A stretch of DNA of 64,000 bases, taken from the NCBI GenBank assembly GCA_020354575.1, contig CP070649.1, positions 1,241,053-1,305,052 on the forward strand, in the 5' to 3' direction. The stretch's first letter is position 1; every line of letters starts with the position of its first letter. The DNA comes from Candidatus Bathyarchaeota archaeon. Lineage in GTDB: Archaea; Thermoproteota; Bathyarchaeia; Bathyarchaeales; SOJC01. Under the pieces are notes generated by a model. The model made no database searches and had not been told where the DNA came from. It saw nothing but the letters and a program-made list of their open reading frames with translations. The position numbers were made by a program, and so were the translations under genes. This document shows positions 1-64,000 of this stretch, piece after piece.

Positions 1-207
1 GAAGAGCTTGCAAATAAGGTGGAAATACGAAGTCGAGAGGAATTGTTTGGGGGTGGAGTAATCGTGGATGGTGCGGAAGCCTTGTTATTTCTAGGGGAAG
101 AAGGGAAGCCGAGTTTGGTCGTGTGGAGTAATCACGTGGGATTAGTGAAGTTTGCCAAGGATTACTTTGAGCATTTGTGGGATTCGAGTCGACGTGGACT
201 GGAATAA
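1..207 (+). CDS. C-terminal end of an archaeal transcriptional regulator (partial)
   Basis: The reading frame is open from base 1 and stops at 205-207, so this is the last 68 codons of a gene that starts outside the window. The pattern is a glycine-rich strand (GGGVIVDG), a hydrophobic strand (EALLFL), WSNH, then FAKDYFEHLW near the end. This is typical of the C-terminal sensor half of TrmB-like or other archaeal HTH regulators, where the last helix carries a Phe-Glu-x-Leu-Trp motif. The DNA-binding half is not visible, so the family call is an inference. The gene ends 41 bases before tRNA-Leu on the same strand. Confidence 0.55.
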   Translation, partial: EELANKVEIRSREELFGGGVIVDGAEALLFLGEEGKPSLVVWSNHVGLVKFAKDYFEHLWDSSRRGLE

Positions 208-248
208 GATTTAATTTCAATAACGAATATCTGTAGGTTCTGCAGTTG

Positions 249-333
249 GCGGGGGTTGCCAAGCCAGGTCAAAGGCGTAGCCCTGAGGCGGCTATCCCGT
301 AGGGGTTCGTGGGTTCGAATCCCACCCCCCGCA
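249..333 (+). tRNA. tRNA-Leu (anticodon GAG)
   Basis: A complete class II tRNA. The acceptor arm pairs 249-255 with 326-332, and the discriminator base is A333. The anticodon stem TAGCC/GGCTA encloses loop CTGAGGC, placing GAG at 285-287. A variable arm lies at about 295-308, and the T arm is GTGGG-TTCGAAT-CCCAC (309-325). No intron is seen and CCA is not encoded. Its 3' part is repeated at about 4810-4840, which marks it as an integration site. Confidence 0.95.
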
Positions 334-466
334 CTTTTGCATACGCCCCATGCAAGCATGCAATGGTTCTTAGCAGGTCTGGAGCCTAAGCAAGATGAAA
401 GGCAAGCATCGGCTCTACTAAAGTAGTTAAAAGCGTAAGGGATCTTAGTGATAGGAGGGAATTACC

Positions 467-634
467 ATCACAAAGAACGATAAACCATTACGGGCAAAAG
501 ATTTTGGCTTTATAGAATGTGAAATCTGTACACGGAATAGAGCAACCTTTTGGGTTAATACAGAGGAAGACTTGAATCACATAGAAAAGTGGCACAAGCA
601 GAAATATCAGAATCCGCAAGACGCTGAGAAATGA
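467..634 (+). CDS. Small C2H2 zinc-finger protein, apparently without an AUG start
   Basis: The frame is open from the stop at 452-454 to the TGA at 632-634 and contains no ATG, GTG or early TTG. An AGGAGGG ribosome site at 453-459 sits 7 bases before an ATC codon at 467, which may be a rare start; ATT at 461 is the alternative but is too close to that site. The product of about 55 residues has CEIC, then a WVN strand and an acidic helix, then HIEKWH, the spacing of a C2H2 zinc finger. Small proteins of this kind are common in archaeal viruses and plasmids and would bind nucleic acid. It lies 134 bases downstream of the tRNA integration site. It may instead be a fragment that has lost its start. 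Confidence 0.45.
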   Translation: MTKNDKPLRAKDFGFIECEICTRNRATFWVNTEEDLNHIEKWHKQKYQNPQDAEK

Positions 635-635
635 T

Positions 636-694
636 GCGCGCGCGGTTCTCAAGTATTATTGGCGTAAGGTCTTACGCGCGCGCTGCTGCATGCA
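636..694 (+). repeat. GCGCGC blocks around a hairpin
   Basis: GCGCGCGCG at 636-644 and ACGCGCGCGC at 674-683 flank a hairpin (GCGTAA, loop GGTC, TTACGC, 662-677). TGCATGCA follows at 687-694. It lies directly after the zinc-finger frame and could act in transcription termination, though no T-run follows it. Confidence 0.5.
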
Positions 695-760
695 CAACTA
701 ACCGAAGAAAAGATCAAACCCTATGAGTTGCACATCGCCATTTTATTCATTTTCAAAGAA

Positions 761-770
761 CTTAAATATT
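761..770 (+). promoter_or_regulatory. TATA-like box for the gene at 794
   Basis: CTTAAATATT sits 24 to 33 bases before the ATG at 794. At normal archaeal spacing this would place the transcription start at or next to that ATG, favouring it as a leaderless start over the ATG at 773. Confidence 0.45.
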
Positions 771-793
771 AAATGCATCGAATATGCATTGTG

Positions 794-1678
794 ATGAAAA
801 TGAAAAAGGCTGCTACATTTTATATTATCTTCTGTACAGTAGTTCTAATCTTTACGTCAATCCTACCAACTGTAAGGGCATCAATCAACGATCACAATTG
901 GATTGGAACAACCCTTAGAAACGATTACGATCCGTTCTATGGGACATCTGTTACAGCCTATGAAGAAGGAAAGATGGCGGGCCTAGCTATAAACGTGTAC
1001 AATGATTATTCAGCGGCCAACCAAGTGAACGTTTCCGCAGTAATAGTAGGTTTTGACTGGGGGACCAACTACACCTCAGACGAATGCAACATCGACAACC
1101 CTTGGGCAATACGTCGCTACGAGTCAAAAGTCTTCACCATGACTTTCACTGTCCCATCATCATCTGTAGCATCAAACCTCGTAACACACAGCTACATCAT
1201 ATACGTGGAACATGTTAACAGCACCACGGGTAATAAAGAAATAGTGGACACTTGGACACAATCTGGTCACGGTTTCGCCGTTTTCTCTTCTGACCAAGCG
1301 ACTATTCACAGATTAGAGAGAGAAATTAATGCATATGCCTACTACCAGTATGTTCCCGTCGTTATGGTGAATTCAAGGGAATTATTGACAATGTCGAGAG
1401 TTGCCAAATCAATGGGAGAACACGAGTACAACGTCGGGAATTTCAATGGTGCGATTACGCACTACCAAAATGCGTTAGAATTTGTGCAACAAGCATGGTC
1501 AAACGAAACAGAGAAATGGTCAACTTTTGAGGATACCTTTGTAAGCATATTGAGAGGGAGCGAAAACCTCCTTCTGATGTATGGATATGCGTGGCTCATC
1601 TTCGGAATAGGCTTTCTTCTAATAAGCATAGGAGCTCTTGTCTATTTAGTAATGCGTGCACGCAACTCTAAAAACTAG
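794..1678 (+). CDS. Secreted membrane-anchored protein of unknown function
   Basis: A protein of about 294 residues with an N-terminal signal or anchor segment, a Ser/Thr/Asn-rich extracellular part with several N-x-S/T sites, and a C-terminal membrane span (MYGYAWLIFGIGFLLIS region) ending in a short basic tail. The extracellular part looks beta-rich at first. It becomes helical near its end, where YNVGNFNGAITHYQNALEF resembles one TPR-like repeat, a surface for protein contact. I chose ATG 794 rather than 773 because the TATA-like box at 761-770 fits it; ATG 800 is also possible. No enzymatic motif is visible. It lies inside the island that follows tRNA-Leu. Confidence 0.75.
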   Translation: MKMKKAATFYIIFCTVVLIFTSILPTVRASINDHNWIGTTLRNDYDPFYGTSVTAYEEGKMAGLAINVYNDYSAANQVNVSAVIVGFDWGTNYTSDECNIDNPWAIRRYESKVFTMTFTVPSSSVASNLVTHSYIIYVEHVNSTTGNKEIVDTWTQSGHGFAVFSSDQATIHRLEREINAYAYYQYVPVVMVNSRELLTMSRVAKSMGEHEYNVGNFNGAITHYQNALEFVQQAWSNETEKWSTFEDTFVSILRGSENLLLMYGYAWLIFGIGFLLISIGALVYLVMRARNSKN

Positions 1679-1856
1679 CTAGTGCGCACATAGGCATTGA
1701 GAAAAGGTCAAGCATGCATGCATTTATTTCCTTTTCCTAAAGAGCATAATACATGCATACATGCCTACGCATTTTCATCGTTCTCGTGCGCTAAAAAATA
1801 AACTTCGCAAAGTATAGGCGCGCGTGTTTGACAGAAAAAGGGAATGGAGAAATTGT

Positions 1857-2855
1857 TTAACGGATTGGCTTTTTAGCTAGTCTTCGTTTGTAGACGGCTA
1901 TGGCAATGGTTAGCGCGAAGAATATTGGTAGCATTGATGTCCATGCGGGAAACTCTGAAATTATTGTTGTTAGCGGGTAGTTATCCGTGTTATTTGCGTC
2001 AGTTATGTATGGGCCATCCCATATTCCATCGCTTCCAGATTCATTTTGGTCTGAACCGCTGTAAATGTCTTCGACAAGGGGATAGAGGTCTGGAAAATCG
2101 TCCCAGTAGTTGCCACCTGAAGGATAGCCATTATCCCAAGTATTCGGATTAGTTTGCTCAATGTAAACTTGGTTTGTGTTGTTAATGAAGTTGTTATGGT
2201 AGAACGTGTTGTTGTAGACATTCGACCCAGAGAACCAAATTCCATAGTCGTTGTTTGTTATGTTGTTTTCATGTATAACATTATCATTAGCCCAACGGAG
2301 ATAGATGCCAACTGTGTTGTTTGCTATGATGTTTCTGGAGAAAATACTGTCCGAAAACGCGCTGCCACCAATGCCATTTGTGTTGTTTGTGATGATGTTT
2401 CCAGAAATAGTGTTGCTAAAAGATTCGCCATAGTCGATGCCATCTGTACAATTTCTTATCTCGTTTCCATAAATGGTGATATTTGCATCATTTGAGAGCC
2501 TTATGCCACTTGCGAATGACACTATTTCCATGTTCTTTATTGTTACATTTATCTCCCAAGGTCCCGAAATCTGAGCGTCTATCCCTGTTCCGCTTCCTGT
2601 TCCTTGAAGCCTGTAACCTGCTCCATCAATCACAACATTTGCCTTTTCGATAATAAGAGAATCATAATTATTCTCAGTGAAATAGTAGGTGATATTGTCT
2701 GAGCTGGTGATGTTTGCCGTTAATGGGTCAACACTTCCATTAGCCCTAATGTAAATTGTCCCAGATGCTTTAAGTGGTTGAATGTTGAAGGCTATTGCCA
2801 ACATGGCTATGAGAAACGACATCGATATCATGCACACAATCGCTTTTCTTTTCAT
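1857..2855 (-). CDS. NosD-type right-handed beta-helix surface protein with an EFP-type C-terminal anchor
   Basis: A 332-residue secreted protein. After a signal peptide (about 1-30) come short repeats of the N-x-I-x-x-N-x-x-G-I type (NNTNGIG, NNTVGIYL, NNDYGIWF), one per turn of a parallel beta-helix as in NosD and carbohydrate-binding or -cleaving helices. YPSGGNYWDDF and a D/N-rich segment close the helix. The tail reads SEFPAWTSMLPIFF, a hydrophobic span, then KRRLAKK. Glu-Phe-Pro plus a span plus basic residues resembles archaeosortase-processed tails (the PEF-CTERM type); processing here is inferred. It probably acts outside the cell in binding or glycan recognition; the ligand is unknown. 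It is convergent with the gene ending at 1678. Confidence 0.8.
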   Translation of the reverse strand: MKRKAIVCMISMSFLIAMLAIAFNIQPLKASGTIYIRANGSVDPLTANITSSDNITYYFTENNYDSLIIEKANVVIDGAGYRLQGTGSGTGIDAQISGPWEINVTIKNMEIVSFASGIRLSNDANITIYGNEIRNCTDGIDYGESFSNTISGNIITNNTNGIGGSAFSDSIFSRNIIANNTVGIYLRWANDNVIHENNITNNDYGIWFSGSNVYNNTFYHNNFINNTNQVYIEQTNPNTWDNGYPSGGNYWDDFPDLYPLVEDIYSGSDQNESGSDGIWDGPYITDANNTDNYPLTTIISEFPAWTSMLPIFFALTIAIAVYKRRLAKKPIR

Positions 2856-3244
2856 TGTGAAACCCGATCGTATTTGATTAATGAGAATTTAACGCTTACT
2901 ACAACATGCATGCAGGAAATTTCTTGGTTTTAGTTGATCTTTAAGCTCCAAAGTTGAATGTGGTAACGTGATAACTGACATAAGTTAGTCTTGCTGTAGG
3001 TTTAGATATTAAATTTATGCGTGCACGTTGCATATCAGCACTCAAATTACAAGAGAACCATAAGAATAAAAATGCGTCCTCAAACGATTATAAAACTGCG
3101 CGCGATTTTGGCTGGTTGGTTGGTTGGGTAGGATTCGCACCCCCCACACACACCAAAGGATTAACTGTAGATAGGTTTGGCTAATTAAAACATGCGCGCG
3201 CACTAATTTGGTGGGAAAAAAAGGTGAGTGGAGAGTAGTTATGT
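2856..3244. other. Gene-free stretch of 389 bases with short palindromes
   Basis: No coding frame is convincing. It holds CATGCATGCA at 2905-2914, TGCGCGCGA at 3097-3105 and TGCGCGCGCAC at 3193-3203. At 3127-3150 a C-rich GGATTCGCACCCCCC stretch weakly recalls the tRNA-Leu T arm. The part next to 2855 probably holds the promoter of the leftward beta-helix gene. Confidence 0.5.
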
Positions 3245-3730
3245 TTATGGTACGTCTTCCACAGCCACGAAGTTTAGAGTGAAGCTCAGAGATTCATCCA
3301 ATGTTCCGCCGCCAGTGGGAGCAGCTAGGTAGATGATGAGTGGACGCGGTGGAGACCCTGCGGAAAATTCATCGTATATACCAATCGTCATGTCATTTTC
3401 CACCCAATAGTTAGGCACAGCATCATCCCAGATCAGTATAGTCCAGCCAATTGGCATGTTAGTGGCGTTCCAATATACGCCATAGGTTCCGTTTCCAAGA
3501 AAGACGAGGTTGCATTCCAACTCTTTTATTTCTCCATAGGAGAAGTCCCCCCAATCGTAGGTGCTGAGTTGCGTGCCATTGGGATATTGAAGCTCCACGT
3601 TAAATGTGTGAATCCCCGTCAACCTCATTGTCATCGTGGCCTGCCACACAAATCGCGTAATATACGCTCCCAAGACCGTGCCTATCACAAGCGCAATTGC
3701 CAGTAGAATAGCTATATATGATTTTTTCAT
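3245..3730 (-). CDS. Secreted beta-sandwich-like protein, paralogue A
   Basis: A 161-residue protein with a lysine start, one hydrophobic segment (signal peptide or anchor, about residues 5-27) and a beta-rich extracellular domain. Positions shared with the next upstream gene are NGTQLSTYDWGDF, the L-x-C of ELECNL, YWNATNMPIGW, VEN, RPLIIYL and FTLNFVA, so the two arose by duplication. The order of short strands suggests an Ig-like or camelysin-like sandwich, but I do not recognise a named family. AGGAGAAAGG lies directly upstream of its ATG. It may be co-transcribed with its paralogue, though 120 bases separate them. Confidence 0.7.
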   Translation of the reverse strand: MKKSYIAILLAIALVIGTVLGAYITRFVWQATMTMRLTGIHTFNVELQYPNGTQLSTYDWGDFSYGEIKELECNLVFLGNGTYGVYWNATNMPIGWTILIWDDAVPNYWVENDMTIGIYDEFSAGSPPRPLIIYLAAPTGGGTLDESLSFTLNFVAVEDVP

Positions 3731-3850
3731 TGAAACCTTTCTCCTTTCTCTATATCTTATCTATTAGTTCACTTGCTCATTGATTAATAAGGATTTATAG
3801 AAGACTTTTCCATCGAAACTTAGCGCGCGCAAATGCAAAAATTATATGCT

Positions 3851-4324
3851 CTAATTTGTCTTCTTGGTGTCAACCAAAGCCATAAAGTTTAGAGTGAAAA
3901 ACTCATTTTGACTTGGAATTCCGTTTATTTCTTCCAAAATTATCTGAATGGGTCGGGTCTCTCCTGTGATAAACGATTTTGTAGTGTTTTCAATCCACCA
4001 CTTTTGTTTTGGCTCAAACTCAAGCCAAATTCTTATTCTCCACCCAAAGGGGAAATTTGTAGTATTCCATAGAACTTGGACAGGTTTTTTTCCAGTATAG
4101 GTGAGTTGGCAATCAAGCCGTTTGGCTTGTCCTTCCTCGAAATCTCCCCAATTATAGCTGGTTATTGTTGTTCCGTTCCTAAACTGCAGCTGTAGTTTGG
4201 AGGATTTTCCTCCTGCTTTCACAGCCATAGCAAATGGTGCTATGAGGCTGGAAATTAACAAGCCTAAGAAGCAACTGATGAGAAATGTCGATGTAAACAT
4301 TCCAAAAAGTGAGAGCTTCTTCAT
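3851..4324 (-). CDS. Secreted beta-sandwich-like protein, paralogue B
   Basis: A 157-residue protein with a signal or anchor segment (about residues 8-35) and one extracellular domain homologous to the 3245-3730 product. Shared features are NGTTITSYNWGDF, RLDCQL, WNTTNFPFGW, WWIEN, RPIQIIL and FTLNFMA. The single conserved cysteine in the L-D/E-C motif and the invariant Trp-Gly-Asp-Phe are the strongest marks of the family. The ribosome site GAGGTG lies just before the ATG. The function is unknown; surface adhesion or cargo binding are guesses. Confidence 0.7.
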   Translation of the reverse strand: MKKLSLFGMFTSTFLISCFLGLLISSLIAPFAMAVKAGGKSSKLQLQFRNGTTITSYNWGDFEEGQAKRLDCQLTYTGKKPVQVLWNTTNFPFGWRIRIWLEFEPKQKWWIENTTKSFITGETRPIQIILEEINGIPSQNEFFTLNFMALVDTKKTN

Positions 4325-4373
4325 GATTCACCTCACCATTATTCACTAAGTTAAAGATGGTTTTAATCTCTTC

Positions 4374-4390
4374 TGTGTGGGGTTCGAATC
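4374..4390 (+). repeat. Internal copy of the tRNA-Leu T-arm (att-like repeat)
   Basis: Seventeen bases, TGTGTGGGGTTCGAATC, identical to 4810-4826. The GGTTCGAATC core equals the T arm of tRNA-Leu (312-321). After it this copy diverges (TACACACACC). Together with 4810-4826 it brackets the HNH gene. Confidence 0.6.
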
Positions 4391-4463
4391 TACACACACC
4401 TTCTAATGCTCAACAGCTTTATGTCAGGTTTTTGGGTTATTTTGTGTAAGCTGTCTTTACGTA

Positions 4464-4691
4464 TTAAATCCAACTTCGCTTTTTCTTCTTGTGAAGCTTC
4501 GAGTGTGTACTTCTACTCATAATAGTCAAATTGCTCTTTCTGAAATTACTCTTGTTTCCATCTTTGTGGTGAACAACTCTTCCCTTTCCTATAGGACCCC
4601 GAACCTTATTCGATGCTACCGTTCTATGTACAAATTTTCCGCTATCTTTCCATCTTGGGTAGCCTTTCTTGTCTTTGTAGGTCTTCCCCAT
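4464..4691 (-). CDS. Small HNH endonuclease (HNH_3-like)
   Basis: A 75-residue basic protein. VVHHKDGNKSNFRKSNL supplies the His-His, Asn and Asn-Leu positions of the HNH_3 family, and the following STHSKLH gives the distal histidines. The strand before it (FVHRTV...GPIGKGR) is also typical, so the domain is complete but has almost nothing else. Stand-alone HNH proteins like this often belong to homing or phage-like elements and nick DNA in the presence of a divalent metal. The start has an AGGTG ribosome site. The gene lies between the two 17-base att-like repeats, which may define a small mobile unit. Confidence 0.75.
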   Translation of the reverse strand: MGKTYKDKKGYPRWKDSGKFVHRTVASNKVRGPIGKGRVVHHKDGNKSNFRKSNLTIMSRSTHSKLHKKKKRSWI

Positions 4692-4806
4692 ATTCGCACC
4701 TAAGCAGACTCTGCTGTCTTTGCTTAAATGAATTGTACATTTATAATAATGATAAAGTCAGTTCCATTTTTTCACATTTTGTAGGGATCACCAATATTGA
4801 TATTTT

Positions 4807-5139
4807 GTGTGTGTGGGGTTCGAATCCCACCCCCCCCGCACCATCACTGAACACCCCGCACTTTCTGAAATCCAAGCAAAATACATCAACCATCTGTTAT
4901 GCAAGAAAACTCTGAAACCAGCAACCATCAAACGTAAAGTCAAATGCATTAAGAGTCTATGGAAGCACGGTGTCAAGCTATCTAACCCTGATAGTTTCGT
5001 TAGGTTTCTTAACACCTGTAACTGGGTTAGTGGAACGAAAGATATTGTTGTGAATGCCTATCGAGACTACCTCACCATGATTGGTTTGCAGAATGTGAAG
5101 CTTCCTCATGCATGCATAAAAGCTAAAGTAGGAACTTAG
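4807..5139 (+). pseudogene. Truncated tyrosine integrase (core-binding domain only), reading through the att copy
   Basis: The frame opens with GTG at 4807, reads through the tRNA-like att copy and then encodes a SAM-like core-binding domain: LSEIQAKYINHL, KTLKPATIKRKVKCI, LWKHGV and NAYRDYLTMIGL. Tyrosine integrases continue with a catalytic domain of about 180 residues bearing R, H-x-x-R and Y; here the frame stops at 5137-5139 and the next gene starts 21 bases later, so the catalytic half is absent. An att site at the 5' end of the integrase frame recalls SSV-type archaeal integrases. The fragment lies outside the interval bounded by the tRNA and this att copy, so it may belong to an older insertion. 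It is not expected to recombine DNA. Confidence 0.7.
4810..4840 (+). repeat. Second copy of the tRNA-Leu 3' end (att site)
   Basis: The sequence from 4813 to 4840 repeats the T arm and 3' acceptor strand of tRNA-Leu (309-333) with one extra G before TTCGAATC and two extra Cs in the C-run, ending in CGCA. It is in the same orientation as the tRNA. This is the expected product of tyrosine-integrase insertion into a tRNA 3' end, and the adjoining integrase frame supports that. Confidence 0.75.
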
Positions 5140-5160
5140 ATTATGTATTATTGATGTAAT

Positions 5161-5688
5161 TTGGTGACACTGAAAAAGATAGACTACCAAATTATTTTTG
5201 AACTAATGAAAAACTCCAAGATCAGCGATCGACGCCTAGCCAAGAAGTTAGGCGTTTCCCAACCAACCGTCACTCGAAGACGGACGAGATTAGAGCAAGA
5301 GAATATCCTCAACTATACTACAATTCCAAACTTCGAGAAGCTTGGTCTTGGAATCTTAGCCGTCAGCTTTGTTCATTACGATCACTCTGTTCTCGGACAA
5401 GTAATGAATCGCGAGAAGTCGTCCAAGATGATTTTCACCACACTCTCCAAACATCCCAACATAATCTTCGCGTCATCTGGACGTGGGCTGGGATTCGAAG
5501 GAATCGCGATTTCTGTACACAAGAATTATGCTGATTTCGCTGCGTTTACACGAACGCTGAAGATAGATTGGGCAGAATATGCCCATGAAATTAAAAGCTT
5601 TCTCGTCAGTAACAAAAGTGATAATGTAGTCAAAGAATTGACTTTCAAAGATCTCGGGGATTACATCCACACTAATAATTCTGAGTGA
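5161..5688 (+). CDS. Lrp/AsnC-type transcriptional regulator
   Basis: A 175-residue protein starting with TTG 5161 or GTG 5164. The N-terminal helix-turn-helix is clear: IDYQIIFELMKNSKISDRRL, then AKKLGVSQPTVTRRRTRLE. The wing leads into NYTTIPNFEKLGLG, as in Lrp/AsnC proteins. The C-terminal half has the alternating strands of a RAM-like sensor domain (ILAVSFV, IIFASSGRGLGFEGIAISVH) but is not a textbook RAM domain. It probably senses a small metabolite. It is the first intact gene after the integrase remnant and stands alone. Confidence 0.8.
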   Translation: MVTLKKIDYQIIFELMKNSKISDRRLAKKLGVSQPTVTRRRTRLEQENILNYTTIPNFEKLGLGILAVSFVHYDHSVLGQVMNREKSSKMIFTTLSKHPNIIFASSGRGLGFEGIAISVHKNYADFAAFTRTLKIDWAEYAHEIKSFLVSNKSDNVVKELTFKDLGDYIHTNNSE

Positions 5689-5756
5689 TCCATACGGTAA
5701 TGTTGGTTCGCTTTGTTTTGGCTGATACGTCCAGCTCAGATAGGCTGGATAATCTG

Positions 5757-6095
5757 TTAAGATCTTATCATCGTCAAAACCATCCTAAACCGTTTTAAAG
5801 CCGTAAGGGAATGAGGTTGATTGGCGGGCATGATGACGATTTCGCCTGCCCTCATGCGAACAACTTTCTTCGCAATTCTAATCTCCACCTCTCCCTCAAT
5901 GATGTGAGCTAAAGCGTCATATGGGGCAGTATGTTCACTCAATCCTTGACCTTTATCAAACGCAAATAGCGTTACTGTTCCGGCTTTCTTATCAATAAGA
6001 GTTCTACTTACAACAGCCTCTTCTTGATAACCTATCAAATTCTTCAAATTGGCTGCTTGAGCAATAAGCGGTTGTCCTTCTCTGTCAGACTCCAT
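5757..6095 (-). CDS. Small cupin-domain protein
   Basis: A 112-residue single cupin barrel. Motif 1 is recognisable as GLSEHTAPYDALAHIIEGE, where the histidine and last glutamate match metal positions. Motif 2 is AGEIVIMPANQPHSLTA, with its histidine. The second histidine of the usual HxH pair is replaced (H-T-A), so metal binding may be altered. Such small cupins act as dioxygenases, isomerases or sugar and metabolite binders; the substrate cannot be read here. It stands alone between convergent and co-directional small genes. Confidence 0.8.
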   Translation of the reverse strand: MESDREGQPLIAQAANLKNLIGYQEEAVVSRTLIDKKAGTVTLFAFDKGQGLSEHTAPYDALAHIIEGEVEIRIAKKVVRMRAGEIVIMPANQPHSLTALKRFRMVLTMIRS

Positions 6096-6191
6096 CCTGC
6101 ATCAACTGTTCAATACCGTGCAAAGCTACTAAAATGTGTCGTCAAAGCTAATCGCTGCACTGTAATTGTGGAGACTAGGGCTTCGAGAAAA

Positions 6192-6803
6192 TTATGGTTC
6201 CACGCTTCCATCTCTATCCTTGGAATAACCAATCAAATGACCTCCAAAGCCAATGCACCAGAGCAGGATCGGATAAATTACTAAACGCTCCATTGTTCCC
6301 TTGCCCAACCCCAAAAAAGTGATATTAGAATCCCGTGGTAGCCCTAAATAGGAATTGAAGAAAACACTCGCTCCCAGTGATAGCACTCCCAATCCCACAG
6401 AGACGTACGACAGAGGTGGTTTCTGCAGTCTATACGATACGATAGCCGACAACGCCCCGAACAAGAGCGCAATCGGAGTTACGATACCGTGCAATGGTCG
6501 CACATCTTCAGGAAAGAGTCCAACGCCTAAAGTAGCGAAGCCTGTGACAATCAAAAGCACGAAAAAGAACTTAGAGCTGAAAGCCCTTTGAAGGAGATAC
6601 GCTCCTGCCACTATCGTTATGCCAAACAAGATCAAGGACGAATTATACAAAAGAGAAGTGGTTCCGACCCCCAACGAACTCACATAATGGGCTCCACTGT
6701 TATAGTCAGGATGCAATCCTTCCGTCAATACGATTACTAAAAACCACTGTATACTTCCAAGAAATAATAGTGTTCCAGCTACTTTCGCTTCGTCAAGCTT
6801 CAA
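6192..6803 (-). CDS. DUF998 family membrane protein
   Basis: A 203-residue protein with six or so membrane spans and a TTG start. The first spans carry LLFLGSIQWFLVIVLTE and a loop NSGAHYVSSLGVG; a later loop has FPEDVRPLHGIVTPIALLFG. The Ser-x-Leu-Gly loop and the Pro-x-x-x-x-x-x-H-G-x-x-x-P pattern are hallmarks of DUF998. No biochemical role is established for the family. It follows the VOC gene at a distance of 26 bases and is probably co-transcribed with it. Confidence 0.8.
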   Translation of the reverse strand: MKLDEAKVAGTLLFLGSIQWFLVIVLTEGLHPDYNSGAHYVSSLGVGTTSLLYNSSLILFGITIVAGAYLLQRAFSSKFFFVLLIVTGFATLGVGLFPEDVRPLHGIVTPIALLFGALSAIVSYRLQKPPLSYVSVGLGVLSLGASVFFNSYLGLPRDSNITFLGLGKGTMERLVIYPILLWCIGFGGHLIGYSKDRDGSVEP

Positions 6804-6829
6804 ACACGAACACCATAGTTCGCTCTGTT

Positions 6830-7234
6830 TTAAAGAGGATATTGCCGTTCATAATGTTTAGGGTCTTGAACGACCTCTATTTCGTTATTGTCAGGATCTA
6901 GAAAGTCAGCAGCGATTCCTCCCCACGGCATTCTAGTCGGTTTCAACGTGAACCTTACTCCATTTTTCAGAAGCCTCTGGTAAAGCGCGTGAATGTCGTC
7001 GGTATCAAGTACAATTCCTGTTCTCCGTTTCCTTTTTAACTTCCTGCCGGTAGCGTGTAACCCAATCTTTGCCAACGGCTCCTCTGGGCCAACCTCTACA
7101 TGATTAAATCCTCTTGCATCAAGGGCAACTGACAAGCCCAGGATTTCACTATAAAACCGTATGGCTTTCTCCATGTCTGAGACTCGGATCATGGTCAGCC
7201 ACAGACGAGTTATTCTTCCTTTGTTTTCCTCCAT
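6830..7234 (-). CDS. VOC superfamily (glyoxalase/dioxygenase-like) protein
   Basis: A protein of about 134 residues with two beta-alpha-beta-beta-beta repeats. The first starts MIRVSDMEKAIRFYSEILGL; the second ends DFLDPDNNEIEVVQDP, with the conserved Asp-Pro-(Asp/Gly)-Asn and a metal-ligand-like glutamate. This length gives one VOC domain that would dimerise to form an active site. GGAGGT six bases before the ATG at 7234 makes that a better start than the TTG at 7240. The substrate is not readable; family members include glyoxalase I, extradiol dioxygenases and antibiotic-binding proteins. Confidence 0.85.
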   Translation of the reverse strand: MEENKGRITRLWLTMIRVSDMEKAIRFYSEILGLSVALDARGFNHVEVGPEEPLAKIGLHATGRKLKRKRRTGIVLDTDDIHALYQRLLKNGVRFTLKPTRMPWGGIAADFLDPDNNEIEVVQDPKHYERQYPL

Positions 7235-7345
7235 ACTCAAACCTCCAAAGTAGTAACAGCAAAATGCATTTTAGTCTTTCCGACTAACGCCTAGACCAAC
7301 ATGGATTACCTAAGCAGTTGAAAATACCAGTGAAACTGCTCAGTA

Positions 7346-8017
7346 CTATGTATGTTCCTTTTGAGTCTGTTTTGAACGAAGAGAAAGCAAAAGTTGCCTT
7401 AACGCTCTCTCAGCATCCACTCGCTTCTCATACTCTTCATCGCTCATCAGCATCAGATTAGCATAATAATAGACCCGATCTGATTTTACAGGATCAATTG
7501 GCCCTGACTTAAGAAAGAAACCTGCGTCGCCACACCTTGCACAGATCTGATCCGCAGGGGAAGTCACTTTGCGGAATTTCCTTATCCGGTTCTGAGCCTT
7601 CACAAGCCTAGTTAACTTCTCTTCATCGACCTCCATCGGGAACCCGATCTCTTTCAAGCCATCCATGATGACATTCAGATTTTCCTTCACTGGTGCAGTA
7701 GACTCACCACGAGACTCTTCATCATAACAGATGTAGTTCTGTGCAGTGGTGCGATAGTAACTCTCAATAAGATGACCACGACGCTCTTGATATACAACAT
7801 TGATTAACCCTGCCTTTTCCAGTTTCTTCATGTGGTGATGAACTGCTTGAGGCGTCATATTTAATTGGCTTGCAATCTCTCCTATGTTTAATCCTTTCTC
7901 TCTCAGAATATTCATTATTCTCCTCGGAGTCTCCTTCCCAAGGAATTGACAGACCTCGGATTTGACAACCCTGCAAGAACTCGCTGTTTCGACGCTATTT
8001 TCCACGATATCCACCAA
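7346..8017 (-). CDS. Winged-helix (ArsR-like) transcriptional regulator
   Basis: A 223-residue regulator. The helix-turn-helix is at about residues 28-85: RRIMNILREKGLNIGEIA, LNMTPQAVHHHMKKLEKAGL, then a wing VVYQERRGHLIESYYRT. A C-terminal region includes CARCGDAG, a CxxC pair that might bind metal or respond to redox, followed by a helical tail. The start is TTG 8017 or GTG 8014. It is divergent from the gene at 8147, and the spacer holds an inverted repeat (8054-8076) likely to be its operator, so it probably controls itself and that neighbour. Confidence 0.8.
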   Translation of the reverse strand: MVDIVENSVETASSCRVVKSEVCQFLGKETPRRIMNILREKGLNIGEIASQLNMTPQAVHHHMKKLEKAGLINVVYQERRGHLIESYYRTTAQNYICYDEESRGESTAPVKENLNVIMDGLKEIGFPMEVDEEKLTRLVKAQNRIRKFRKVTSPADQICARCGDAGFFLKSGPIDPVKSDRVYYYANLMLMSDEEYEKRVDAERALRQLLLSLRSKQTQKEHT

Positions 8018-8053
8018 ATAAAGTAATCACAGTATAGCATATTAATTTTTTGG

Positions 8054-8076
8054 TTAATCAAAATATTATTGATTAA
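8054..8076. promoter_or_regulatory. Inverted-repeat operator between divergent genes
   Basis: TTAATCAA (8054-8061) and TTGATTAA (8069-8076) are perfect 8-base inverted half-sites with a 7-base AT spacer. They lie between the winged-helix gene starting at 8017 and the gene at 8147. A TATA-like box (CTTATATAAAG, about 8089-8099) follows on the rightward side. The position fits binding by the neighbouring regulator. Confidence 0.6.
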
Positions 8077-8146
8077 AAAAACACAAAGCTTATATAAAGT
8101 GAATGCTTTATAATAAATTGCAGGCTTAAATAAAGGGGTGAAAAAT

Positions 8147-8431
8147 ATGGAAAATGTTCAGAACAAGAAACTGGGAAAAACAAGATCGTTTGGAAGGATA
8201 CTTCAAATCTTAAGAGGAAATGGGCAGACAAGCGTTGGCAAAATGGAACCCACAGGCTTTTCAAAGGCTTTAGGGTTGCTCAATTCTCATAACGCAACCT
8301 CTGGCGCACCTCACACTACTGTTCCTACGCTTAGTAGCGCGGAAAGAAAGCTTATGGAAGCATACCAATTTCAAGTCGAAAAGAGACGAGTAATGGCGAT
8401 GGAACTTGCTCGTCGAGACACTTACCGTTGA
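8147..8431 (+). CDS. Small hypothetical protein
   Basis: A protein of about 94 residues. I chose ATG 8147 because AGGGGTG stands about 6 bases before it; an in-frame GTG at 8138 overlaps that site. The product is basic at the start (KKLGKTRSFGRILQILRG), has a flexible Ser/Thr/Pro-rich middle, and ends in a charged amphipathic helix (LSSAERKLMEAYQFQVEKRR). No known domain is recognised. Its promoter region faces the winged-helix gene and contains the inverted repeat at 8054-8076, so it is a probable target of that regulator. Confidence 0.6.
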   Translation: MENVQNKKLGKTRSFGRILQILRGNGQTSVGKMEPTGFSKALGLLNSHNATSGAPHTTVPTLSSAERKLMEAYQFQVEKRRVMAMELARRDTYR

Positions 8432-8584
8432 TTATCCTCAAACATCTACGATTTTCCCCTGTTTTTTCATAAACGCATATTTATTGACATGACATCATGC
8501 TCAAGCCATTTGATGAAGAACACTAGACTAACCAAATTGAAATAAGCAAGTATGGAATTGTTCTTAGTGTCAGGAGATGAGAAG

Positions 8585-9676
8585 ATGACTGCCCCTTCAT
8601 TCGTTAAAAGAGTCGTCAAGACCTGTCTTAGAATAGGCAAAGATGACAGAGTCTCAATTCTGAGCTGGCGGCACATGCTTAATTTAGCCGAATCATTTGC
8701 TATGGAGTGTAAAAAGGCTGATGCCCACGTCCTAATTGAATACGTCTCTGATAGAATTTTGTATGATTCCGTCACTACTCTTCCTATAGATTTCTTGGAG
8801 ACTCCAAACCCATTTAGCCTCGCGCTAGCTGGAGTTGCGACGGCCATTATTTTCATCGCGGGACCCAAAAACCCTGAAAGGCAGCGAGGAGTGCCCGCGG
8901 AAAGATGGATGGCTTTATCTAGGGCTGATAAGCCCTACTACGAACGCGTTCTAAAGAGGAAAGTTCGTATGGTCGAAATATTGCTGGGATTTGTTACACC
9001 CGAACGCGCCAAAACCTATGGTTTTGATTACCAGGCTTGGAGTAAGAATGTCAAGGAATCTACCGATGTAGAATATGAAGGAATGCAGAAACTTGGGAAG
9101 AAATTGGCAGGTGCTCTCGAGAAATCAAAGGAAGTTGAGATCACAAATCCTGATGGAACAGACCTACACTTCACCTTAGAAAATCGAACTGCCCATATAT
9201 ATGATGGTGTAATCAGTGAAGATGACATTAATGAGGGGGCAATATTTGCAGAATTACCTGATGGCGCTGTTTCTGCGGCTCCTACCGAGGCAAGTGCACA
9301 TGGTGTTCTTGTATCCAACCTTTCCTTTCCCCAAGCTGGACGAGTAATTGAGAGTGTATCTCTTAGTTTTGAGGATGGCCGCGTGAAATCGTTTGCAGGA
9401 GGTAAGAATATCGAAGTCATACGAAATATGTGGATAAAGTCAACAGGGGATAAAGACAAAATGGGTTGGTTTACTCTAGGTCTCAATCCAAAAGCCTCTC
9501 TAGGGTTCTTAACTAATTCGATAGTTCGGGGAACAGTCACGATTGGGATCGGGGAAAATAGGGAGCTTGGAGGAAACAATAGTAGTGATTATAGACTTCC
9601 CGTTACTCTCTCGAAGCCTACTGTTAATCTTGATGGAAAAATTATCATCAAACAAGGGAGGTTAATGCTGAAATAA
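8585..9676 (+). CDS. M29-like (aminopeptidase T-fold) protein with apparently lost metal ligands
   Basis: A protein of about 363 residues that follows the fold of thermophilic M29 metallopeptidases: an N-terminal Rossmann-like half (VSILSWRHMLNLAESFAMEC) and a C-terminal half with ITNPDGTDLHFTLENR, ELPDGAVSAAPTEASAHGVL and GENRELGGNNSSDY. Active M29 enzymes carry a histidine in the HxxxG strand and a His-x-Asp after the NRS loop. Here those positions read TIGIG and DYRLP, so two or three of the metal ligands seem missing while the scaffold is kept. That suggests a binding protein or a different chemistry. AGGAG at 8572-8576 supports ATG 8585 over the ATG at 8552. The next gene follows after 52 bases. 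Confidence 0.7.
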   Translation: MTAPSFVKRVVKTCLRIGKDDRVSILSWRHMLNLAESFAMECKKADAHVLIEYVSDRILYDSVTTLPIDFLETPNPFSLALAGVATAIIFIAGPKNPERQRGVPAERWMALSRADKPYYERVLKRKVRMVEILLGFVTPERAKTYGFDYQAWSKNVKESTDVEYEGMQKLGKKLAGALEKSKEVEITNPDGTDLHFTLENRTAHIYDGVISEDDINEGAIFAELPDGAVSAAPTEASAHGVLVSNLSFPQAGRVIESVSLSFEDGRVKSFAGGKNIEVIRNMWIKSTGDKDKMGWFTLGLNPKASLGFLTNSIVRGTVTIGIGENRELGGNNSSDYRLPVTLSKPTVNLDGKIIIKQGRLMLK

Positions 9677-9728
9677 ATTGTAGCATGAAGCTGCTGTTCT
9701 TTTTCTCAATTATAAAAGGTAGTGGACG

Positions 9729-10934
9729 ATGAAGGCAAAGCCCAACAATCTCTCGGATTCAAGTGATAAACTAGATTTGCTTTTGAAGAAAGTTGCTGTG
9801 CTCGAAAACATGGTCTTGCTTGGCAACAAAGTCTATATGAAGAAACAAGCGGAGAAGACACCTCCTACCCTTCTGCAAGGGAAGGTGGCGATTGCCAAAT
9901 CCGAAGTTTTGGCGGGAGAGATTTTTCTTATGGAAATTGAGATCATCAACTTTGGAAGATCTCCAGTGACACTTGATGGAATTGAAGAAATCTTACCTTG
10001 TTGTGGGCTAGAAGTAATGAATGCTCCAAAAATGTACAGTCTTGAAGAGACCTATCTCGACCTAAACGGGAGAGTCCTCGAGCCATCCACGAGAGAGAAA
10101 CTACGGTTCTCAGTGCGGGCTCTCGAAAAAGGCACGCACATGATTGGTCCTCGGGTTGTCTATCTCACTGAAGAGGGAGTGCTAAAGATCCGTAACCTTG
10201 AACCAGTTACCATTCAAGTAAAAGAAATCCTCTTACCTAACCGATTGAGCACTGGATACAAAGAGCTTGATAGTTTGCTTTTTGGTGGATTACCTTTCCG
10301 TCATGCTGTTGCACTGACATCAGTCTCTTGTGACGAAACAAAACTTCTGATCGATCGGTTTATTGAGAAAGGCGCTAGAGACGGTGAAACTACATTTATC
10401 CTTACAATGGAAATCGGTCGATGGGAAAAGCTGGCGAAGGAATTTCCGAACTTCACCCTCTTCCTTTGCAACCCTCAGGCAGAAACAACTTCGGAAACCC
10501 CGACTAACATTGTAAAATTGAGAGGGGCGGAGAACCTGACTGACATTAATATTCCTCTTGTCTCAATGCTGCGCAAACTAAGGCCTACTAATGGTAAACC
10601 AAGAAGAGTATGCATCGAAATTCTTTCGGACATTCTATTACAGCACAAGGCTGTTCAAACAAGAAGGTGGTTGACTGGACTAATCGCTGACCTCAAATTA
10701 AAAGGTTTCACAGCTTTAGCACTAATAAATCCCTACATGCACCCCACCGAGGAAGTCCAAGCAGTGCTCGATCTATTTGAGGGAGAGATAGAAGTTTACG
10801 AAGAGAATCAGCAGAAGTTTCTGCGGATCAAGAAGATGTATGGACAGGATTATATTGGAAATGAATTGCCATTGAGAAAAAACACCTTATCAGTGACTGG
10901 CATAGCTAGAAAACTAAGGTATCGGAATTACTAA
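9729..10934 (+). CDS. KaiC/RecA-like protein with degenerate P-loop and an N-terminal beta domain
   Basis: A 401-residue protein. Residues 1-40 form a coiled helix. About 50-170 is a beta domain of the kind seen in extracellular or adhesin Ig folds (GEIFLMEIEIINFG, EPSTREKLRFSVRALEKG). About 172-345 resembles RadA/KaiC-like ATPases: RLSTGYKELDSLLFGGLP matches the entry of a KaiC domain. The place of the Walker A motif reads TSVSCDETKL, lacking GxGK(T/S), and the Walker B strand reads VCIEILSDIL. ATP hydrolysis is therefore doubtful. Related P-loop-deficient KaiC-like proteins seem common in Thermoproteota. The role may be signalling or scaffolding; this is inference. Confidence 0.7.
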   Translation: MKAKPNNLSDSSDKLDLLLKKVAVLENMVLLGNKVYMKKQAEKTPPTLLQGKVAIAKSEVLAGEIFLMEIEIINFGRSPVTLDGIEEILPCCGLEVMNAPKMYSLEETYLDLNGRVLEPSTREKLRFSVRALEKGTHMIGPRVVYLTEEGVLKIRNLEPVTIQVKEILLPNRLSTGYKELDSLLFGGLPFRHAVALTSVSCDETKLLIDRFIEKGARDGETTFILTMEIGRWEKLAKEFPNFTLFLCNPQAETTSETPTNIVKLRGAENLTDINIPLVSMLRKLRPTNGKPRRVCIEILSDILLQHKAVQTRRWLTGLIADLKLKGFTALALINPYMHPTEEVQAVLDLFEGEIEVYEENQQKFLRIKKMYGQDYIGNELPLRKNTLSVTGIARKLRYRNY

Positions 10935-10965
10935 CCGTAAGACACTATGGCGATCATGTTCAATG

Positions 10966-11598
10966 TTAATCTTCTCCTGAAACGACTGCCTCCCAGCCCT
11001 CCTTCAATAAGAAGGGAATTAGTGCTAAGGCAACAACAGGATCCGCCCACCACCATCCTACAAGAACGTTAAGTCCAAGACCTAAGAGCACCAGCAGATC
11101 CTGCAAATCGCAGGCCAAGCTCTGTAGAGCTTCTGCCCGCAAAGCTCGAGAGCCTAATCTCTTTGCCATTCTCGATTTCGCTAAGAAGAGCGCAGTCATC
11201 AGAAAAGCACTTGCTATCACTAAAGCAATGCCTGTTAGGCTTTCCCGTGGCGCGGGAAGCCACCCTCCTAAGGTGACCAACGACTGGATTAGGATATATC
11301 CTGCCAATGGAAAGAAAGTGACCCCCACAAGCTTAAGTGCTCGCTTTTCAGCGATTTCCTCTTCTCGGCCTTTCAACTCTCTACCCAAACGCCAAATTAG
11401 GATAAACCCTGCAAAGATCTCTATCAGGCTATCTAATCCGAAAGCCAGAAGAGCAATGCTGCCGGTATTGATTGCGGACAATAGGGCTACTCCTGCCTCG
11501 AAAAAGTTCCAGATTTCACCTATCCAGACTAGCATCAAGGCTCTTCGTCGAGTGACATCTCGATCTCTTGCTGACACAGCATCCCTTCTCATTTGCAT
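10966..11598 (-). CDS. Cation-efflux (CDF-like) transporter, membrane domain only
   Basis: A 210-residue protein with about five or six membrane spans and no C-terminal cytoplasmic domain. Span 2 has SIALLAFGLDSLIEIFAG, corresponding to the HDSxxD region of CDF proteins, and a later span has ALQSLACDLQDLLVLLG, matching the second Asp pair. The histidine of the zinc site is replaced by glycine and one acidic residue by glutamate, so the transported ion may not be zinc. The C-terminal ferredoxin-like domain usual in CDF transporters is missing. It is convergent with the KaiC-like gene, 31 bases away. Confidence 0.75.
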   Translation of the reverse strand: MQMRRDAVSARDRDVTRRRALMLVWIGEIWNFFEAGVALLSAINTGSIALLAFGLDSLIEIFAGFILIWRLGRELKGREEEIAEKRALKLVGVTFFPLAGYILIQSLVTLGGWLPAPRESLTGIALVIASAFLMTALFLAKSRMAKRLGSRALRAEALQSLACDLQDLLVLLGLGLNVLVGWWWADPVVALALIPFLLKEGWEAVVSGED

Positions 11599-11698
11599 CC
11601 TACTTCTGCGAACTATGAAGCGCTAAAAAGCTTGCTGCATGCGTGATGGTAATCTTAAATGAGTTAAATTACTATAAGTTTTTATTGAGGCAATTGAT

Positions 11699-11887
11699 TT
11701 GCCATCAGGTTTTGCCTATTTATATGATTGGTTGAGGAGACGGAGACGAAAGCGAGAAGAAGAGAAAAAAAATAAAGAGAAGCTAAAAAGAAAAGTGAAG
11801 AGACTTTTTAGACAAAGGAAGAAAGAGAAATACAGTGAAGAGGAAAAAGAGAGAGTAAAGGACCGCAAAAGGTTTAAGAAACAATGA
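11699..11887 (+). CDS. Possible very basic small protein
   Basis: A TTG-initiated frame of 62 codons. After about 12 ordinary residues (FAYLYDWL) the rest is almost only Lys, Arg and Glu, forming a long charged helix. This could be a nucleic-acid or ribosome-associated peptide, or merely an A/G-rich stretch that happens to stay open. Promoter-like AT-rich DNA precedes it (about 11655-11690). If it is not a gene, 11599-11970 holds no other gene that I can see. Confidence 0.3.
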   Translation: MPSGFAYLYDWLRRRRRKREEEKKNKEKLKRKVKRLFRQRKKEKYSEEEKERVKDRKRFKKQ

Positions 11888-11970
11888 TTACGCAAATGCC
11901 TGCATATATATTTCGACGGAAGCATCTTTCCGAAACATATTTGAAGTTTTCGTTTAAAGGCGATAAGTAA

Positions 11971-12258
11971 ATGCCGAAGCTAAAGTTGAAAGTGGAATTA
12001 GCATTGCATAGGTATCTGACCAACGAGTTGGTTGATGAAGAATTCATACGAGAAATCCAAGCGATATTGAATGAATTTCAAGGAAAGAATCTTCTTCATC
12101 AAAACATTGGGCAGTTAATATGGAACCTGGAAATAAAACGCCCAAATGATAAAGCCAAGTTTGAGAAGATTTGGCTTTTACTGGATCGAATCAACCCAAG
12201 AATTCGAGAAGATCTCTCCCATCGTCTGAAAAGCGGACCATGGCGAAGAGCAACTTAA
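11971..12258 (+). CDS. Small hypothetical helical protein
   Basis: A 95-residue soluble protein starting with ATG, predicted all-helical: ELALHRYLTNELVDEEFIRE, IQAILNEFQG, NIGQLIWNLEI and KIWLLLDRINPRIREDL. No family is recognised. A likely promoter lies upstream (TATATATTTCG, about 11904-11914, and CATATTTGAAG near 11935). It stands alone between the basic frame and the APC transporter operon. Confidence 0.55.
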   Translation: MPKLKLKVELALHRYLTNELVDEEFIREIQAILNEFQGKNLLHQNIGQLIWNLEIKRPNDKAKFEKIWLLLDRINPRIREDLSHRLKSGPWRRAT

Positions 12259-12420
12259 GTGAAATGCACACAAGAACCCAGAAGTAGAGCTTGTAGGATC
12301 CTTCTTTACTTATACAAACCTGGTCGAGCGCGTATCTATAAAAGACAATCCATGAACCTCGACTAAGTATGATTAGTTCATAAAATGTAAATCCCTTACA
12401 TAAGCGAATTCTCATAGATA

Positions 12421-12648
12421 GTGATTGATATGGCCAGTGGACTTCACGGATTGCATAAGGCATTGGTGGTTTTTGGGGGTTTTCTAATTCTTGTGGGGAT
12501 AGGCTGCATAATTATGTTTTCCTTGAAAATTCTGGGACATTTTAACTTTGAAATCCTGAGCACTGAGCTTAACGTGGTGATGTTAATGACCTTTCTAATT
12601 ATAGGTGGATTGGACATCGTGACTGGAATTCTGCTCAGAAGAAGGTAA
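12421..12648 (+). CDS. Small two-span membrane protein
   Basis: A protein of 72-75 residues with a GTG start at 12421 or ATG at 12430. It has two hydrophobic spans (VVFGGFLILVGIGCIIMF and VVMLMTFLIIGGLDIVTG) and a basic end LLRRR. It is the first of three closely spaced genes (4-base and 12-base gaps) ending in an APC transporter, so it may be a small accessory subunit. No family is recognised. Confidence 0.6.
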   Translation: MIDMASGLHGLHKALVVFGGFLILVGIGCIIMFSLKILGHFNFEILSTELNVVMLMTFLIIGGLDIVTGILLRRR

Positions 12649-12652
12649 TTTC

Positions 12653-12880
12653 ATGAGACCCAAGCAAGTCTTCATGTTGATCATTGGGGCAGTCCAAAGC
12701 GCCGTCAGTATTCTAGGCGCAATTCTCATCGGTCTCCTTTTATTAGATCCTTTCGCCCTTCAAATTCGATTTATACTTGACAGCCTCTTTCTCCCAATTC
12801 TATGTAGCTTGATAATTTTTTGCTTCTTTTCAGCAATCAGCGGATTATTCTTGATTCATGGAGCAATAGATGTACTTTAG
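12653..12880 (+). CDS. Small two-span membrane protein
   Basis: A 75-residue protein with two long hydrophobic segments (LIIGAVQSAVSILGAILIGL and PILCSLIIFCFFSAISGLF) and no conserved motif that I recognise. Its ribosome site AAGGTAA overlaps the end of the preceding gene, so the two are probably translated together. It may assemble with, or modulate, the transporter encoded 12 bases downstream. Confidence 0.65.
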   Translation: MRPKQVFMLIIGAVQSAVSILGAILIGLLLLDPFALQIRFILDSLFLPILCSLIIFCFFSAISGLFLIHGAIDVL

Positions 12881-12892
12881 GGGTGATCATAT

Positions 12893-14596
12893 ATGCTAGC
12901 AGATCGGAAACTTGGAGGATTACTATACGGATTGAAGCTAGCTCTGGGCGCCGCAATAGGATATGAGATTTTTGTATATCTAGGGCCAGCATATGAATTA
13001 GCAGGATCGGTTATTATTTCTGCCATTATTGTATCTGGCTTGTTGAATCTTTTAACAATGTTCAGTTATTGCGAACTGGCTGGAATTGTGCCAAAAGAAG
13101 GAGGAGAATACACATATGCCCGAACAGCCTTCGGTGACATCGTTGGCTTCACAACTGGATGCATCAGATGGCTCAGCAGCGTAATAGGCGGAGCATTGGC
13201 TGCAGGCACCTTCACTCTTATCTTCTTGGAATTAGCCCTTCCATCATTCTATCAGTTTGGAGTGCAACTGCCTACGGAAATCGTGTATCCATTGATTGCA
13301 GTAGCAATCATCTGGTCCTTGGGCAGGTCAAGCATTCGTGGATCTAAACGACTTGGGCTTCTCATACTTGGTTCAGTTCTGATTTTCTTTGCGATTTATG
13401 CATTGAGTGGATTCTGGTATTTACAGCGAGAACCTACTGCACCTCCCCAAGTATTGCCAACATTTAGCGGCATGCCTCGATTCCTCTTAGCCATTGCTTT
13501 TGTCCTCCAGCTCTTCATAGGCATGCGGGCAACAGTTGCCCGTGTTCCTCAAATGAAAGATCCAGAAAAGAATGCTCCTAGAACCTTTATCTTAGCTACA
13601 CTGGTTTTATTAATAGTCTATTGCGCCGTTGTCTATGTTGGAGTAACTGTTGTTCCTCCTAACGGATTTTTCTTGAAAGCAGCAGCCGACAAAATCTTCC
13701 CTCTAGTCAATGGAATCCCAATGGCTGGCGTTATTATCGCCGTCATTGGTATGATCGTCTGCCTTTCTGGTATCAGTAGCGCACTAATGGTTCAATCAAG
13801 CATCCTTAGTGGAATGAGCAGAGATGGATTTTTGCCTAAGATTGTATCATCCACTAGCCAGTCGGGAACTCATCGCCTAGCTATAATCATCAGCTCTCTT
13901 TCCATGGTTATGTTTAGTGTAGTACCCACGATGGCGGCGTACCTTGCAGTTGCTGCGGTCCTGCTAAATATTATGGTCTTTATGATAGTAAACTTGTCAG
14001 TCATCAGTTTGAGAATTAAGAAACCCCATCGGTACAGACCATTCAAAGCCCCTTTCTACCCGTTTTCTCCCATTTCGGGAATCGTGGTTTCTCTGGGGCT
14101 TTTCGCTTCTGTTCTCTGGATCAAGGAGACCAGCTTCATAGACATTCCCATTTTCGGCGGTTTAATGGGTATGGTTTTTCTATCTTACTATCTGAGGAAG
14201 ATTGGTCTTAATAGGCTCAAAGTCGCCACAGGTGGAATAACCCTAGGATTCGGAGGTTTTACCATTTTGCTGAGTTATTTGATTCATGCTTCCTCCGAGT
14301 GGCCCTTTGGTACTCTCGTTCCTCGACCTTTCACCGTGTTTGCCTTGGCTTTTGCTGGCGTATTATCTATAATCGCTGGCATCCTTAACGTTAACACAAG
14401 AATGCGAAAAAACTGGTTGTCTCATCCTTCGCCTTCCCGCAAACACCTTTCTCACCTAACCATCGTCACTGGTATTCTCATTTGTCTTTTATCCCCTTTA
14501 AGCCTGCTAATTTCAAGTGAACTCTTGAGCATCGTTATCTTGGGAATTGTTGGTCCCTCAAATCTCATTTTCGGCGTGTTACTACTTGAAAAGTAG
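12893..14596 (+). CDS. APC superfamily amino-acid permease
   Basis: A 567-residue membrane protein with about 14 hydrophobic segments. The N-terminal KLGGLLYGLKLALGAAIG is a variant of the glycine-rich first span of APC transporters, and EYTYARTAFGDIVGFTTG matches the span 2/3 loop that binds the substrate carboxylate and amine. RIKKPHRYRPFKAPFYPF is the typical loop before the last core spans. The extra C-terminal spans make it longer than the usual 430-480 residues. It probably imports or exchanges amino acids or amines; the substrate cannot be read. GGGGTGA lies 8 bases before the ATG. It is the last gene of the 12421-14596 operon. Confidence 0.85.
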   Translation: MLADRKLGGLLYGLKLALGAAIGYEIFVYLGPAYELAGSVIISAIIVSGLLNLLTMFSYCELAGIVPKEGGEYTYARTAFGDIVGFTTGCIRWLSSVIGGALAAGTFTLIFLELALPSFYQFGVQLPTEIVYPLIAVAIIWSLGRSSIRGSKRLGLLILGSVLIFFAIYALSGFWYLQREPTAPPQVLPTFSGMPRFLLAIAFVLQLFIGMRATVARVPQMKDPEKNAPRTFILATLVLLIVYCAVVYVGVTVVPPNGFFLKAAADKIFPLVNGIPMAGVIIAVIGMIVCLSGISSALMVQSSILSGMSRDGFLPKIVSSTSQSGTHRLAIIISSLSMVMFSVVPTMAAYLAVAAVLLNIMVFMIVNLSVISLRIKKPHRYRPFKAPFYPFSPISGIVVSLGLFASVLWIKETSFIDIPIFGGLMGMVFLSYYLRKIGLNRLKVATGGITLGFGGFTILLSYLIHASSEWPFGTLVPRPFTVFALAFAGVLSIIAGILNVNTRMRKNWLSHPSPSRKHLSHLTIVTGILICLLSPLSLLISSELLSIVILGIVGPSNLIFGVLLLEK

Positions 14597-14803
14597 CACA
14601 TCCCTAAAATCTTGTAGTGCATGCATTTCATCAATAATTTTTCTTGGTAAGGCAAAAGATAGTGGTATTTGAGCCTTTTCTTTTGCGTTGCTTTGATTCC
14701 CCCCGGTATTTTCTTGGAAAGCTGTCGTTGACTTCCATATGCATCCATCCTCATCAGCATCAAGGAAAATCTTAAAAGACCAATGTCCCCTTGAGGAAAG
14801 TAG

Positions 14804-15139
14804 GTGCATTCATTGGTTAGCAACAAAGCGTTAGAAGGCATAGCTTGGGGAGCCTTTATCATCATGATTGGAATTGGCTGGTGGGCTGGGGACTATTACC
14901 AAATGGATACCGGACCTTATTTGGCGTTAGGCGTCGGCATAATTCTGATTGGTCTAAACGCAATAAGGGCAGGAACGGGAATCTCGATAAGCAAGTTTAG
15001 CCTTTTTGTTGGCATCATAGCCTTGGCCATCGGTGGTGCTGGGATTCTTGGTTATTCTCTAGATCTCTTCGCTACAATAGTTATACTGATCGGTCTCTTC
15101 ATAATAGCTTCTGCAGTTCAAAGTTTGACAAAAAAGTAA
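14804..15139 (+). CDS. Small four-span membrane protein
   Basis: A 111-residue GTG-initiated protein with about four short hydrophobic spans: IAWGAFIIMIGIGWWAG, YLALGVGIILIGLNAIR, FSLFVGIIALAIGGAGILG and FATIVILIGLFIIASA. The alternating small and large residues suggest a compact four-helix bundle. No named family is recognised. GAGGAAAG precedes the start. A T-run (15149-15154) after the stop is a plausible terminator. Confidence 0.65.
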   Translation: MHSLVSNKALEGIAWGAFIIMIGIGWWAGDYYQMDTGPYLALGVGIILIGLNAIRAGTGISISKFSLFVGIIALAIGGAGILGYSLDLFATIVILIGLFIIASAVQSLTKK

Positions 15140-15184
15140 ATATCCCTCTTTTTTGAATGTGTCGACTCCCCCCCCCATTGTTTA

Positions 15185-15209
15185 TTCTGATTTCTCTGAA
15201 AAATCAGAA
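15185..15209. promoter_or_regulatory. Inverted repeat upstream of the AbrB/arsM promoter
   Basis: TTCTGATTT (15185-15193) and AAATCAGAA (15201-15209) are perfect 9-base inverted half-sites with a 7-base spacer. A TATA-like TTTAAATAT follows at 15213-15221, about 37 to 45 bases before the AbrB ATG. The position directly upstream of the TATA box fits an operator or activator site. It could also be a terminator hairpin for the preceding gene, but no T-run follows it. Confidence 0.5.
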
Positions 15210-15257
15210 ATGTTTAAATATTCAAAATAATCTTGGTATTCGAGTGAGTTGATTAGC

Positions 15258-15500
15258 ATGAATTGTTGTGGTGAAAACAGCAACTGTACTCCTCTTGAAA
15301 GCGTAGTCAGTGTAGATGACCGGGGACAATTGGTGCTACCTAAGGAAATTCGAGAAAGATGGGGTCTCAAAGGTGGAGATAAATTAGCAATTTTGACGAG
15401 TGTGAAGGGCGGAGAAATCTGTTGTGTTGCGATGGTCAAAGCTGATCTATTGACAAAGAATTTTGATTTAAAATTCGATTGGACTCATGAGAAGGAATAA
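15258..15500 (+). CDS. Cys-rich AbrB/SpoVT-type regulator next to arsM
   Basis: A protein of about 80 residues. The swapped-hairpin DNA-binding domain is clear: VVSVDDRGQLVLPKEIRERW, then GLKGGDKLAIL. Unusually, it begins MNCCGENSNC and has a further pair in GGEICCVAMV, giving five cysteines. AbrB proteins rarely have these, and vicinal cysteines suit As(III) or another soft metal. The gene lies 25 bases before a probable arsenite methyltransferase and is in the same operon, so a role as an arsenic-responsive regulator is a reasonable inference. ATG 15258 is preferred over TTG 15249. Confidence 0.8.
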   Translation: MNCCGENSNCTPLESVVSVDDRGQLVLPKEIRERWGLKGGDKLAILTSVKGGEICCVAMVKADLLTKNFDLKFDWTHEKE

Positions 15501-15525
15501 CGCTAATAGAATGGTCGGTGGTTGA

Positions 15526-16353
15526 ATGAAAGAAGACGAAATTAAAAAGGTTGTGCGAGAAGGGTATGCCCAAATCGCTAGAAGGCAAGGATCCTGTTGT
15601 AGCTCCAAATCATCATGTTGTGCTAATAGTACGCAAGATGAAACAAGCAAGAGCCTGGGTTACACTCCGCGAGATCTCGCTTCTATCCCTGAAGGCGCCA
15701 ACCTTGGACTTGGCTGTGGGAACCCCGTTGCTCTTGCAGCTTTAAAAGAAGGCGAAGTAGTTCTTGATCTTGGATCTGGTGGTGGCTTGGATTGCTTCCT
15801 TGCTGCAGAGAAAGTTGGCAGAGAGGGCAAAATTATTGGCGTGGACATGACTCCTGAAATGATCGACAAAGCCAGGAAGAATGCCAGGAAGGGTGAGTAC
15901 AGAAACGTTGAGTTCAGATTGGGAGAGATCGAGAATCTGCCTGTTGCTGATGAGACTGTTGATGTTATTATCTCAAATTGTGTAATCAATCTCTCGCCTG
16001 ATAAGAAGAGAGTCTTCGAAGAAGCGTTTCGAGTCTTGAAGCCTGGTGGGCGGATAATGGTTTCTGACATTGTACTATTAAAGGAGCTTCCTGAAGCGAT
16101 CAAAAATAGTGTCGCAGCTTATATCGGTTGTCTCTCTGGGGCAATAATACGAGACGATTATATTGAGACCATAAAACAAGCCAGCTTTAAGAAAGTAGAG
16201 ATAATTGAAGAGACCCGATTTCCTATTAAGTATATGAATAATGACCCTACGGCGAAGGCGGTCATAAGCGATTCAAAGATCTCCCTAAAAGAAGTGGAGG
16301 AAATCGGGGATTCAGTAGCAAGCATTAAAGTATTCGGGACAAAGCCTCGATAA
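15526..16353 (+). CDS. arsM: Arsenite S-adenosylmethionine methyltransferase
   Basis: A 275-residue class I methyltransferase. The SAM site is VLDLGSGGGLDCFLAAEKVG with the acidic end of strand 2 in GVDMTPEMIDKAR. ArsM-specific features are a cysteine-rich N terminus (GSCCSSKSSCC), LGCGNPV, ISNCVINLSPDK and YIGCLSGA; the last two supply the cysteines that hold As(III) in known ArsM enzymes. It would methylate arsenite stepwise, giving volatile or less bound species. It is preceded by the Cys-rich AbrB gene. No arsenic pump or reductase is in the window. Confidence 0.85.
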   Translation: MKEDEIKKVVREGYAQIARRQGSCCSSKSSCCANSTQDETSKSLGYTPRDLASIPEGANLGLGCGNPVALAALKEGEVVLDLGSGGGLDCFLAAEKVGREGKIIGVDMTPEMIDKARKNARKGEYRNVEFRLGEIENLPVADETVDVIISNCVINLSPDKKRVFEEAFRVLKPGGRIMVSDIVLLKELPEAIKNSVAAYIGCLSGAIIRDDYIETIKQASFKKVEIIEETRFPIKYMNNDPTAKAVISDSKISLKEVEEIGDSVASIKVFGTKPR

Positions 16354-16429
16354 TAACCAATCAACGGAAATGAAAGCTTTACGCAACGATCCTAAAATAC
16401 TTGAAATGTACTCTGGAAGAATTGGGTTT

Positions 16430-17038
16430 ATGATGAAACTTGACTTTAAAAGAGAACTGAAGCATCTCTATAATCCATCTTCGAAGAAGGTTGGAATCGT
16501 GGAAGTTCCGCGGATGACCTTCTTAATGATCGATGGATCTGGTGATCCCAATACGGTACAAGAATTCAAAGACGCAGTTGAAGCATTATTCTCAGTGTCG
16601 TACACTCTTAGATTCATGGTGAAGAAGACAAAAAGAATTGATTATCGCGTGTTACCACTTGAAGGTCTGTGGTGGACAGACGACGTGGACCGATTTAGTA
16701 TGGAAAATAAAGATGCTTGGAAATGGACATCGATGATTATGCAGCCAGAGCATGTAACTGATGGGCTTGTCAATCAAGCTCTTGACCAAGTCAAGCGGAA
16801 AAAAAATCCGATTGCCCTTCCCAAAGTCAGATTCGAGAGCTTTCATGAAGGGCTCTCAGCCCAGATCATGCATATTGGCTCTTATTCAGCTGAAGCTGCC
16901 ACTATTGCCAGACTTCATAACTTCATCAAAAAAAATAATTACGAACCGAAGGGAAAGCATCATGAGATCTATCTAAGTAATCCTCGACGATCAGCACCCG
17001 AAAAAATGAAGACCGTTATCCGGCAACCAATGAAATGA
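16430..17038 (+). CDS. GyrI-like small-molecule-binding domain protein
   Basis: A protein of about 202 residues. The N-terminal MKLDFKRELKHLYNPSSKKV, the strand FLMIDGSGDPN and the Trp-rich LPLEGLWW are typical of stand-alone GyrI-like proteins, as is HIGSYSAEAATIARLHNFI with a later KHHEIYLSNPRR. Such proteins bind or hydrolyse small hydrophobic molecules, and some detoxify cyclopropanoid antibiotics. Family alignment favours ATG 16430 or 16433 over ATG 16370. It follows arsM on the same strand, 76 bases on. Confidence 0.8.
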   Translation: MMKLDFKRELKHLYNPSSKKVGIVEVPRMTFLMIDGSGDPNTVQEFKDAVEALFSVSYTLRFMVKKTKRIDYRVLPLEGLWWTDDVDRFSMENKDAWKWTSMIMQPEHVTDGLVNQALDQVKRKKNPIALPKVRFESFHEGLSAQIMHIGSYSAEAATIARLHNFIKKNNYEPKGKHHEIYLSNPRRSAPEKMKTVIRQPMK

Positions 17039-17172
17039 TCTACACTTACGACCACACAAATCGTATTTCTTCAAGGAGGTAGCAAAGTCTTTATAAGAGC
17101 CGCATGCTGTAGTGGAGATATCACATTAACTCATGCCTAATTTATGAAGCTTTTGAGGGCTTTAAAAACTGC

Positions 17173-18333
17173 ATGCAAAATTTTGTGATAGGAATATTAG
17201 AACAAATGCAAATGCGCTACCTTAAAGACTTGCCATTGAGCTCAAAAGTGTTGAAGGGTGTTGAAGAGCTTGGGTTCAATGAGCTTTTTCCAATTCAGTC
17301 TCAAGCAATAATCCCGCTATTAGATGGCAAAGACGTTATCGGACAAGCTCAAACTGGAACAGGTAAGACCGCGGCTTTTGGAATTCCTATGGTGGAATGC
17401 CTGAATTCAGAGCTTAAAAAGGTTCAAGGCTTGATCTTAGAACCAACACGTGAACTAACAATACAAGTTGCCGATCATCTGCGTCAATTCAGCAAATATG
17501 CCGCATTAAAGGTCCTGCCAATTTACGGCGGAGACCCTATCCACAAACAAGTTTCAGCACTAGAAAGAGGTGTTCACATAATTGTTGGAACACCAGGTCG
17601 AATAATCGACCATCTAAAACGGAGAACACTAGATCTCAGATCAGTGAAGGTCATTGTACTTGATGAAGCAGATAGAATGCTTGATATGGGATTCATAGAA
17701 GATGTAGAATATATTCTGTCAAAGGTACCAACCCAAAGGCAAACAAACCTATTTTCAGCAACAATCGACCAATCAGTAATGAGCTTATGCCACCGATATA
17801 TGACAAACCCAAAAAAGATTTTCGTAAGCAAAGACGAAATCGCTCTTGAACAGATTGACCAGTATTATATGGTTGTAAACCCTGCGAATAAATTTAGAAT
17901 ATTACGATCTATCTTAGATGAAAATCATATAGGACGAGCTATAATATTTTGCCGAACACGCAAATACACCACTCTGCTTTCAGATCGCTTGAAAGCCCTC
18001 GGTTATGATGCGAAGCCCTTACATGCAGGATATAGCCAACGTCAGAGAGAATTCGTAATCAATCTTTTCAGGAAAGGTAAGTTAAATTTACTCGTAGCAA
18101 CCGATGTTGCAGCAAGAGGATTGGACATCGAAGGCATAACTCACATAATAAATTATGATGTTCCAATGGAAGCTTTGGTCTATTTTCATCGCATTGGGCG
18201 AACCGCTAGGATGGGTCGCGAGGGAACGGCCATAACGCTTGTTGGATACGGAGACCTGGATCAATTCACCAGCATAAAAGAACTAACCAGAACCACGATA
18301 TCCCAGCTGGAAACACCAACTCAATTTTGGTGA
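17173..18333 (+). CDS. DEAD-box RNA helicase
   Basis: A 386-residue minimal helicase. Motifs run in order: Q motif FPIQSQAI, I AQTGTGKT (59-66), Ia PTREL, Ib TPGR, II DEAD, III SAT, IV region AIIFCRTRKYT, V ATDVAARGLDI and VI HRIGRTARMG. The protein ends soon after, so there is no RNA-binding tail. It probably remodels rRNA or mRNA. The start could be ATG 17173 or the in-frame ATGs at 17206 and 17212; conserved sequence begins at RYLKDLPL. It leads a tight cluster with aIF-1A and an OB-fold protein. Confidence 0.9.
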   Translation: MQNFVIGILEQMQMRYLKDLPLSSKVLKGVEELGFNELFPIQSQAIIPLLDGKDVIGQAQTGTGKTAAFGIPMVECLNSELKKVQGLILEPTRELTIQVADHLRQFSKYAALKVLPIYGGDPIHKQVSALERGVHIIVGTPGRIIDHLKRRTLDLRSVKVIVLDEADRMLDMGFIEDVEYILSKVPTQRQTNLFSATIDQSVMSLCHRYMTNPKKIFVSKDEIALEQIDQYYMVVNPANKFRILRSILDENHIGRAIIFCRTRKYTTLLSDRLKALGYDAKPLHAGYSQRQREFVINLFRKGKLNLLVATDVAARGLDIEGITHIINYDVPMEALVYFHRIGRTARMGREGTAITLVGYGDLDQFTSIKELTRTTISQLETPTQFW

Positions 18334-18340
18334 ATTAGCA

Positions 18341-18652
18341 ATGGGAAAGAGAAAAATTATCAGGGAGGCGGATTTCGGAAATGTTAAGCTCCCAGTTGCT
18401 AATGATGTATTGGGTATCGCCATTCAAATGCTGGGAAATGACCGAATTCGAGTGAAATGCCAGGACGGGCCTATAAGGCTTTGCAGAATTCGAGGTAAGA
18501 TGAAACGACGCTTCTGGATTAGAGAAGGCGACATTGTCTTGGTCTCTCCTTGGGATTTTCAATCGGACAAGCGGGGCGACATCTACTGGAGATATAGAAG
18601 AAATGAAGCTGAATGGTTGAGGAATAAGGGGTATCTTAAGGTTCAAAGGTGA
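18341..18652 (+). CDS. eif1A: Archaeal translation initiation factor aIF-1A
   Basis: A 103-residue factor with one S1-type OB fold: MGKRKIIREADFGNVKLP, LGIAIQMLGNDRIRVKCQDG, RLCRIRGKMKRRFWIREGDI and VSPWDFQSDKRGDIYWRY. It matches aIF-1A/eIF-1A over its whole length and is the counterpart of bacterial IF-1, binding the A-site side of the small subunit. The KMKRRFWIREGD strand is diagnostic. It starts 7 bases after the helicase gene, so the two are likely co-transcribed. Confidence 0.93.
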   Translation: MGKRKIIREADFGNVKLPVANDVLGIAIQMLGNDRIRVKCQDGPIRLCRIRGKMKRRFWIREGDIVLVSPWDFQSDKRGDIYWRYRRNEAEWLRNKGYLKVQR

Positions 18653-18671
18653 GCTCAAGGTGAGGAATGAA

Positions 18672-19331
18672 ATGTGGCGATCAAGAGGACGTCCTGGTGG
18701 TGATAATCCGCCTAGATCCGATGCTAGAACTCTTGAATACATTGTAAAACTCTCCCAAAGAAATCAAATCGATGCTAACGAATTTTTTAACGCCATTGTA
18801 TACGCATGGGCGAATGGTGAAGCTAGATGTCGAGAACTGACTATTCAAGCCCGTGTGAAGGGAAAAGACCGATGCGTCTTTCTAATCACTAGAGGGCACG
18901 ATGTAGTTGCACAGTTCCCAATGTTAGAAAAATATCTCAAGGAACCTAGCCCATTTGGTCGATTTGAAATTTTCCACAAGAATATTAACCCTACCTCAGA
19001 AAAGAAAAGTAAAACGCTTCCTGACACTGGAATTCTACACATCCAAGATTTAGAAGTGGGAATGAAAAAGGTTAGCATAAAAGCCCAAGTAACAGAGATT
19101 TCAAAACCAAAATTGCTCTTGACTAGAAACTACAATTATGCTCTTTTGGCCAATGCCACCCTCTCTGATGAAACGGGGACTATTGAACTACCATTATGGA
19201 ATAACAACATCAAAGCAGTTTCCGTCAAAGATACCGTTCAGGTTGATAATGCTAAAGTCGCAATGTTTCGAGGTCGGGTGCAGCTGAGAGTTGCTAGAAA
19301 TGGAACATTGAGAGTATTGGAAAACAGCTGA
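18672..19331 (+). CDS. RPA-like OB-fold nucleic-acid-binding protein
   Basis: A protein of about 219 residues. The first half is a helical and beta region (LEYIVKLSQRNQIDANEFFN...) of unknown fold. From about residue 110 an OB fold follows: IQDLEVGMKKVSIKAQVTEI, ATLSDETGTIELPLWNNNI, DTVQVDNAKVAMFRGRVQL. The strand order and DETG turn match the archaeal SSB/RPA fold and resemble the protein at 45202-45657. It would bind single-stranded DNA or RNA. AAGGTGAGG at 18657-18665 supports ATG 18672 over the GTG at 18660. It follows aIF-1A on the same strand. Confidence 0.75.
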   Translation: MWRSRGRPGGDNPPRSDARTLEYIVKLSQRNQIDANEFFNAIVYAWANGEARCRELTIQARVKGKDRCVFLITRGHDVVAQFPMLEKYLKEPSPFGRFEIFHKNINPTSEKKSKTLPDTGILHIQDLEVGMKKVSIKAQVTEISKPKLLLTRNYNYALLANATLSDETGTIELPLWNNNIKAVSVKDTVQVDNAKVAMFRGRVQLRVARNGTLRVLENS

Positions 19332-19355
19332 TGTACACTGAGAGATTGAAGTTGA

Positions 19356-19916
19356 ATGACTATAATTGTAGATGACGCTGGGAGTGGTGATCTCCTCTTT
19401 GGCGTTGTTCTGGGGGCCTATCGACTTGAAACGCGAGAATTTAGATACGGCGTGGTGAGTGTCCAGTATTTTCAATCCCCTCGCTTTCATCGGAAGGAAT
19501 ATCTCAAGGCAGCCTCAAAAATCGTATTCCAGTTGCTAGATGAATTTAATCTTAAAAGGGATGAACCTGTCAAGATCTGTAAAGGCTACATTTTTGATGA
19601 AGCTGTTCAGGATCTGCAAGAAAGGTTTAGCGATTCACCAATTGATCGGATAAAAGTAACAGGGGAGCCGCAACGACTTACTGAAATGGCGTATTTGGAT
19701 GAAATAAGAAACTTAGGCTATGAACCTCTCAAGGAGAGGGAAGGAAAAAGAGCTAAAAGCTTTTTTCATATGTTGAGATGGCTCAGAGAGAACCCTGATC
19801 AACTCAAATATGCAAAGACTGGTTGGCCTCGACTCGCAAAATACCGACTATTTAGATCTACAAAGATGCGTGTAGCTAAGCATTCCGAAGAAACATCTGC
19901 ATCGTCGATCCATTGA
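19356..19916 (+). CDS. Uncharacterised protein with an RNase H-like first strand
   Basis: A 186-residue protein. The opening MTIIVDDAGSGDLLFGVV is a beta strand with paired aspartates and a GSG turn, as in the first strand of RNase H-fold nucleases. Later come an acidic helix (FDEAVQDLQERF), ITVTG-like strand DRIKVTGEP and a basic tail. A nuclease or nuclease-like role is possible, but I see no firm second or third catalytic acid. It is the last gene of the helicase/aIF-1A/OB-fold cluster (24 bases after the OB-fold gene), which points to RNA or DNA metabolism. It is convergent with pepF. Confidence 0.5.
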   Translation: MTIIVDDAGSGDLLFGVVLGAYRLETREFRYGVVSVQYFQSPRFHRKEYLKAASKIVFQLLDEFNLKRDEPVKICKGYIFDEAVQDLQERFSDSPIDRIKVTGEPQRLTEMAYLDEIRNLGYEPLKEREGKRAKSFFHMLRWLRENPDQLKYAKTGWPRLAKYRLFRSTKMRVAKHSEETSASSIH

Positions 19917-19924
19917 GCAATTAA

Positions 19925-21706
19925 TCAGAGGGTCTCTTCAAGCAAGTTGATAAATTCCTCTGCTTGTTTCATGCCTTTTTCCCAAAGTTTTTCATCAATT
20001 TGGAAGCCTACTTCCGCAGCAAGTTCTTGAGGAGACTTGCTTGAACCCGCGGCTAGGAGTCTTTTTAATTTGGGAGCAAAAGCCTTCCCTTCTTCCTTGT
20101 ACAGCCGATACAAAGCGAATACAAATAGCTGTCCGAACACGTAGGGATAATTATAGAAGCGAAAGTTCGCAATGTAGTAGTGCTGTTTCATTGTCCATTC
20201 CCATTTCATCACATCTAGCCATTCAACAGAATCACCATAGATGGTGTCTCTAGCTTTGACCCATAACTTGGCCACAGTGTTTCCGTCCAAAAATTCACCT
20301 TGTTTGATGCTCTCATACATACTCTGTTCAAAGAGAACCCGTGCAGAGACTTGAAAGGCCGTCATGCCAAACTTATCTAGCACGCTAACAAGGATTGCCT
20401 GTTTCTCTTCCTTTGATCTAGCTTTCGAAAGCAATCGTTCAGTCATAAGTAGTTCACCAAATTTGCTTGCAGTTTCAGCAATACACATACCTAATTCCAA
20501 GTTGCTAGGTTTCTGGGCTCTTGATCCAAGGTATGCATGTATGGCATGACCAAGTTCATGCGCCAATGTGTAAACATCACCAAGTTTTTTGTTGAAACTC
20601 TGTAAGATGTAGGCACTCTTTCCTGTTTGCCAGTCAGCACAAAAGGCTCCTGACCTCTTGCCTTTTCTCACCTCTCCATCAATGTGTCGCTTTTCAAACA
20701 TTTCATCAACCCACCCTCCTGTCTCCTCATCAAATTCTCGGTACGCGTCCACATTTTCCCTCCGAGCTTCTCCCCACGCAAAATCCATCTTTGGGGCATG
20801 AGGTAGCGGAGCAACAATATCGTAGTTGCCTAGCTTATCTAAGCCCATTAATTTGGCTTTAAGCTTCAAGTATTTCTGATAAAGCTTCACATTCTTTCTG
20901 ATGGTTCGCATAAGACTTTCAACGATCGGCTGATTGACATCATTATCTACTAAACTCTGGGTCATTGGAGTTGGGTGCTTTCTGAGTTTACACATCTGCA
21001 AATGATCTTCACTCACTGCACGGACAGCGCTTGCCCAAATGATCTCATCCATCCCAAGACTCTTATAGACTATCTGATTGGCTTGTCTCCGAAGCACACG
21101 ATCAGGACTCTGGAAGAGACTAATTATTCTGCCATAAGGAAGCGTTTTGAGTTTACCTTCAATTTCTATTTCAAAAGCACGAGTGGAGAGCCAATCATTT
21201 TGGAGCATTTGCCAAGCATTAATTCCATTTTTATCCTTGGTTATTATCAAGCGTTCCTCAATTTCTGAGAGCATATAGGGCACGCTTCTCAAGATTCTTT
21301 CAAGATAATGCTTATACTCTGCTAAAACAGGATTTTTGACCAAAGATGGATTCTCTACGAGAAGTTTGCCCAATTCCAAGTCGATAAAAACCAACGCTTG
21401 CTTAACTTTCATGAAAGCTCTTCGAGCAGCATCGTTAAGTTTTTTGGCGACCGCATCTGTAGAATCCGCAGAGTATATCAAACGGCAATATAAATACACG
21501 CTTTCATATTTTAGGAAAAGGGCATCTTTCGTTTCTAAGAGCTTCAGTATGCTATTGGCATCAAGGTTTCCGATTTTGCTGTGATATAGATCTCGAATCT
21601 TCTCTATTTCAGCTACCATGGAATTTAGTTTTTCTTGGATCAAGGCAGGGTCTGAATTCTGAACCAGTTGTGAAAGATCCCAGATCATTTCTTTTCCCAA
21701 AGCCAC
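19925..21706 (-). CDS. pepF: Oligoendopeptidase F (M3 family metallopeptidase)
   Basis: A 593-residue cytoplasmic zinc peptidase. The zinc motif HELGH lies at about residues 380-384 in TLAHELGHAIHAYLG, followed about 30 residues later by the third ligand region ELGMCIAETASKFGE. MILTERL-like LLMTERLLSKARSKEEK and the C-terminal NFRFYNYPYVFGQLFVFALY are characteristic of PepF. It cleaves peptides of roughly 7 to 17 residues in the last step of protein turnover. The start is GTG 21706, with an AGGTTGAAG site upstream. The stop is 9 bases from the convergent gene. Confidence 0.92.
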   Translation of the reverse strand: MALGKEMIWDLSQLVQNSDPALIQEKLNSMVAEIEKIRDLYHSKIGNLDANSILKLLETKDALFLKYESVYLYCRLIYSADSTDAVAKKLNDAARRAFMKVKQALVFIDLELGKLLVENPSLVKNPVLAEYKHYLERILRSVPYMLSEIEERLIITKDKNGINAWQMLQNDWLSTRAFEIEIEGKLKTLPYGRIISLFQSPDRVLRRQANQIVYKSLGMDEIIWASAVRAVSEDHLQMCKLRKHPTPMTQSLVDNDVNQPIVESLMRTIRKNVKLYQKYLKLKAKLMGLDKLGNYDIVAPLPHAPKMDFAWGEARRENVDAYREFDEETGGWVDEMFEKRHIDGEVRKGKRSGAFCADWQTGKSAYILQSFNKKLGDVYTLAHELGHAIHAYLGSRAQKPSNLELGMCIAETASKFGELLMTERLLSKARSKEEKQAILVSVLDKFGMTAFQVSARVLFEQSMYESIKQGEFLDGNTVAKLWVKARDTIYGDSVEWLDVMKWEWTMKQHYYIANFRFYNYPYVFGQLFVFALYRLYKEEGKAFAPKLKRLLAAGSSKSPQELAAEVGFQIDEKLWEKGMKQAEEFINLLEETL

Positions 21707-21881
21707 TTCAACCTATCCTCTTTTTTTTTAGTCCTGCAAATTTAAAAAATGTGCCATCAACTCGAAAAAAAGAGAAGGATTGGATGAGGTCTGTGTGTGG
21801 GCACGCTAATTTTCCCAATAGATAACTATTTAAGCAGTGATTTCGGTGGAGCATGGGATCTTCTTTAGGAGAGGGTCGAAT

Positions 21882-22943
21882 TTGACTTCAAAGGTTGCTA
21901 TCACAAAATTTATTCAAAACGCAGAGGAGAAGGCGCTAAAGGAAGCTCTTGACCTAATCGGTGGAGTACGCGATTTAAACACTCCAGAGAAAACAGTAGT
22001 TATAAAAGTAGGGGTTTTCAGCCATAAAGTAGCCAATCATACATCTGTCCGCTTTGTAGATGGAATTATTCGCAGCTTCAGCAACGCACCTAAAATAGTC
22101 CTTGCTGAATCAGATAATTACCAAGGAACAGGGTTAGAAAGGTTACAAATTTGGAAAGAGCTTTTCTCTGAACGCGTTGCACCCATCAACCTCTCGGATT
22201 TGAAGGATGCTCAGAATGTCACTCTTGCTGGTCAAAAGATGAAACTCTCCTCCTTTCTGTTCAAGCCTAATGTATTGATTAACACGCATATATTGCGAAC
22301 TTTTACGAGGGGCAGCATCTTAAAGAATCTATTTGGCTGTATTCCTATACGAAAGAAGGCAAAATTCCACAAAACTGAGCTTCTCAGCTCACTTCTGGCG
22401 GATATCTACGAAGCTATAGGTGGCATTGATCTCTCTGTTATGGATGGAACTCATCTTTGGCGTGGTGCAGGAGATCTTCGAGTACGTATGAACACTCTCC
22501 TTGTGGGTAGGGATGCGGTAGCTGTGGAAACTGTTGGAGCTATCTTAGCCGGCTTGAAACCTGAAAAAATGCCTGTAACACAGGAATTCGCAAAACGAGG
22601 ACTCGGAGAAGCTAATTTAGAGAACATTGAAATTGTGGGAACACCACTCGGAAGCTTACGAAAAGAGTTCAAGTTAGCAGCGAAAAGGCTTAGAAAGAAA
22701 TGGAAGGAGCATGGCGGTGCGCCGAGTATCTGGGCACCAACGATTGACAATCTAATCAAAGATGGGTTTTTCCAACTCCCGAACAAACGAACAAGAAAAG
22801 ATGTGGCGAGGGCTTTTGAAATCCGTGGGGTCTCTACAAAAGGCAACATCAGTTTGATCACAACTACCTTAACGCGAAGAGTGAAAAAGGGCAAATTAAA
22901 GGCTGCAAAAGAACCTCTTGGATGGGTCTATTGGACAGAATAG
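21882..22943 (+). CDS. DUF362 domain protein without ferredoxin module
   Basis: A protein of about 353 residues. The DUF362 core is seen in TVVIKVGVFSHKVANHTSVR, IIRSFSNAPKIVLAES, KPNVLINTHILRT and SVMDGTHLWRGAGD, then VGRDAVAVETVGA with the aspartate of the family. The usual C-terminal 4Fe-4S cluster motif is absent; instead a basic helical tail ends in a winged-helix-like segment (ISLITTTLTRRVKKGKL). Many members are iron-sulfur proteins of unknown role. AGGAGAGGG before TTG 21882 supports that start over the GTG at 21837. Confidence 0.75.
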   Translation: MTSKVAITKFIQNAEEKALKEALDLIGGVRDLNTPEKTVVIKVGVFSHKVANHTSVRFVDGIIRSFSNAPKIVLAESDNYQGTGLERLQIWKELFSERVAPINLSDLKDAQNVTLAGQKMKLSSFLFKPNVLINTHILRTFTRGSILKNLFGCIPIRKKAKFHKTELLSSLLADIYEAIGGIDLSVMDGTHLWRGAGDLRVRMNTLLVGRDAVAVETVGAILAGLKPEKMPVTQEFAKRGLGEANLENIEIVGTPLGSLRKEFKLAAKRLRKKWKEHGGAPSIWAPTIDNLIKDGFFQLPNKRTRKDVARAFEIRGVSTKGNISLITTTLTRRVKKGKLKAAKEPLGWVYWTE

Positions 22944-23028
22944 CACGACATAATTTGCGATAAGGCGGAGAATATTCTGCCATCTTAATCTATGTAAATA
23001 CTTATAGTACAAGAACAGGATGATCTTT

Positions 23029-24201
23029 CTAATATGGCCATTCATCTTTCCTATTTGGAAAGATGGCTGGATACCCTCTAACATCAATGGGTGTATCAAG
23101 CGTAAATTCTTGCCATTCATTGTGTGTTGGTGCGCCAAAACAGATATCAGCATTTTTCATGGTCAAATCAAATATCGAGGACCAGAGAGTGCCAAAATTA
23201 TCGGAATAATAGTGGTCACAGACGCCTTCTGGGAATTTTCTAGACAAGATGGTTCTCAGTGTTTCTTTGCTGATTGCTGGTGTGGAAGCCTTTAAGCTTG
23301 AATCAATTAAGTGATAGCGTTTCTGCGAATTTCTTATTATGCCACAATTACTCTCGTTAGCTTTCGCAGTGGCAGGCAGAGTATAATGATTAGTCGAGAA
23401 AAGACACTTGTCAGCTGAGTCGTTATCTATTCGTTTTATGTCGCGAGTTCCATCCGCAAACTCTGCCAATGCAGCATTACTCTTTCTATCCGCGATTAAG
23501 AGATTGAAAAAACCGGAGATAGGCATCTTCTGGATTAGCCCCACTGCTTCATCAACGGATTTACAGTTGTCAAGTATGGCACGGATGACTAGATGACCTT
23601 GAAAACCACCAGACTGCAAAGGTCTCCCAAAGATGCCTCCACCAGTAAAAGTCGCTCCAATGCCATGTTCGTTGACGCCATCGGCGCGACCAAAAAGAAA
23701 AATCGAAAAGCCAGTGTGCTTCGCTTTTCCCTCTACTCGGGTTGTGCATAATCGGAGGTCTTCTTGTGAGTGTATCCACTCATAACTTCTTCCAACATAG
23801 ACGTGCTTGTCGTTTGTTACAGATGAAAGCACAACCACTTGGCTGCAATTTCCAGGAATCTGATAGTTTGGACTGTAAAAAGGCGATGCGCTGACTTTTA
23901 TTCCCAGGGTATCAGCAAAACCTTGCATTTCATCATTTAGTCCAGGACAATACTCTTCAAAAAGAGCCTTCAACTCTTTAAAATCTTCAAACCCTAGCAT
24001 TTTTAGATAAGCCTTCTCGGATGAAGGAATACCCAACTGTGTCAAGAAAGAAGAAATCGTTGTTTCAACACGCACGCGCATTGCTTCATTCCTCTTCAAG
24101 ATCGCACCTTGCATCTGACCCACTTCGTACGGAGAGCCTTCGAGGATTAGATGTTGAAACTCTCCGGTGATGAGTTCATATTCTGGACTCATAGCCACCA
24201 T
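23029..24201 (-). CDS. C45-type N-terminal-nucleophile acyltransferase/peptidase
   Basis: A 390-residue protein of the AAT family (acyl-CoA:6-aminopenicillanic acid acyltransferase-like). An N-terminal region (EGSPYEVGQMQGAILKRN) precedes GNCSQVVV, where Cys119 would become the nucleophile after autocleavage at Asn-Cys or Gly-Asn. The later strands KHVYVGRSYEW, GVNEHGIGATFTGG and the NLLIADRKSNAALAEFADG segment fit the family. It hydrolyses or transfers acyl groups on amides or lactones; the substrate is unknown. It stands alone; the divergent intergenic stretch 24202-24437 holds AT-rich promoter-like DNA. Confidence 0.8.
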   Translation of the reverse strand: MVAMSPEYELITGEFQHLILEGSPYEVGQMQGAILKRNEAMRVRVETTISSFLTQLGIPSSEKAYLKMLGFEDFKELKALFEEYCPGLNDEMQGFADTLGIKVSASPFYSPNYQIPGNCSQVVVLSSVTNDKHVYVGRSYEWIHSQEDLRLCTTRVEGKAKHTGFSIFLFGRADGVNEHGIGATFTGGGIFGRPLQSGGFQGHLVIRAILDNCKSVDEAVGLIQKMPISGFFNLLIADRKSNAALAEFADGTRDIKRIDNDSADKCLFSTNHYTLPATAKANESNCGIIRNSQKRYHLIDSSLKASTPAISKETLRTILSRKFPEGVCDHYYSDNFGTLWSSIFDLTMKNADICFGAPTHNEWQEFTLDTPIDVRGYPAIFPNRKDEWPY

Positions 24202-24437
24202 CTTGATTCAATTATTAATCTGATGACGCTCTGAGGAGATTGATAAAGACCATATTTAAGTTTTTTTCCTAAAATAAATTTAAAAATCACGTTTTTTCAA
24301 AAATAAATCCATATTCGCGATTTAAATGCTATTTTAAATAAAACTCTCGAATTTTGAGTAGTTAATTGTCGGCTTTTTGGAATCGGAGGGCTCTAGATCA
24401 AGCATTGATGTATCTGTTCAAGCGACATCCTCAAAAG

Positions 24438-24815
24438 CTAAAAGGGACGTGGGCTTTCAAAAAAAGCCGTGGAAAGTCCCATTATCATGATGAGAATGAA
24501 CGCTGCAACAAGAGCTACTGCAAATATTGTTACCCAGTCACCTTCATAGTAGTATTGTATTAGCAGGGCTAATGAGATTATTTGAACGAATACAACCAGA
24601 ATAGGGATTGGGGACAATAGCACTGTTGAGATTTCTGCAATCAAGGAGTAGAGGAGGGCAATAATTATCGTTATCTTAATTGAGCTTCTCTTCTTTCCGA
24701 CAGCCATAAGTTCTGCGATATAGAGAGCTCCCATCATACCAAATGAGGTGAAAAAGAACCCTCTGTGATTCCAAAGTACAGTGATGATCGCCTGTACAAG
24801 CCATGTCATTTCCAT
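24438..24815 (-). CDS. Small four-span membrane protein
   Basis: A 125-residue protein with about four hydrophobic spans: GFFFTSFGMMGALYIAEL, IKITIIIALLYSLIAEI, IPILVVFVQIISLALLI and WVTIFAVALVAAFILIM. A short basic loop KKRSSIK separates spans 1 and 2. No family is recognised. GAGGTGA precedes the ATG at a normal distance. It lies downstream of, and in the same orientation as, the two winged-helix regulators, 120 bases away. Confidence 0.6.
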   Translation of the reverse strand: MEMTWLVQAIITVLWNHRGFFFTSFGMMGALYIAELMAVGKKRSSIKITIIIALLYSLIAEISTVLLSPIPILVVFVQIISLALLIQYYYEGDWVTIFAVALVAAFILIMIMGLSTAFFESPRPF

Positions 24816-24935
24816 ATTAAGTCACCTCTTCATTCATACCCAATAGATCGTATAAAAAGCGACGCACATGTTGTAGTCACAATTTGTGACTACCGAACTC
24901 AGCATAACAATCGTTCCTTGAAACTCCCCATCCTC

Positions 24936-25664
24936 CTAGTACGTGTCAACTCCACCTATACACCTGATTTTATGAGCGACTCGGGTATAAACTTCAGTTG
25001 GTATTCTTAGACCTCCCATACACTTGAGATGGGTTATTACGGCATCGAAGAGATCCGGATCAACATCATCTTTGACGGTTAGGCCACTATAGCTTTTCAC
25101 GCGAACTTTTTTTCCTTGGTTATACCACGAATCAAGCAGTTTCTTATTGATCAATGTGACACCGCTCTCAACAATTACCTCTTGATCCTCTGAGGCTGGA
25201 AAAGATGTCGAGAAAGATTTGTCAGTATTTGACGCGCCCTTTGCAATTGTTCTTAGCGTATCTGTTATGCGGGGAATGAGCATCAATTCTATTGCCCTGG
25301 AAAGTGATTCGTAAGTAAGAGTATATTCTCTTCCAATATAGTCCACTAGACCCACGGTGTGAAGCTCGTCAAGATATTTGCGTGCGGTGTTTGGGCTAAT
25401 GTCGAACTCGCTAGCTATATCGGTTGTTGTACTTCGGAAATTCTTCTCAAGATATAAGAAGATGTCTTGATGTAGCCGATCTAAACCTAGAGAATAGATG
25501 ACCCAGCGTTTGACTTTCTCAGGATAGTCCTCATCCGAAACATCTTGTAGTGGTCTCAGCCTACGAACTGTCCATTCTGCCAAGACTTCAAAATCTTCGA
25601 TCTCCTCCTTTCTAGCTGGCTTTTTCGTCTCTTCATTCTTCTCTTTTTTTGTTTCTTCACTCAT
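24936..25664 (-). CDS. Winged-helix regulator, second of a tandem pair
   Basis: A protein of about 242 residues. After a charged Lys/Glu leader comes FEVLAEWTVRRLRPL, a region shared with the upstream gene, then a helix-turn-helix: HQDIFLYLEKNFRSTTTDIA, EFDISPNTARKYLDELHTVGL and a wing. LIPRITDTLRTIAKGAS is also shared. The C-terminal sensor differs and reads VDPDLFDAVITHLKCM near the end. ATG 25664 overlaps the upstream stop by 8 bases, with GAGGTGAG as ribosome site, so translation is coupled. An in-frame GTG at 25673 is a weaker start. Confidence 0.75.
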   Translation of the reverse strand: MSEETKKEKNEETKKPARKEEIEDFEVLAEWTVRRLRPLQDVSDEDYPEKVKRWVIYSLGLDRLHQDIFLYLEKNFRSTTTDIASEFDISPNTARKYLDELHTVGLVDYIGREYTLTYESLSRAIELMLIPRITDTLRTIAKGASNTDKSFSTSFPASEDQEVIVESGVTLINKKLLDSWYNQGKKVRVKSYSGLTVKDDVDPDLFDAVITHLKCMGGLRIPTEVYTRVAHKIRCIGGVDTY

Positions 25665-26349
25665 TTTTCTCACCTCTGATTATTATAGTGTGGGCTTTTA
25701 CGTCTGCGCCCCTGCTATTTCGATTTCCGACAACGAGCTTTTCCCCACTTTCTGTGATAATCACAAGATGTTGAGGCGTATGGCCATAATCTGAAACAGG
25801 ACCTTCTACTTCAATTGTCTCATCATTGTAACTATGAACGCCTACTACCCTTCCTACAGGGCTCTTTCCTAAGCGAGAAATCTCTTTGCATGCAACAATA
25901 GCGCTACCTATATCGCTGAAGGCTCTGCCCCTCATAATTGAATAGTATGCTGCATCAGTGCGAACGCTTGATTCTGCCTTAGCAATGATTCGCAGACTTT
26001 CTGTGATCCTTGGGATTAAGCGTCGTATAATGGAAGCTGATAATGACTCCCGGATATAGTAGGCTTTTCCAAGACGCTCAATCAGCCCAGTTGAATAGAG
26101 TAGGTCAACAACTTCAAGGGCTTCTTCAGGCTCCTTTTTAATGTGCTTCGACAAATCTTCTAATGTTGCAACTTTTGAATTCTCAAGGTAAAGAAATACG
26201 TCCTGAGCTACTCCATCGATACCAATTGAGGATAGAACCCAGGATTTTAAGCGTTCACCATAGGTTTCATGAGGTTCTTTACAGGGTTCAGGTATGTGTC
26301 TTATCTTCCACTCAGCGAGGAATTCGTATTCGTTACCAACTGCAGACAT
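25657..26349 (-). CDS. Winged-helix regulator, first of a tandem pair
   Basis: A protein of about 230 residues homologous to the downstream gene over its first half: EFLAEWKIRHIPEP, LKSWVLSSIGIDGVAQDVFL, then a helix-turn-helix ending LLYSTGLIERLGKAYYIRE, and LIPRITESLRIIAKAESS. Its C-terminal half is different, a beta-rich module (GRVVGVHSYNDETIEVEG, LVIITESGEKLVVGNR) that looks like a sensor or binding fold. The ATG at 26349 is preferred over the TTG at 26361. AT-rich TATA-like DNA (TTAATATATTTATTAG, about 26380-26395) lies upstream, so it probably leads the pair. Confidence 0.75.
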   Translation of the reverse strand: MSAVGNEYEFLAEWKIRHIPEPCKEPHETYGERLKSWVLSSIGIDGVAQDVFLYLENSKVATLEDLSKHIKKEPEEALEVVDLLYSTGLIERLGKAYYIRESLSASIIRRLIPRITESLRIIAKAESSVRTDAAYYSIMRGRAFSDIGSAIVACKEISRLGKSPVGRVVGVHSYNDETIEVEGPVSDYGHTPQHLVIITESGEKLVVGNRNSRGADVKAHTIIIRGEKNE

Positions 26350-26515
26350 TTTTAATTTCAACTCATTTATTTCTGCGTTTAATATATTTATTAGTGATTT
26401 TAAGTATATAAACCTTGCCAGAAAAATAGCTAGTATTCTGATTGTGAATAAGCTGTATTAAAACTTCGAGGAAAAATGGATATGCGAGGGGAAATCTCCC
26501 TCATTTTAGTCTGTA

Positions 26516-27076
26516 CTAGTTATCTCGTTCTAATTTCTTAGCTATGTCCTTTAATTTCTCGGCAGCGTTTGTGATAACATCTCTGGCTTGGGCAGCAGCT
26601 TCTTCAGAGTATCTCTCGCGTAAATTATCAAGAAGGGTCCAGCTCGCCATCACGAGGTTCTTTCCCGCTTCAAACAGTTCTTTCGTCTTCTCTGGGTAGA
26701 AGTTAAGCCATGGAAACCCGTGGAATGGTGGTCGGAAAACGCCAAATTTCTCTCGAAGTTCTTTCCTTCGCTTGACATGTTCCTCCAGAAAAGCTTTACC
26801 TTCATCAGTTAAGGCGTAGCGTTTCATGCCCGGCTCTTGAGCCGTTGCTTCTTTTGCATAGCCTTTATCCTGTAGCCAAGCCAAGAGAGGATAAATGGAG
26901 CCAGGACTTGGCTTCCAATGTCCACTAGTTTTCTTTTCGATTTCGTTCATGATCTCTGATCCCGATCGTGGTTCCTCATCAAGCAGCTTCAACACTAAAT
27001 ACTTCAAGAAGCCCTTTGGAACAGAAGCCATATGCCTCATCCAAGGACCAAAATGGTGCCTATGCGATCCACACAT
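26516..27076 (-). CDS. PadR family transcriptional regulator
   Basis: A protein of about 186 residues. The N-terminal winged helix is typical: FLKYLVLKLLDEEPRSGSEI, MNEIEKKTSGHWKPSPGSIY, PLLAWLQDKGY and the wing KRYALTDEGKAFLEEH. A helical C-terminal dimerisation part follows (KELFEAGKNLVMASWTLLDN). The N terminus is His-rich (CGSHRHHFGPW). CACCTCC on the plus strand gives a GGAGGTG site 5 bases before ATG 27076, so the longer start at 27136 is unlikely. A perfect inverted repeat at 27101-27132 in its leader is the probable operator for autoregulation. Confidence 0.88.
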   Translation of the reverse strand: MCGSHRHHFGPWMRHMASVPKGFLKYLVLKLLDEEPRSGSEIMNEIEKKTSGHWKPSPGSIYPLLAWLQDKGYAKEATAQEPGMKRYALTDEGKAFLEEHVKRRKELREKFGVFRPPFHGFPWLNFYPEKTKELFEAGKNLVMASWTLLDNLRERYSEEAAAQARDVITNAAEKLKDIAKKLERDN

Positions 27077-27091
27077 ACTTTCACCTCCTAT

Positions 27092-27132
27092 TATCGATAT
27101 CGATATCAATATTGGTATCATTATTGATATCG
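27092..27132. promoter_or_regulatory. PadR operator: inverted repeat and GATATC half-sites
   Basis: CGATATCAATA (27101-27111) and TATTGATATCG (27122-27132) are perfect 11-base inverted half-sites, 21 bases centre to centre. The 14-base palindrome TATCGATATCGATA at 27092-27105 overlaps the proximal arm, and a related GGTATC sits at 27114-27119. It lies immediately before the padR ribosome site, a normal place for self-repression. Confidence 0.7.
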
Positions 27133-27272
27133 TCATTGATACATAAAAACCTTCCTAAACTTGCATGTATGCTCAGGATGGCATACAAACACCAGCCTAG
27201 CTCATTTCACGTGACAGTATATGAAGAGTTTTATATAGAGGTGGATATGACTTTCAAGAAAGGTGAGAATAT

Positions 27273-27932
27273 ATGGAGAGGTGGTTTGCAAGAAGGCGGA
27301 AATCCAAAGTTCTTGAACTGGCAGACCGACAAATGATTCTTGCATTGGATACTGTCGTCGACCTGCAAAAGGCTGTTGTTGAAACTTCGAAGAATCACGA
27401 TCGAGAAGCTGAAAATCGAATTGGACACTTGTCAAAGAGTGAACATGAGATTGACGAATTGCGGAGAACTATATTTGAGGAGCTAACAAAGGACACCATG
27501 TCTCCGCAAGATAGAGAAGACATTATGCATCTTGTTAAAAGGCTTGATGAAATGGCCGACCATGTGAAAGATGCTGCGAGAGCTCTAAATCTTTTGCTCA
27601 AAGCGGAAATTCCAAAGGTTTTTTGGGAGCCTCTTGTTTTCGTAGCGTCAAAACTAGTTGAAATCACCAGGATTCTGCGAAAAGCAATTGATGCACTTGG
27701 CACTGATCCGCCAGAAGCAAGGAAGCTGGCAATAACGATTGATGAGATTGAGGGTGAAATTGATGAGAAATATCAAGATATAAAGGAGCTCCTTCTTCGA
27801 TATTCAAACGAAATGAGCGCAGCTGTAGTGCTTTTCTTAAGAGATTTAGCTGAGGAGATGGAGCACGTAGCTGACTCATGTGATGACACAGCAGACTATG
27901 TGAGAATCCTTGCAGCGACGAGAGAATTCTAG
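27273..27932 (+). CDS. DUF47/PhoU-like protein associated with an ABC importer
   Basis: A 219-residue all-helical protein. KSEHEIDELRRTIFEELTKD, SPQDREDIMHLVKRLDEMAD and HVADSCDDTADYVRIL are the paired E/D-rich helices of the DUF47/PhoU family, in which Asp and Glu bind metal clusters. Proteins of this family commonly regulate PiT or Pst phosphate uptake. Here the gene is followed, 23 bases later, by an ABC importer of the oxyanion type. AAGGTGAG precedes ATG 27273, and TTTTATATAG lies about 45 bases upstream. A second DUF47 gene is at 33035-33661. Confidence 0.85.
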   Translation: MERWFARRRKSKVLELADRQMILALDTVVDLQKAVVETSKNHDREAENRIGHLSKSEHEIDELRRTIFEELTKDTMSPQDREDIMHLVKRLDEMADHVKDAARALNLLLKAEIPKVFWEPLVFVASKLVEITRILRKAIDALGTDPPEARKLAITIDEIEGEIDEKYQDIKELLLRYSNEMSAAVVLFLRDLAEEMEHVADSCDDTADYVRILAATREF

Positions 27933-27955
27933 GATGGCAGCTGAAACCTCATTGG

Positions 27956-29101
27956 ATGATTCCGATGACGGATGAAAGAAAAAAGCACCAGCGCCGCCGT
28001 AGATTGTTTCCCAGGCGTGGTTATGTCCTTTTCTTGATAGGAATACTAGTTGGTTTTCTCATCTTTGCTTTTATTTCCATGATTTTTGGAGAGATCGGAG
28101 TAAAATCAATAGAATTTCTTTACACTAGTGAAAAGCAGAGTTGGATAGAGGAGATTACGCCACGCTTTGAGCAGTGGTACTTCGAGACACACGGTGAAAA
28201 AATTCATGTCAAACTCACGGTTGCTGGGACACATGACAGCGTAATTCAGATTCTATGGGGGAACATTAAACCTGTTGCGTGGAGCCCTGCTTCAAGCATA
28301 TGGATACCTTACTTAAACCTAATGTGGCAGAAATTGGGTTACGAAGGAGAAATAGCCACGGATAGTTGGAATAGAACTGTGCTGTCGCCTGTCGTTATTG
28401 CAGGATGGAAAACCTTGATTGAAGAATATAACATCAGTAGTTTTAGAGATCTTTTTGAACTCACAGAAGTCTTTGATTTCAAGTTTGGGCATCCTGATCC
28501 TCGGGATAGCAACGGAGGCACAATGGCAGTTGCCCTTGAATTTTCTGAAGCAGCTCGCAAAGAGCCTTCAGAGCTTCACATTGATGATTTCAAGGATGAA
28601 TCTGTTTTGGATTTTGTTAGTATATTGGAGTCTAAAGCTGTGTATTATGGCAAAAGCACGGGATTCTTTGGAAGATGGGCAGTTGAGAATGGGCCCTCAG
28701 CTATTAGTTTCTTCAGCGTTTATGAGAGCGTGGTCTTGGATAATGCTTTCAAGGCTAAGGCGAAGTGGGGAGACTCTTTGGTTGCAGTTTATCCAGAGAA
28801 TGGTACGCTTTTTACGGATCATCCATTTGTGATTCTTAATGCGTCTTGGGTAGAGTCTTGGCAGAGTGCTGTGGCAGAGCAGTATCTTGCATATCTTTTG
28901 GATGAAGAAAGCCAACTGCGTGCCCAACAATATGGATTTAGGCCTGTGAACCCGAACGTCTCAATCAATACGACCATTTTTAATGAAGAAAATGGTGTTC
29001 GTGCAAACATAGCTGATGTACCAAAGCTGAGCCCACTATCTGGAGAAGCCCTAGAAGCCATTTTCACCATTTGGATTAAGGTCAAGAATCAAGGAACTTG
29101 A
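27956..29101 (+). CDS. ABC transporter substrate-binding protein (oxyanion/metal type, SBP_bac_11-like)
   Basis: A 381-residue protein anchored by one span (about residues 22-45) with a basic cytoplasmic start and no lipobox. The binding domain begins IEFLYTSEKQSWIEEITPRF. VAWSPASSIWIPY is characteristic of this class, and NGGTMAVALEFSEAA lies at the ligand hinge. It resembles molybdate/sulfate-type periplasmic-binding proteins rather than PstS, but the ligand cannot be read. Co-occurrence with DUF47 upstream suggests phosphate or a related oxyanion. The permease starts 7 bases after it. Confidence 0.78.
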   Translation: MIPMTDERKKHQRRRRLFPRRGYVLFLIGILVGFLIFAFISMIFGEIGVKSIEFLYTSEKQSWIEEITPRFEQWYFETHGEKIHVKLTVAGTHDSVIQILWGNIKPVAWSPASSIWIPYLNLMWQKLGYEGEIATDSWNRTVLSPVVIAGWKTLIEEYNISSFRDLFELTEVFDFKFGHPDPRDSNGGTMAVALEFSEAARKEPSELHIDDFKDESVLDFVSILESKAVYYGKSTGFFGRWAVENGPSAISFFSVYESVVLDNAFKAKAKWGDSLVAVYPENGTLFTDHPFVILNASWVESWQSAVAEQYLAYLLDEESQLRAQQYGFRPVNPNVSINTTIFNEENGVRANIADVPKLSPLSGEALEAIFTIWIKVKNQGT

Positions 29102-29108
29102 GCAAAGC

Positions 29109-30800
29109 ATGAGGTTAAGCGGTAGAAAACTCATTGCAACAATCTTTGTATTAGCGGTTCTTGCCAGTCTACTAATTCTAGTGCTTCTTCCAACATTCTA
29201 TCTGATTTCTTTTACGATTACTAGATGGAATGAAGTATACACCGATGTCTTTGCCAATCCCTTAATAGGTGATGAAAATTGGCATCAGATTCTCAGATAT
29301 CTATCATTTTCGTTACGTCTATCTTTGATAGTGGTTGTAATTGACTTAGCGTTTGGCATACCTCTTGCATATTTCCTAGCACGAAAACAGTTCTGGGGTA
29401 AGTCCCTACTGGAAGATGTAGTTACTCTGTCTTTAGTGATACCTACTTCTGGTTTTGGAGTAGCTACCCTTTTGACATGGACGGGGGTATCCGGCTTGGG
29501 CGCTCTAATCGGCAGAGGCGTTATTGAAGCCTCTTATGTGGTTCCTATAGTCAATGTTCCGTTCCTAATGCTCTTCGTTCATGTAGCTCTGACTTTTCCC
29601 TATATTGTTCGAACACTGCAAGGAAAACTGGAGGATTTGGAACCCGTGTTCGAACAAGCATCACGAACCCTAGGGGCGTCAGCTTTGACAACCTTTCGAA
29701 AAATTATTTTTCCACTCTCGATTCCCGCTCTCTTTTCTGGAGGAGTGTTAGCTTTCGCGAGATCTTTAGGCGAGACCGGAGCAACCATGATTGTCGCCAG
29801 TATTCACACAACTGCTCCAATGGCTATCGTCCGATGGGTATCCGAATTTAAACTTGCAACGGCGTCTTTTCTAGGACTTCTTTTAATAATAGCTGCGACA
29901 GTCGCTATTCTCATAGTAGACATTCTTTTGCAACGTGGTGGAAGAATTAAAGCTCCAAGGTTTTCCTTAATGCCCAAAATTAGAGGTAAGCTGTTGAAAG
30001 TTGAAAAAGCCGCCTCAGGAAAACCAAGACATATCAAGGATATTGTAGGTCTTGGTGCAATAATGCTCATTGTTATTCTACCTATATTTGTCGTAGTTGC
30101 ATCGGTCGGAGCTTACTGGTCCGTAGATCCTGACACAGGTAGACCTCAAGGAAGTGTGCTCTACCAACTCTTTGGTCCTCCAAACTATTTTGCCACTCTG
30201 ATGGATTCTACTTTGATTTCTGTGATTACAGCTGCCATTTCAACTTACATAGCTGCATGTGTTGCCATACCATCAGTTTATTTTATCAAACGATATCGCG
30301 TTGGACGAATATTCCGCTATATATTAAGAATTCCATTAATTGTCCCTTCATCGGCTTTAGGATTATCTGTCCTCCTCCTCTGGGGACCAAGTGGATTCAA
30401 TCTGGTCTCTCCAGGGATTTGGCTCATTATTCTAACCCATGTAGTGTTCTCAGTCCCCGTAGTGATGGAGCCCACAATCGCAGCTTACGAAGGTTCTGGG
30501 ATACCTACGTATGAAGGAGTGGCTCGCACATTAGGTGCATCGCCTTATGATGCCATTGAAACTGTTTCCCTTCCTATGCTAAAACGTGGAATCTTGGCTG
30601 GAGTAATTTTATCGTTTACACGTTCTCTAGGTGAAACAGGAGCGACCTTCTTAGTAATGGGGAGTGACGTTACGGTTCCTCCGCTAGTAGTGAACATGGC
30701 AGAATCTCTTGCAACATCTGCAGCCCTTTTCTCTTCCGCTTATTTGATAGCATTATCTTTGGTTTTATTACTGCTTTTTAGGATGGTTACAAGAAGATGA
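29109..30800 (+). CDS. Fused double permease of a sulfate/molybdate-type ABC importer
   Basis: A 563-residue membrane protein equal to two ModB/CysT-like permeases joined end to end, with about 12 spans. Each half has an EAA-type loop: ASRTLGASALTTFRKIIFPL and ARTLGASPYDAIETVSLPML, each followed by the repeated motif RSLGETGAT. The repeated motif shows that both halves belong to the same permease family. The fusion replaces the usual homodimer with one chain. The linker around residues 285-310 is basic. It sits between the binding protein and the ATPase gene in the same operon. Confidence 0.85.
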   Translation: MRLSGRKLIATIFVLAVLASLLILVLLPTFYLISFTITRWNEVYTDVFANPLIGDENWHQILRYLSFSLRLSLIVVVIDLAFGIPLAYFLARKQFWGKSLLEDVVTLSLVIPTSGFGVATLLTWTGVSGLGALIGRGVIEASYVVPIVNVPFLMLFVHVALTFPYIVRTLQGKLEDLEPVFEQASRTLGASALTTFRKIIFPLSIPALFSGGVLAFARSLGETGATMIVASIHTTAPMAIVRWVSEFKLATASFLGLLLIIAATVAILIVDILLQRGGRIKAPRFSLMPKIRGKLLKVEKAASGKPRHIKDIVGLGAIMLIVILPIFVVVASVGAYWSVDPDTGRPQGSVLYQLFGPPNYFATLMDSTLISVITAAISTYIAACVAIPSVYFIKRYRVGRIFRYILRIPLIVPSSALGLSVLLLWGPSGFNLVSPGIWLIILTHVVFSVPVVMEPTIAAYEGSGIPTYEGVARTLGASPYDAIETVSLPMLKRGILAGVILSFTRSLGETGATFLVMGSDVTVPPLVVNMAESLATSAALFSSAYLIALSLVLLLLFRMVTRR

Positions 30801-30851
30801 AATTATCATCTGTGAGGTATCGTATTTTCCAATCTATAGGAGTGAAATCGA

Positions 30852-31967
30852 ATGCCTAACGTCAAACTAGTGAATGTAAGAAAAACTTTCGCAAAAGGTC
30901 GAGTTGTTGCGGTTGATCAAGTAAATCTTCATGTGCATGATAAGGAGTATTTTGCATTGGTTGGACCAAGTGGCTGTGGTAAGACAACTACTTTGAGAAT
31001 GATTGCAGGGCTTGTTGAACCAGACGAAGGGCAAATTTTCATAGGTGATCGCCTTGTAAGCGAGCTGCCTCCTGAAGATAGAGATATAGGATATGTTTTC
31101 CAGCAGTATGCATTGTTTCCAAACATGGATGTTTGGGATAATGTCACTTATGGCCCAACCGTGAAGGCTTGGGAAGATAGGAAACGAGAAAGAATTGGTC
31201 GAGAAATGCTCCAGATGGTTAGACTATATGAACGAGCAGATGCGGTTCCAAGAGAATTAAGCGGAGGGATGATGCAACGCGTAGCTTTATCACGCGCATT
31301 AGCGGCAGGAGCTGAGCTACTATTGTTGGATGAACCTCTCGGGGCTCTAGATGCTAAAATTCGAACCGAACTGCGTTATGAGATTAGAAAGCTCGTTAAA
31401 GATCTAGACTTAACTGCTATTCACGTGACTCATGATCAAAGCGAGGCAATGGCTGTTTCTGACCGGATTGCTGTGATGAAAAAAGGGCGCATACTCCAGG
31501 TGGGGACACCTCACGAATTGTATATGAAACCCCAAGGAATATTCGTAGCGAATTTTATAGGAGAATCGAATTTTCTTGAAGGGCGAATAGTTAGGAAAGA
31601 AGGCAAAGCTGGGGTAATTGTGAGACTGCGAGGGGATTTCGATGTCAAATCCCGAAGCAATGGAAGGCTTAAGGCTGGAGCCAAAGTTGTCTTGGCGATA
31701 CGACCAGAAGCTTTTGAGCTAGTACAAGGAAAAGAGAAACTAGAAAATAGCTTGGTTGGGGTAATTGAAAAAGTCCGTTTTGAAGGAACCGACATCCGTT
31801 ATGAAATCCGTTTGGTTAATGATGAAAAGGTAATTGTTGTAAGGCCTAGCTTGGGTGGAGAATGGCTAGAAGAAGATAATAATGTAACAATAGGCTTTTC
31901 CCCTGAAAAAAGTCATATGTTTCCGTACCCCGAAAAAGGCTTGCGAGCTGAACTAGAATTAGAATGA
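30852..31967 (+). CDS. ABC transporter ATP-binding protein with TOBE domain (oxyanion-type)
   Basis: A 371-residue ATPase. Walker A GPSGCGKTT, signature LSGGMMQR, Walker B LLLLDEPLG, D loop ALDA and switch THDQSEAM are all intact. Residues from about 245 form a TOBE-type regulatory domain (AGVIVRLRGDFDVKSRSNG, ESFELV-like RPEAFELVQG). Length and layout match CysA/PotA/MalK-type ATPases. It ends a four-gene operon with the DUF47, binding-protein and fused-permease genes. Confidence 0.9.
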   Translation: MPNVKLVNVRKTFAKGRVVAVDQVNLHVHDKEYFALVGPSGCGKTTTLRMIAGLVEPDEGQIFIGDRLVSELPPEDRDIGYVFQQYALFPNMDVWDNVTYGPTVKAWEDRKRERIGREMLQMVRLYERADAVPRELSGGMMQRVALSRALAAGAELLLLDEPLGALDAKIRTELRYEIRKLVKDLDLTAIHVTHDQSEAMAVSDRIAVMKKGRILQVGTPHELYMKPQGIFVANFIGESNFLEGRIVRKEGKAGVIVRLRGDFDVKSRSNGRLKAGAKVVLAIRPEAFELVQGKEKLENSLVGVIEKVRFEGTDIRYEIRLVNDEKVIVVRPSLGGEWLEEDNNVTIGFSPEKSHMFPYPEKGLRAELELE

Positions 31968-32033
31968 GATTAATGTTCCGGGTAGAGTTTGAGCTTTTGC
32001 GATGATTTCAATATTTTGTGATGCACAGAGCAT

Positions 32034-33029
32034 CTAGATCACTAATTCAATTCCCTTGTAGATGAGAAAACTAAAAATCGCAGATAATGGTGCTGATAAT
32101 ATCCATGCCCAGATAATATTTCGTATCGTTTTCCATTTAACTGCTTTGACTCCACGAGTCAAACCTGCACCAATTATAGTTCCATTAGCAACATGAGTTG
32201 AACTCACTGGCATTCCCATTGAAGCTGCTACTCCCAACATTATTGAGCTTCCCAAATCACTGCAGAAGCCTTGGTATGGTTTTATGAGAGTAATTCTTTT
32301 TGCCATTGTTTTCACGATTCTCCAACCACCAAACAATGTTCCCATTGAAATTGTTACGTAGGAGATTAATGCGACCCATAAAGGGACTGAAAACTCTGCG
32401 AGGTGACCGTAGTACATCAGTAAAACAGTAATGATTCCCATGACTTTCTGAGCGTCATTAGTAGCATCAGTTATAGAAAAAAGAAATGTGGAAACTATCT
32501 GCAACCTTTTAAAATACTTGTTCATTTTACTGGAAGAATAATCCCGAAAAATTCTGATTACAAGGGCTGTGATTAAAACTGTAATAATAATAGCGATAAA
32601 CGGCGAAGTTATTAGAGGCAAGATAACCTTCTTTATTATTCCTTCTAATTGAACGACATCTGCTCCACCAGCCGCTCCTCCTGCCCCAATTAGCCCCCCT
32701 ATTAAGACATGTGTTTCTGAAATTGGCAGGGAAAAAATCCACGAAAATATCATATCAAACACTAGCGCACCGCCCAAAGCTGCGATGATGACCTCGCCTG
32801 AGGTGATATTTTGCGAGATTATGCCAGTACCGATTGTTTTTGCTACAGCAGAACCAAACATGGTCATGCCTATAAACGAAGCAACGCTAGACAGTGCAAT
32901 TGCATGAATGGGTTTCATCGCTCTTGTTGCAATGATGCCTGAGGTTGCATATGCTGCATCAGTGAACCCCGTCCAAAAAGAAAATACAAGTGCAAGGGCC
33001 AAGGCAGAAAGCAATATTAGACTTAGCAT
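32034..33029 (-). CDS. PiT-type inorganic phosphate transporter
   Basis: A protein of about 331 residues with 9 to 10 spans. The two PiT signature repeats are FWTGFTDAAYATSGIIATR near the N terminus and FSITDATNDAQKVMGIITVL in the middle; these aspartate and asparagine residues form the phosphate/cation site. The second half ends with SMGMPVSSTHVANGTIIGAG. It would import phosphate with H+ or Na+. I chose ATG 33029, 8 bases after the stop of the DUF47 gene, over the long extension through that gene; TTG 33038 overlapping the stop is possible. Confidence 0.9.
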   Translation of the reverse strand: MLSLILLSALALALVFSFWTGFTDAAYATSGIIATRAMKPIHAIALSSVASFIGMTMFGSAVAKTIGTGIISQNITSGEVIIAALGGALVFDMIFSWIFSLPISETHVLIGGLIGAGGAAGGADVVQLEGIIKKVILPLITSPFIAIIITVLITALVIRIFRDYSSSKMNKYFKRLQIVSTFLFSITDATNDAQKVMGIITVLLMYYGHLAEFSVPLWVALISYVTISMGTLFGGWRIVKTMAKRITLIKPYQGFCSDLGSSIMLGVAASMGMPVSSTHVANGTIIGAGLTRGVKAVKWKTIRNIIWAWILSAPLSAIFSFLIYKGIELVI

Positions 33030-33034
33030 TGAGA

Positions 33035-33661
33035 TCAAGCATTCTTTATTACTATATCTTGAATAACAAGACAAACGTCCTCGCATCTGTCTGTAATAAG
33101 CTCTAGATTTTCGTAGAGTTCTTTCAGAATAATGATTTTCACAGGGTCTTTTTCGTTGAAGAGTTTGGCTATTGCATTGTCAACAACATCGTCCATTTCA
33201 TTCTCAAGCTTGTGTACTTCCATAAATGTCCTTCTGATTTGTTCCTCCTTTATCTTTCTGATCTGCTTCAACGCACTATCCAATTCCATACACATACTTG
33301 ATATTATTTGAGAAGATTTGATCATTGTATTATCCGGGATTTCGATCTTAAATAAGTGCATCTTATTTGACACAGAATCAATTAGATCCAAAACATCATC
33401 GTAAAGCGAAACAAGCTTCGTGATATCCTCATGGTCAAACGGTGCAATGAAACTCCTATTTAGTTTTGCAAAAATTTCATGCAGAATCCCATCGCAAGTG
33501 TGCTCTAGCTTCTTTATCTCCTCTCTCTTTTTTGCAGAGTTAGAGTAATCTTTCAGCATCTCTTTAAATGCTTCAGCTGCCTTCAAGACTAAATGGGATT
33601 CCTTTTCGATTAAATCGAAGAAGATCTTGTCTTGTGGTATGATCCACTCCTTGAAGCCCAT
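33035..33661 (-). CDS. DUF47/PhoU-like protein paired with PiT
   Basis: A 208-residue all-helical protein. FFDLIEKESHLVLKAAEAF, EEIKKLEHTCDGILHEIFAK, FDHEDITKLVSLYDDVLDL and HKLENEMDDVVDNAIAKLF are DUF47 helices with the E-x-x-x-D metal-binding spacing. DUF47 genes next to PiT genes are the usual arrangement for regulated phosphate uptake. The stop at 33035-33037 lies just before the PiT start, so the genes are translationally linked. This is the second DUF47 copy in the region; the other is at 27273. Confidence 0.88.
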   Translation of the reverse strand: MGFKEWIIPQDKIFFDLIEKESHLVLKAAEAFKEMLKDYSNSAKKREEIKKLEHTCDGILHEIFAKLNRSFIAPFDHEDITKLVSLYDDVLDLIDSVSNKMHLFKIEIPDNTMIKSSQIISSMCMELDSALKQIRKIKEEQIRRTFMEVHKLENEMDDVVDNAIAKLFNEKDPVKIIILKELYENLELITDRCEDVCLVIQDIVIKNA

Positions 33662-34230
33662 AAAAACGAACTACTTAGTTGAAGTTGGTAAATACTTTTG
33701 CCCTATCAGAGTGATTTTTTCCCTCTTATTGAGCACACATAGATACGTTTAGCTTGTTTGATAAGTTGGAACTAGTCTTCCTAATTGTTCTCGACCTTCT
33801 GCAATTTTCTCTTTTGCGTTCTCAAAAATCCTAGTACTCTTTGTAGCATTCCTTCTAACTAGTACAACTTCTCCTAACCTCCTCGTCTTTCTCTATACTC
33901 CTACAACCTTCTCTCTTTGATTGCAATAAGACCTCTTGGAGCATGGTGGATCCAGGGGTCTCCCTTGGATCCAGCAGGAGAAAGGAAGGAAAGAGAAGGA
34001 AGGAAAACAGAGAATTTTAGGAAATTAGCTTAGGCGCGGGAGAATCCCACACATGCATTCAGAGAGAATCGGAGAAAAATATCCCTAGCTTAGACCGAAT
34101 CCTAACAGATTCGCCAACGGTTTCTGCTAAATCCTCCAAATATTGATTGCCACTTCTTAACTTCAATTCATAATGCTTTTTCCTCAAGCTCGCTGCCTTT
34201 ACACTAAAACAATGAAAAGTGATTGAAAAA
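33662..34230. other. Gene-free stretch of 569 bases with pyrimidine-rich then purine-rich tracts
   Basis: No convincing coding frame is seen. On the plus strand, about 33780-33920 is unusually rich in C and T, and 33972-34014 is nearly all A and G. Between them, TGGATCCA occurs twice (33947-33954 and 33965-33972), each a palindrome, around a GGGGTCTCCC-like core. It could encode a small RNA or merely be spacer. Promoters for the leftward DUF47 gene and the rightward gene at 34231 are probably here. Confidence 0.4.
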
Positions 34231-35754
34231 ATGAAACTCAAGATTTTGCCAGGAGCATTGCTGGCAATCTGCATATTCACTACCGTCATATTCATTCCCA
34301 CAGCAATCTCAGCAGACAATCTACTGCGAACGGATTTCAAAAAAGAGAGCTTTGCCAAAATAGTTGACTACTTCGATTATGCAAGAGCCTTAGCGTTACT
34401 TGGAGGATTACCTAGACCCGCCAATTTCTGGCATGCCTATGTTTACATGACCTACGTTAATAAAATGGGCTTACAAATGTTGTACTCGGGTTTATGCAAC
34501 ATCAGCTTAGCGGATCTCGTCTATCTCACAATTCCTATGCAAACCCTTTTGCTGCATTACAAAACTGAGACCAACAACAGAGATGCATTAGTCGCATCCT
34601 CCTTCCTAATGCTAATGGGCTTCAATGACACTACCCAATCCGTTTACCAAAACTCACCAGATAGAAACGATACTCTCTGGGCCTCGTTCAGCCTGGGCCT
34701 CAACCTTAACCAGCTATTTCCCAACGCCACCTTTCCGTCCCTGAGCAGCCAATGCGAAATCTTCGCCCTAACCTCTTCTAATGACGGATTAACATGGAAA
34801 TGGGGTATGCGATACACCAATTTAACAGCCTTGTGGATTACAACCTACGTCACTGACAAAAATGAGACCGACACTAGTAGACCCTTTGGACTGGCCACCT
34901 ACGACGAACTGACCTTCAACTACACCCTCTCGATAGATCCAAACACCCACACAGCCACAGTAAGCCAAGACCATGTCATAGGACGAATGCGTGACCTCTG
35001 GATATTCTGGGGATGGTTGGGGGTCCCTCTCTATAATCATTATAACAGCACCGGTTGCTATCGATATGGCGTTGAAGTATCAAACCAAACTATTTACAAA
35101 TTCCTTCTCAAGAACCACGTCAAGATGAGCATAGTTGACTTCCAGACTTCTATCCTCTTAGATAGAGAGACTTACAGCACCTCCGCAGACGGACAGAACG
35201 TTACAGATGATGAAGTACTCGTCAGCGATTCGTCCATTTCAACCTATGCTGATGATGGTGAGAAAATCAGCAACACTAATTTTGCTGTCAAAGACACCTA
35301 TGCCCTCTATAACTACACTGTAGATGACTCCGAAAACACATCACAAGATTACACTGCCATCGCTAGAACTGCACAAATCCATGGGTACGCCAGAAATCGC
35401 AACCTCTTCAACTTTCATGGAAATTTCGCACGGTATCTACCATTGATTCTGGTATACATGTATCCCGACCTTTACGACAGAGCGAAAGACACCATCGCGA
35501 ATATGACGCGAGCGGATTATCTCTGTCTAATCTCCTATCCGAACTACAGCGGCTATAAAATAGAACACGATCCCTTGCAAACTATCTACTTCGCCCCCAC
35601 AGTAGGAACAGGAATCGGGGGCTTGATTGTATTCGGGACATTAGCATGCATAATAGTCGTTGTATTAGTCATGGTTTTGAAGAGAAGAGGTTCCAAGAAA
35701 CCACTAGAAACGACTACACCCCAGCCTTCGCCTTTTTCCTCGACAGTAACCTAG
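34231..35754 (+). CDS. Large secreted membrane-anchored protein of unknown function
   Basis: A protein of about 507 residues: a signal peptide (ILPGALLAICIFTTVIF region), a long extracellular domain with many N-x-S/T sites, and one C-terminal span (TGIGGLIVFGTLACIIVVVL) with a basic Ser/Pro/Thr-rich tail. The extracellular part is aromatic- and Asn-rich, with helical (DLVYLTIPMQTLLLHY) and beta-type (FNYTLSIDPNTHTATVSQD) stretches. No family is recognised. The N-glycosylation sites fit an archaeal surface protein. The upstream GTG at 34219 is an alternative start. Confidence 0.7.
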   Translation: MKLKILPGALLAICIFTTVIFIPTAISADNLLRTDFKKESFAKIVDYFDYARALALLGGLPRPANFWHAYVYMTYVNKMGLQMLYSGLCNISLADLVYLTIPMQTLLLHYKTETNNRDALVASSFLMLMGFNDTTQSVYQNSPDRNDTLWASFSLGLNLNQLFPNATFPSLSSQCEIFALTSSNDGLTWKWGMRYTNLTALWITTYVTDKNETDTSRPFGLATYDELTFNYTLSIDPNTHTATVSQDHVIGRMRDLWIFWGWLGVPLYNHYNSTGCYRYGVEVSNQTIYKFLLKNHVKMSIVDFQTSILLDRETYSTSADGQNVTDDEVLVSDSSISTYADDGEKISNTNFAVKDTYALYNYTVDDSENTSQDYTAIARTAQIHGYARNRNLFNFHGNFARYLPLILVYMYPDLYDRAKDTIANMTRADYLCLISYPNYSGYKIEHDPLQTIYFAPTVGTGIGGLIVFGTLACIIVVVLVMVLKRRGSKKPLETTTPQPSPFSSTVT

Positions 35755-35908
35755 CGACCCTCAATATTCAACGAGAAGATCCACCGGAAACCTTTTGTCA
35801 CAGTGATGCCTCCCTCGCGCATATGCAAGCAGCAATTACATATAAGTAGAAACTTTGATATGATCTCTTCAAAATTCAAGAATGATATCTTAAGGAGAGT
35901 CCGGGCAG

Positions 35909-36172
35909 TTGCCTTATATAAAATCTGAGAATAGAGAGAAATACAATAGAGTGCTTAAAGAATTGACTAACATCGTGAAATTGGTCCCTTTAGAACAGGT
36001 TGATGGCGAGTTAAATTATGTAATAACTAAAATACTCAAAGAGGTTTATCCGCTTCGATATTTTCATCTCAATAGAGCCATTGGGGTCTTAGAATCCGTT
36101 AAGCAGGAATTCTACAGGCGGGTAGTCAGTCCTTATGAAGATCTAAAAATCCAAGAATCCGGTGATGTTTGA
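35909..36172 (+). CDS. DUF6899-like small protein
   Basis: An 87-residue protein with a TTG start. The pattern YIKSENREKYNRVLKELTN, GELNYVITKILKEVYPLRYF, NRAIGVLESVKQEFYRRVV and a final ESGDV matches a widespread small family in which the start and the GELNY and K-x-EFYRR segments are conserved. Members are found beside phage and plasmid genes as well as in chromosomes; the role is unknown. It stands alone between a surface-protein gene and the convergent iron-transport ATPase gene. Confidence 0.75.
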   Translation: MPYIKSENREKYNRVLKELTNIVKLVPLEQVDGELNYVITKILKEVYPLRYFHLNRAIGVLESVKQEFYRRVVSPYEDLKIQESGDV

Positions 36173-36200
36173 GCTCGAACTCCTATAGGCAACTCTAAGA

Positions 36201-37292
36201 TCAGAGAATCTCTATTAAACTGATATGTTCTCTCTCAAAGCTTATTGTCGCTTTATCACCTAGCTGAAGCGTTTCCTCAGCCTCTGGAGAATATTGATCG
36301 GCATTAATTATCTTCTGGTCAGACTTTATGCTGTATCGTGAAATGCTGCCTAAATACTCGATGGCTTCAATGACCCCATTAATCACGTTTTTTTGAGGAT
36401 GTGTGAAGCCATAGCGATGAACCTCAACATTTTCCGGTCTCACCGCAACTAACACTTCCATCCCGGTATTGACTTCATCAAGGGCACTAGCAACAATCTC
36501 TAATCCCATCCTCGTTTTTATCACAACCTCCTTCTCTTTTGCCACTGCGACCTTCCCATGAAAGAGATTTATTAGTCCAATGAAACTCGCTACAAAGCGA
36601 TTCTTGGGATTACTATAAATCTCTGAAGGGGCACCCACCTGAACTATCTTCCCGATTCCCATCACAGCTAATCTATCTGAAACTGCAAGAGCCTCCTTCT
36701 GATCATGGGTGACATAAATAGTAGTTATGGCCAATTTCTTCTGCAGGCTCTTTATTTCCTTTCTCATTTCGACCCTCAGCTTTGCATCAAGATTACTAAG
36801 GGGCTCGTCAAGGAGAAGAACATCAGGCTCGATAACAAGCGCCCGTGCCAAGGCTACTCGTTGCTGTTGCCCTCCACTGAGCTGATCAGGCGTTCGATCC
36901 GCAAATCCTCCAAGGCCGACCAGATTAAGAGCTGCCTTAACCCGTTCTTTGATTTCCTGTCCCGGAATCTTCCTCATCTCTAACCCAAATGAAACATTCT
37001 TGAACACAGACATATGCGGCCAAAGTGCGTAGTTCTGGAAAACCATGCCCGTATTTCTCTTGTCGGGCGGAACATAGTTCATCAACCGGTCGTTGAAGTA
37101 TATTTCTCCATTATCTGGTTGGTTAAAACCCGCTATCATTCTCAACGTAGTTGTTTTTCCACAGCCCGAAGGACCTAACAGAGTGAAGAACTCGCTTTTG
37201 CTAATTTGCAGGCTAACGCCATCGACTGCGATCACTGATCCAAAAGCTTTCACTAAATTCTCTAATTTTACATCAACCATCTTATTATCCAC
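36201..37292 (-). CDS. ABC transporter ATP-binding protein (Fe(III)-type)
   Basis: A 363-residue ATPase with intact Walker A (GPSGCGKTT), Q loop, signature LSGGQQQR, Walker B VLLLDEPLS, D loop LDAK and switch THDQKEA. The C-terminal part (from about 240) forms a TOBE-type domain: FHGKVAVAKEKEVVIKTR and VAVRPENVEV. GGAGGT three bases before GTG 37292 gives the start, and ATG 37280 is an alternative. The gene abuts the permease stop at 37293. Together with the binding protein this is a ferric-type importer; spermidine-type ATPases look similar. Confidence 0.88.
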   Translation of the reverse strand: MDNKMVDVKLENLVKAFGSVIAVDGVSLQISKSEFFTLLGPSGCGKTTTLRMIAGFNQPDNGEIYFNDRLMNYVPPDKRNTGMVFQNYALWPHMSVFKNVSFGLEMRKIPGQEIKERVKAALNLVGLGGFADRTPDQLSGGQQQRVALARALVIEPDVLLLDEPLSNLDAKLRVEMRKEIKSLQKKLAITTIYVTHDQKEALAVSDRLAVMGIGKIVQVGAPSEIYSNPKNRFVASFIGLINLFHGKVAVAKEKEVVIKTRMGLEIVASALDEVNTGMEVLVAVRPENVEVHRYGFTHPQKNVINGVIEAIEYLGSISRYSIKSDQKIINADQYSPEAEETLQLGDKATISFEREHISLIEIL

Positions 37293-39068
37293 CTAACCTC
37301 CAAAAGCTAATCCCGCTTTACCACCTAACAATTTATTTGTAATATACAATCCGATAATGGTCGCGATTATCTGAATGACACCTAAACACGAGGCAACTCT
37401 TACAGCTGTGGGGCCTCCTTTCGACTCACGGAATATCTGAAGCGCTAAAGGACTTGCGTTGAATCCAAAAGGCCCAATAATTGGTTGAAGCATCAAAGAG
37501 GTCGATACTTCGGTGAAGCAATTGATGAATGTTAATACGGCTCCTGCCACTAGGCCTGGCATAATTAGGGGTATTGTAATGCTCATTAGAGTTTTAATTT
37601 TGGTAGCTCCTAAATTACTTGCTGCCTCTTCTAAAGACTCGTGAACCTGCTGTAACACAGCATGTGCTGATCTAACGGCGTATGGAAGCCGCCTCATAGC
37701 ATATGAGATTACTAGAATAAACCAAATTGACGTAAGCCGAAAGTTACCAATAATGGGGCGTGAAAACAAGTGAATGTAGCCCAAACCGATTACTATTCCT
37801 GGGATTGCGAAAGGCATCATGGAAACGATATCTAAAAGGCTTTTTCCTGGGAATTTCTTCCTAACGAGGAGATAAGCAATTGCCGCTCCTAAGAAGATGT
37901 CAAAGAAAGATGCAAGAAGAGAATAGGTGAGACTATTTGCGACAGCTGTAGAAGAACTTTCCTCGCTTAGAGCCCTGATCATATACTCCATCGTTACACC
38001 CCTTGGAATCCAATCCCCATATGCAGGGCGAGTTGTGAAGGCCATTATTAGCGTACCAATATGAGGAATCACGGAAGCAATAATTAGAATAGTCAAAGAA
38101 AGCAAAATCATTACGCTCAACTTCTTCCCAGCCTTTCTCTGAATCGCTCGTGGCGCAGCCCCAGCACGTACAACCGCATACTCTTTCAAACCTACGTATC
38201 GGGTTACAAGCAAGAGAGCCAATGCTGAAATTGCTGTAATCACAATAGAAATAACAGAAGCAATCTCCTTGTAACCTCCTTCAATGATGAACTCCGTGAA
38301 TGCCTGAAAAACGGAGTATTCAGGGAAGTTGATCATAATGGGTGTACCCAAGTCAGAGAGACTCCACAGAAAGACAAGCAGGGCTCCTGCGGCAAAACCA
38401 GGAAACGCAAGTGGAAGAGTTACTCTTCTAAAAAGCTTCAATCCAGAAGCACCAAGGTTCTTCGCGCTCTCTTCGAGAGTCGGATCAATCTTGCTTAATG
38501 AGGCTGATGTGTTGAGATAGATCAAAGGCCAAAGGTGAAGAGTCTGGATGAAGACAATGCTGAATATACTTGGCTGAATAAAGCCTCCTTCTAAAGCAAC
38601 ATCTAGGCCCAATGATTGGAAGAGCCATTGAAGAAAATTTGTGATAGTTCCATTTCGCCCCAACATACCTGTAATTGCTAACGCCCCAACGAAGGGGGGC
38701 ACCATCAGAGGTAGAATAGTTAAGAGAGTGAAGATTCTCTTCCCTGGAAAATTGTATCTGGTCATAACGAAAGCCACAGGTACCCCAATTGCTGAGGCCA
38801 AAGCGAGGGTGAGAAAAGCACTAATAACACTATTTCGGAGCCCTCGAAGATAAGAGGGTGTCGTCCAGAAATTCTCAAAATTCTTTAACCCAATTCCCCC
38901 ATCTGGTTCCTCAAACGCGTTGTAGACGATTGTGAAAATGGGAAGAAAGATAAAGACAAAAAGCAATGTTGCAGATGCAATAACGAGTATTAATGACAAA
39001 CGGTCGATTGAGCGCAAAGCCTTAAGGACTGAGGATCCCCGCCCCTTTATCGATGCAACCTTGCCCAT
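37293..39068 (-). CDS. Fused double permease of a Fe(III)-type ABC importer
   Basis: A protein of about 591 residues with about 12 spans, equal to two FbpB/PotB-like permease domains on one chain, the normal state for FbpB. The EAA loops are ESAKNLGASGLKLFRRVTLP and EAASNLGATKIKTLMSITIP. GAGGAG seven bases before ATG 39068 selects that start over the TTG at 39110. The first half ends in a basic linker near residue 310 (RKAGKK). It lies between the ATPase gene and, divergently, the binding-protein gene. Iron as substrate is inferred from family, not shown. Confidence 0.85.
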   Translation of the reverse strand: MGKVASIKGRGSSVLKALRSIDRLSLILVIASATLLFVFIFLPIFTIVYNAFEEPDGGIGLKNFENFWTTPSYLRGLRNSVISAFLTLALASAIGVPVAFVMTRYNFPGKRIFTLLTILPLMVPPFVGALAITGMLGRNGTITNFLQWLFQSLGLDVALEGGFIQPSIFSIVFIQTLHLWPLIYLNTSASLSKIDPTLEESAKNLGASGLKLFRRVTLPLAFPGFAAGALLVFLWSLSDLGTPIMINFPEYSVFQAFTEFIIEGGYKEIASVISIVITAISALALLLVTRYVGLKEYAVVRAGAAPRAIQRKAGKKLSVMILLSLTILIIASVIPHIGTLIMAFTTRPAYGDWIPRGVTMEYMIRALSEESSSTAVANSLTYSLLASFFDIFLGAAIAYLLVRKKFPGKSLLDIVSMMPFAIPGIVIGLGYIHLFSRPIIGNFRLTSIWFILVISYAMRRLPYAVRSAHAVLQQVHESLEEAASNLGATKIKTLMSITIPLIMPGLVAGAVLTFINCFTEVSTSLMLQPIIGPFGFNASPLALQIFRESKGGPTAVRVASCLGVIQIIATIIGLYITNKLLGGKAGLAFGG

Positions 39069-39156
39069 TTTGGCTCCTCGATCTCCCTTCTCTAATGAAG
39101 ATATGGTCAAAAATTATTTAAAAGCCTTCAATACACTGAATAGCCCGTGATAAAAA
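39069..39156. promoter_or_regulatory. Shared divergent promoter of the iron-transport locus
   Basis: Only 88 bases separate the permease ATG from the binding-protein ATG. TTATTTAAAAG at 39115-39125 is nearly self-complementary and can serve as a TATA box in either direction, about 32 bases before the rightward ATG and 47 before the leftward one. No clear operator is visible. Confidence 0.45.
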
Positions 39157-40515
39157 ATGTCAAATGGCTCAAGACTTTACATAGTAGCAGCGATTGTGAT
39201 AATACTCGTAGGCGCTAGCATTGGAATTTACTGGTATTACACTCAACAAGTTGAGCATAAATTAATTATAATTCACCCTCACAGCGTTGCTTTTGCTGGT
39301 CACGTTATTGATGACTTTGTTGCTTGGGTTCAGGAGACAGAAGGTTATGCAATCACTATAACTCAAACCACTCCTGGCGGCTCTGGTATTGTACTGGAAC
39401 AAGTTTGGGCATGGAACGGAACACCCCAAGCAGATATTTACTGGGGAGGAGGAAGCTATAATTTCGAAGAAGCAGCAAATCTCCACTCTTGGGCGACAAC
39501 TCCCACAAATGAGAGTCTTCTGCTTCCTTACAAAACTGCTAATGATGCCGACATAGTTGAGGAGTTCAACGGTTGGGCTGTGAAGGAATACAATGAAGAT
39601 GAGAGTACTACTGACCCTGTTTTCTATGCAGCCGCTTTAAGCGGGTTTGGTTTCATGTGGAACACCGAATATTTAACTGGAAATAGTCTACCCACCCCCA
39701 GTACATACGAAGACCTATTGTCTCCCGTCTATCACGATCATATTGTGATGTGCAATCCCAAAACTTCTGGTTCCACCACAGCTTCAGTGATTGGTATGAC
39801 CCAATACCTCAACCAAACCCATGACTGGGAATTCGCCCTTTCGTACTGGGCAAATCTAACTGGAAATATAGGTCTATACGTTACCTCAAGCGAGGATGTT
39901 CCCGCGAAGGTCGTTGCAGGAGAATATGGAATTGGAGTGTGCATTGACTATTACGCCTTTGATCCATTGAGAGATGCTGAGCCTGTTGGCTATGCCTATT
40001 GGCCCACAACAGTCAGCCCAGACCCAGCCGCAATTCTGAAAGGAGCCTCCAACTTGGACGAAGCTAAACTCTTCATGGATTACATAACGAGCAAAAGAGG
40101 CCAAGAAGCAGTAAGCTATTATAGACTTCCAATTCGCGATGATGTAATCACAACAGATCCAGTTCCAAATCCCTTCAACCAAACACAATTCCCAACGCTC
40201 GTTCCCAACTATGACGTCGACCTTCACAATGATATCTACAGCAGAATACGCCAAGTATACCAGGACTGGCTTGTTACCAACTATCAAAAGGCCACCGAAG
40301 CCTACCCACTAATAAAGCAATGTGAGACTGATAACAAAACGGACCTGCATTATCAATATGCAGTAGCCAACTACACCGCTGTTCCAGACAATGTAAAAAC
40401 TCTAGATGGTCTAAAGACAGTGTCTTACAAGGATGCTTCGGTTCAAGCAGGATGGGAGACCTGGGGTGCAACTATGTTCCAAGCAGCAGTCGACGAAGCA
40501 AATCAGTGTAGCTGA
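39157..40515 (+). CDS. Fe(III)-type ABC substrate-binding protein
   Basis: A 452-residue protein held by one N-terminal span (residues about 8-27). The binding domain begins KLIIIHPHSVAFAGHVIDDF and contains ADIYWGGGSYN, ALSGFGFMWNTEYL, DLLSPVYHDHIVM and CNPKTSGSTTASVIGMTQYL, a layout shared by Fe(III)- and thiamine/spermidine-type proteins. Tyrosine-rich motifs such as IDYYAFDPLRDA may supply metal ligands. It is divergent from the permease/ATPase pair. It is longer than the usual 340 residues because of a C-terminal Asn/Asp-rich extension. Confidence 0.8.
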   Translation: MSNGSRLYIVAAIVIILVGASIGIYWYYTQQVEHKLIIIHPHSVAFAGHVIDDFVAWVQETEGYAITITQTTPGGSGIVLEQVWAWNGTPQADIYWGGGSYNFEEAANLHSWATTPTNESLLLPYKTANDADIVEEFNGWAVKEYNEDESTTDPVFYAAALSGFGFMWNTEYLTGNSLPTPSTYEDLLSPVYHDHIVMCNPKTSGSTTASVIGMTQYLNQTHDWEFALSYWANLTGNIGLYVTSSEDVPAKVVAGEYGIGVCIDYYAFDPLRDAEPVGYAYWPTTVSPDPAAILKGASNLDEAKLFMDYITSKRGQEAVSYYRLPIRDDVITTDPVPNPFNQTQFPTLVPNYDVDLHNDIYSRIRQVYQDWLVTNYQKATEAYPLIKQCETDNKTDLHYQYAVANYTAVPDNVKTLDGLKTVSYKDASVQAGWETWGATMFQAAVDEANQCS

Positions 40516-40671
40516 CTGGATGTGTCTTAAGAAAGACCAATCAAAAATACCAAGACTATGGACAACCTTTCATAGCCCATAGTCTCCACCATTTTATATT
40601 TCCTATTCAATATCCAACCCCAGAAGCCTTATCAACTTTATTCGATCAATAAACCTGTACTCGTGATTTGA

Positions 40672-41787
40672 ATGTCGGATAAGGTCGTAGTTATTTGCAC
40701 GGGACAACCTGGAACTGGAAGAGATCTCCTACTCCGAAGATTAGGAGAAAAACGAGACTTTTTCCATCATCACCTCTTTGATTATATCGTAAAAGAGGCC
40801 GAGAAAGAGGGGTACACTCTGAATAAACGAAATGTCCTAGACTTTTATGATGGCAAACCAGACAAACTCGAAGCCTTCCGTGCTGAAGCCTTGAAGAGAA
40901 TAATCGACGAGACCCAGAAGAAAAGTGGCGTCCACGTCATTAGTACACCCTATCGCTTTGAATGGAAAGGAATGGCATATAACGGGTTGAAAGAAGATGA
41001 GGTCAAAGTTCTCGATCCAGACCTCTTCATAGTGATCATGGACGACCTTGTTAGAATTAGAGATAGATTGCGAGACGATCCCCAATGGGGAGAATATGCC
41101 TTCACTCTCCTCGAACTCGCCCATTGGAGAAGAGAAGAGATTATCGGTGTCTACAACCTTTCTCATAGTTTCACTCCATACAAAGAATTCTACCTAGTCG
41201 CTAGGGAGCATGACGTAGAATTCCTAGGAGAGCTCATTTTCAATAGACACAAGAAAAAGGTCTATTTAAGCCATCCAATAACAGGGGAATCAAACGATTT
41301 TTTCAAGAAGATCACACAATTTGCATCAGCGCTTCAGCCTTATTACACGGTTTTTGACCCCTACATGATAAAAGACTGGGAAATGGTCGAGACATGGAGG
41401 AAAATGCGAAACAAGGCAATGAGAGAGGGAAAAGATCTTCCTACCAAGATTCCCGTTTCCATTGAGTATGCTGATGGAACAAGGAAATATGAACTAGAAT
41501 CTTGGGATATAGAAACTGCCATAAAGAGTCTCAGAGCTCAAATTATCGACATCGACTACAAAATAATTGAGAGCAGCTATTGCATAGTAGCATACCATCC
41601 TCGGGAACAACTCTCGGCAGGAGTAATGTGCGAAATGATTCATGCAAAAAGGTTAGCCAAATTCGTCTATGCCTTCTATCCATTTGAGCCGAGCCCCTTC
41701 TTTGAATGGTATGCAACCAAAATATTCTCAAATAAAGGAAAAATACTGAAATTCCTAAAAAACGCTGTCAAAAAAGAAGCAAACTGA
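40672..41787 (+). CDS. Fusion of P-loop nucleotide kinase-like and nucleoside deoxyribosyltransferase-like domains
   Basis: A 371-residue cytoplasmic protein. Residues 1-185 form an adenylate-kinase-like domain with VVVICTGQPGTGRDLLLRRL; the Walker A lysine is replaced by arginine (GTGRD). From about residue 195 comes a second domain: KVYLSHPITGESNDFFKKIT, WDIETAIKSLRAQIIDIDYK, SSYCIVAYHPREQLSAGVMC and the following EMIHAKRLAKFVYAFYP. This fits the nucleoside 2-deoxyribosyltransferase-like fold, with the serine and the S-A-G-V-x-x-E segment near its active site. Possible roles are nucleotide salvage or handling of damaged or modified nucleotides. A HAD phosphatase gene follows. Confidence 0.65.
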   Translation: MSDKVVVICTGQPGTGRDLLLRRLGEKRDFFHHHLFDYIVKEAEKEGYTLNKRNVLDFYDGKPDKLEAFRAEALKRIIDETQKKSGVHVISTPYRFEWKGMAYNGLKEDEVKVLDPDLFIVIMDDLVRIRDRLRDDPQWGEYAFTLLELAHWRREEIIGVYNLSHSFTPYKEFYLVAREHDVEFLGELIFNRHKKKVYLSHPITGESNDFFKKITQFASALQPYYTVFDPYMIKDWEMVETWRKMRNKAMREGKDLPTKIPVSIEYADGTRKYELESWDIETAIKSLRAQIIDIDYKIIESSYCIVAYHPREQLSAGVMCEMIHAKRLAKFVYAFYPFEPSPFFEWYATKIFSNKGKILKFLKNAVKKEAN

Positions 41788-41869
41788 TTGTGAAAGGGAT
41801 TTTCATCAGTGAGGAGTACATCCCCTGTTCTCTTGGAAAGGGCGCACTTAACACTTTGATGCTGACGAG

Positions 41870-42532
41870 GTGAACACCCTGCAAAAAGGAATCAAAATGA
41901 TAGTATTTGACATGGATGGCGTTCTAGTCGATATCGAGAGTAGTTGGGAATTTGTGCACGAAGCCTTCAAGGTTGACGGAAACGAGAATTTAGAGAAATA
42001 TTTGCAAGGAGCTTTTGACTACCGCGAATTCATGCGAAGAGACATCGGACTTTGGGGATCCGTTCACATAAACCAGATTAGGAATATTTTAAATCGAGTT
42101 CCTTTGATGAAAGGAGCAAAAGAAGCCATTCAAAGCCTTAAAAAATTTGATTATAAGACTGCTATCATAAGTTCCGGATTGAACGTATTAGCCAGAAACC
42201 TCCAAAAAGAGCTTGAAATAGATTACGTCTACGCAAATGATTTGCAGATCAATAGCCAAGGGATCCTGACTGGTGAGGGCGAGGAAGTTGTCGATCTTTG
42301 GAACAAAGTCGCGGTTCTTTACAGTTTAGTCAAACATCTAGGAATAACTACTAAACAATGTGCAGTAATAGGAGACTCAATTTATGATGTTCCACTCTTT
42401 AAAGCAGCAGGTTTCAGCATCGCCTTCAATCCAAGAGATGAAAAAGTAAAAGAAAACGCAACTGCATCTATTGTGCAGAAAGATCTAAGGGAAATTTTGC
42501 AGTATTTTACTCCCGATGCATGCATGCAATAG
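41870..42532 (+). CDS. HAD-superfamily phosphatase (phosphoserine phosphatase-like)
   Basis: A 220-residue phosphatase with a GTG start at 41870 or ATG at 41897. Motif I is FDMDGVLVD with the nucleophilic and acid-base aspartates, motif II is IISSG, the lysine is in LWNKVAVL, and motif III is GDSIYDVPLF. The cap is small and helical (HEAFKVDGNENLEKYLQG), as in SerB-type enzymes. The substrate cannot be read. It follows the kinase-like fusion by 82 bases on the same strand, so dephosphorylation of a nucleotide or sugar phosphate is plausible. Its last codons overlap an ATGCATGCATGCA palindrome. Confidence 0.8.
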   Translation: MNTLQKGIKMIVFDMDGVLVDIESSWEFVHEAFKVDGNENLEKYLQGAFDYREFMRRDIGLWGSVHINQIRNILNRVPLMKGAKEAIQSLKKFDYKTAIISSGLNVLARNLQKELEIDYVYANDLQINSQGILTGEGEEVVDLWNKVAVLYSLVKHLGITTKQCAVIGDSIYDVPLFKAAGFSIAFNPRDEKVKENATASIVQKDLREILQYFTPDACMQ

Positions 42533-42580
42533 AAAGCCTTGCTTCCAAATTACAGGTGAGCACATATGCTAAAACTTTAT

Positions 42581-43483
42581 TCACTCTTTATGCCCTAGCT
42601 GCACAACTAACACGCCGATAAAAACGATCCCCATACCCAAGATTTTCTGCAAAGTTAAAGGATCGTGCAAAAATACAAATGACAATAATGCCACTTGGAT
42701 CAACATCGTATTTTGCAATATCGATTGCTCATAAACCATCAAGGTCTTCAATGCATGGTTCCATAAAGCAAACGCGAAAGCCGTGTTCGCAACGCTAAGC
42801 CACCCTATAATGAGCCAACTATCGAAAGAGAGGCTAACATTATTTCCCGTCAAAGTTGTCGCTCCTAGAAGCATAACTGAACCAGCAACCATCGAACATG
42901 TAGTCAAGGTAATGACATTTTCCCTATTTTGACTAAGATAGTGCCTTGAAATAATCATGTAAGATGCCCACCCAACCCCTGAAATTAGGGTCAGAAGAAC
43001 GCCGGCAATATCCAAGCCCCCAAAAGTATCGTAGAAAAATGCAAATACTCCGCATGACGTGAGAGCAATCCCAAATAGCTGAATAGCTTTGGGGCGCTCG
43101 TTAAGAAAGAGCCCACTCAAAACCAGAACAATGATTGGCGTAAGATTGAGCAGAAAACTAACTGTAACTGGCTCCAAATAATATAGTCCGAGAAACTGCA
43201 ACCCCTGAGCAATAAAATAGCCAGCAAATCCCAGGATTACAAATACTAATACACGTCTCAAGCTGAGATTGATCAAGTCCTTTCTGTTCTTATAGAACAA
43301 GAATACTGATAGAATAATGGCTGCGAAAGCATATCTGTATGCTGCAAATGCTAGAGGATTGATCTGCTCTAAGCCTATCTCAATCAAAACGTACGATGAC
43401 GACCACAGGAAGGTGACTAGCAGCGCCTCAGCTAGTGCCAGCATATGGGGCTTTTCCATATCATCTGTCAACCTACTTCCCAT
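42581..43483 (-). CDS. EamA/DMT family transporter
   Basis: A 300-residue membrane protein with ten spans in two homologous five-span halves. The first half has ALAEALLVTFLWSSSYVLIE and NPLAFAAYRYAFAAIILSVF; the middle has LNLTPIIVLVLSGLFLNERP; the second half has FDSWLIIGWLSVANTAFAFA and ends PLTLQKILGMGIVFIGVLVV. Both halves show the EamA pattern with the Pro/Glu-Arg loop. It likely exports a metabolite or amino acid. It stands alone between two rightward genes. Confidence 0.88.
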   Translation of the reverse strand: MGSRLTDDMEKPHMLALAEALLVTFLWSSSYVLIEIGLEQINPLAFAAYRYAFAAIILSVFLFYKNRKDLINLSLRRVLVFVILGFAGYFIAQGLQFLGLYYLEPVTVSFLLNLTPIIVLVLSGLFLNERPKAIQLFGIALTSCGVFAFFYDTFGGLDIAGVLLTLISGVGWASYMIISRHYLSQNRENVITLTTCSMVAGSVMLLGATTLTGNNVSLSFDSWLIIGWLSVANTAFAFALWNHALKTLMVYEQSILQNTMLIQVALLSFVFLHDPLTLQKILGMGIVFIGVLVVQLGHKE

Positions 43484-43627
43484 GCAATAAGAAAAGCGTA
43501 TAAGTTTTTATGCGGGCATTTTGTTAAAACATTCCATAATTGTTCATAATAATTAGTTATTGAGTTCATAAAAAATAGTAAAACTTAAATGCGGCCAAAA
43601 TGCTAAGATAAACCATCACGGTGTAGT

Positions 43628-45016
43628 TTGTTGAATGAGAAAATCAAGGACCCACAAATACAAAGCCTTCTCTCTGAATCTCCGAAGGAAATCTCTGAGC
43701 TTCTAAAATCAGCTGCTCATCCTTCTCGGATACAAATCCTCGCTCTTCTCATGAAAAAAAATAGTGGATTCTCTGATTTGAAGCGTCTGACACAGCTTTC
43801 CAAAACAGCTTTGGCGAATCACCTTAATCATCTGCTTGGGCGTGGACTTGTGCGGAAAATTGCCTGGGGTAAATATGCATTGACTATTGATGGCAGAGAA
43901 CTGCTGAAGGCTGCTGGGCTTGTATATCAAAGTTCTGTGCAACGGGAAGAGAAGAGAAGAGAAGCCATGCGAAACCGCTACACCAGAAGCTCTCTTGAGG
44001 GAAGAACCTTGAATAAAAAAATAATAAGCAGAGAAGCCTTGTATCAACCCTGCTGGTTATCCTATACTGGAGCAATGGCTGGATCAATGATCGCACTAGG
44101 AACTGACTGCGACATGGTTGACGTAGGTGGCTATACAGGCTACGCGTTTCTAATTAACGTTTCAAAAGATGTTACCTGTCCCTCTGGACCGACTGCTCTA
44201 CATCCTGACACTTGGAGGCAAATCCATAAAGCTACCGAAAACTTGGGCTGGACATTGGAACATTACGACTATCCCCGCTCTTATCCTGAGATTGAAGGCA
44301 AACCCACCCCCAAAGAAATCGAAATTGCAAGAAAGCTATTCAAGATGATTAAGCAAGAGATTGATGAGAAAGATAAACCTGTGGTCCTGTGGGGGTTAGT
44401 AGCACCTGAATATGGTATTGTCAACGGATATGAAGGAGATTCATATCTAACCAGCACCTTTAGACATCTAATTAGTCAGCCTGAGGATCCCATTCTCTTC
44501 TATGACTTGAAAGCTCCTGGCTGTCTAGAGGCATTCTTCTTCCGCAATAGGATTAGATCAGATCAGACCCAGCTTGGCAAAAAGACTCTTAATAGAGCTA
44601 TTCGCTTCTCAAATGCCAAAATATCAACCCTCGATAATTACACGACCGGACCTTCAGCGCTAAACGAATGGGCTAACATTCTAGAAAAGCTTCCAGAAGA
44701 AAAGCAGAATTATCACGGTAACAGCTACGTTGCTGCCTGTGTTCAAGAAGGACGAGAAATATCCCATCAATTTCTGAAGCGACTTGCTGCAAAGCATCCC
44801 GGTCAACATTCAAAGCACCTGTTGGCTGCCGCAGAATGCTATAGGAAAGGAACGAAGCTTATGGAAGAATTTACCCGAATCTTTCCTTTCAAGTTTCAAG
44901 GCGAAATGAAAGCGAAAGATCGAAATAAAGCTGCTGAAATACTAAGAAAAGTAAAACCATTAGAAGAAGAAGCTACACGACACATGAAAAAAGCGCTAGA
45001 TACATGGAATGATTAG
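43628..45016 (+). CDS. Winged-helix regulator fused to a BtrH-like domain
   Basis: A 462-residue protein with TTG starts at 43628 or 43631. Residues about 20-105 are an ArsR-like winged helix: ELLKSAAHPSRIQILALLMK, LSKTALANHLNHLLGRGLV and a wing KIAWGKYALTIDGRELL. From about residue 135 a second domain recalls BtrH-type (papain-like fold) proteins: YPRSYPEIEGKPTPKEIEIA, IDEKDKPVVLWGLVAPEYGI and VNGYEGDSYLTS. The C-terminal part is helical (HSKHLLAAAECYRKGTKLME). The cysteine usually needed for catalysis is not evident near the start of the domain, though QPCWLSY is nearby. It may be a ligand-sensing regulator or a regulator that carries enzymatic activity. Confidence 0.7.
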   Translation: MLNEKIKDPQIQSLLSESPKEISELLKSAAHPSRIQILALLMKKNSGFSDLKRLTQLSKTALANHLNHLLGRGLVRKIAWGKYALTIDGRELLKAAGLVYQSSVQREEKRREAMRNRYTRSSLEGRTLNKKIISREALYQPCWLSYTGAMAGSMIALGTDCDMVDVGGYTGYAFLINVSKDVTCPSGPTALHPDTWRQIHKATENLGWTLEHYDYPRSYPEIEGKPTPKEIEIARKLFKMIKQEIDEKDKPVVLWGLVAPEYGIVNGYEGDSYLTSTFRHLISQPEDPILFYDLKAPGCLEAFFFRNRIRSDQTQLGKKTLNRAIRFSNAKISTLDNYTTGPSALNEWANILEKLPEEKQNYHGNSYVAACVQEGREISHQFLKRLAAKHPGQHSKHLLAAAECYRKGTKLMEEFTRIFPFKFQGEMKAKDRNKAAEILRKVKPLEEEATRHMKKALDTWND

Positions 45017-45201
45017 AAGCTTTCATCATTTTCCTTTCTTCTGCTGAATGTAAAGGCTTCAAACATTTAATCTCATCGTTGCATCAAATCTAAAAATCCG
45101 TCTTTACAGTATCAAGTTCACTTTCGATTTAACTTCCTGACGAGCCACAACTCTTAAGAACTGCTTTCAGTAAGAGCTTGATCACTAAAGGTGCTGAAAA
45201 G

Positions 45202-45657
45202 ATGTCAGATGAAGAGCAACCTAAGAGTGAAGAATTAATTAATATTGAGAAATTAACCCCAAATTCGAGAGAAGTGAACACTGTTGTGAAGGTTATTTCC
45301 AAAAGCGAAGTTAGGGACGTTAAAGGAAAAGATTATTCCCTACACCGCGTTCAAGATGCCCTAGTTGGAGACGAAACAGGATGTGTGTATCTAACTCTCT
45401 GGGATGAAAATATTGATAAAATCGGCGAAGGAGCCACTCTTCGAATCACTAATGGTTACATAAATCTGTTCAGAGGAAATATGCGTTTGAATGTAGGAAA
45501 ATATGGTAGTTTCGATCTTCTTGAAGAATCGCCCATCACTGATGTCAACACAGAGAATAACTTATCTGATAAGCGGTATGAACAAGAAAGACGATTTCGC
45601 AGATACGGGGACAGAAGAGGAGACAGAAGAGGCTACAGACAAAGAGGAAGATTCTAG
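45202..45657 (+). CDS. RPA-like single-stranded DNA-binding protein with RG-rich tail
   Basis: A protein of about 151 residues. The OB fold spans about residues 10-115: KLTPNSREVNTVVKVISKSE, DALVGDETGCVYLTLWDENI and GATLRITNGYINLFRGNMRL, typical of crenarchaeal-type SSB. A linker is followed by a tail rich in Arg, Gly and Asp (RRFRRYGDRRGDRRGYRQRG), which would contact nucleic acid or protein partners. AAAGGTG seven bases before ATG 45202 makes it the start rather than the ATC-led extension. It resembles the OB-fold protein at 18672. It probably protects ssDNA in replication and repair. Confidence 0.85.
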   Translation: MSDEEQPKSEELINIEKLTPNSREVNTVVKVISKSEVRDVKGKDYSLHRVQDALVGDETGCVYLTLWDENIDKIGEGATLRITNGYINLFRGNMRLNVGKYGSFDLLEESPITDVNTENNLSDKRYEQERRFRRYGDRRGDRRGYRQRGRF

Positions 45658-45696
45658 AGGGTCGAAGAATATTAGTCGAAACCAATGGGAGTCCAC

Positions 45697-46938
45697 TTAC
45701 ACTTCTCTAATTTTTGGCTCTTTTACACTGAAAAGAAATACCAGGCTCACGGCAATCCCCAAGATCATTGTGAAGATGAATGGGTAGACGGGGGAGGCTC
45801 CATAAAGGAATCCCCCAAATGCAGATGCAGGAACTGTTGCCAAAATGTTCATAGTTACGATTGTTCCCATGATTCGACCTCTTTTTTCCTTTGGGATCAG
45901 ATCAGCTAATAGTGCATTGTAAGCTGGCATAATTAGGCATCCTCCTATACCAAAAATCAGATAGACAATCGCTAATTGTGGAAAACTTCGAGCTGATAAA
46001 AACAAGAGGGTCGTAGGTATAAAGAGAAAATACGCGGATAGAATCGATCTCTTTCTACCAATTTTATCCACAACCTTGCCAAAGGGAAATCCCAAAAGAA
46101 GAGTTGTAGCAATGGAAATTGTGGTTACAAGGCCTAATTCAACCTCACCTACTCCCACAACATCTAAAATATAGAGCGAAGTAAACATCCGAAACATTGG
46201 TTCTTCAAAGGCGCTGATAAGAAAGGCAGCAGTTACGAATCTAAGAGTTCTAGGCATCTCCCTCCAAGCATCCCGAATCGCACCCAATGAGTCTTTAAAA
46301 GCCACCTTGAAAGCCCCTAGCTCGATCGGCTTCGGATGGTCTAGCGTCTCTCGAAGAAAGAACAGCCTAACAAGCGAAGCAGCTAACATGCAAAAGAAAA
46401 CGATCGTGTAAACTATCCGCATGCCAGGAATAGTGCCATAGACATCAACCAAATAACCTGCAACTGTCGGAGCAAATATGGTAGGTATGTTGGGGATTAC
46501 ATTAACGGCAGCATAACCCATACCTCGCTTCTCCGGAGGGACAGAATCTGCGAGTATAGCATCAAGAGCAGGTTGGTAAATCAAACTAAGATTTGAAATT
46601 ACCAGCCCAATCAGTACAAATTTCCAATCAGGAGCGAAGATGTGAAAGAGAAAAGAAAATGTAATAACAAAGGTCATTATCACAATAATCTGTTTTCTAC
46701 CATACTTGTCCGCAATAACCGCCCCGGGAATCCGAACCAATCCTAGAACCATAGCTCCTACAGATCCCATCAGCCCAATAATTTCAGGGGGAGCTCCCAG
46801 CGCCCTCCTGAAAGGCGATTCAAAAGAGGCTGTCATCGAAAACGTAAAGAAGACAAAGAGCCAACTGACAATTAAAGTAAGCAAGTTCCCCCGCATAAAG
46901 GAGAACTCGGTCTTAATTCTTGTCAGAAGGTTATTCAA
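45697..46938 (-). CDS. MFS transporter
   Basis: A 413-residue protein with 12 spans. The MFS signature loop between spans 2 and 3 is seen in IPGAVIADKYGRKQIIV, and the repeat between spans 8 and 9 is GKVDKIGRKRS. GCLIMPAYNALLADLIPKEK and PALDAILADSVPPEKRGMGY also recur between halves. It resembles multidrug or sugar efflux MFS proteins, but the substrate cannot be read. It is convergent with the SSB gene, about 40 bases away. Confidence 0.88.
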   Translation of the reverse strand: MNNLLTRIKTEFSFMRGNLLTLIVSWLFVFFTFSMTASFESPFRRALGAPPEIIGLMGSVGAMVLGLVRIPGAVIADKYGRKQIIVIMTFVITFSFLFHIFAPDWKFVLIGLVISNLSLIYQPALDAILADSVPPEKRGMGYAAVNVIPNIPTIFAPTVAGYLVDVYGTIPGMRIVYTIVFFCMLAASLVRLFFLRETLDHPKPIELGAFKVAFKDSLGAIRDAWREMPRTLRFVTAAFLISAFEEPMFRMFTSLYILDVVGVGEVELGLVTTISIATTLLLGFPFGKVVDKIGRKRSILSAYFLFIPTTLLFLSARSFPQLAIVYLIFGIGGCLIMPAYNALLADLIPKEKRGRIMGTIVTMNILATVPASAFGGFLYGASPVYPFIFTMILGIAVSLVFLFSVKEPKIREV

Positions 46939-47038
46939 TTAATTGCTTCTCCTTGAGGTTTCCAGAAACTATACGGTTCCTGAATATATTTCCTTCGTAA
47001 GGCATTGAGCTGAATGATAAGGCTTCGCGCCCGTTGTA

Positions 47039-47746
47039 TCAGTGAAAAAGGCTGTAGATAAGTTGTGCTTTCTTCTTGCCAATCTTTGGTACTTCTTGAA
47101 GGTCCTCGATCGAGGCACAAGCTATGTCTGCTATTGTTTCAAAACTTGAAAGCAGATTTCCTGCTAATTGGTTTCCAATATAAGGCAGAGCGCAGAGAAT
47201 ATACTTTTTACGATCCTTTATTGGTAAATCTACTTTAGCAGGTTTTCTGAACCATCTAGCGTCAGGAAGTTTCTCATTTTTGCCAGAAGCTTCCCTCTTT
47301 CCAAGTATTCTCAAGAAAGCTTTTAGTGCTAGATCGCTTTCAGCATGGATAATTGGTATATTATAGACATAGATAATCTCGAGATATGCGCCCATCAACT
47401 GGGACCAGTGTTTAAACAAGATGTCTTGGATTCCATGATTGGCTTGAACCAGGAAACTCTCAAAGCTTCCATGCAGTACTAATATCTTTCGTTTAATATC
47501 GTATCCCAAAACACTTTCAGTCTTCATCATCCTAAGCAGTTGATCCCATAGCCTATTTGATCTGATCGAGGATAGGAAGTCCTTTACAGTTTTTCTTTCG
47601 ACAACTACTGCCCCTGTGTCTAATACTAGGAGATAATCACCTATTGGCAGTTGGATAAATGAAGCATCTTCACAAACGTCTTTTAGCAATTTGGCCAATT
47701 TTCTTTCACGATGATCTACAAAGAGCTTCAATCTACTCGCCTCCAT
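47039..47746 (-). CDS. XPF/ERCC4-type nuclease with helix-hairpin-helix domain
   Basis: A protein of about 235 residues, which fits a nuclease plus HhH without a helicase. The ERCC4 catalytic motif is GDYLLVLDTGAVVVERKTVK, with the ERK-x-x-x-D core at about residues 50-56. The C-terminal region IEDLQEVPKIGKKKAQLI is a helix-hairpin-helix pair that binds DNA. It lacks the N-terminal SF2 helicase of Hef and is comparable to crenarchaeal-type XPF. It probably cleaves branched or 3'-flap DNA as a dimer, in which PCNA is a known partner. ATG 47746 is preferred over the upstream GTG at 47770. Confidence 0.88.
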   Translation of the reverse strand: MEASRLKLFVDHRERKLAKLLKDVCEDASFIQLPIGDYLLVLDTGAVVVERKTVKDFLSSIRSNRLWDQLLRMMKTESVLGYDIKRKILVLHGSFESFLVQANHGIQDILFKHWSQLMGAYLEIIYVYNIPIIHAESDLALKAFLRILGKREASGKNEKLPDARWFRKPAKVDLPIKDRKKYILCALPYIGNQLAGNLLSSFETIADIACASIEDLQEVPKIGKKKAQLIYSLFH

Positions 47747-47885
47747 ATGCAAAGCCACTGTTGTGACCACTCATAAATGATAGTTACAGTTACTTAACTC
47801 TGCACGAGCAAACTGGTGTCTAGATTCATAATGGTTTTAAGAACTTGGAAGGAACAGGATCTACAGACAAGAAGCTGGGCTTGAA

Positions 47886-48290
47886 GTGAAAAGAAAGCTT
47901 CGTAGATACAAGTTTGGATACGTTCTTGGAACAATGCTGGCTTTTATTGGCTTGTTAATAATAGTTATGATTATTTCGAGAGCACTTCCGGAAATCAACT
48001 CGAGCTCCACTCCCCTTCAGGCTTTCTGGGATTTTCTGTGGGCTGAAGAGCTTGGCCTATTTCTGGGTGTTCGGATTCAGTTCTCTTTTCTTTTTATACT
48101 AGCTGGAGCAATCTTAGTCTTAGCAGGAGCAGTGTTTGCTTTTAGTAAGCAATGGTTTTTCCTGCCAGGCAAGAACATGAAATTGCAGTGCCCCTTCTGT
48201 AAGAAGTATTGGACATCAACATATGATAGAGGACAAGTTGTATGTCCCCATTGTCGTCACCTAATACATCCAAAGCTGACAACAGCCTAG
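47886..48290 (+). CDS. Two-span membrane protein with a zinc ribbon
   Basis: A 134-residue GTG-initiated protein. Two spans (VLGTMLAFIGLLIIVMIISR and FSFLFILAGAILVLAGAVF) precede a C-terminal zinc ribbon, LQCPFCKKYWTSTYDRGQVV then CPHC, with two CxxC pairs about 17 residues apart. The ribbon would face the cytoplasm. Its binding partner and role are unknown. It is divergent from the XPF gene, with about 140 bases between them. Confidence 0.7.
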   Translation: MKRKLRRYKFGYVLGTMLAFIGLLIIVMIISRALPEINSSSTPLQAFWDFLWAEELGLFLGVRIQFSFLFILAGAILVLAGAVFAFSKQWFFLPGKNMKLQCPFCKKYWTSTYDRGQVVCPHCRHLIHPKLTTA

Positions 48291-48389
48291 CATTTGTAAT
48301 ACCCTAGTTAATGATTAACGATGTTTGAGAAGCAAATGAACCATTATCCTTTTCTTATCGTTGCCCTTTATACAGCCTTTGAGTAGCTA

Positions 48390-48899
48390 ATGTCAAAGGA
48401 GTTTATACAATCAATCTTAGCTCGACGCAGCATACGAAAATATACGGCTGCAGTCGTCAGTAGTGACGATATAGCCACACTGCTTGAAGCTGCTATGGCT
48501 GCGCCATCAGCTTCCAACCGCAAGCCTTGGCACTTTATTGTGGTGACTAAACGGGAAACTCTAGATAGCCTTGCGAAAGCTCACTCTTATGGCAAGATGC
48601 TTTTCGCAGCTCCCCTATGCATAGTAGTATGTGGTGATATAAGGATCTCCTCCCGCTATTGGGTGCAGGATTGCTCTGCTGCCACTGAGAACCTTCTCTT
48701 GGCGACTACTGCCTTAGGCCTTGGAGCCGTCTGGCTTGGGGTACATCCAAGGAAAGAACGCATAATTGCTGTAAGAAACGTTTTGAAAATACCTATGAAC
48801 ATCATTCCGCTCAACCTAATCTCCATAGGTCATCCCGCAGAAGAGAAGGAACCTCGCACCCAATTTGATAGCGCTAGAATACATCGAGAACGCTGGTAG
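48390..48899 (+). CDS. Nitroreductase family flavoprotein
   Basis: A 169-residue enzyme. The N-terminal ARRSIRKYTAAVV is the FMN-phosphate-binding motif of nitroreductases, with APSASNRKPWHFIVV as the second contact. ENLLLATTALGLGAVWLGV completes the FMN fold. It works as a dimer, reducing nitro, quinone or flavin substrates with NAD(P)H; the physiological substrate is unknown. It follows the zinc-ribbon gene at about 100 bases and is convergent with the M20 gene. Confidence 0.9.
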   Translation: MSKEFIQSILARRSIRKYTAAVVSSDDIATLLEAAMAAPSASNRKPWHFIVVTKRETLDSLAKAHSYGKMLFAAPLCIVVCGDIRISSRYWVQDCSAATENLLLATTALGLGAVWLGVHPRKERIIAVRNVLKIPMNIIPLNLISIGHPAEEKEPRTQFDSARIHRERW

Positions 48900-48925
48900 A
48901 ATTCTCCCTTTCAACATAACTCTTG

Positions 48926-50362
48926 CTATTTTTTCCAGATATCAAGAGGAGGTTTATGATCTGATGGAATCGGTGAACGGTACCCTTTATTTCTTAATCT
49001 TCTCTTATGCTCTTCTTTCGCTTCTCTAAGAGACTCTTCATTTGTCAGGAGGTCGATAACTGTTGTACCCATTACTTTTGATGCAAACAATAATGACTTG
49101 TGACCCAGACCAACTCCGCTTTGGGCTACAGCTTGCCACGAATGGGCAGGAGTTCCAAGGACCCACGTAGCCGTACCGAATTCTACCGTCGGAACCTGCC
49201 AACTGACATCTCCTACATCCGTGCTGCCATGGGTTGTATCACCCTCTCCCCATGGCTTCGGAATTTCATCATCTATCAACTTATCCATAAGGCTCTCCCA
49301 ATTTGGACGTTTTGACTTTTTCAATTGAACAGTCTTCGACTCCATCGAGAATGTTCTGGCAATGTCCCCAGCAAACTTCAATTCCTCGGTGGTATAATCT
49401 GGCAACCCGATTTCCTTCATATTCTCCACGATTAATTCTGCGATTGTTCTGTTGGGAATGACATTGTAGGTTCCCTCCAAAAACTCCGTCTCTATCTCGG
49501 TTCGAGTCATCGTCGATGCTCCTTTAGCGATATCGAGGATCCAATCGTAGATGAATTGTAATTCATCTCTCTCCGGAGCTCTGACATAATACCAGCTCCT
49601 GGCATAGGCTGGCACTATATTTGGCTGGCATCCACCCTTTTCAATGACATAGTGTATTCGCGCATCTTGAATTACATGTTCCCTTAAGTAGTTAACACCA
49701 CTATTCATTAGTTCCACCGCATCTAGAGCGCTTCTTCCTTGTTCGGGTGAACCCCCAGCGTGGGAAGCCTTACCATAAAAGTGGAATCTCACTGAATTTA
49801 TGGCTAAACTGCTCCTTAAATCAGCTGAATTCATATCATCAGGATGATGGCTTATCACAGCGTCGACGTCGCTGAAACACCCATCTCTTACCATGAAGAC
49901 TTTACCTGAAAAATTCTCCTCTGCAGGAGTTCCAAAGAACTTCACAGTGCCCTTGATGCTGTACTTCTCAATAACGTTCTTTGCAGCGATTGCTGCTGCC
50001 ATACCACTTGTTCCATGAATGTTATGTCCACACCCATGCCCTGGCTTTTCCATCTCTAAGGGCTCCTTCCACGGAATCTTCTTCTGAGAAAGTCCCGGCA
50101 ATGCATCATACTCTCCCATTATCCCCACAACTGGTTTGCCTTCACCCCAAGTAGCAGCAAAGGCAGTTGGCATGCTGGAAATTCCTCGCTCAACTCTGAA
50201 GCCATTTTGCTCAAACTCGTTAGCTAGAAGCTCTGAAGATTTAATCTCGACCAGTCCGAGTTCAGCAAGCTTCCAAATCTTATCGCTTATCTTGATTAAT
50301 TGACTCTGATTATTTGTAATCCAGGTAAGAACAGACTTTTTTTCTGAAGTCGTTGGAAACAC
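48926..50362 (-). CDS. M20 family metallo-amidohydrolase (AbgB-like)
   Basis: A 478-residue hydrolase. GIMGEYDALPGLSQKK and EKPGHGCGHNIHGTSGMAAA are the metal-site segments of M20 amidohydrolases; FFGTPAEENFSGKVFM contains the catalytic base. The dimerisation domain begins at FHFYGKASHAGGSPEQGRSA. The last part, PTVEFGTATWVLGTPAHSWQ, matches p-aminobenzoyl-glutamate hydrolase AbgB rather than aminoacylases. It may act on aminoacyl or p-aminobenzoyl-glutamate amides. It has a GTG start and lies downstream of the 2-hydroxyacid dehydrogenase gene. Confidence 0.85.
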   Translation of the reverse strand: MFPTTSEKKSVLTWITNNQSQLIKISDKIWKLAELGLVEIKSSELLANEFEQNGFRVERGISSMPTAFAATWGEGKPVVGIMGEYDALPGLSQKKIPWKEPLEMEKPGHGCGHNIHGTSGMAAAIAAKNVIEKYSIKGTVKFFGTPAEENFSGKVFMVRDGCFSDVDAVISHHPDDMNSADLRSSLAINSVRFHFYGKASHAGGSPEQGRSALDAVELMNSGVNYLREHVIQDARIHYVIEKGGCQPNIVPAYARSWYYVRAPERDELQFIYDWILDIAKGASTMTRTEIETEFLEGTYNVIPNRTIAELIVENMKEIGLPDYTTEELKFAGDIARTFSMESKTVQLKKSKRPNWESLMDKLIDDEIPKPWGEGDTTHGSTDVGDVSWQVPTVEFGTATWVLGTPAHSWQAVAQSGVGLGHKSLLFASKVMGTTVIDLLTNEESLREAKEEHKRRLRNKGYRSPIPSDHKPPLDIWKK

Positions 50363-50440
50363 CTTGTGAAAAATAGTCCCTTCTGCGGTTTATGATTTTT
50401 GCCACTATCAAGCCATCAATCGTGAGCGTGCAAATTATTA

Positions 50441-51463
50441 TTAATACTCTTTTTCCAGATCGATGATATTAATTAGCTCCTTGTCTCCCTTTGAAAATCT
50501 TTCGATATTTTCTATGATTTCACTCCAGCGTTGAAGATCATCAAACGGTGATGCAGCTCGGTGTGGCGACAAAACCACATTTTCAAGCTGCTGAAACGGA
50601 AGGGAAAAGGGGTATCTACGCCCATGGCTATCCGGAGTAGGATGATAATCATACCATACATCAATTGCTGCTCCAGCAATGATTTTTTTCTTGAGAGCAA
50701 TGAATAGCGCTTCTTCATTAATTATCTGTCCGCGTGCCACGTTTACAACAAGTCCCCTAGAGCCTAGAAGGTCAAGTTCTCTTGTCCGAATTAAGTCGTG
50801 TGTAAGCGAAGTCAAAGGCATAGCAACTATTAGGGTATCAATTTCATCTAAGAATAGATGGAGTTCAGAAAATGAAAATTTCTTTGCTGGGGCAGGCAGA
50901 TGAACATCGTGTTTGCCCCAATCTTTACGGAGAATTGAAAATTCGGGATCGAAGCTTGCTAAGAATTTATGAGCTTTCGTATTAATGGCTCCATAACCGA
51001 GTAGACCAATTTTCCTTTCTTTTATAGGTATTGATTTGGCATCTTTGTCTCCCTTTCTCCATTTTCCAGCGACCATCCAATTATGATGAGGGATTATCTT
51101 ATTCATCAATGCAAGCAACAACGCTACAGCATGTTGAGCAACAAAGTATGAATTGCCGTGACAATTTGCGAGTTGAACTTCCCTTGAACGGCCAAGTCTT
51201 TTAAAAGGCTCAATTAGATGCTGAACTCCTGCTCCTGGATTAATGAAAAGTTGAAGCTTTTTAGCTGCGAGCAAGAGCTCTTCTGTCGGTCTCCAACCGA
51301 CTATTATGTCCGCGCTGGGAGCCAATTTTACAATTGCTTGTGGGGATGTATCAGCTGGGAAAATCACCTCAATGCTCGGTAGTGTTCCGATTCTATTATC
51401 CAAGAAATCCCTAAGGCGTTCCTCAACATTCCATGTAAAAAGAACTGTAGTCATTTCTGGCAT
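50441..51463 (-). CDS. D-isomer-specific 2-hydroxyacid dehydrogenase family protein
   Basis: A 340-residue oxidoreductase. The NAD-binding motif is KIGLLGYGAINTKAHKFLAS, where the last glycine of GxGxxG is replaced by asparagine. The catalytic arginine is in LVVNVARGQIINEEALFIAL and the histidine in VVLSPHRAAS. The stretch that usually reads DVFxxEP is here DVWYDYHP, so the acidic partner of the histidine may be shifted or missing. Family enzymes reduce 2-keto acids. It is divergent from the aminotransferase and could supply or remove 2-keto acids with it; that link is inference. Confidence 0.75.
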   Translation of the reverse strand: MPEMTTVLFTWNVEERLRDFLDNRIGTLPSIEVIFPADTSPQAIVKLAPSADIIVGWRPTEELLLAAKKLQLFINPGAGVQHLIEPFKRLGRSREVQLANCHGNSYFVAQHAVALLLALMNKIIPHHNWMVAGKWRKGDKDAKSIPIKERKIGLLGYGAINTKAHKFLASFDPEFSILRKDWGKHDVHLPAPAKKFSFSELHLFLDEIDTLIVAMPLTSLTHDLIRTRELDLLGSRGLVVNVARGQIINEEALFIALKKKIIAGAAIDVWYDYHPTPDSHGRRYPFSLPFQQLENVVLSPHRAASPFDDLQRWSEIIENIERFSKGDKELINIIDLEKEY

Positions 51464-51624
51464 GAGTCTCGTTAACCCAAAAAATGTTTCTAGAAGATAA
51501 GCTTAGCGCAAACGAAAAAATGTTTTTGATTGGGCATGACGCGTGCATCTCTCGGAAATCTTATATCCTCCCAAGTAAACGTTGGCAGCAAATAGCGGCG
51601 TTCCAAAAAACAGGAAGTATCACA

Positions 51625-52845
51625 TTGGTTAAAGACTTAACAGCGTTTTACTCTAAATCTGCCTTGAGTATGAGACGTTCCGAGATCAGAGATCTTCTTA
51701 AAGTAGCTCGACGACCCGGAATTATCTCATTTGCTGGTGGTCTTCCAGATCCTCAAACTTTCCCTGTTAAAGAGTTGGAGGATATTTCATGTAAACTTCT
51801 ACAAGAGAAGGGGGCTATCGCCCTACAATATGGACCGACTGATGGGGAACCTCCATTACGCGAGGAAATTGCCAAATGGATGAATCGCGAAAAAGCCTCA
51901 ATAAAACCGGAAAATATCTTAATCACTGCTGGATCCCAGCAAGGCTTAGACATTATTTCCCGAGTGTTTTTAGATCCGAATGACGTTGTAATTATGGAAT
52001 TACCTACTTACATTGGTGGATTGCAGGCTTTTAATGCATCAAGGGCACAAATGATTGGCATACCCCAGGATAGTCAAGGGATGAGAATGGACCTATTGAA
52101 GAACGAACTTGCTGATCTAGCACGAAAAAGGAAGAAGCCAAAATTCATCTATGTAGTTCCTGATTTTCAGAATCCTTCTGGGATTACTCTATCCTTAGCC
52201 AGACGTAAAATGCTTTTGCAATTGGCCTATCAATTTGACGTCCCCATTCTTGAGGATAGTCCCTATCGAGATTTGCGTTACGCAGGTAAAGACGTTCCAG
52301 CTATCTATAGCCTAGATACTCAAAATCAAGTTATGGTTCTTGGCACCTTCTCGAAACTCTTGTGCCCTGGTTTGAGGATCGCTTGGATAATGGCTCCCGC
52401 TGAGTGGATGGAGCGCATGGTTGTGGCTAAGCAGGGCATGGATCTCTGTTCTCCAACATACACCCAGCTTTTGGTTGCGGAGTATTTGAAACGCGGATTG
52501 TTGCCCATACAGATTGAGAAAATCCGCAAACTGTATGGCAGAAAATTGAAGGTCATGCTAAAGGCCTTGAACCAATATATGCCTGAAGGAGTGAAGTGGT
52601 CCAAGCCGAATGGAGGATTATTCTTGTGGATCGAGCTTCCCGTTGGGATGAGTGCTAACGATTTGTTCGCCCAGGCAATTGAAAGTAATGTTGCTTATGT
52701 TGTTGGCTCAGCTTTTCATTGTAATGGAAAAGGACAGAATACTATGAGAATTAATTTCTCTTACTCGTCAGAACAACAAATAGAAGAAGGAGTTCAACGG
52801 TTATCCAGGATGCTTAAGGAGAATATGAATACGCCCAATACCTGA
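51625..52845 (+). CDS. PLP-dependent class I/II aminotransferase (2-aminoadipate/LysN-like)
   Basis: A protein of about 406 residues. Family motifs are GIISFAGGLPDPQTFPVKEL, ALQYGPTDGEPPLREEIAKW, ILITAGSQQGLDIISRVFLD and VPDFQNPSGITLS. The Schiff-base lysine is in LGTFSKLLCPGLRIAW, with the phosphate-binding arginine in the same segment. It is most like archaeal multifunctional aminotransferases for 2-aminoadipate, aromatic or branched residues. AGGAAG seven bases before TTG 51625 makes it a better start than ATG 51484, whose 47 extra residues do not align with the family. Confidence 0.85.
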   Translation: MVKDLTAFYSKSALSMRRSEIRDLLKVARRPGIISFAGGLPDPQTFPVKELEDISCKLLQEKGAIALQYGPTDGEPPLREEIAKWMNREKASIKPENILITAGSQQGLDIISRVFLDPNDVVIMELPTYIGGLQAFNASRAQMIGIPQDSQGMRMDLLKNELADLARKRKKPKFIYVVPDFQNPSGITLSLARRKMLLQLAYQFDVPILEDSPYRDLRYAGKDVPAIYSLDTQNQVMVLGTFSKLLCPGLRIAWIMAPAEWMERMVVAKQGMDLCSPTYTQLLVAEYLKRGLLPIQIEKIRKLYGRKLKVMLKALNQYMPEGVKWSKPNGGLFLWIELPVGMSANDLFAQAIESNVAYVVGSAFHCNGKGQNTMRINFSYSSEQQIEEGVQRLSRMLKENMNTPNT

Positions 52846-52981
52846 TCTTTATGAGAAACGAGCAGCAAGCAGACTTCTGTTAGTTGTGATTCGAGATCCT
52901 AGATTTTTAGACGCATAATTTACTTTTGCAGGCAAGCATGCTTTATCTAGAAAGCAGGTAAACATTCACATACCGAGTAGG

Positions 52982-53548
52982 TCATTTCATTCCAAGTTTC
53001 TGATTCTCTTCTAAAAGCTTTATAGTTTCTTTAAGACGTTTCATTCGAGTCCCCTCTTTTTTTGCGCCGATTATCCAGCCGATATACTGTCGTTTATACG
53101 ATGGAGCCAGTTTGCTGAAATTACTATGGGCTTTCTTATTGGCAGTTAACGCTTTTTCTACAAATGGAGGAATTGTAAATAGACTTCTCCTGGAGGATTT
53201 TCTAAACCACTCTCCACTTTTCTTTGCTTCCTTTATTTTGGTCCAACCCGCCTCTCTCATCTTGCCTGTCATTATCATTCTATTAGCGCGATTTCGATTT
53301 AATTCCGACCATCTACTCTGAGCTTTTCTAGGAGTGAATTTTCTGGCATATTTCTCTTCATCTAGCTTCTTTATTGTGCTATCTATCCACCCGAAACAAA
53401 GCGCTTCTTCAACAGCACTATTGTAGGAGAGACTAGGCTTGTTAGTGTGTTTTCTATAGAAAATCAACCAAATCTCGCTTTTGCTATCGTGATTCGTTTC
53501 AAGCCAGTTACGCCAATCTTCTGTGCTTGTTACGTATAATTCTTCCAT
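52982..53548 (-). CDS. YdeI/OmpD-associated family protein
   Basis: A 188-residue soluble protein. EDWRNWLETNHDSKSEIWLI and FYRKHTNKPSLSYNSAVEEA begin the family, and LCFGWIDSTIKKLDEEKYAR is its most typical motif, followed by FTPRKAQSRWSELNR. The C-terminal part has the KRQYIGWIIGAKKEGTRMKR segment of the bacteriocin-protection-like C-terminal extension. The biochemical role is not established. It is near a small winged-helix gene on the same strand, about 46 bases downstream of it. Confidence 0.85.
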   Translation of the reverse strand: MEELYVTSTEDWRNWLETNHDSKSEIWLIFYRKHTNKPSLSYNSAVEEALCFGWIDSTIKKLDEEKYARKFTPRKAQSRWSELNRNRANRMIMTGKMREAGWTKIKEAKKSGEWFRKSSRRSLFTIPPFVEKALTANKKAHSNFSKLAPSYKRQYIGWIIGAKKEGTRMKRLKETIKLLEENQKLGMK

Positions 53549-53594
53549 GATCTCGATCAGAATTAGTCACCATTTAATTGGACTGCTTTGCAGT

Positions 53595-53888
53595 CTATTC
53601 AATATAGTCAACGAGAGTTCCTTCTTTGGTTAGTTTGTAGATAGGCTTTCCTTGCTTAACCTCTTTCTTCACACAGGATCCGTGCACTAAAATGGTTAGA
53701 TGCCATTCCAAAGTTTTCCTGTTCAATTTGATTATTGATTGGAGATCATCAATAGTTTCGCATCCCCGTTTTAGAGCTCCAAGTATTTTTCTTCTTATTG
53801 GACTGTTGAAGGCTCTTAAATAGCGGGTATGATACTCTCTCATCTCTGTGATTGACTTGTTGACTGGAGACTTCCCTGACAAACCCAC
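53595..53888 (-). CDS. Small ArsR-type winged-helix regulator
   Basis: A 97-residue regulator with a GTG start. The winged helix covers most of it: LRAFNSPIRRKILGALKRGC, ETIDDLQSIIKLNRKTLEWH, LTILVHGSCV and the wing KQGKPIYKLTKEG. There is no sensor domain and only two lone cysteines, so a ligand site is not evident. It precedes the YdeI-like gene and may regulate it. A CATGCATGCA palindrome is at 53987-53996, about 100 bases before the start. Confidence 0.75.
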   Translation of the reverse strand: MGLSGKSPVNKSITEMREYHTRYLRAFNSPIRRKILGALKRGCETIDDLQSIIKLNRKTLEWHLTILVHGSCVKKEVKQGKPIYKLTKEGTLVDYIE

Positions 53889-54044
53889 ATCACAAGTTTC
53901 AAGCGTGTGTACTGATTTTCACTACTCCATTCTGCCTAATTTCTTTTTTCCAAGAAAAAGAAAGAAATCCCAATACCTGATCACAACATGCATGCAATAA
54001 AAGGAGACTTCAATTGTAGATATGAAGTAGTGTTTGGATTAGCC

Positions 54045-55763
54045 CTAGAAGATTATGAATATTATCAGATATATTGCGTAGCCTATAAGAATAAGACCGC
54101 TAATTGCTCTAATTTTAAATCGATGTTTGTAGGCCTCTCTAGCCATTTTGGAAATTGATCCAGCAAAGACTCCTATGCCAATGAAGGGAATTATTGCACC
54201 TATGGCAAAAATTGAAAGCGTTAGTGGCAGCAGATTACCAAAGAGCGCAGGTTCTAGTCTAACCATCGAAATGAAAATTGGTGCAATGCAAGGATCTAGG
54301 AAATAGAAGATGAAGCCAAGAATGAGAATCCCTGCAAGCGTGATTGCATGCCTTCTGGCAAGCTTCTGGAGAATTGGTTTAGTCTTGAAGGGCACTTTTA
54401 ATAATCCAACCAGATTTAACCCGAAAATTATTGCGAAAACACATACGGTTAATGTCAAGGAAGTCTGGAGGGTTGGTAACGAGAGAAACACTAGAGCAGC
54501 AGCTAACCCCAAAATGGCAGCCGCTGAAACAAACCCTATTCCAAAAAGCATCACCTTTGTAAAACTTTCTTTGAATTTTGTTGTTTCGCCTATAGTGAAA
54601 CTCAATATGAATGATAACATAATTATCAAGCAAGGAGAAAGGGTTTCAAAAAACCCAAATGAGAAAGCTACAACGAAAAGAGCAGCCAAATCTTGAGATG
54701 GCAAAGCCAGAATCTCAATATCACCAAAGAAAAACCAATTATTTTCCAAGTTGGTTTCATCCGCAACTGGCATGGCCCAAGCAGTTATTGTATAATTTCC
54801 AGTGGTTTGATTTATGGTATCCCACTTGAAAATCAGCGAAACCTCAGTCTTTGGACTTAAATTGCAGACCGGCATCATCCCAATTAAAAATTGATTCCCA
54901 TGATAAGCGCTTACATTTAAGCTTTCAGTTGCTGTTCCGTTATTCCTGACAATTACTGTGATAGGTACTTGCTCCCCTACATTTACAGTGGTAAGTGACA
55001 GAGAAATCGAAAGGATGGCGACATCGTGTATGATTGTTGGCGGAGTGAATGGAGCTCTGACTTCTACAAGCCCGTAACTGAGTGAGTTATCTTCGGTATC
55101 AGTTTCATTTTGAACAAGACTTGCTTGTGCACTTATAGAATAGTTGCCTTCTAACACATTCTGAGTGTCCCAATGATACTCTAAGAGCCTTTCTGTATTA
55201 GGTTCTAAATTTTCAACAAGTAAAGTCTGAATAATGTTGGAGTTGAAAAAAGTTGTTACATTGCAGGATTCTATTTGATTTCCCTCATTCTTGATGGTGA
55301 CATTTATGTGGAGAGGCTCGCCAATTTGGATGCTGGTATTTGATGCAACGACATGAAGAATTGCAATGTCGTGAATGGGAGCGGGTCGCAAATATTCATC
55401 AATAAGCACTCGCATCTCAGTTTCATTGGCAAAACCCCTAAACACTGCTTCATAATTCACTACAATCGTATTCCAATCTGTCACGTTAAGATTGTACTGT
55501 TCTTGCTTCTCAAGACCCTCTGGAGAGTAGAATTCTATCCATTCAACTGTGATTTCGCTTCCGTAGTCACTTTCCAAGTCAAAAATTACTTGGCGGTTAT
55601 GTAGAAATATCTGATAGTCTTCCTCAAATCCTGGACATACAGCACAAGGCTCAAACCAGAGAAATTCAATAGGAACAGAATCTATTGAATGTCCGATTTT
55701 TACACAAAAAAGAACAAGAACGAACAGGATTAACGAAAAAGACACCGCTTTCCTAATGAACAT
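54045..55763 (-). CDS. Thioredoxin-like / CARDB / CARDB / CcdA fusion membrane protein
   Basis: A 572-residue protein. After a signal peptide, residues 30-130 begin IEFLWFEPCAVCPGFEEDY, a thioredoxin-like strand with C40-A-V-C43, and continue with a Trx-like strand/helix pattern. About 135-240 and 245-350 are two CARDB-type Ig domains (ASNTSIQIGEPLHINVTIKN and SLSLTTVNVGEQVPITVIVR). From about 356 a DsbD/CcdA membrane domain follows, with its two cysteines in ETLSPCLIIML (C378) and YFLDPCIAPIF (C492), the proline-cysteine positions that carry electrons across the membrane. This would link an extracellular disulfide to a membrane electron conduit in one chain. It is the last gene of a surface-protein operon. 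Confidence 0.8.
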   Translation of the reverse strand: MFIRKAVSFSLILFVLVLFCVKIGHSIDSVPIEFLWFEPCAVCPGFEEDYQIFLHNRQVIFDLESDYGSEITVEWIEFYSPEGLEKQEQYNLNVTDWNTIVVNYEAVFRGFANETEMRVLIDEYLRPAPIHDIAILHVVASNTSIQIGEPLHINVTIKNEGNQIESCNVTTFFNSNIIQTLLVENLEPNTERLLEYHWDTQNVLEGNYSISAQASLVQNETDTEDNSLSYGLVEVRAPFTPPTIIHDVAILSISLSLTTVNVGEQVPITVIVRNNGTATESLNVSAYHGNQFLIGMMPVCNLSPKTEVSLIFKWDTINQTTGNYTITAWAMPVADETNLENNWFFFGDIEILALPSQDLAALFVVAFSFGFFETLSPCLIIMLSFILSFTIGETTKFKESFTKVMLFGIGFVSAAAILGLAAALVFLSLPTLQTSLTLTVCVFAIIFGLNLVGLLKVPFKTKPILQKLARRHAITLAGILILGFIFYFLDPCIAPIFISMVRLEPALFGNLLPLTLSIFAIGAIIPFIGIGVFAGSISKMAREAYKHRFKIRAISGLILIGYAIYLIIFIIF

Positions 55764-55851
55764 TCCTTCTCAAAGTATACGCGTTTTTCTCTCTTTTAAG
55801 AAGTATGGAATAATCCTCTACCTCAAAAATCAAGGCAAAGGGCTAAGTAGA

Positions 55852-57294
55852 TCATTCTGTCCTTTTTAAAGATCCGAAAAAGCCGATCTTTTTCAAAACA
55901 GTCTTTATTATCATCAGAATTGACGCCAACATCAAAATTAAGGGGATAAAGAGGAATTCCTGAATTACCATGATTATCTCTTGCTCACTCTCATGCAAAT
56001 ATGCAAAATAGAGCATAGTAAAATCTTGGCTAGTAGCCAGTTCTTTTAATAGCAAAGGATTTTGTCCATTGATTGTCACATTGTAGGGTTTTTGCATTAA
56101 GCTGTGTGGAAGTTTCATTATGATAAAACCCCAAGTTCCTATTTGTCCAGAGGTTTCCAAAATTATCGTTCCATTGGAAGTGAAGCTTGGCGAATATACA
56201 GCACTGATAATTGTTGAGTTTGAAATGATCTCAACCAAAAAGCGTTCATCATCTCGGGAGAGTTCCCAGAAAGAGCTTTTCCCAACAAGAGGATAGAGAT
56301 CGATTTCTTCGCCATTATCCAGATATGGTGTTTCGCCTATTCCATCATTATTATTGTCTCTTCCAGTGTAGTCACTCCAGAAATTCCCGTAACCATCATG
56401 ATACCAAGATACATTTTCTACAGATTCTACTAGGAGCTGCATAGCATTATCGATGAAATTATTTAGATAGATACTTACGTTGTGGGACATCCTCAGAATC
56501 ATACCCCACCAGCTGTGGTTAGCTATATTGTTTCCCTTTACAATTGTATAATTTGACAATCGGACTGAGATTCCCGCCCAATCATTCTCAAAAATGTTGT
56601 TGTAAGATATTGTATTATTGTTTGAACGCAACAAGCCTATTCCTCCTTCATTCATCCCAGCGAGACCAAGAACATCATTCCAACTTATTACATTGCAGTC
56701 TGACACGTGCAAGAACAGCGCTTGGCTCCACCTCATGGTAGCTATAAAGACATTTTTTCCAATGTAACTTTTATCCGTGTTGAAGAATTTTATAGCGTGG
56801 TAGTAGAAATCGCTAGCGAAGTTTTCGATAAGCGTTATATTTTCACAGTTATCTACAAAGACGCCAATACCACTTGATAGACCACCATCGAATATTCCAA
56901 AATTCGTGATCATGTTTCCTTTAACTAAACAATTTTTCACATCATGCAGCAGAATTCCTGTGCCAGCATTTTTCAGAGAAAACCCAGAGAGGGTGACATT
57001 ATTAGCTAATACTTGAATTAGAACCTTCGTTCCATTTCCTTCTATTACAGTTGTCGATTTGTCTTCCCCGAACAGATGTATTGTCTTGTTGATCACAATG
57101 TATTCTGTGTAAATTCCGCTCCGCACAAGAATGAAGTGATTTGGACTTGCAGCGTCAATTGCTTCCTGTATCGAACTATAATCGTCAGGAACCGTGATAT
57201 CATAAGATTCCAGCGCCATACCGGCTCTGAGATCTGTACTAATGGCAAGCAATACCAAAATCAGAAAGACACTGACCACTCGTGGGGCTTTCAT
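55852..57294 (-). CDS. NosD-type right-handed beta-helix surface protein
   Basis: A protein of about 480 residues with a signal peptide (VFLILVLLAIS region). The entry YDITVPDDYSSIQEAIDAAS and LVRSGIYTEYIVINKTIHLF are typical of NosD/pectate-lyase-like helices. The repeats (VSDCNVISWNDV, NNTISYNNIFENDWAGI, NYTIVKGNNIANHSWWGM) form the coils. The helix closes with GYGNFWSDYTGRDNNNDGIG, then a beta domain and a C-terminal span (FLFIPLILMLASILMIIKTV). ATG 57294 stands 2 bases after the upstream stop with an AAGGT site, so the ATG at 57321 is not needed. It probably recognises a polymer or metal outside the cell. Confidence 0.82.
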   Translation of the reverse strand: MKAPRVVSVFLILVLLAISTDLRAGMALESYDITVPDDYSSIQEAIDAASPNHFILVRSGIYTEYIVINKTIHLFGEDKSTTVIEGNGTKVLIQVLANNVTLSGFSLKNAGTGILLHDVKNCLVKGNMITNFGIFDGGLSSGIGVFVDNCENITLIENFASDFYYHAIKFFNTDKSYIGKNVFIATMRWSQALFLHVSDCNVISWNDVLGLAGMNEGGIGLLRSNNNTISYNNIFENDWAGISVRLSNYTIVKGNNIANHSWWGMILRMSHNVSIYLNNFIDNAMQLLVESVENVSWYHDGYGNFWSDYTGRDNNNDGIGETPYLDNGEEIDLYPLVGKSSFWELSRDDERFLVEIISNSTIISAVYSPSFTSNGTIILETSGQIGTWGFIIMKLPHSLMQKPYNVTINGQNPLLLKELATSQDFTMLYFAYLHESEQEIIMVIQEFLFIPLILMLASILMIIKTVLKKIGFFGSLKRTE

Positions 57295-57296
57295 TT

Positions 57297-58271
57297 TCAG
57301 ACCTTCGTTCGAAATTTGCAAACAACTTTCATGTCCAATGCTTTGATTGAGACGGTTCTATTTTGGGAATCTCGTGCCAAATCACCAACTGCGGATTGAT
57401 TGGACTTTTGCGTATGTTTCCGTCTTCTTTTGTTGCGGAGACGTGTACGCTTTTTAATCTTCGCTACAGCATATGCACCAACTAAAACAACAAAAGAAAA
57501 GACAATTAAGATAATGAAAACCGTGACAACACTTTGGAATCCTCCGTTTTCTCCGTTTTCTCCGTTTACACTAAATGGCGCGAATACAACATCTTCCTTC
57601 GTAACATAGGTGGGGTTAATGGAGACTGCTGTTAAAGAGTACCATTTGACTTCTTCGAGATTCTCCGTAAACGGATAAGTGATATTAAAGAATTCGCCTT
57701 CGCTGGAATTTAAATAAAATGTGGCCTCACTGTGAACTCCTATGACTTCCTGACTTGAGTCGTAGTAAGTAGCATAAACAGACGCTGAAAATACCTGGGA
57801 ATCTCCCTCGTTTACCAGAAATACTAGTATGCTGTTTTGCACCGGTATGTATGCATACGAAGTAATGTTCAGTCTGGCAGGCACTGTTTCAACCTCTATT
57901 TCGTAGCTTTTTATACTTACTTGAAAACTTCTGATCTGGGCTGCGAGAGAAGCATTATTAATCCAATAAATAAACGGAGACCTTCTCCCTTCTAGTATTA
58001 CTGGCAATGCAATCGTGTCTGTATCTGAGAAGGTCCCTTCACTGCTATTGAGTTGAAATTCAATATCTAAGATTACATTCTTTATAGGTTTGGATCCCAC
58101 GTTCTGAACTTCGCCCAGAACGACATAAAACTCTGAGGTTATGGGGAAGCCATTGTAGCTGGTTAAAATAATGTCTTCTTGTGCCCTAGCCACCTGCGTG
58201 CTTGAGCAAAAAACCGTTATAAAAAGCATAAAAGTTAATAGACCATAAACTGTTCTTGCTTTGTCGACCAT
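57297..58271 (-). CDS. Membrane-anchored FxLYD-like surface protein
   Basis: A protein of about 324 residues: signal peptide (YGLLTFMLFITVFC), extracellular beta domain with FYVVLGEVQNVGSKPIKNVI, which matches the FxLYD-type repeat, a second related domain near residue 150, then one span (VVTVFIILIVFSFVVLVGAY) and a very basic cytoplasmic tail of about 55 residues (TRLRNKRRRKHTQK). The repeated ENGENGG linker precedes the span. ATG 58271 is preferred to the longer reading. It is the first gene of the operon with NosD and the thiol-relay fusion. The role may be a surface scaffold. Confidence 0.72.
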   Translation of the reverse strand: MVDKARTVYGLLTFMLFITVFCSSTQVARAQEDIILTSYNGFPITSEFYVVLGEVQNVGSKPIKNVILDIEFQLNSSEGTFSDTDTIALPVILEGRRSPFIYWINNASLAAQIRSFQVSIKSYEIEVETVPARLNITSYAYIPVQNSILVFLVNEGDSQVFSASVYATYYDSSQEVIGVHSEATFYLNSSEGEFFNITYPFTENLEEVKWYSLTAVSINPTYVTKEDVVFAPFSVNGENGENGGFQSVVTVFIILIVFSFVVLVGAYAVAKIKKRTRLRNKRRRKHTQKSNQSAVGDLARDSQNRTVSIKALDMKVVCKFRTKV

Positions 58272-58478
58272 TATGAGACCTTCACACATGCATGCGAGCA
58301 TCCATAAAATTCGGGCTCTGCGTTTTATCCTTTTCGTTTTGTACAACTACGAGAAATTGGGGGTTATCCGGAACAGTACTATCTCTTGAATACTTGAATT
58401 AATCTTTAAATTTATGTGTAGTTTATATTAATCATTATATGCCACTTACCTGATTTGAACAATATGAGAGGTTATTGA

Positions 58479-58928
58479 TTGCTGGGTGATGATGAGAACC
58501 AGGTTGAATACCCCTTCAGCAAAACAAGAGTATATCTTTACCTTTTTGGAGGTCTCCTGACGGTGATTTTTTCGATCCCCATTCTGCTTGAAATGTATAG
58601 CGATCCACTTATTTACTTGTCAGTATTTTTTGGTTCAACCGCTGTCGTGATTCTTGCATCGCTTAAATTTAAGCTTTATATCATTCGTAAAATGCAAGAA
58701 ATGGAAGAAGATAAGATAGTACGACTAAATCAAGGCCATTCTATTGATAGACGGTTTTTCGTAATCGTTTTCTTCATAGTAGTTGCATTACTTCTACCCG
58801 TAGTAGTGTTTTCCATTCTTGAGATTCACGCCTGGTTCATAGGATTAGCATGTTTTGTTGCAGGTTTTTGTTTATCTGAACCCCTTCTCTATAAATATAG
58901 TGCGAAGAAATTTGACAATAGTAACTAG
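58479..58928 (+). CDS. Membrane protein with two pairs of spans
   Basis: A 149-residue TTG-initiated protein. Four spans in two pairs (VYLYLFGGLLTVIFSIPILL and DPLIYLSVFFGSTAVVILAS, then FFVIVFFIVVALLLPVVVFS and WFIGLACFVAGFCLSEPLLY) are separated by a charged helix (RKMQEMEEDKIVRLNQG). No family is recognised. TATA-like TTTATATTAATC lies at about 58422-58433, and the start has a weak AGAGG site. It is convergent with the oligopeptide operon, ending 6 bases from it. Confidence 0.6.
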   Translation: MLGDDENQVEYPFSKTRVYLYLFGGLLTVIFSIPILLEMYSDPLIYLSVFFGSTAVVILASLKFKLYIIRKMQEMEEDKIVRLNQGHSIDRRFFVIVFFIVVALLLPVVVFSILEIHAWFIGLACFVAGFCLSEPLLYKYSAKKFDNSN

Positions 58929-58934
58929 ATCCCT

Positions 58935-59939
58935 TTATTCTAATGGAAAGTGGCAAGCAACTGTTCGACCTTTTCCAGACGGGCTCAGTTTTGGCTCTTC
59001 TTTTCCACATCTCCCCTTAGCATAGGGGCATCTGGGGTGGAATCTGCATCCAGGTGGAGGATTTATTGGATTTGCAACTTCTCCCTTTATCACTATTTCT
59101 CTGCGTCTTGCCGTGGGATCTGGCACTGGCACTGCAGCTAATAATGCCTCTGTGTAAGGATGATGGGGATGGTGAACTATGTCTTCAGTTAGCCCCAATT
59201 CAACTATTTGACCTAAATACATAACCCCAACTCTGTTGCAGATGTATCTGGTTAGCGCTATATCATGGGTGATGTAAAGGAATGCACAGGCCAATTTCTG
59301 AACCATCCCAAGGATCAGTTCCACAACTTCCGTTCTCATTGAGGCATCCAACATAGAGACTGGTTCATCGGCTACGACGAATTCAGGGGTCATGATGAAA
59401 GCTCTCGCCACAGCAACTCTTTGTCTTTGGCCTCCGCTTAGTTCGTGAGGAAACCTATAAAGGAATTCTTCTGGTGGCACTAATCCCATTTCTCCCAAAA
59501 CTTTGGTTTCAAGACCAATTATTTCATCTGGGCCTTCAGCAATGTGTTGAAGTTGAAGTGGCTCGGCCAAGATGTCATATATGCTCATTCTGGGATTGAG
59601 AGATTCATATGGATCTTGGAAAATTATCTGAAGTCTTCGCCTCATATTTCTCATTTCTGTTGGGTCGAGTTTAATTAAGTCTGAGCCTTTGAAGTTCACT
59701 TGTCCAGAGGTGGGCTCAATTAAACGTAGTATAGACCTTCCAGTTGTTGTTTTTCCGCATCCACTTTCTCCTACTAATCCGAAGATTTCTCTCTCTCCTA
59801 TCCTAAAACTTACTCCATCAACAGCACGTACATATAGTTGTTCCTTGGAAAGGAGCGATTTTAAAAAGCCCATTTTTACCATAAAATACTTCTTGAGATT
59901 TTTAACATCCAAAACAGTGTTCTCTTCCATTGAAATCAC
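58935..59939 (-). CDS. Oligopeptide ABC transporter ATP-binding protein OppF
   Basis: A 334-residue ATPase. Walker A GESGCGKTTTGRSIL, Q loop, signature LSGGQRQR, Walker B VVADEPVSMLD and switch histidine THDIALT are intact. The C terminus has PPGCRFHPRCPYAKGRCGKE, the cysteine-rich oligopeptide/nickel-transporter C-terminal region. The GTG start overlaps the OppD stop by 4 bases, and an ATG at 59930 is possible. It would energise uptake of peptides (or nickel or other chelates) with OppD. Confidence 0.92.
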   Translation of the reverse strand: MISMEENTVLDVKNLKKYFMVKMGFLKSLLSKEQLYVRAVDGVSFRIGEREIFGLVGESGCGKTTTGRSILRLIEPTSGQVNFKGSDLIKLDPTEMRNMRRRLQIIFQDPYESLNPRMSIYDILAEPLQLQHIAEGPDEIIGLETKVLGEMGLVPPEEFLYRFPHELSGGQRQRVAVARAFIMTPEFVVADEPVSMLDASMRTEVVELILGMVQKLACAFLYITHDIALTRYICNRVGVMYLGQIVELGLTEDIVHHPHHPYTEALLAAVPVPDPTARRREIVIKGEVANPINPPPGCRFHPRCPYAKGRCGKEEPKLSPSGKGRTVACHFPLE

Positions 59940-60895
59940 TCAACCAAATGGCAAGCAACGAAATGATCTTCGCCTTTTATGTGTATAGATTGAGGGTCTT
60001 CTTTTCCGCATTTATCCATGGCGTAGGGGCATCTGGGGTGGAATCTGCATCCAGGTGGCGGACTCAATAGATCCGGCGGAAAGCCTGAAATTCTTGAGAG
60101 CTTAGCTATAGGTCCTAAAATGCTTGGAAAAGCCCCCAAAAGGAGCTTGGTGTATGGATGAAACGGCTCCTTGTAAATTCGCGCTATATCTCCTCTTTCA
60201 ACAATTTTTCCGGCGTACATTATTCCAATCCGATCACACGTTTCAGCTATCATTGACAAATCATGTGAAATCACTGCCATTGCTATATTCAGCTTCTTCT
60301 GAAGGTCCTTTATTACTTTCAACACTTGAGCTTCTATTATTACGTCAAGTGCAGTGGTTGGCTCATCTGCTATTATGAAGCTGGGATTGGATGATAAAGC
60401 CATTGCGATGATTGCCCTTTGCCTCATACCTCCACTGAGTTCATGGGCGTATCTTTCAACTCTCTCCGACCCAATGCCGACTAGATCCAACAACTTTCCA
60501 GCTCGGTCTAGGGCTTCCTCCTTGCTAAGATTTTCATGGGTTAAAATTGCTTCCGAAATTTGCTGGCCTACAGTCATCACAGGATTGAGAGAGTTCATAG
60601 CTCCTTGGAATATTACAGATATTTTCTTCCACCTGATGTCTTTTCGATATTTTTCTGGGTTCATTTCCAAGAGGTTTTTGCCTTCGAAATGAATTTCTCC
60701 AGAGATTACTTTTCCGTTCTGTGGCAATAGTCTCAAGATTGAAAGAGCTGTTGTTGTTTTTCCGCATCCACTTTCTCCAGCTAGTCCGAACGCGTCTCCT
60801 TTTTCCACAGTAAAGCTGATATTTTCCACAGCTTTCACTTCTCCTCTTAAGATGTCGAAATAGGTTGTTAGATTTTCAACATCCAGAAGGCCCAT
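59936..60895 (-). CDS. Oligopeptide ABC transporter ATP-binding protein OppD
   Basis: A 319-residue ATPase partner of OppF. Walker A GESGCGKTTTALSIL, signature LSGGMRQR, Walker B FIIADEPTTALD and switch ISHDLSM are all intact. The cysteine-rich C terminus PPGCRFHPRCPYAMDKCGKE is almost the same as in the next gene, consistent with an OppD/OppF pair by old duplication. It starts one base after the DppC stop, and its own stop overlaps the next start. Both subunits bind the DppB/DppC permease pair. Confidence 0.92.
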   Translation of the reverse strand: MGLLDVENLTTYFDILRGEVKAVENISFTVEKGDAFGLAGESGCGKTTTALSILRLLPQNGKVISGEIHFEGKNLLEMNPEKYRKDIRWKKISVIFQGAMNSLNPVMTVGQQISEAILTHENLSKEEALDRAGKLLDLVGIGSERVERYAHELSGGMRQRAIIAMALSSNPSFIIADEPTTALDVIIEAQVLKVIKDLQKKLNIAMAVISHDLSMIAETCDRIGIMYAGKIVERGDIARIYKEPFHPYTKLLLGAFPSILGPIAKLSRISGFPPDLLSPPPGCRFHPRCPYAMDKCGKEDPQSIHIKGEDHFVACHLVE

Positions 60896-60896
60896 T

Positions 60897-63029
60897 TTAA
60901 CGTCTTCTCCTCAATCTTGGATTAACTATTTCGTCTAAAGCATGTCCTATGAAAACAAAGGCTAAGCACAAAAATGTTATCGCAATGCCAGGGGGTATCA
61001 CATACCACCATGCAAGTTCCGCAAATGCACCTTCAGCTTGAGCTTCATGAAGCATCTTTCCCCAAGTTGGTGCAAGTGGGTCTCCGAACCCAAGAAAACT
61101 CAATGCAGCTTCTGTTAGTATCGCTCCTGGTACAGCAAGAACCAAAGAAGCCATTGCAAGAGGAAAGACGTTTGGTATCAAGTGTCTGAATATCAAATAC
61201 GAGCTTGAGGCTCCCGACGCTTTTGCGCTTTCTATGAATGGCATTTCTCTTAGAGAAAGCACTCTTGATCTTATTATTCTTGAAAGTCCCTGCCATCCAA
61301 AGATAGCAATTATTATGACTAGATAGTAAACATTAGGGCTCCAGTATGCAGCTAGTGTGAGAAGCAATGGTAATACTGGCAAGCATAATAGGACGTCAAC
61401 TATTCGCATAATTGCTTCATCTACTATTCCTGAGACATAACCTGCAGTAACTCCAAAAAATATTCCTAATGAAGTGGCGAGTACTGCTGCAAGGCTACCA
61501 ACTATTAATGAAACCCTAGCGCCATGAATTAGTTGTGTCCAAACATCATAGCCGAAAGAGGTTGTGCCTAGTAAACCCCAAACTGATCCCCAAACTGTGA
61601 ATTTACTTGTTTCGCCAAACGTCAGTGATAATGTTGCGTTTTCTGATTTAGGTAGAATATGAAGCTTGAGTAACAACGCTTGGGTTCCATTGTATTGGAG
61701 AAAGTATGTTGGCACTGGGGCGACAGCTGCTAAGGTGAAGGCTTCCTCCTTTGCAAGTCTGTCTGCAAGTGCGTGGGCTGCTTCCAAAGGCGCAACATAT
61801 TTACTTAGAAACGAGGAGCTCGCTCTGCTTTGAATATCTATCCACATCTCCAAATATTTCGTCCATGGAGCATCTGTCTGTCCTGTTGCATTAAGATTGA
61901 GCCATCTTACATAAGCTGGACTTGTAGGATCGGTCCTATTCATCGTGTTGACATAATCGTTCCAATCATCTTTGATCGATGTAAAAGTGAGATTCCACAC
62001 GTTCATGAATTCAGACCATGAGATACTATCTTTATAGTTGTAGTCTGCCCCTTCGGGTTTTCCTAGATCCCACGCTAGATAGGCAGCACTAGCATAACTT
62101 GTGATATTCCTCGTTTTTACAAACTCAACCCAACTAGTTTTCATGTATTCATATGTAACAAGCCAGAGTGCGGCACCATCGGAGCTATTCCAAGCTTGCC
62201 AATATTCTATCCAAGTGGCATTAGTTTGTCCTTCTGAAACCGCATCGAGATATTGGGAATATATTGGATTGTCCACAACTTCTATTTTTGACTTATTTTG
62301 AAATCCTTCGCTTGTAAAAGCGAGAAATTCAGGAGTAATAGTGAAATTTCCTGCTGAATATTTCGCTATGTGGTAGTCATAGCGCTCTTGATAAAACTTC
62401 TCATAGTAAATCCTTTGGTTAAGGTATGTTGAACCCGATGTAGTTATATCATTATCCGCTCTGACATTCCACATTTTAGGAAGCACATGAACTCGTTTAG
62501 TCCAAACGTCATAATCTACACCGTATATTATGTATTCTGAGCCGTTCGCTAATCTAAAATGGAATTCAAGCCTATAATCCAAATCCGAAAAGTCTGCAGA
62601 CCAACTTGTTTTGAGGCTCCAATCTCGGGGTTTCTCATATTGATAATCAAACTCTCTCTGGAAAATATAGATCTGCTCGGATAGGTTTCCATCATTGAGG
62701 TAGTTAATCACAAATGAAGAACCCTCTGGATATTCTGTAGTTATTGCATTATATGGCTGTGCTTCTGTCACGTTAAAAGAAATATCATGGGTTATAGGCG
62801 TCCTTGCATATTGCGGGAAAATTTTCAACCAACCTGGCCCAGCATATCTCGCTGCAACCTTATCTTGGTATATTGGATCTTGTGGGGCAAATACAGAAGA
62901 GAAAACTGCGGTAACAGTGAAGAAAATTAAGATTGCAAGTCCTGCGAATCCTACTTTGTTATGGCTAAAATCTAACCAGAAGTTTTTAATTTTTCTTAGA
63001 TAGATCTTCCTTTTTTCCTTCCTCCACAT
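60897..63029 (-). CDS. DppC-type permease with an insertion of about 400 residues
   Basis: A 710-residue protein; DppC proteins are usually about 300. The first span (GFAGLAILIFFTVTAVFSSV) and the phrase FAPQDPIYQDK match the DppC start. Residues of about 55-460 are extracytoplasmic, Tyr/Trp/Asn-rich, with many N-x-S/T sites and no match to known domains. The normal permease domain resumes at GTTSFGYDVWTQLIHGARVS, with the EAA loop ESAKASGASSSYLIFRHLIP and LTEAALSFLGFGDPLAPTWG. The insertion would sit outside the membrane near the binding-protein site, perhaps docking or selecting substrates. Confidence 0.85.
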   Translation of the reverse strand: MWRKEKRKIYLRKIKNFWLDFSHNKVGFAGLAILIFFTVTAVFSSVFAPQDPIYQDKVAARYAGPGWLKIFPQYARTPITHDISFNVTEAQPYNAITTEYPEGSSFVINYLNDGNLSEQIYIFQREFDYQYEKPRDWSLKTSWSADFSDLDYRLEFHFRLANGSEYIIYGVDYDVWTKRVHVLPKMWNVRADNDITTSGSTYLNQRIYYEKFYQERYDYHIAKYSAGNFTITPEFLAFTSEGFQNKSKIEVVDNPIYSQYLDAVSEGQTNATWIEYWQAWNSSDGAALWLVTYEYMKTSWVEFVKTRNITSYASAAYLAWDLGKPEGADYNYKDSISWSEFMNVWNLTFTSIKDDWNDYVNTMNRTDPTSPAYVRWLNLNATGQTDAPWTKYLEMWIDIQSRASSSFLSKYVAPLEAAHALADRLAKEEAFTLAAVAPVPTYFLQYNGTQALLLKLHILPKSENATLSLTFGETSKFTVWGSVWGLLGTTSFGYDVWTQLIHGARVSLIVGSLAAVLATSLGIFFGVTAGYVSGIVDEAIMRIVDVLLCLPVLPLLLTLAAYWSPNVYYLVIIIAIFGWQGLSRIIRSRVLSLREMPFIESAKASGASSSYLIFRHLIPNVFPLAMASLVLAVPGAILTEAALSFLGFGDPLAPTWGKMLHEAQAEGAFAELAWWYVIPPGIAITFLCLAFVFIGHALDEIVNPRLRRRR

Positions 63030-63036
63030 CCATCAT

Positions 63037-64000
63037 CTACCTCCTAACGCCAACCTTGATACGGGGGTCTAAAAGACCATAGAGCACATCTGAAAGAAGA
63101 TTCGCAATTATCATTAGGAAAGCGAAGTTAAATAGCACTGCCTGGGTGACTGGATGGTTTCCCGTATTGAGAGCAGCGATATACCATTGTCCTATACCTG
63201 GCCAGTTGAAGATAGATTCTGTGATTATTGCTCCTGTAACCAGTCCTGGTATAGCCATTGCGATCATTGTTGCTATTGGTGGCAATATGCTTCTGAACGC
63301 ATGCTTGTATAGCACATCTCTTTCCCTCAACCCTTTAGCCTTCGCCGTTACAATAAAGTCTTCTGTGAGCGCATCAATTATCATATTGCGGGCATATAAT
63401 GCCCAAGACCCGAAGCTAATGAGTATTAGTGTGATCACTGGGCCAGCTGCATGCTGTAAGACATCTCCTACTAATATTATTGGGTTTTTTGGTGGCGGGT
63501 AACTCATGACACCTCCAAATGGCATTAATTGGAATCCAAACCAGACATTCGAGTAGTAGGCGAAAAAAAGCAGAAAAAGCAGCTGGAGAAAGAACGAAGG
63601 TAGACCCCAAGTTAGTAATCCAGCTCCCATAACCAAGACATCTGTCTTCTTTCCTCTTCTTGAACCAGCAAGAACTCCAAGGGGGAGACCAATAGCCACC
63701 GTTCCAATGAGTCCCATGCCCAAGAGTATAAGTGTGTTTCTCAGTCTCCATGCCATTTCTGGGCCTATTGGTCGAGGTGGCGTCGAGAAAGTATATCCGT
63801 ACTGCCAAGTTAGTAGGTTTAATATGTATTTTCCGTATTGATCTGGAAACAAGGGTTGATTTAGCCCCCAGATTTCTCGTAACATCTCTCTAGCCTCAGG
63901 AGGAAAACCTGGTTGTATTATGAGTTGGGAAGGGTCGCCAACTGGATGAATGACTCTGAATATAACGAAATTAAGTGTGATTACAACCCATAAAATGAAA
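63037..64000 (-). CDS. DppB-type permease (5' end outside the window)
   Basis: At least 320 residues, open to the right edge; the start lies beyond 64000. Upstream of an internal ATG at 63885 the frame stays open and reads ILWVVITLNFVIFRVIHPVG, which is the first span and the following loop of DppB proteins, so that ATG is not the start. Then come AWRLRNTLILLGMGLIGTVA, LAGSRRGKKTDVLV and the EAA loop AKAKGLRERDVLYKHAFRSI, ending GLLDPRIKVG. The binding protein of this system is probably in the next part of the operon, off the window. Confidence 0.9.
   Translation of the reverse strand, partial: FILWVVITLNFVIFRVIHPVGDPSQLIIQPGFPPEAREMLREIWGLNQPLFPDQYGKYILNLLTWQYGYTFSTPPRPIGPEMAWRLRNTLILLGMGLIGTVAIGLPLGVLAGSRRGKKTDVLVMGAGLLTWGLPSFFLQLLFLLFFAYYSNVWFGFQLMPFGGVMSYPPPKNPIILVGDVLQHAAGPVITLILISFGSWALYARNMIIDALTEDFIVTAKAKGLRERDVLYKHAFRSILPPIATMIAMAIPGLVTGAIITESIFNWPGIGQWYIAALNTGNHPVTQAVLFNFAFLMIIANLLSDVLYGLLDPRIKVGVRR

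Follow-up and report, generated by a model that had tools for sequence, protein, structure and literature searches.

We describe a 572-amino-acid protein of the Bathyarchaeia that probably works as a one-chain, outward reductive thiol relay with a hinged CARDB arm. From the N to the C terminus it carries a signal peptide, a thioredoxin domain with a CAVC motif, two CARDB domains and a CcdA domain of six helices, whose cysteines lie in SPC and DPC motifs. Its gene lies in the window, by which we mean the whole 64,000-nucleotide stretch of DNA that was analysed (Table 1). The relay reading builds on the domains and their folds, on conserved cysteines, on signals of topology and on the redox genes present, each of them demonstrated or well supported. 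Little is known of how surface disulfides are maintained in S-layer archaea, and a conduit, an arm and a terminal carrier united in one chain could be tested with a single gene.

Table 1 Features of the thioredoxin-CARDB-CARDB-CcdA gene and its neighbours, in window coordinates
Feature	Residues	Position	Strand	Basis
Whole gene, thioredoxin-CARDB-CARDB-CcdA	572 aa	54045..55763	minus	ATG start
Signal peptide / N-terminal hydrophobic segment	1-26	55686..55763	minus	Sequence; model helix 2-19
Thioredoxin-fold domain	28-128	55380..55682	minus	AF2; Foldseek against PDB; PDB profile matches
Active-site CAVC	C40, C43	55635..55646	minus	Conserved 18/18
Asn at the cis-proline position, directly before strand beta3 (residues 99-102)	N98	55470..55472	minus	Alignment; predicted strands
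CARDB domain 1	131-236	55056..55373	minus	Pfam PF07705; Ig-type strands in model
CARDB domain 2	244-354	54702..55034	minus	Pfam PF07705
CcdA membrane domain, six TM helices	356-572	54048..54698	minus	5vkv profile; AF2 helices; positive-inside loops
Cysteine of SPC, first half of CcdA inverted repeat	C378	54630..54632	minus	Invariant 19/19
Cysteine of DPC, second half of CcdA inverted repeat	C492	54288..54290	minus	Invariant 19/19
NosD-like beta-helix surface protein, C-terminal TM		55852..57321	minus	Pfam NosD 1e-20; 88 bp upstream of the gene
FxLYD-type membrane-anchored protein		57297..58346	minus	NCBIfam NF038353; homologue in L043 locus
Oligopeptide (Opp/Dpp) ABC transporter genes		58935..63999, running off the window	minus	Pfam ABC_tran, oligo_HPY; syntenic elsewhere

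Domain architecture and family

When the 572-residue protein was searched alone, Pfam reported two stretches of CARDB (PF07705; 52.5 bits against a cut-off of 22.7, E 6e-14) with no other family above cut-off, and NCBIfam gave no match. Ordinary annotation would thus label it a CARDB protein, and the thioredoxin and CcdA parts, which neither database recovers from this sequence, are hidden under that label. These two assignments were therefore tested through relatives. Homologues were searched for in 61 related genomes, then across the class (257 genomes), the phylum (398 genomes) and a named collection, and 19 proteins were aligned. The named records belong to Candidatus Bathyarchaeota, together with one Candidatus Baldrarchaeota (L039) and one uncultured archaeon (L043). 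A collinear relative with 49% identity exists, so the reading frame is not a chance one. Pfam scans of the family members matched Thioredoxin_3 in 3 of the 19 and DsbD_TM in 5, the window protein not being among the latter.

Because all 19 proteins are homologous in both their thioredoxin and their CcdA parts, we regard the family as a thioredoxin-CcdA fusion into which CARDB domains are variably inserted. Two CARDBs are present in four proteins (the window protein, L031, L032 and L061), one in three (L033-L035) and none in the remaining 12, in which the same thioredoxin is tied directly to the same CcdA through a short linker. This short linkage implies that thioredoxin and CcdA must work together. 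Among the relatives found, CARDB-bearing forms are restricted to Bathyarchaeia. A further one-CARDB orthologue in genome G012 (L006; L094:8065-9365, minus strand) has a frame break inside its CARDB and is either a pseudogene or an assembly error.

A first-pass annotation had placed a Trx-like CxxC domain, two CARDBs and CcdA on one chain at the coordinates given here, which are correct, leaving out the strand. Pfam, the profiles of relatives and the predicted folds bear out this composition. The domain order itself is shared by the four two-CARDB proteins, and the direct fusion is the commoner form.

The full-chain structure model has a pLDDT of 82.9 and a pTM of 0.44; at this pTM the relative orientation of the domains is uncertain. 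Confidence is low at residues 21-27, where the signal peptide ends. A Foldseek search with the whole chain retrieved mostly multi-domain and Ig-like proteins, owing to the tandem CARDBs, and was uninformative on the first domain. For this reason the N domain was folded separately.

A thioredoxin fold with asparagine in place of cis-proline

Folded alone from 22 aligned sequences, the N domain was predicted with high confidence (pLDDT 96.4, pTM 0.87) and has the element order beta-alpha-beta-alpha-beta-beta-alpha. Each of the best 50 Foldseek matches in the PDB is a thioredoxin or a fusion containing one (TM 0.54-0.68), and a profile of the first domain built from relatives finds the archaeal thioredoxins 1fo5 (E 3e-16) and 1nho (E 2e-13). 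With a profile of the fused domains lacking cis-proline, from which standalone thioredoxins and other cis-proline-bearing rows were left out, 1fo5 is still found at E 6e-4. Every one of the 18 relatives that cover the region keeps both C40 and C43. The thioredoxin fold and the conserved cysteine pairs on which the first-pass annotation had staked its proposal are thus both present, C378 and C492 being invariant in the 19 proteins. The alignment also places an insert of about 10 residues directly after the CxxC (residues 44-53, window positions 55605-55634), making the helix longer than in standalone archaeal thioredoxins.

Judged by sequence and predicted strand positions, the domain has Asn98 where thioredoxin-fold oxidoreductases carry their cis-proline. 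The substitution is shared by a supported clade of 14 proteins (support 97/100), of which 13 have Asn and the remaining one has Ser. Outside the clade the position is Pro in four fusions and four standalone thioredoxins and Gln in one fusion. On these grounds the N domain is, as far as its sequence can tell, a thioredoxin-fold CxxC protein and no canonical thioredoxin. Full turnover of thioredoxin-fold oxidoreductases depends on the cis-proline. DsbA is crippled when its cis-proline is substituted, and the residue has been termed a universal catalytic lock (PMC13269488). Ordinary disulfide exchange is consequently not assured with Asn at this position. A clade that combines a strict CxxC with a fixed Asn must either function as an exception to this rule or carry out something besides plain disulfide exchange, and it offers a natural test of the claimed universal need for cis-proline in thioredoxin-fold catalysis.

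One such activity would be metal handling. The domain could bind metal or Fe-S through C40 and C43 and deliver it to surface proteins, with CcdA keeping the thiols reduced. The cis-proline is thought to keep metal off the CxxC, a view credited to Su 2007 in PMC2757866, and its replacement by Asn across nearly all of the clade while the CxxC is strictly kept speaks for this explanation. Against it, the alignment of the 19 proteins has no conserved His or third ligand adjacent to the CxxC, and neither a copper enzyme nor a cytochrome was found as a partner. We consider metal delivery quite unlikely. A composite and more ambitious version of the relay is unlikely too, though less so. In it, a thioredoxin naturally free of cis-proline would be the terminal carrier, and a glycosylated Ig arm would swing it from the membrane conduit of the same chain to cell-wall substrates. 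Such a carrier would be a metal-carrying thiol shuttle, or else an enzyme that works in spite of the proposed universal lock.

The cis-proline-less domain is found once more, on a secreted protein of 378 aa whose C terminus bears a PEF-type anchor (L074:2633-3769, minus strand). Its genome, G002, also holds the zero-CARDB fusion L010.

Membrane domain and topology

The profile of the C-terminal domain matches one solved relative, the CcdA structure 5vkv, over positions 4-206 of 214 (E 6e-9). The hallmark of CcdA, a Pro-preceded cysteine in both TM1 and TM4, is present as SPC378 and DPC492, and in the full-chain model the helices break at these two motifs, in keeping with the inverted repeat of CcdA.

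The N-terminal hydrophobic segment, or signal peptide, directs the N domain to the outside. Predicted cytosolic loops hold 12 K/R against 2 D/E, and the predicted outside loops hold none. All 12 N-glycosylation sequons fall within residues 27-355, leaving 356-572 free of them. Shuffled ectodomains had a mean of 4.1 sequons and reached or exceeded 12 in 0.02% of trials (p 0.0002). From the distribution of charges and sequons, the thioredoxin domain and both CARDBs very probably lie outside the cell, and we infer that the ectodomain is N-glycosylated. The earlier proposal of an extracellular CAVC domain joined to a CcdA domain with PC cysteines agrees with these signals and with the 5vkv match.

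The CARDB spacers

The CARDB cysteines, C167 and C300, are not conserved, unlike all four cysteines of the CxxC and CcdA pairs. They can be ruled out as stepping stones of a relay, and the CARDBs are therefore not relay stations in the way that nDsbD is. Their earlier description as Ig-type spacers stands, and the arm may span an S-layer, as the first-pass annotation suggested.

First-position CARDBs from three lineages cluster together, apart from the second-position copies (88% of bootstraps), and the single CARDB of the one-spacer relatives is orthologous to the one at position two. The clustering of the position-one copies indicates that the double spacer is old and has been retained, and is no recent accident. 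A single clade of all CARDB-bearing proteins was not supported (p-AU 0.048), so both losses and repeated gains are possible.

It could be argued that the relay is real while its spacers have no functional reach, CARDB insertion being near-neutral shuffling from neighbouring CARDB surface genes. This explanation contests the arm and leaves the relay untouched. It draws on the variation from zero to two CARDBs among close relatives and on a separate two-CARDB membrane protein adjoining the zero-CARDB fusion L037, whose two CARDBs share 45% identity with those of the window protein. The orthology of position-one and position-two copies across three lineages, with the double spacer kept, speaks against it, and we think shuffling without function a minority prospect, improbable on balance. 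The neighbour of L037 (L095:3-1004, plus strand) also has a zinc-ribbon-like CxxC pair at its C terminus. It illustrates how a CARDB insert could arise, although CARDB pairs just as similar are present elsewhere.

Redox genes and the proposed relay

Thioredoxin reductase scores above cut-off in the genome from which the window comes, which also encodes two small standalone thioredoxin-type proteins. No match to VKOR and none to the heme ligation protein of the CcmF/CcsA type (PF01578) was found in this genome, which is 93% complete; 9 of 14 control genomes score for PF01578. The presence of thioredoxin reductase, with no VKOR or cytochrome c assembly match, favours outward reduction. An ordinary CcdA of 233 aa is encoded elsewhere in the genome, beside a secreted redoxin-like protein whose CxxC is apparently CQGQ (L077:4167-5598, minus strand, for the two together). 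Since this CcdA is present, the window protein is not the sole conduit.

The CcdA-ResA system is composed of a CcdA domain and an extracellular thioredoxin, and the window protein has the same composition. It might on this account be a cytochrome c maturation factor, which we regard as extremely unlikely given the lack of a PF01578 match in a genome of this completeness and the control result; moreover, the Cys-rich neighbour of two relatives is without CxxCH.

The first-pass annotation had allowed that surface proteins might be either reduced or oxidised. In an oxidative pathway electrons would pass inwards from surface thiols and disulfides would be formed, and without a VKOR match the formation of surface disulfides is otherwise unexplained. 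Characterised CcdA/DsbD conduits nevertheless move reductant outwards (PMC7347389, PMC3914529), and thioredoxin reductase and small thioredoxins are at hand. The oxidising option has accordingly lost ground, and we judge it very unlikely.

There is a precedent for outward reduction in Streptococcus pneumoniae, in which pathways of CcdA and surface thioredoxins take electrons from NADPH outwards (PMC3914529). Modelled on this pneumococcal CcdA-Etrx system and on the first half of DsbD (PMC7347389), the electron path that we propose for the reductive relay would begin with thioredoxin reductase reducing a cytosolic thioredoxin, which would in turn reduce the C378-C492 pair inside the CcdA domain. 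This pair would reduce the C40-C43 disulfide of the extracellular thioredoxin domain on the same chain, and C40-C43 would then reduce disulfide-bearing or otherwise oxidised surface proteins. The two glycosylated, redox-inert CARDBs would serve as a hinged arm, on which the thioredoxin is raised above the membrane and shuttles between its own CcdA and surface proteins. Such an arm would add reach and would have to bend back to recharge, through a presumed contact of the thioredoxin with its own CcdA across two CARDBs, or else recharge from a neighbouring molecule. The direction of the relay, its electron path, the movement of its arm and its substrates are what we infer from the domains and from these precedents.

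Gene neighbourhood and candidate substrates

The Opp operon lies within about 3 kb upstream of the gene, and its ATPase pair is the only close pair of this kind in the genome. An Opp operon lies within about 8-10 kb of the fusion gene at further loci (L036, L039, L040, L043, L090, L091, L093 and L095), and Opp-adjacent fusion genes account for roughly half of the loci whose flanks are long enough. The link between the fusion gene and the Opp operon looks real. Opp substrate-binding proteins were considered as relay substrates and rejected, their cysteines not being conserved among three of them. The substrate-binding protein encoded past the edge of the window (L089:2275-4614) contains 9 cysteines, and its C terminus is dockerin-like.

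Beta-helix genes are also close to the fusion gene in L037, L040 and L043. The NosD-like neighbour in the window is a general beta-helix protein, and the genome has about a dozen such related loci, a further point against metal delivery; with just 3 cysteines, it was also set aside as a dedicated substrate.

The best substrate candidates seen are two secreted Cys-rich proteins, likely redox substrates by prediction, whose genes are adjacent and divergent to a zero-CARDB thioredoxin-CcdA gene in two genomes. The first (L092:9257-11440, plus strand) has 34 Cys in 728 aa, no CxxCH and no Pfam match, and the second (L038:2-1171, minus strand) has 20 Cys in 390 aa and likewise no CxxCH.

Comparison with known systems

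The first-pass annotation had contrasted the window protein with DsbD-type systems, said to divide these parts among separate domains or proteins. This is contradicted by DsbD of E. coli, which passes reductant outwards along a single polypeptide made up of one domain with a thioredoxin fold, one with an immunoglobulin fold and a membrane domain that holds a cysteine pair (PMC7347389). The contrast fails again on the direct thioredoxin-CcdA fusions, which form the majority here and are also present in further lineages of the phylum. The window protein shares the single chain and the three kinds of domain with DsbD and differs in their arrangement, Trx-Ig-Ig-TM as opposed to Ig-TM-Trx. Furthermore, nDsbD is a catalytic Ig domain with C103 and C109, whereas the CARDBs have no conserved cysteines, and in the window protein the thioredoxin end is the proposed terminal carrier.

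With CcdA (PF02683 DsbD_TM; 5vkv) the membrane domain has in common a six-helix inverted repeat and two PC cysteines; the window protein adds an N-terminal secreted ectodomain, and its CcdA domain has diverged enough for Pfam to miss it. In the CcdA-Etrx system of Streptococcus pneumoniae, CcdA also reduces a surface-exposed thioredoxin-fold protein (PMC3914529). There the parts are separate genes and lipoproteins, and the Etrx proteins retain cis-proline, whereas here they form a single chain with Ig spacers.

Closer at hand, the AhpC-TSA/thioredoxin-DsbD_TM fusions that belong to other families in the phylum (L080, L082, L083 and L086) likewise have an N-terminal secreted thioredoxin-fold domain followed by CcdA on one chain. 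Their domain is of the TlpA/ResA type with a WCxPC motif, they have no CARDB, and they are not close homologues of the window N domain. The zero-CARDB proteins of Bathyarchaeia and relatives (L008-L012, L036, L037 and L039) are homologous in both parts and have the same cysteines, differing in the absence of CARDB and in a short, often proline-rich linker.

A literature search found no paper joining CARDB and CcdA. A relay on a single polypeptide is not new, DsbD and the thioredoxin-CcdA fusions already being of this kind. The novelty lies in the order Trx-Ig-Ig-TM, with CARDB spacers that are redox-inert, and in the loss of the cis-proline.
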